Shown in pieces: positions 1 to 6,553 of a stretch of 6,553 nucleotides of DNA. Below the pieces are notes generated by a model. That model saw only the letters and a program-made list of their open reading frames with translations. It searched no databases and had not been told where the DNA came from. The stretch spans positions 1 through 6,553 of the forward strand of contig RFIY01000250.1 of assembly GCA_003695505.1 (NCBI GenBank), read 5' to 3'. The first letter of the stretch is position 1; every line of letters starts with the position of its first letter. Position numbers and translations under genes: made by a program. The DNA is from J088 sp003695505 [NCBI: Candidatus Dadabacteria bacterium] (GTDB lineage: Bacteria; J088).

Positions 1-1014
1 CTTGGTACATCGTTGCGTCCTTCGTTGACGATGTTGCTGGAGCAGGATCGGCGTCGTTACAGTGTCGAAGCCGCATTCCAGGATCTGCGCTATTACGGCG
101 TCCAGGACGCGGATGCGAAGCGTCAGTCCGACCAGAGCTGGCATCTCGACGGCAGCGGCCGGGAGGAACTGCTCAGCGGGACGACGTTGAAGGCGCGCGG
201 AACGTTCGTGCGCACGAGCGAGCCGATCTATGCCGATGTTACGCTCAGTCGCGACCGCATCGGCCGGGACAGCTCGCTGTTCGAGCCAGCGATCGAACAG
301 CAGGTGGGATCCGGGCTGATCGATGCCAGTTTGACCTGGAGCTACGCGCGCGACCGGTTCGAGGGGCTATATTCGGTGTACGACCGCGACAACCATACGC
401 TGACCGGTCGGGCGGCCGTTCGTCTGTTCACGACGCTCGAAACGTATGGTGTGGCATCGTGGAACCTCCTGCGTCGGCCGGTTACCGCGGCCGCGCTGCT
501 GGCGACCCGGCAGAACGCGACGGTGCTGCAGTTGGGGCTGGCCGGCGAACCCAGCCCGCTGTACAAGTTCAAGCTCGAGCTCGGGGCGCGTCTGCGCGTG
601 CGCGATTTTCGTGGGCGAGACCTTGCGATCCGCCCCGACCTGACGGCGGCGCTCGTCTGGTCGCCCGGCGCGTTGACGCGCATCCATCTGTTGTATCAGT
701 ACCGGATGCTGAATGGTGTCGTCACCGATGAGCTGGCAGTCAACAAAGGCCAGGTGGTTCTTGAGCGCCGACTCGGCCAGGACTGGAATCTGTCCGCGCG
801 CGGTGCGGCATGGCAGACGTCATTCCTGCCACGGATCCAGCTCGACCGCCAGGACATCAACGCCGAGGCCGGCGCAAAACTCGCCTGGGAGCCGCAGGCG
901 CTGGACATGCTGCGGCTTTCCCTTCGCTATGACTGGCAGGGGCGTTACGCGGATCCCGACACATTTGATTTTGCTGCTCACGACGTTCATCTTGAGTTTG
1001 CCGTGCGCTACTGA
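1..1014 (+). CDS. Outer-membrane beta-barrel protein, probable polysaccharide translocon subunit (5' end outside window)
   Basis: The reading frame is open from base 1, so the start and signal peptide lie upstream; 337 C-terminal residues are visible. The protein is made of repeated stretches of about 8-12 residues with alternating polar and hydrophobic/aromatic residues, separated by charged or Gly/Asp-rich turns. This is the pattern of antiparallel transmembrane beta-strands. The last strand (HDVHLEFAVRY) ends in an aromatic residue, as the BAM-recognised beta-signal of outer-membrane proteins does. No enzymatic motif is visible. Its 3' end overlaps the next gene, an OPX export protein, by 86 nt, so the two are probably made together. 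Beta-barrels encoded beside short OPX proteins (for example EpsX with EpsY in Myxococcus xanthus) are thought to supply the outer-membrane channel for polysaccharide; that role is inferred here. It could instead be an EpsL-like barrel of uncertain function. Confidence 0.8.
   Translation, partial: LGTSLRPSLTMLLEQDRRRYSVEAAFQDLRYYGVQDADAKRQSDQSWHLDGSGREELLSGTTLKARGTFVRTSEPIYADVTLSRDRIGRDSSLFEPAIEQQVGSGLIDASLTWSYARDRFEGLYSVYDRDNHTLTGRAAVRLFTTLETYGVASWNLLRRPVTAAALLATRQNATVLQLGLAGEPSPLYKFKLELGARLRVRDFRGRDLAIRPDLTAALVWSPGALTRIHLLYQYRMLNGVVTDELAVNKGQVVLERRLGQDWNLSARGAAWQTSFLPRIQLDRQDINAEAGAKLAWEPQALDMLRLSLRYDWQGRYADPDTFDFAAHDVHLEFAVRY
929..1014 (+). other. 86-nt dual-coding overlap between barrel gene and OPX gene
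   Basis: These bases are read in two frames on the same strand. The first frame gives the last strands and the beta-signal of the outer-membrane barrel; the +1 frame gives nearly all of the OPX signal peptide. The start of the downstream gene is inferred, so the overlap could shrink to about 50 nt if TTG 965 is used. Even then the hydrophobic core of the signal peptide stays inside the barrel gene. No Shine-Dalgarno-like sequence sits at the usual distance from ATG 929, which suits translation by coupling to the upstream gene. Confidence 0.75.
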
Positions 1015-1768
1015 AGCCGCTCCAGGTGGCTATGTCCTTGGCCCAGGTGATCGGCTGTCGATTCGTGTTTATCCAGATGATCACCTTGCTCCCGAACTGA
1101 CGGTGCGCACGGACGGCACGATCATGATGCCGTTGATTGGCGCGGTGCCCGCGTCGGGAGCAACGGTGCCGGGCCTGACCGCGACCATTCAGAAACAGCT
1201 TGAGGGGCGTTTCTATCGCGCCCCCAGCGTAGAAATCGACGTCGTGCGCTATGTCTCCCATCGAGCCTTCGTGCTCGGCAGCGTGCGTGAGCCGGGTGGC
1301 TATCCGCTGTATCAGGGGGATCGCGTGCTCGACCTGCTGCAACGCGCGGGCGGCATTTCCGGCGCCTCGATCGGTTTTGCCTATCTGTTTACGCCCCGTC
1401 CCGGTCAGGGGGCGCCGGAGGTGCAACAGATCTCATTGCGACGTGTATTCGAGGCTGCCGATCCGGCGCACAATCTGGCTGTTCCGAACGGGGCCACGAT
1501 CTATGTGTATGACCAGGCGCGCGTGTTTGTGATGGGCGCCGTCGAGCGCGCGGGTTCGTACGAGGTGTCTGAAGGCGGAACGCTGCTCCGAGTCATTGCA
1601 ACCGCCGGCGGATTCTCTGCACGGGCCAGCACCACGAAAATTCGCATTTATCGCGGCTCGCCTGTCAAGGTCGTCGAGGTGGATGCATCTGCGATCATCA
1701 AGAATTCAGGTGAGGATCCGGTCGTCATGCCTGGTGACCTGATCTATGTGCCTCAGAGGTTTTTCTGA
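929..1768 (+). CDS. Polysaccharide export protein, short OPX (Wza/GumB family)
   Basis: The product has 279 residues from ATG 929. A signal peptide covers residues 1-30: Arg4 and Arg8, a hydrophobic core LILLLTTFILSL, and a probable signal peptidase I site TEA|APG. A Poly_export (PES) domain at about 35-108 starts with the hallmark YVLGPGDRLSIRVY. Two SLBB-type segments follow, at about 112-162 (FVLGSVREPGGY) and 198-248 (VFVMGAVERAGSY, then a TAGGFS end). The protein stops at GDLIYVPQRFF, with no room for the C-terminal outer-membrane helix of E. coli Wza (379 residues). OPX proteins form the periplasmic ring and outer-membrane exit for polysaccharide. ATG 929 was chosen because it gives a complete signal peptide with positive n-region; no good ribosome-binding site precedes it, and TTG 965 or 971 would lose that region. 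Cys26 follows Pro, so a lipobox is unlikely. The stop overlaps the next start by one base (TGATG). Confidence 0.92.
   Translation: MTGRGVTRIPTHLILLLTTFILSLPCATEAAPGGYVLGPGDRLSIRVYPDDHLAPELTVRTDGTIMMPLIGAVPASGATVPGLTATIQKQLEGRFYRAPSVEIDVVRYVSHRAFVLGSVREPGGYPLYQGDRVLDLLQRAGGISGASIGFAYLFTPRPGQGAPEVQQISLRRVFEAADPAHNLAVPNGATIYVYDQARVFVMGAVERAGSYEVSEGGTLLRVIATAGGFSARASTTKIRIYRGSPVKVVEVDASAIIKNSGEDPVVMPGDLIYVPQRFF
1755..1759 (+). promoter_or_regulatory. Ribosome-binding site for the Wzc-like gene
   Basis: AGAGG lies 8 nt before ATG 1768, inside the last codons of the OPX gene. It supports ATG 1768 as the start rather than the in-frame ATG 1777 three codons later. Confidence 0.6.
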
Positions 1769-3894
1769 TGCGCGGTATGCAGGATCTGATGCGGCTCACT
1801 GCGGTGCGGCGCGTACTGGCGGCGGTGCGGCGCTATCGATTCGTTGGCCTGAGTTTCTTCATCTTCGTCATTTTGGGGACGCTGTTTTTCACGTTCAGTC
1901 AGGATGAGCTGTATCGGGCCACCTCGGTCGTAGAACTGCGCTGGAACCCGAAAACCGAAGTCTTTCCGTTTCGTGATGTCAGTACGCAGGAAACCTGGGG
2001 CGGCTACTGGTCCTACGACGAGTTTCGTAACACGCAGATCGAAGTGATCCGCTCCCGGCGTGTCCTGCAGCGCGTCGTCGATGTACTTGGCGATCCGTCG
2101 CTGACCCCCGCCCTGCTCGAAGCGCGCCTGACGGTCGAGCCGGTGCCCGACAGTCGGTTGATTCGTGTTTCCTACATGGATACGAGTCCGCAGCGTGCCG
2201 CGGATATCGCAAATACAGTCGTGCAGGCGTACATGGATGTAGGCGTCGAAAACAGAATCCGCTGGATTCAGCAGATTGTCGACTGGCTGCGCGATCGAAT
2301 CGACAATACGCAGGATGACATCGGCCGGGCGCAGAAGGATCTGTTCGAGTTCCAGAAAGAGATGGGTTCCATCAACCTCGACAAGGATCGCCAGCAAATC
2401 GAGGCCGAGATCGACGCATTGCATGCGCGTTACATCGATGCGCATACGCGCCGGATCCAGCTCGAAGGGCAGCTTCGCGAAATGAAGCGGCTCGCGGAAC
2501 AGGGCAACAGCGGCCTGCAGCAGCTTGCACATGCCCTTGCGGTCGAAGATCGGCAGGGCGCAGTCGCCACGATCCAGAAACGGTGGGTTGAACTTCAGGC
2601 TGAGCGAGCTGGCCTCAGTGCCGTTTACGGCGACGCACATCCGAAGATGCAGGCGCTCGACCGGCAGCTCAATGCACTTCGGAGCGAATTGCTCGAAGCC
2701 GCACGCAAGCGTATCGATGGCATCCGCGCCCAGATGGATATTGCCACGGCCGAAGAAGAAGAGTTGCTCAAGGCAATGGATGAGCTCGTGTCGGCCGCAC
2801 TGGATCGGAGCAAGATCTGGCAACGGTACCAGGAATTGTCAGACGAGGCCGTAAGCCGCCGGCAATTTTACGAGGTGCTGCTCGAACGATTCAAGGAAAT
2901 CGACATCACCCGAGACCTCAACCGGGAACAGGCTGTGCTGATCGAGTCCGCCGTGCCGCCGGCCGTTGCCGCCTGGCCCAATGTGCGGGTCAATCTTGCC
3001 GTCGGCCTCTTTCTCGCCCTGACGGGTGCGATCGGAATGGCGCTGTTGCTCAATCTGCTCCAGCAGGGCGTCCAGAACAGCGAGGATCTCGAGGCCGCCA
3101 TCGGGGTGCGTGCACTGGCCGAATTGCCGTATCTGCAGACCGACTCGATCGACTATCCACTCGAGAAACTGATGCTGCACGACCCTGACTCGCCGCTTGC
3201 GGAATCGATTCGGGTTGTGCGCAACCATATCCTGTTTGCGCCGCGCGGGCGCCGCATTCGCGCGATCTTGTTCACCGGGGCGCAACCGCTCGAAGGCAAG
3301 ACGACCACGGCGAACAACCTCGCGATTGCAACGGCGCAGGCCGGCCGGAGAGTGTTGCTGGTCGACGCCGACCTGCGCAAGGCCGCGACCTCGAAAGTCT
3401 GGAAGGCGCGAGGTCGAAGAGGCTTTGCGGATGTGCTGTCGGGCAATGCGCGTTGGCAGGACGTCGTTCAGCCCACGGAAGTCGCGAATCTTTCGGTGAT
3501 GGGAACGGGTGGTGATCCGTCGCACCCGCCAGAGCTGTTCCAGAAGGAGGCGCTGGAACGGGTGCTGCCGGTGCTTCAGCAGGAATGGGATATTGTGATT
3601 TTCGACGGCTCACCGCTGCTGCTGGTGGCGGATTCGATCGTTGTCTCGTCCGTGGTGGACGAGACGTTCATCGTGATGGAGGCAGGGCGTATCCACAAGC
3701 GCGAGGCGCGGGATCTCGTGGCCAGACTCGAGCGGATCGGACAGCCGACCTGGGAAATCATCCTCAACAAGGTCACGCTGCCCAGTGCATGGGGGTATGA
3801 TGGCTACGGCTATGGTTACAGTTACGGATACGGCTCGCGAGGTGAGTCCGAATTGCTTGTCGATCAGGGTGACGTAACCGTCGAAACCGTGTAG
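1768..3894 (+). CDS. wzc: Wzc-like polysaccharide co-polymerase with fused bacterial tyrosine kinase
   Basis: At 708 residues it is close to E. coli Wzc (720). An inner-membrane helix at about 25-43 starts the Wzz domain. The periplasmic part (about 45-405) is largely helical/coiled coil and contains a GNVR-like YGDAHPKM segment at 287-294. The proline-bearing stretch PPAVAAWPN (397-405) precedes the second membrane helix (about 408-428), as in PCP proteins. The cytoplasmic BY-kinase has the oligomerisation motif EX2RX2R (479-485, ESIRVVR), Walker A GAQPLEGKT (504-512), Walker A' VLLVDADLR (529-537) and Walker B DIVIFD (608-613). The tail carries six tyrosines (677-688). Such proteins set chain length and control export by cycles of ring assembly and tail autophosphorylation. 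A Wzb-type phosphatase would be expected but is not in the window. The residues after Walker B read GSP, where many relatives have TPP. The family assignment is secure; the polymer is unknown. Confidence 0.96.
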   Translation: MRGMQDLMRLTAVRRVLAAVRRYRFVGLSFFIFVILGTLFFTFSQDELYRATSVVELRWNPKTEVFPFRDVSTQETWGGYWSYDEFRNTQIEVIRSRRVLQRVVDVLGDPSLTPALLEARLTVEPVPDSRLIRVSYMDTSPQRAADIANTVVQAYMDVGVENRIRWIQQIVDWLRDRIDNTQDDIGRAQKDLFEFQKEMGSINLDKDRQQIEAEIDALHARYIDAHTRRIQLEGQLREMKRLAEQGNSGLQQLAHALAVEDRQGAVATIQKRWVELQAERAGLSAVYGDAHPKMQALDRQLNALRSELLEAARKRIDGIRAQMDIATAEEEELLKAMDELVSAALDRSKIWQRYQELSDEAVSRRQFYEVLLERFKEIDITRDLNREQAVLIESAVPPAVAAWPNVRVNLAVGLFLALTGAIGMALLLNLLQQGVQNSEDLEAAIGVRALAELPYLQTDSIDYPLEKLMLHDPDSPLAESIRVVRNHILFAPRGRRIRAILFTGAQPLEGKTTTANNLAIATAQAGRRVLLVDADLRKAATSKVWKARGRRGFADVLSGNARWQDVVQPTEVANLSVMGTGGDPSHPPELFQKEALERVLPVLQQEWDIVIFDGSPLLLVADSIVVSSVVDETFIVMEAGRIHKREARDLVARLERIGQPTWEIILNKVTLPSAWGYDGYGYGYSYGYGSRGESELLVDQGDVTVETV
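3796..3834 (+). repeat. Tyr-Gly repeat encoding the kinase phosphorylation tail
   Basis: This short low-complexity stretch encodes YDGYGYGYSYGYG, with tyrosines at residues 677, 680, 682, 684, 686 and 688 of the Wzc-like protein. The tandem TAY-GGN codons use mixed third bases (tac/tat; ggc/ggt/gga), so the repeat is kept at protein level rather than being a recent DNA expansion. In Wzc/CapB kinases the tyrosine cluster at this position is the autophosphorylation site; that function is inferred here from family and position. Confidence 0.85.
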
Positions 3895-3920
3895 ACTCTG
3901 TGGTGGTTCCCATGCCGGGC

Positions 3921-3925
3921 AGGGG
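3921..3925 (+). promoter_or_regulatory. Ribosome-binding site for the TPR lipoprotein gene
   Basis: AGGGG lies 5 nt before ATG 3931 in the only real gap of the cluster (3895-3930). It supports that start, which also gives a complete lipoprotein signal peptide. I saw no convincing promoter or terminator hairpin in the 36-nt gap. Confidence 0.55.
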
Positions 3926-3930
3926 TTCGC

Positions 3931-5070
3931 ATGCGCGACGCGCCATTCGTACAATTTGTGATGGTTCTGGCAGCGGTCGGTATGGCCGGGTGTGCTGCAA
4001 GCACACCCGAAGTCGATCCATTCGCCCTGCTTGAGGCGCATGACGCCGTGGGTGCCGAGGCGGCGTTTCGCGAGCGTATCGAAGCAGACCCGTTCAACGG
4101 ACGCTGGAAGGACGGCCTCGGTGCGGCGCTGGCGGCGCAGGGCCGATACCAGGAGGGGTGCCCGTTGTTGACAGTACGCAGCCAGCCATTGTCGTCAGAC
4201 CAGTGCTGGCTACAGGCGATTCGGCAGGCGGCCGCCGCCGAACGCTGGAGTACCGTTGCGGGTTATGTCCGGCGTGCGCCGGTCGAGCAGTTTCCACCCG
4301 CCGCCCGGCGCGAAGTCTGGAGCGCAGCTTCGTCGGCAGGCCGGGCAACGGCCGACTGGGATTTGCTCTTGCGGGCCTATCCCGCGCTGATCGCCGATGA
4401 TCCCGACAACGCCGAGCTGCATTATCTGTATGGCAGAGCACTTGAGCGGCGAGACAAATTTCAGGAAGCGTTGCACGAATATGAGCTGGCAAGGGAGCTT
4501 GATCCCCGCAACGCCGATGTGGCCCGCTATATTCGACGCCTCGAAGCGCGCATGAAACAAAGCGGTGGAACGGCGGCTGCACGCATCGAACACCTTGGTG
4601 CCGTGTCAAGGCCGGCGACAACGGCGGCGATGGATCCTGTGCGCATGAGCGCCTGGACCCATGGCGACGTCGAGGCGGTCATCGAGATCGAAGATTTGCC
4701 AGAAGTTGAATCGGACGCCAGCATCGACACTGAAATGCTCGCGGTCGATATTCGGGTGATCAAATCTCACTGGCCTTCAGGCGTCAACCCACAACGCATT
4801 CTGGCAAAGATTTCGCGTGCGGCGATCGACCTGCCGTGCCCGGCCATGGGCGAGAAGGGGGAAGTCGAGGTTGTCGTCGGGCCGGACGGTATCGTTCGCA
4901 AGGTCAAGGCCACCGGTGTGTCCGACACGATTGCTGCGTGCCTGACGCGATCCATACGTGCATGGATTTTCGATGAAATGCGCGGCGGATACCTTCATTT
5001 CGCATTTCCGTTTCCTCAGATCGATGAATCGGATCTGTACGGCGACTTCTCGGGCGAACCAGAGCAATGA
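3931..5070 (+). CDS. TPR-containing outer-membrane lipoprotein with AgmX/PglI-like (TonB C-terminal-like) domain
   Basis: The product has 379 residues. A lipoprotein signal peptide ends in the lipobox MAGC with Cys21; Ala at +2 favours the outer membrane. Helical TPR-like segments follow, around 31-80 (AEAAFRERIEADPFN, then LGAALAAQGRYQEG) and, most clearly, 161-194 (AELHYLYGRALERRDKFQEA through ARELDPRNA). Residues 200-290 are a low-homology linker with an acidic patch. Residues about 303-363 look like an AgmX/PglI C-terminal domain: Cys303, then VEVVVGPDGIVRKVKATG, IAACLTRSIRAWIF with Cys337, and a final GGYLHFAFPF. Cys303 and Cys337 could form a disulfide. It sits 36 nt after the kinase gene and overlaps the next glycosyltransferase by 4 nt, so a role in polymer assembly or export is likely, but I do not know a named gene with this architecture. 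TPR lipoproteins elsewhere scaffold periplasmic/outer-membrane complexes; that is only an analogy. Confidence 0.8.
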   Translation: MRDAPFVQFVMVLAAVGMAGCAASTPEVDPFALLEAHDAVGAEAAFRERIEADPFNGRWKDGLGAALAAQGRYQEGCPLLTVRSQPLSSDQCWLQAIRQAAAAERWSTVAGYVRRAPVEQFPPAARREVWSAASSAGRATADWDLLLRAYPALIADDPDNAELHYLYGRALERRDKFQEALHEYELARELDPRNADVARYIRRLEARMKQSGGTAAARIEHLGAVSRPATTAAMDPVRMSAWTHGDVEAVIEIEDLPEVESDASIDTEMLAVDIRVIKSHWPSGVNPQRILAKISRAAIDLPCPAMGEKGEVEVVVGPDGIVRKVKATGVSDTIAACLTRSIRAWIFDEMRGGYLHFAFPFPQIDESDLYGDFSGEPEQ

Positions 5071-5903
5071 GACAGGAGCAACCGGCGCCGGATGTCGGGC
5101 GACGGGAAGCAGCGGATCACGGCACAGCGCAGGCAGGCTGTACGCGGTTACCCGTAACGGCGGCGATACTGGCACATAATGAGGCCGATCGCCTGCCTGC
5201 GACCCTCCAGGCGCTGAACCAACATGTCGAGCGCATCATCGTGCTGGATTCCGACAGCGACGATGGGACCGCCGAAGTCGCAATGGCGCTTGGCGCGGAA
5301 GTCCACAATCATCGCTGGGAGGGATATGTGGCGGCGCGCCGTCGGTTGCTGGAACTGGTCGATGCGCCATGGTGCCTGATGGTCGATGCGGACGAGGTTG
5401 TACCTCCGGCATTCTGGGATGCGCTGGCACGCACCGGCTTTCCCGATACAGAAGCCAGCGCATACGCCGTCCGCCGTCAGACGATCTACCTTGGAAAACG
5501 ACTGCGCTACGCCTGGCAGCCCGACTGGAAGACCGTGCTCGTGCGCACTGAGCGTGCGCGCATCGAAGGCGGCGCCGTGCACGAGTATCTGACGACGCCG
5601 GATCCGGTGGTGCGACTTCCGGTCGCAATCGACCACTATTCCTACCGTGGGCTGGGGGATCATCTCCGAAAAATGATCGCCTATGCGCGGCTGGGTGCCG
5701 CGCAGCTCGAACAGGAGGGGCGGCGGTGCCACTGGTGGGACCTGACGCTTCGTCCGGCGTGGCATGTCGTTCGGCATTTGCTTGTCAAACAGGCCTGGCG
5801 CGACGGCCTGCCCGGCTGGATCGCGGCAACGAGTTCCGGCGTCGCGGTCTGGATGCGCTACGCGTTCCTGCTGGAACGGCGCCTGGAGCTGCGGAAGGGC
5901 TGA
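5067..5903 (+). CDS. Family 2 glycosyltransferase, WaaE/KdtX-like
   Basis: The product has 278 residues. After about 29 non-conserved residues the GT-A fold begins: VTAAILAHNEADRL (30-43), IIVLDSDSDDGT (57-68) and the metal/sugar-nucleotide motif VDADE (106-110). The WaaE-type C-terminal features follow: YLGKRLRYAWQPDWKTVLVR, VHEYL, HYSYRGLGDHLRKMIAYARLGAAQL and WRDGLPGWIA. Such enzymes add a sugar from a nucleotide donor to a lipid-linked glycan at the inner face of the inner membrane; the basic/hydrophobic C-terminus could hold it there. Donor and linkage cannot be read from the sequence. ATG 5067 overlaps the previous stop (ATGA) and is the only plausible start before the fold; no strong ribosome-binding site precedes it, suggesting coupling. 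Many relatives have QKN after the first motif region; here the matching stretch reads EGYVAARRR. Confidence 0.93.
   Translation: MRQEQPAPDVGRREAADHGTAQAGCTRLPVTAAILAHNEADRLPATLQALNQHVERIIVLDSDSDDGTAEVAMALGAEVHNHRWEGYVAARRRLLELVDAPWCLMVDADEVVPPAFWDALARTGFPDTEASAYAVRRQTIYLGKRLRYAWQPDWKTVLVRTERARIEGGAVHEYLTTPDPVVRLPVAIDHYSYRGLGDHLRKMIAYARLGAAQLEQEGRRCHWWDLTLRPAWHVVRHLLVKQAWRDGLPGWIAATSSGVAVWMRYAFLLERRLELRKG
5893..5899 (+). promoter_or_regulatory. Ribosome-binding site deciding the GTG start of the GT4 gene
   Basis: GGAAGGG lies 8 nt before GTG 5908, within the last codons of the preceding glycosyltransferase. It is the strongest Shine-Dalgarno-like match in the window. No ATG in this frame follows near the conserved N-terminus, so it fixes the non-ATG start. 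Confidence 0.75.
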
Positions 5904-5907
5904 GCGC

Positions 5908-6553
5908 GTGATTGTTGCGTATGACGGGATCCGTGCCGCCCTGAACCCATCGGGGCTCGGCAACTACAGCCGATTTATACTCGACGCCGTCGAGCGACAT
6001 CTGCCTGCCATCGAACCGCATGTCTATCTGCCGCTCAGCGACGGCAGTGGGCTGTATCAGCCGCAGGGTCGCGCCAGACTGCAGCACCCGCATCGTTGGC
6101 CCGGCGGCCTGCTGGCGCGAACGCTATGGCGGCGAAGGCTGGCAAGGCGCGTGGCGGCCGACGGCGCAGCCGTCTTTCATGGATTGTCGAATGAACTTCC
6201 GGTTCGCCTGCATTCGCACGGCCTGCGGGGCGTCGTTACGATCCACGACCTGATCTATCTCCGCTATCCGCAGTATTTTTCGGCGATCGACCGTCGTCTG
6301 TACGACCGACGTTACCGCAGGTCGGTTGCCGAAGCTGATCGAATCATTGCCGTCAGTCAGCAGACAGCCGATGACCTGATGCGGTATTACGGCGCTCCCG
6401 CCGGTCGAATCGATGTCGTTGGGCAGGGGTGTGCCCCATTTTTTTATGAGATCGAGCGCCGTCCGGCACCGCAACCGCTGGTGCTGTATGTCGGCGCGTT
6501 CGATCCGCGCAAGAACATCGCGTTGATCGTCGAGGCGGCCGCGCGGTTACAGC
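5908..6553 (+). CDS. GT4-type glycosyltransferase, N-terminal part (3' end outside window)
   Basis: A GTG start is preceded by a good ribosome-binding site and lies 4 nt after the previous stop. The frame stays open for 215 codons to the window edge. Conserved GT-B/GT4 features appear in order: IVAYDGIRAALNPSGLGNYS near the N-terminus (the glycine-rich acceptor-side loop), TIHDLIYLRYPQYF with His113-Asp114, ADRIIAVSQQTADDL at about 142-156, and LYVGAFDPRKN at 193-203, which opens the nucleotide-sugar-binding domain. The catalytic EX7E region would come later and is not seen. Relatives are mannosyl-, glucosyl- or rhamnosyltransferases of O-antigen and exopolysaccharide pathways; the specificity cannot be told. 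It probably adds a sugar to the same repeat unit as the upstream GT2 enzyme. The visible part is about half to 60% of the usual 350-400 residues. Confidence 0.93.
   Translation, partial: MIVAYDGIRAALNPSGLGNYSRFILDAVERHLPAIEPHVYLPLSDGSGLYQPQGRARLQHPHRWPGGLLARTLWRRRLARRVAADGAAVFHGLSNELPVRLHSHGLRGVVTIHDLIYLRYPQYFSAIDRRLYDRRYRRSVAEADRIIAVSQQTADDLMRYYGAPAGRIDVVGQGCAPFFYEIERRPAPQPLVLYVGAFDPRKNIALIVEAAARLQ

Follow-up and report, generated by a model that had tools for sequence, protein, structure and literature searches.

A predicted TPR lipoprotein with a TonB/TolA-like C-terminal domain encoded in a short-OPX/beta-barrel/Wzc exporter operon

Described systems and the exporter operon

It is unsettled by what means Wzc/OPX exporters drive long polymers across the outer membrane, and whether proton-driven envelope machines contribute to this step. 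TPR scaffold lipoproteins of the AlgK type belong to synthase-dependent exporters. The C-terminal domains (CTDs) of TonB and TolA bind partners on the outer-membrane side, and domain III of E. coli TolA carries a disulfide. The available text of PMC9601211 and PMC9603273 describes short OPX proteins that pair with barrels, and that of PMC9601211 also describes a TPR protein paired with an outer-membrane barrel in synthase-dependent exporters. The words TonB, ExbB and TolQ are absent from the main text of the former paper, and TonB and AgmX from that of the latter. A related C-terminal domain, referred to here as the tail, is found in the AgmX/PglI proteins of Myxococcus, where pglI corresponds to gltG, agmX to gltJ and aglT to gltE (PMC3169522, in its available part). 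The same part calls the function of the Agl-Glt core complex of non-gliding bacteria unknown. The available part of PMC3858216 shows that the Exo polymer, once exported, is moved by Agl-Nfs in Myxococcus, and states that Agl-Glt/Nfs takes no part in sugar synthesis or export; TonB-like GltG has been proposed to contact the outer membrane cyclically (available part of PMC5349195). Operons joining GltG/TolQ with OPX/Wzc genes were unreported in the titles and abstract openings listed for papers on Glt/Tol proteins and OPX/Wzc loci, a sample largely restricted to literature outside subscription journals.

The window analysed here is the entire 6553-base contig C322 from an assembly of 2.83 Mb (84.5% complete), so both window ends are contig ends. 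The rpoB of this genome shares about 60% identity with that of named alphaproteobacteria, 56% with that of Escherichia and, over its length, at most 64% with those of the best-scoring other genomes. Its genes are predicted to encode a short-OPX/beta-barrel/Wzc exporter together with glycosyltransferases (Table 1), and the neighbouring kinase, translocon and glycosyltransferase genes named in the preliminary description were recovered with Pfam, NCBIfam and hhalign. The start of the OPX gene was placed at its ATG because of the signal-peptide-like N-terminus that follows; it would lie within the end of the barrel gene, with an overlap of about 86 bases (window 929-1014). From this start, the OPX protein comprises 279 aa with Poly_export and SLBB as its only Pfam domains and no Wza_C match. 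It thus falls within the class of composite-exporter OPX proteins (up to 280 aa, without the outer-membrane C-terminal helix domain), the size limit being that in the available part of PMC9601211. The product of the barrel-like gene, at the place where composite exporters have an 18-stranded beta-barrel, gave no match in the Pfam scan. The locus resembles composite OPX/beta-barrel exporters (EpsY/EpsX, ExoA/ExoB and WzaB/WzpB; VpsN/VpsM) in its short OPX adjoining a barrel-like gene and in its Wzc, and differs from them in the TPR lipoprotein with a TonB-like tail, a component not mentioned in the available text of PMC9601211 and PMC9603273. With AlgK-type systems, it shares the combination of a TPR-type lipoprotein and an outer-membrane barrel in one exporter, whereas its Wzc/OPX pathway and additional TonB-like domain set it apart, and no Sel1 match was listed for the lipoprotein in the Pfam scan.

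The lipoprotein gene starts 36 bases past wzc, with AGGGG 5 bases upstream of its ATG, and its stop overlaps the ATG of the following glycosyltransferase gene by 4 bases. Its GC content by codon position (0.69/0.49/0.66) lies within the range of the neighbouring genes.

Table 1. Positions of the predicted genes and protein features in the window.
Feature	Position	Strand	Basis or remark
Outer-membrane beta-barrel-like OPX partner	1..1014	+	5' end lost at contig end; C-terminal Tyr
Short OPX, Poly_export plus SLBB, 279 aa from ATG at 929	929..1768	+	start inferred
Wzc-like co-polymerase, BY-kinase domain, Tyr-rich tail	1768..3894	+	Pfam, NCBIfam
TPR lipoprotein with TonB/TolA-CTD-like C-terminal domain, 379 aa	3931..5070	+	ORF, domain matches, model
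Signal peptide and lipobox MVLAAVGMAGC	3931..3993	+	pattern match, hydropathy; Cys21 predicted lipidated
TPR-like helices, residues 58-210	4102..4560	+	Pfam, model, Foldseek
Low-confidence linker, residues 211-285, acidic at about 245-267	4561..4785	+	pLDDT, residue counts
AgmX/PglI-like (TonB/TolA C-terminal-like) domain, residues 287-361	4789..5013	+	NCBIfam, tail HMM, model
Cys303	4837-4839	+	C-terminal domain
Cys337	4939-4941	+	C-terminal domain
Family 2 glycosyltransferase	5067..5903	+	Pfam; start overlaps lipoprotein stop
Family 4-type glycosyltransferase	5908..6553	+	Pfam; cut at contig end; GTG start inferred

Domain structure of the lipoprotein

The elements read from the sequence in the preliminary description (lipobox, TPR-like helices, acidic linker and a C-terminal domain with the GPDG, CLTRSIRAWIF and FPF motifs and two cysteines) were all recovered; the cysteines are Cys303 and Cys337. 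The prokaryotic lipobox pattern matched once, ending at Cys21 after the hydrophobic stretch, which is the sole 19-residue window with a mean hydropathy of at least 1.6 (next highest mean, 0.81). The residues following the cysteine are Ala-Ala, not Asp; by the lipoprotein sorting rule, Ala-Ala at +2/+3 and the lack of Asp at +2 direct a protein to the outer membrane, which points to a predicted outer-membrane location. In Pfam, the TPR similarity falls mainly on residues 141-201, where TPR_2 matched residues 161-194 (E = 2.2e-5) with a score under the gathering cut-off. In the single-sequence structure model, nine helices span residues 58-210 (block pLDDT mostly 62-90), and its best solved matches were designed and natural TPR proteins (Foldseek, E = 7.7e-5; 19 chains with E ≤ 0.001). 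The TPR region is therefore regarded as real but weak. The linker had a pLDDT below 50 over residues 212-288 in this model and contains 9 acidic and 0 basic residues in its acidic part (residues 245-267).

The assignment of the C-terminal domain to the AgmX/PglI type was corroborated at the sequence level and, with the caveats given below, by its predicted fold. The AgmX/PglI tail model NF033768 matched the whole lipoprotein with 21.4 bits (E = 2.0e-4) and its last 117 aa with 23.7 bits (E = 3.9e-5); as both scores fall short of the cut-off of 40, the domain is classed as a divergent AgmX/PglI relative, not as a certified member. Among 18,950 NCBIfam models, NF033768 was the only one listed at E ≤ 10 for these 117 aa, given that HMMER filters discard most weak matches, and no Pfam match was listed for them. 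A tail HMM built from 30 loci (L053-L082) assigned 21.6 bits to the C-terminal domain, a score reached by none of 20,000 shuffled versions (14,782 reported by hmmsearch; best score, 11.1 bits). With an E-value of 1.9e-4 against this HMM, the tail of the window lies outside the limit of 1e-4 used for the six-frame locus set. When the 110 residues of the domain were used as a single query, matches with E ≤ 0.01 were obtained in 94 of 377 genomes, all from one large phylum (best E = 3.8e-7), and the proteins at the 20 best hits matched the tail HMM without exception (20/20).

Modelled from the single sequence, the domain adopted a helix-strand-strand-helix arrangement with low confidence. With five tails from other loci (L199-L203) included in the alignment, the mean pLDDT was 75 and the order was strand-helix-strand-strand-helix-strand. 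The first 11 Foldseek matches and the first 17 VIA-align matches to the C-terminal model were all TonB, TolA or FusB C-terminal domains. In the structural check put forward in the preliminary description, the model thus had the alpha-beta-beta-alpha-beta order and TonB/TolA top matches, with modest scores: the best Foldseek E-value was 0.028, with none at or below 0.001, and the best VIA-align Z-score was 7.1, in a range (below 8) that, according to the program's warning, may reflect merely a common arrangement. Since the confident model leans on the five-tail family alignment, which is able to impose a fold, a TonB/TolA-like alpha-beta-beta-alpha-beta fold is likely, not proven.

The domain shares with the AgmX/PglI proteins (GltG/PglI and GltJ/AgmX) the tail sequence, the predicted order of elements and the positions of GxV, FPF and the second cysteine, to which Cys337 aligns. 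Cys303 is shifted by a deletion of about 10 residues around the usual first cysteine, a segment that the window tail lacks in addition to scoring below the cut-off; the cysteine pair occurs in the majority, though not in every one, of the 30 aligned tails. The family proteins differ further in carrying FHA, GYF or zinc-ribbon domains in a minority of cases and an inner-membrane-type helix in those inspected by eye. TonB and TolA CTDs were the top-ranked solved structures for the modelled domain, yet the window protein has a lipoprotein signal in place of the inner-membrane helix of these transducers. Identification as a TonB-type transducer was rejected on the basis of the lipobox cysteine and the lack of a second hydrophobic 19-residue window; without an inner-membrane anchor, the lipoprotein itself would not be an energy transducer of the TonB layout. 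GltE/AglT of the Agl-Glt machine (NF033758) is likewise a TPR lipoprotein, but the N-terminal part of the window protein matched this model at E = 0.021 across about 41 residues only. With 11.6-13.8 bits against a cut-off of 225, an identity with GltE was also rejected; a gene on contig C173 of the same genome matches better (93 bits).

Tail-domain proteins at other loci and in this genome

Tails of the NF033768 type are widespread, with matches at E ≤ 0.001 in 174 of 386 genomes (80 above the cut-off). A Pfam scan at E ≤ 0.001 covered 62 of the 63 distinct tail proteins collected (one 84-residue fragment was excluded). TonB_C was found in 37, FHA in 8, GYF in 3 and TPR in a single case, the window lipoprotein, in a set in which at least 7 of the 62 proteins are cut at the N-terminus by the edge of the sequence and which, being mostly high-scoring, under-samples divergent tails like that of the window. 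The lipobox pattern was present in 3 of the 63. A 208-aa protein (L251:7548-8171, also listed as L231) combines this pattern with a tail domain but gave no match to TPR, so the window is not the only place where a predicted lipoprotein bears a tail.

For the conservation of the TPR-plus-tail architecture beside wzc, proposed as a check in the preliminary description, no second case turned up in the genomes, contigs and tail proteins searched. A search for full-length relatives returned 13 pattern stretches in genomic contigs and 2 in viral contigs, 0 of them confirmed, with a single-protein pattern that reaches close relatives only; plasmids yielded none. Among 58 other genomes, 17 matched the lipoprotein at E ≤ 0.001, all with alignments that end by residue 269. 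The two genomes of the phylum of G044, the genome whose Wzc is closest to that of the window (28%; two candidates scored per genome), contained no relative, and the G044 locus has no such lipoprotein gene directly after wzc. The order- and class-level searches covered only the genome of the window.

Tail domains recurred at exporter loci in another form. In a survey of 386 genomes, with two candidates scored per genome, 64 (including that of the window) had a Wzc match at E ≤ 1e-45. The 68 listed matches outside this genome were covered by 67 regions, many of them shortened by contig ends, and the tail HMM matched 8 of the 67 at E ≤ 1e-4. In 7 of these 8, the tail gene lay upstream of OPX and Wzc on the same strand, in the order GltG-like, small secreted protein, barrel-like protein, OPX, Wzc; the eighth was a fragment at the region edge. 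The seven loci span five families (three loci from one genus) and contain TolQ-like genes in six cases (the L120 contig breaks off before this point) and ExbD-like genes likewise in six (none found in L119). Among 20 regions picked by likeness to the window tail, OPX followed in the same block in three (L245, L250 and L253), with Wzc detected in one; L245 and L250 gave TolQ and ExbD hits, and L253 gave neither; the remaining 17 had no OPX in reach. Altogether, as raw counts, ten loci from eight families (L119, L120, L121, L122, L123, L124, L125, L245, L250 and L253) have a GltG-like gene upstream of barrel-OPX, with TolQ-like and ExbD-like genes upstream in 8 of 10 each and Wzc present in 8 of 10, as detected with HMMs partly built from the linked loci themselves. 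The suspicion voiced in the preliminary description that an AgmX/PglI-like domain can accompany polysaccharide export was thus supported by the GltG-like proteins upstream of OPX.

GltG (NF033760) was the best NCBIfam match for all eight scanned tail proteins of the ten loci (E = 2.7e-31 to 1.7e-56), with scores far under the 650-bit cut-off throughout; it likewise came first for two tail proteins that show no linkage to OPX within the available stretch (L198 and L200). Nine further tail regions (L190-L198) contained no OPX or Wzc, a count that is not an unbiased rate because they were hand-picked after the linked ones had been taken. Three TPR lipoproteins encoded upstream in linked loci had no tail match. 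GltE was the best match for that of L119 (E = 6.8e-36) and ranked behind other TPR models for the other two (E = 2.2e-30 and 4e-17), all below the cut-off. All ten loci carry, between the GltG-like and barrel-like genes, a small secreted, helical-looking protein of about 180-220 aa, which is weakly conserved (eight aligned, including L119:7899-8429 and L122:7257-7928). A tandem pair of tail-domain proteins follows TolQ-ExbD-ExbD in another region (L193:7842-10841).

In hhalign comparisons, the barrel-like product of the window showed weak homology to eight barrel-like proteins of motor-linked loci (probability 95.4, E = 2e-8) and matched five barrels from loci without a detected tail nearly as well (E = 4.6e-7). 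A barrel peculiar to motor-linked loci was therefore rejected, and since the barrel resembles both groups, it gives no argument for linkage.

In the genome of the window, the tail model matches seven times at E ≤ 0.1, twice above the cut-off, and four tail regions of this genome contain no OPX or Wzc. Contig C72 carries in a row a TolQ-like, two ExbD-like and a GltG-like gene, with no OPX or Wzc match on the contig; the first of the ExbD-like genes had no NCBIfam match at 0.01. Among 15 proteins compared, the closest to the C72 GltG-like protein was the exporter-linked one of G044 (40% over 315 aa), followed by an unlinked protein of G167. The TolQ tree did not place C72 TolQ with exporter-linked TolQs (long branch, open forks), and its three closest BLAST matches came from loci without a detected exporter. 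On contig C173, a GltE-like gene (93 bits, cut-off 225) is accompanied by two large TPR genes; the GltE call is weak because matches to this model below the cut-off also occur in 12 of 14 control genomes. A GltD identity for the C173 genes was dropped, as no model matched. Parts of an Agl-Glt-like core thus seem to be present in this genome, off the exporter contig as assembled. Two further tail proteins were observed: a 158-aa protein in which, in reversal of the usual order, the tail lies close to the N-terminus and is followed by a hydrophobic stretch (L135:8425-8901, contig C273), and a divergent one (22.6 bits; L137:6884-7543, contig C377) near a gene that we take to encode a MoxR-type ATPase.

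Possible roles of the lipoprotein

As the most probable of the readings considered, though with somewhat less than an even chance, the lipoprotein may serve as a periplasmic adaptor of the exporter held at the outer membrane, its location, partners and export role being deduced. The lipid anchor would hold it in the outer membrane, facing the periplasm, and the TPR array and the TolA/TonB-CTD-like domain would provide two putative protein-binding faces. These faces could organise the short-OPX/beta-barrel exporter encoded in the same operon and help to connect the outer-membrane pore with the Wzc side while polymer is exported. Such an adaptor is favoured by the position of the gene just past wzc with its stop overlapping the glycosyltransferase start, by the lipobox without Asp at +2, and by the top structural matches to TonB/TolA CTDs, domains that bind partners on the outer-membrane side. 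It is further favoured by the short OPX and adjacent barrel-like gene, an arrangement typical of composite translocons, and by the pairing of TPR proteins with barrels in synthase-dependent exporters (both in the available part of PMC9601211). It is weakened by the lack of a relative with the same architecture, so that conservation beside wzc cannot be shown, by the G044 locus without such a gene after wzc, and by the modest Foldseek and Z-scores, the family-tail alignment used in the model and the TPR scores below gathering cut-offs.

Contact with a motor offers a different, rather unlikely explanation, in which a TolQ/ExbD/GltG-like complex of this genome would contact the exporter through the lipoprotein, whose tail would pair or compete with the GltG tail; the lipoprotein would then be the part at the outer membrane of a machine that uses protons to export or move polymer. 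The ten loci from eight families in which a GltG-like gene precedes barrel-OPX, eight of them with TolQ-like and eight with ExbD-like genes, argue for this possibility, as do the TolQ-ExbD-ExbD-GltG-like genes on C72 and, weakly, the GltE-like and large TPR genes on C173. However, the motor-like and exporter genes of this genome lie on separate contigs, C72 being devoid of an OPX or Wzc match, the matches of the GltE model in 12 of 14 controls weaken the case of C173, and a best match to GltG is not confined to exporter loci (L198 and L200). The Myxococcus precedent cuts both ways, since the available part of PMC3858216 has Agl-Nfs moving the Exo polymer and also declares Agl-Glt/Nfs uninvolved in sugar synthesis or export.

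We consider it similarly improbable that the protein is a general periplasmic TPR lipoprotein, acting for example in outer-membrane or cell-wall upkeep, whose place in the operon is due to chance gene order. The generic TPR matches, the wide distribution of the tail domain (174 of 386 genomes at E ≤ 0.001) and the 17 of 20 tail-similarity regions without a nearby OPX would fit this explanation, but the gene sits inside the operon, overlapping the next gene by 4 bases, and the tail domain recurs beside exporters. A regulator of the Wzc kinase cycle in place of a structural adaptor is very improbable: the gene directly follows wzc, but the lipobox would keep the protein out of the cytoplasm, where the kinase domain lies, and nothing specific ties it to the periplasmic domain of Wzc.

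The link between the exporter and envelope-spanning machinery suggested in the preliminary description is plausible as a candidate role. A bolder proposal, which we regard as unlikely, is that of a widespread exporter class joined to a proton-driven Tol/Agl-type motor (TolQ-ExbD-ExbD-GltG plus barrel-OPX-Wzc), this being the ancestral job of the Agl-Glt core, with the window lipoprotein as a divergent outer-membrane receptor or clutch. What the Agl-Glt core complex does in non-gliders might be explained by the recurring block.

The window protein is a variant architecture, as the tail type, TPR lipoproteins and composite OPX/barrel exporters are already known, and it may represent a second way to put a TonB-like domain at an exporter. 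Its tail resembles domains which, in iron uptake and gliding, exert a pull on the outer membrane, and this hints that some exporters may join proton-driven machinery. The occurrence of GltG/TolQ/ExbD signature proteins in one block with barrel-OPX, mostly with Wzc, in eight families suggests for the Agl-Glt core complex a concrete role, open to testing, in exporting polymer or transporting it at the surface, and the recurring GltG-barrel-OPX-Wzc block makes contact with a proton-driven GltG-type machine a question worth testing.
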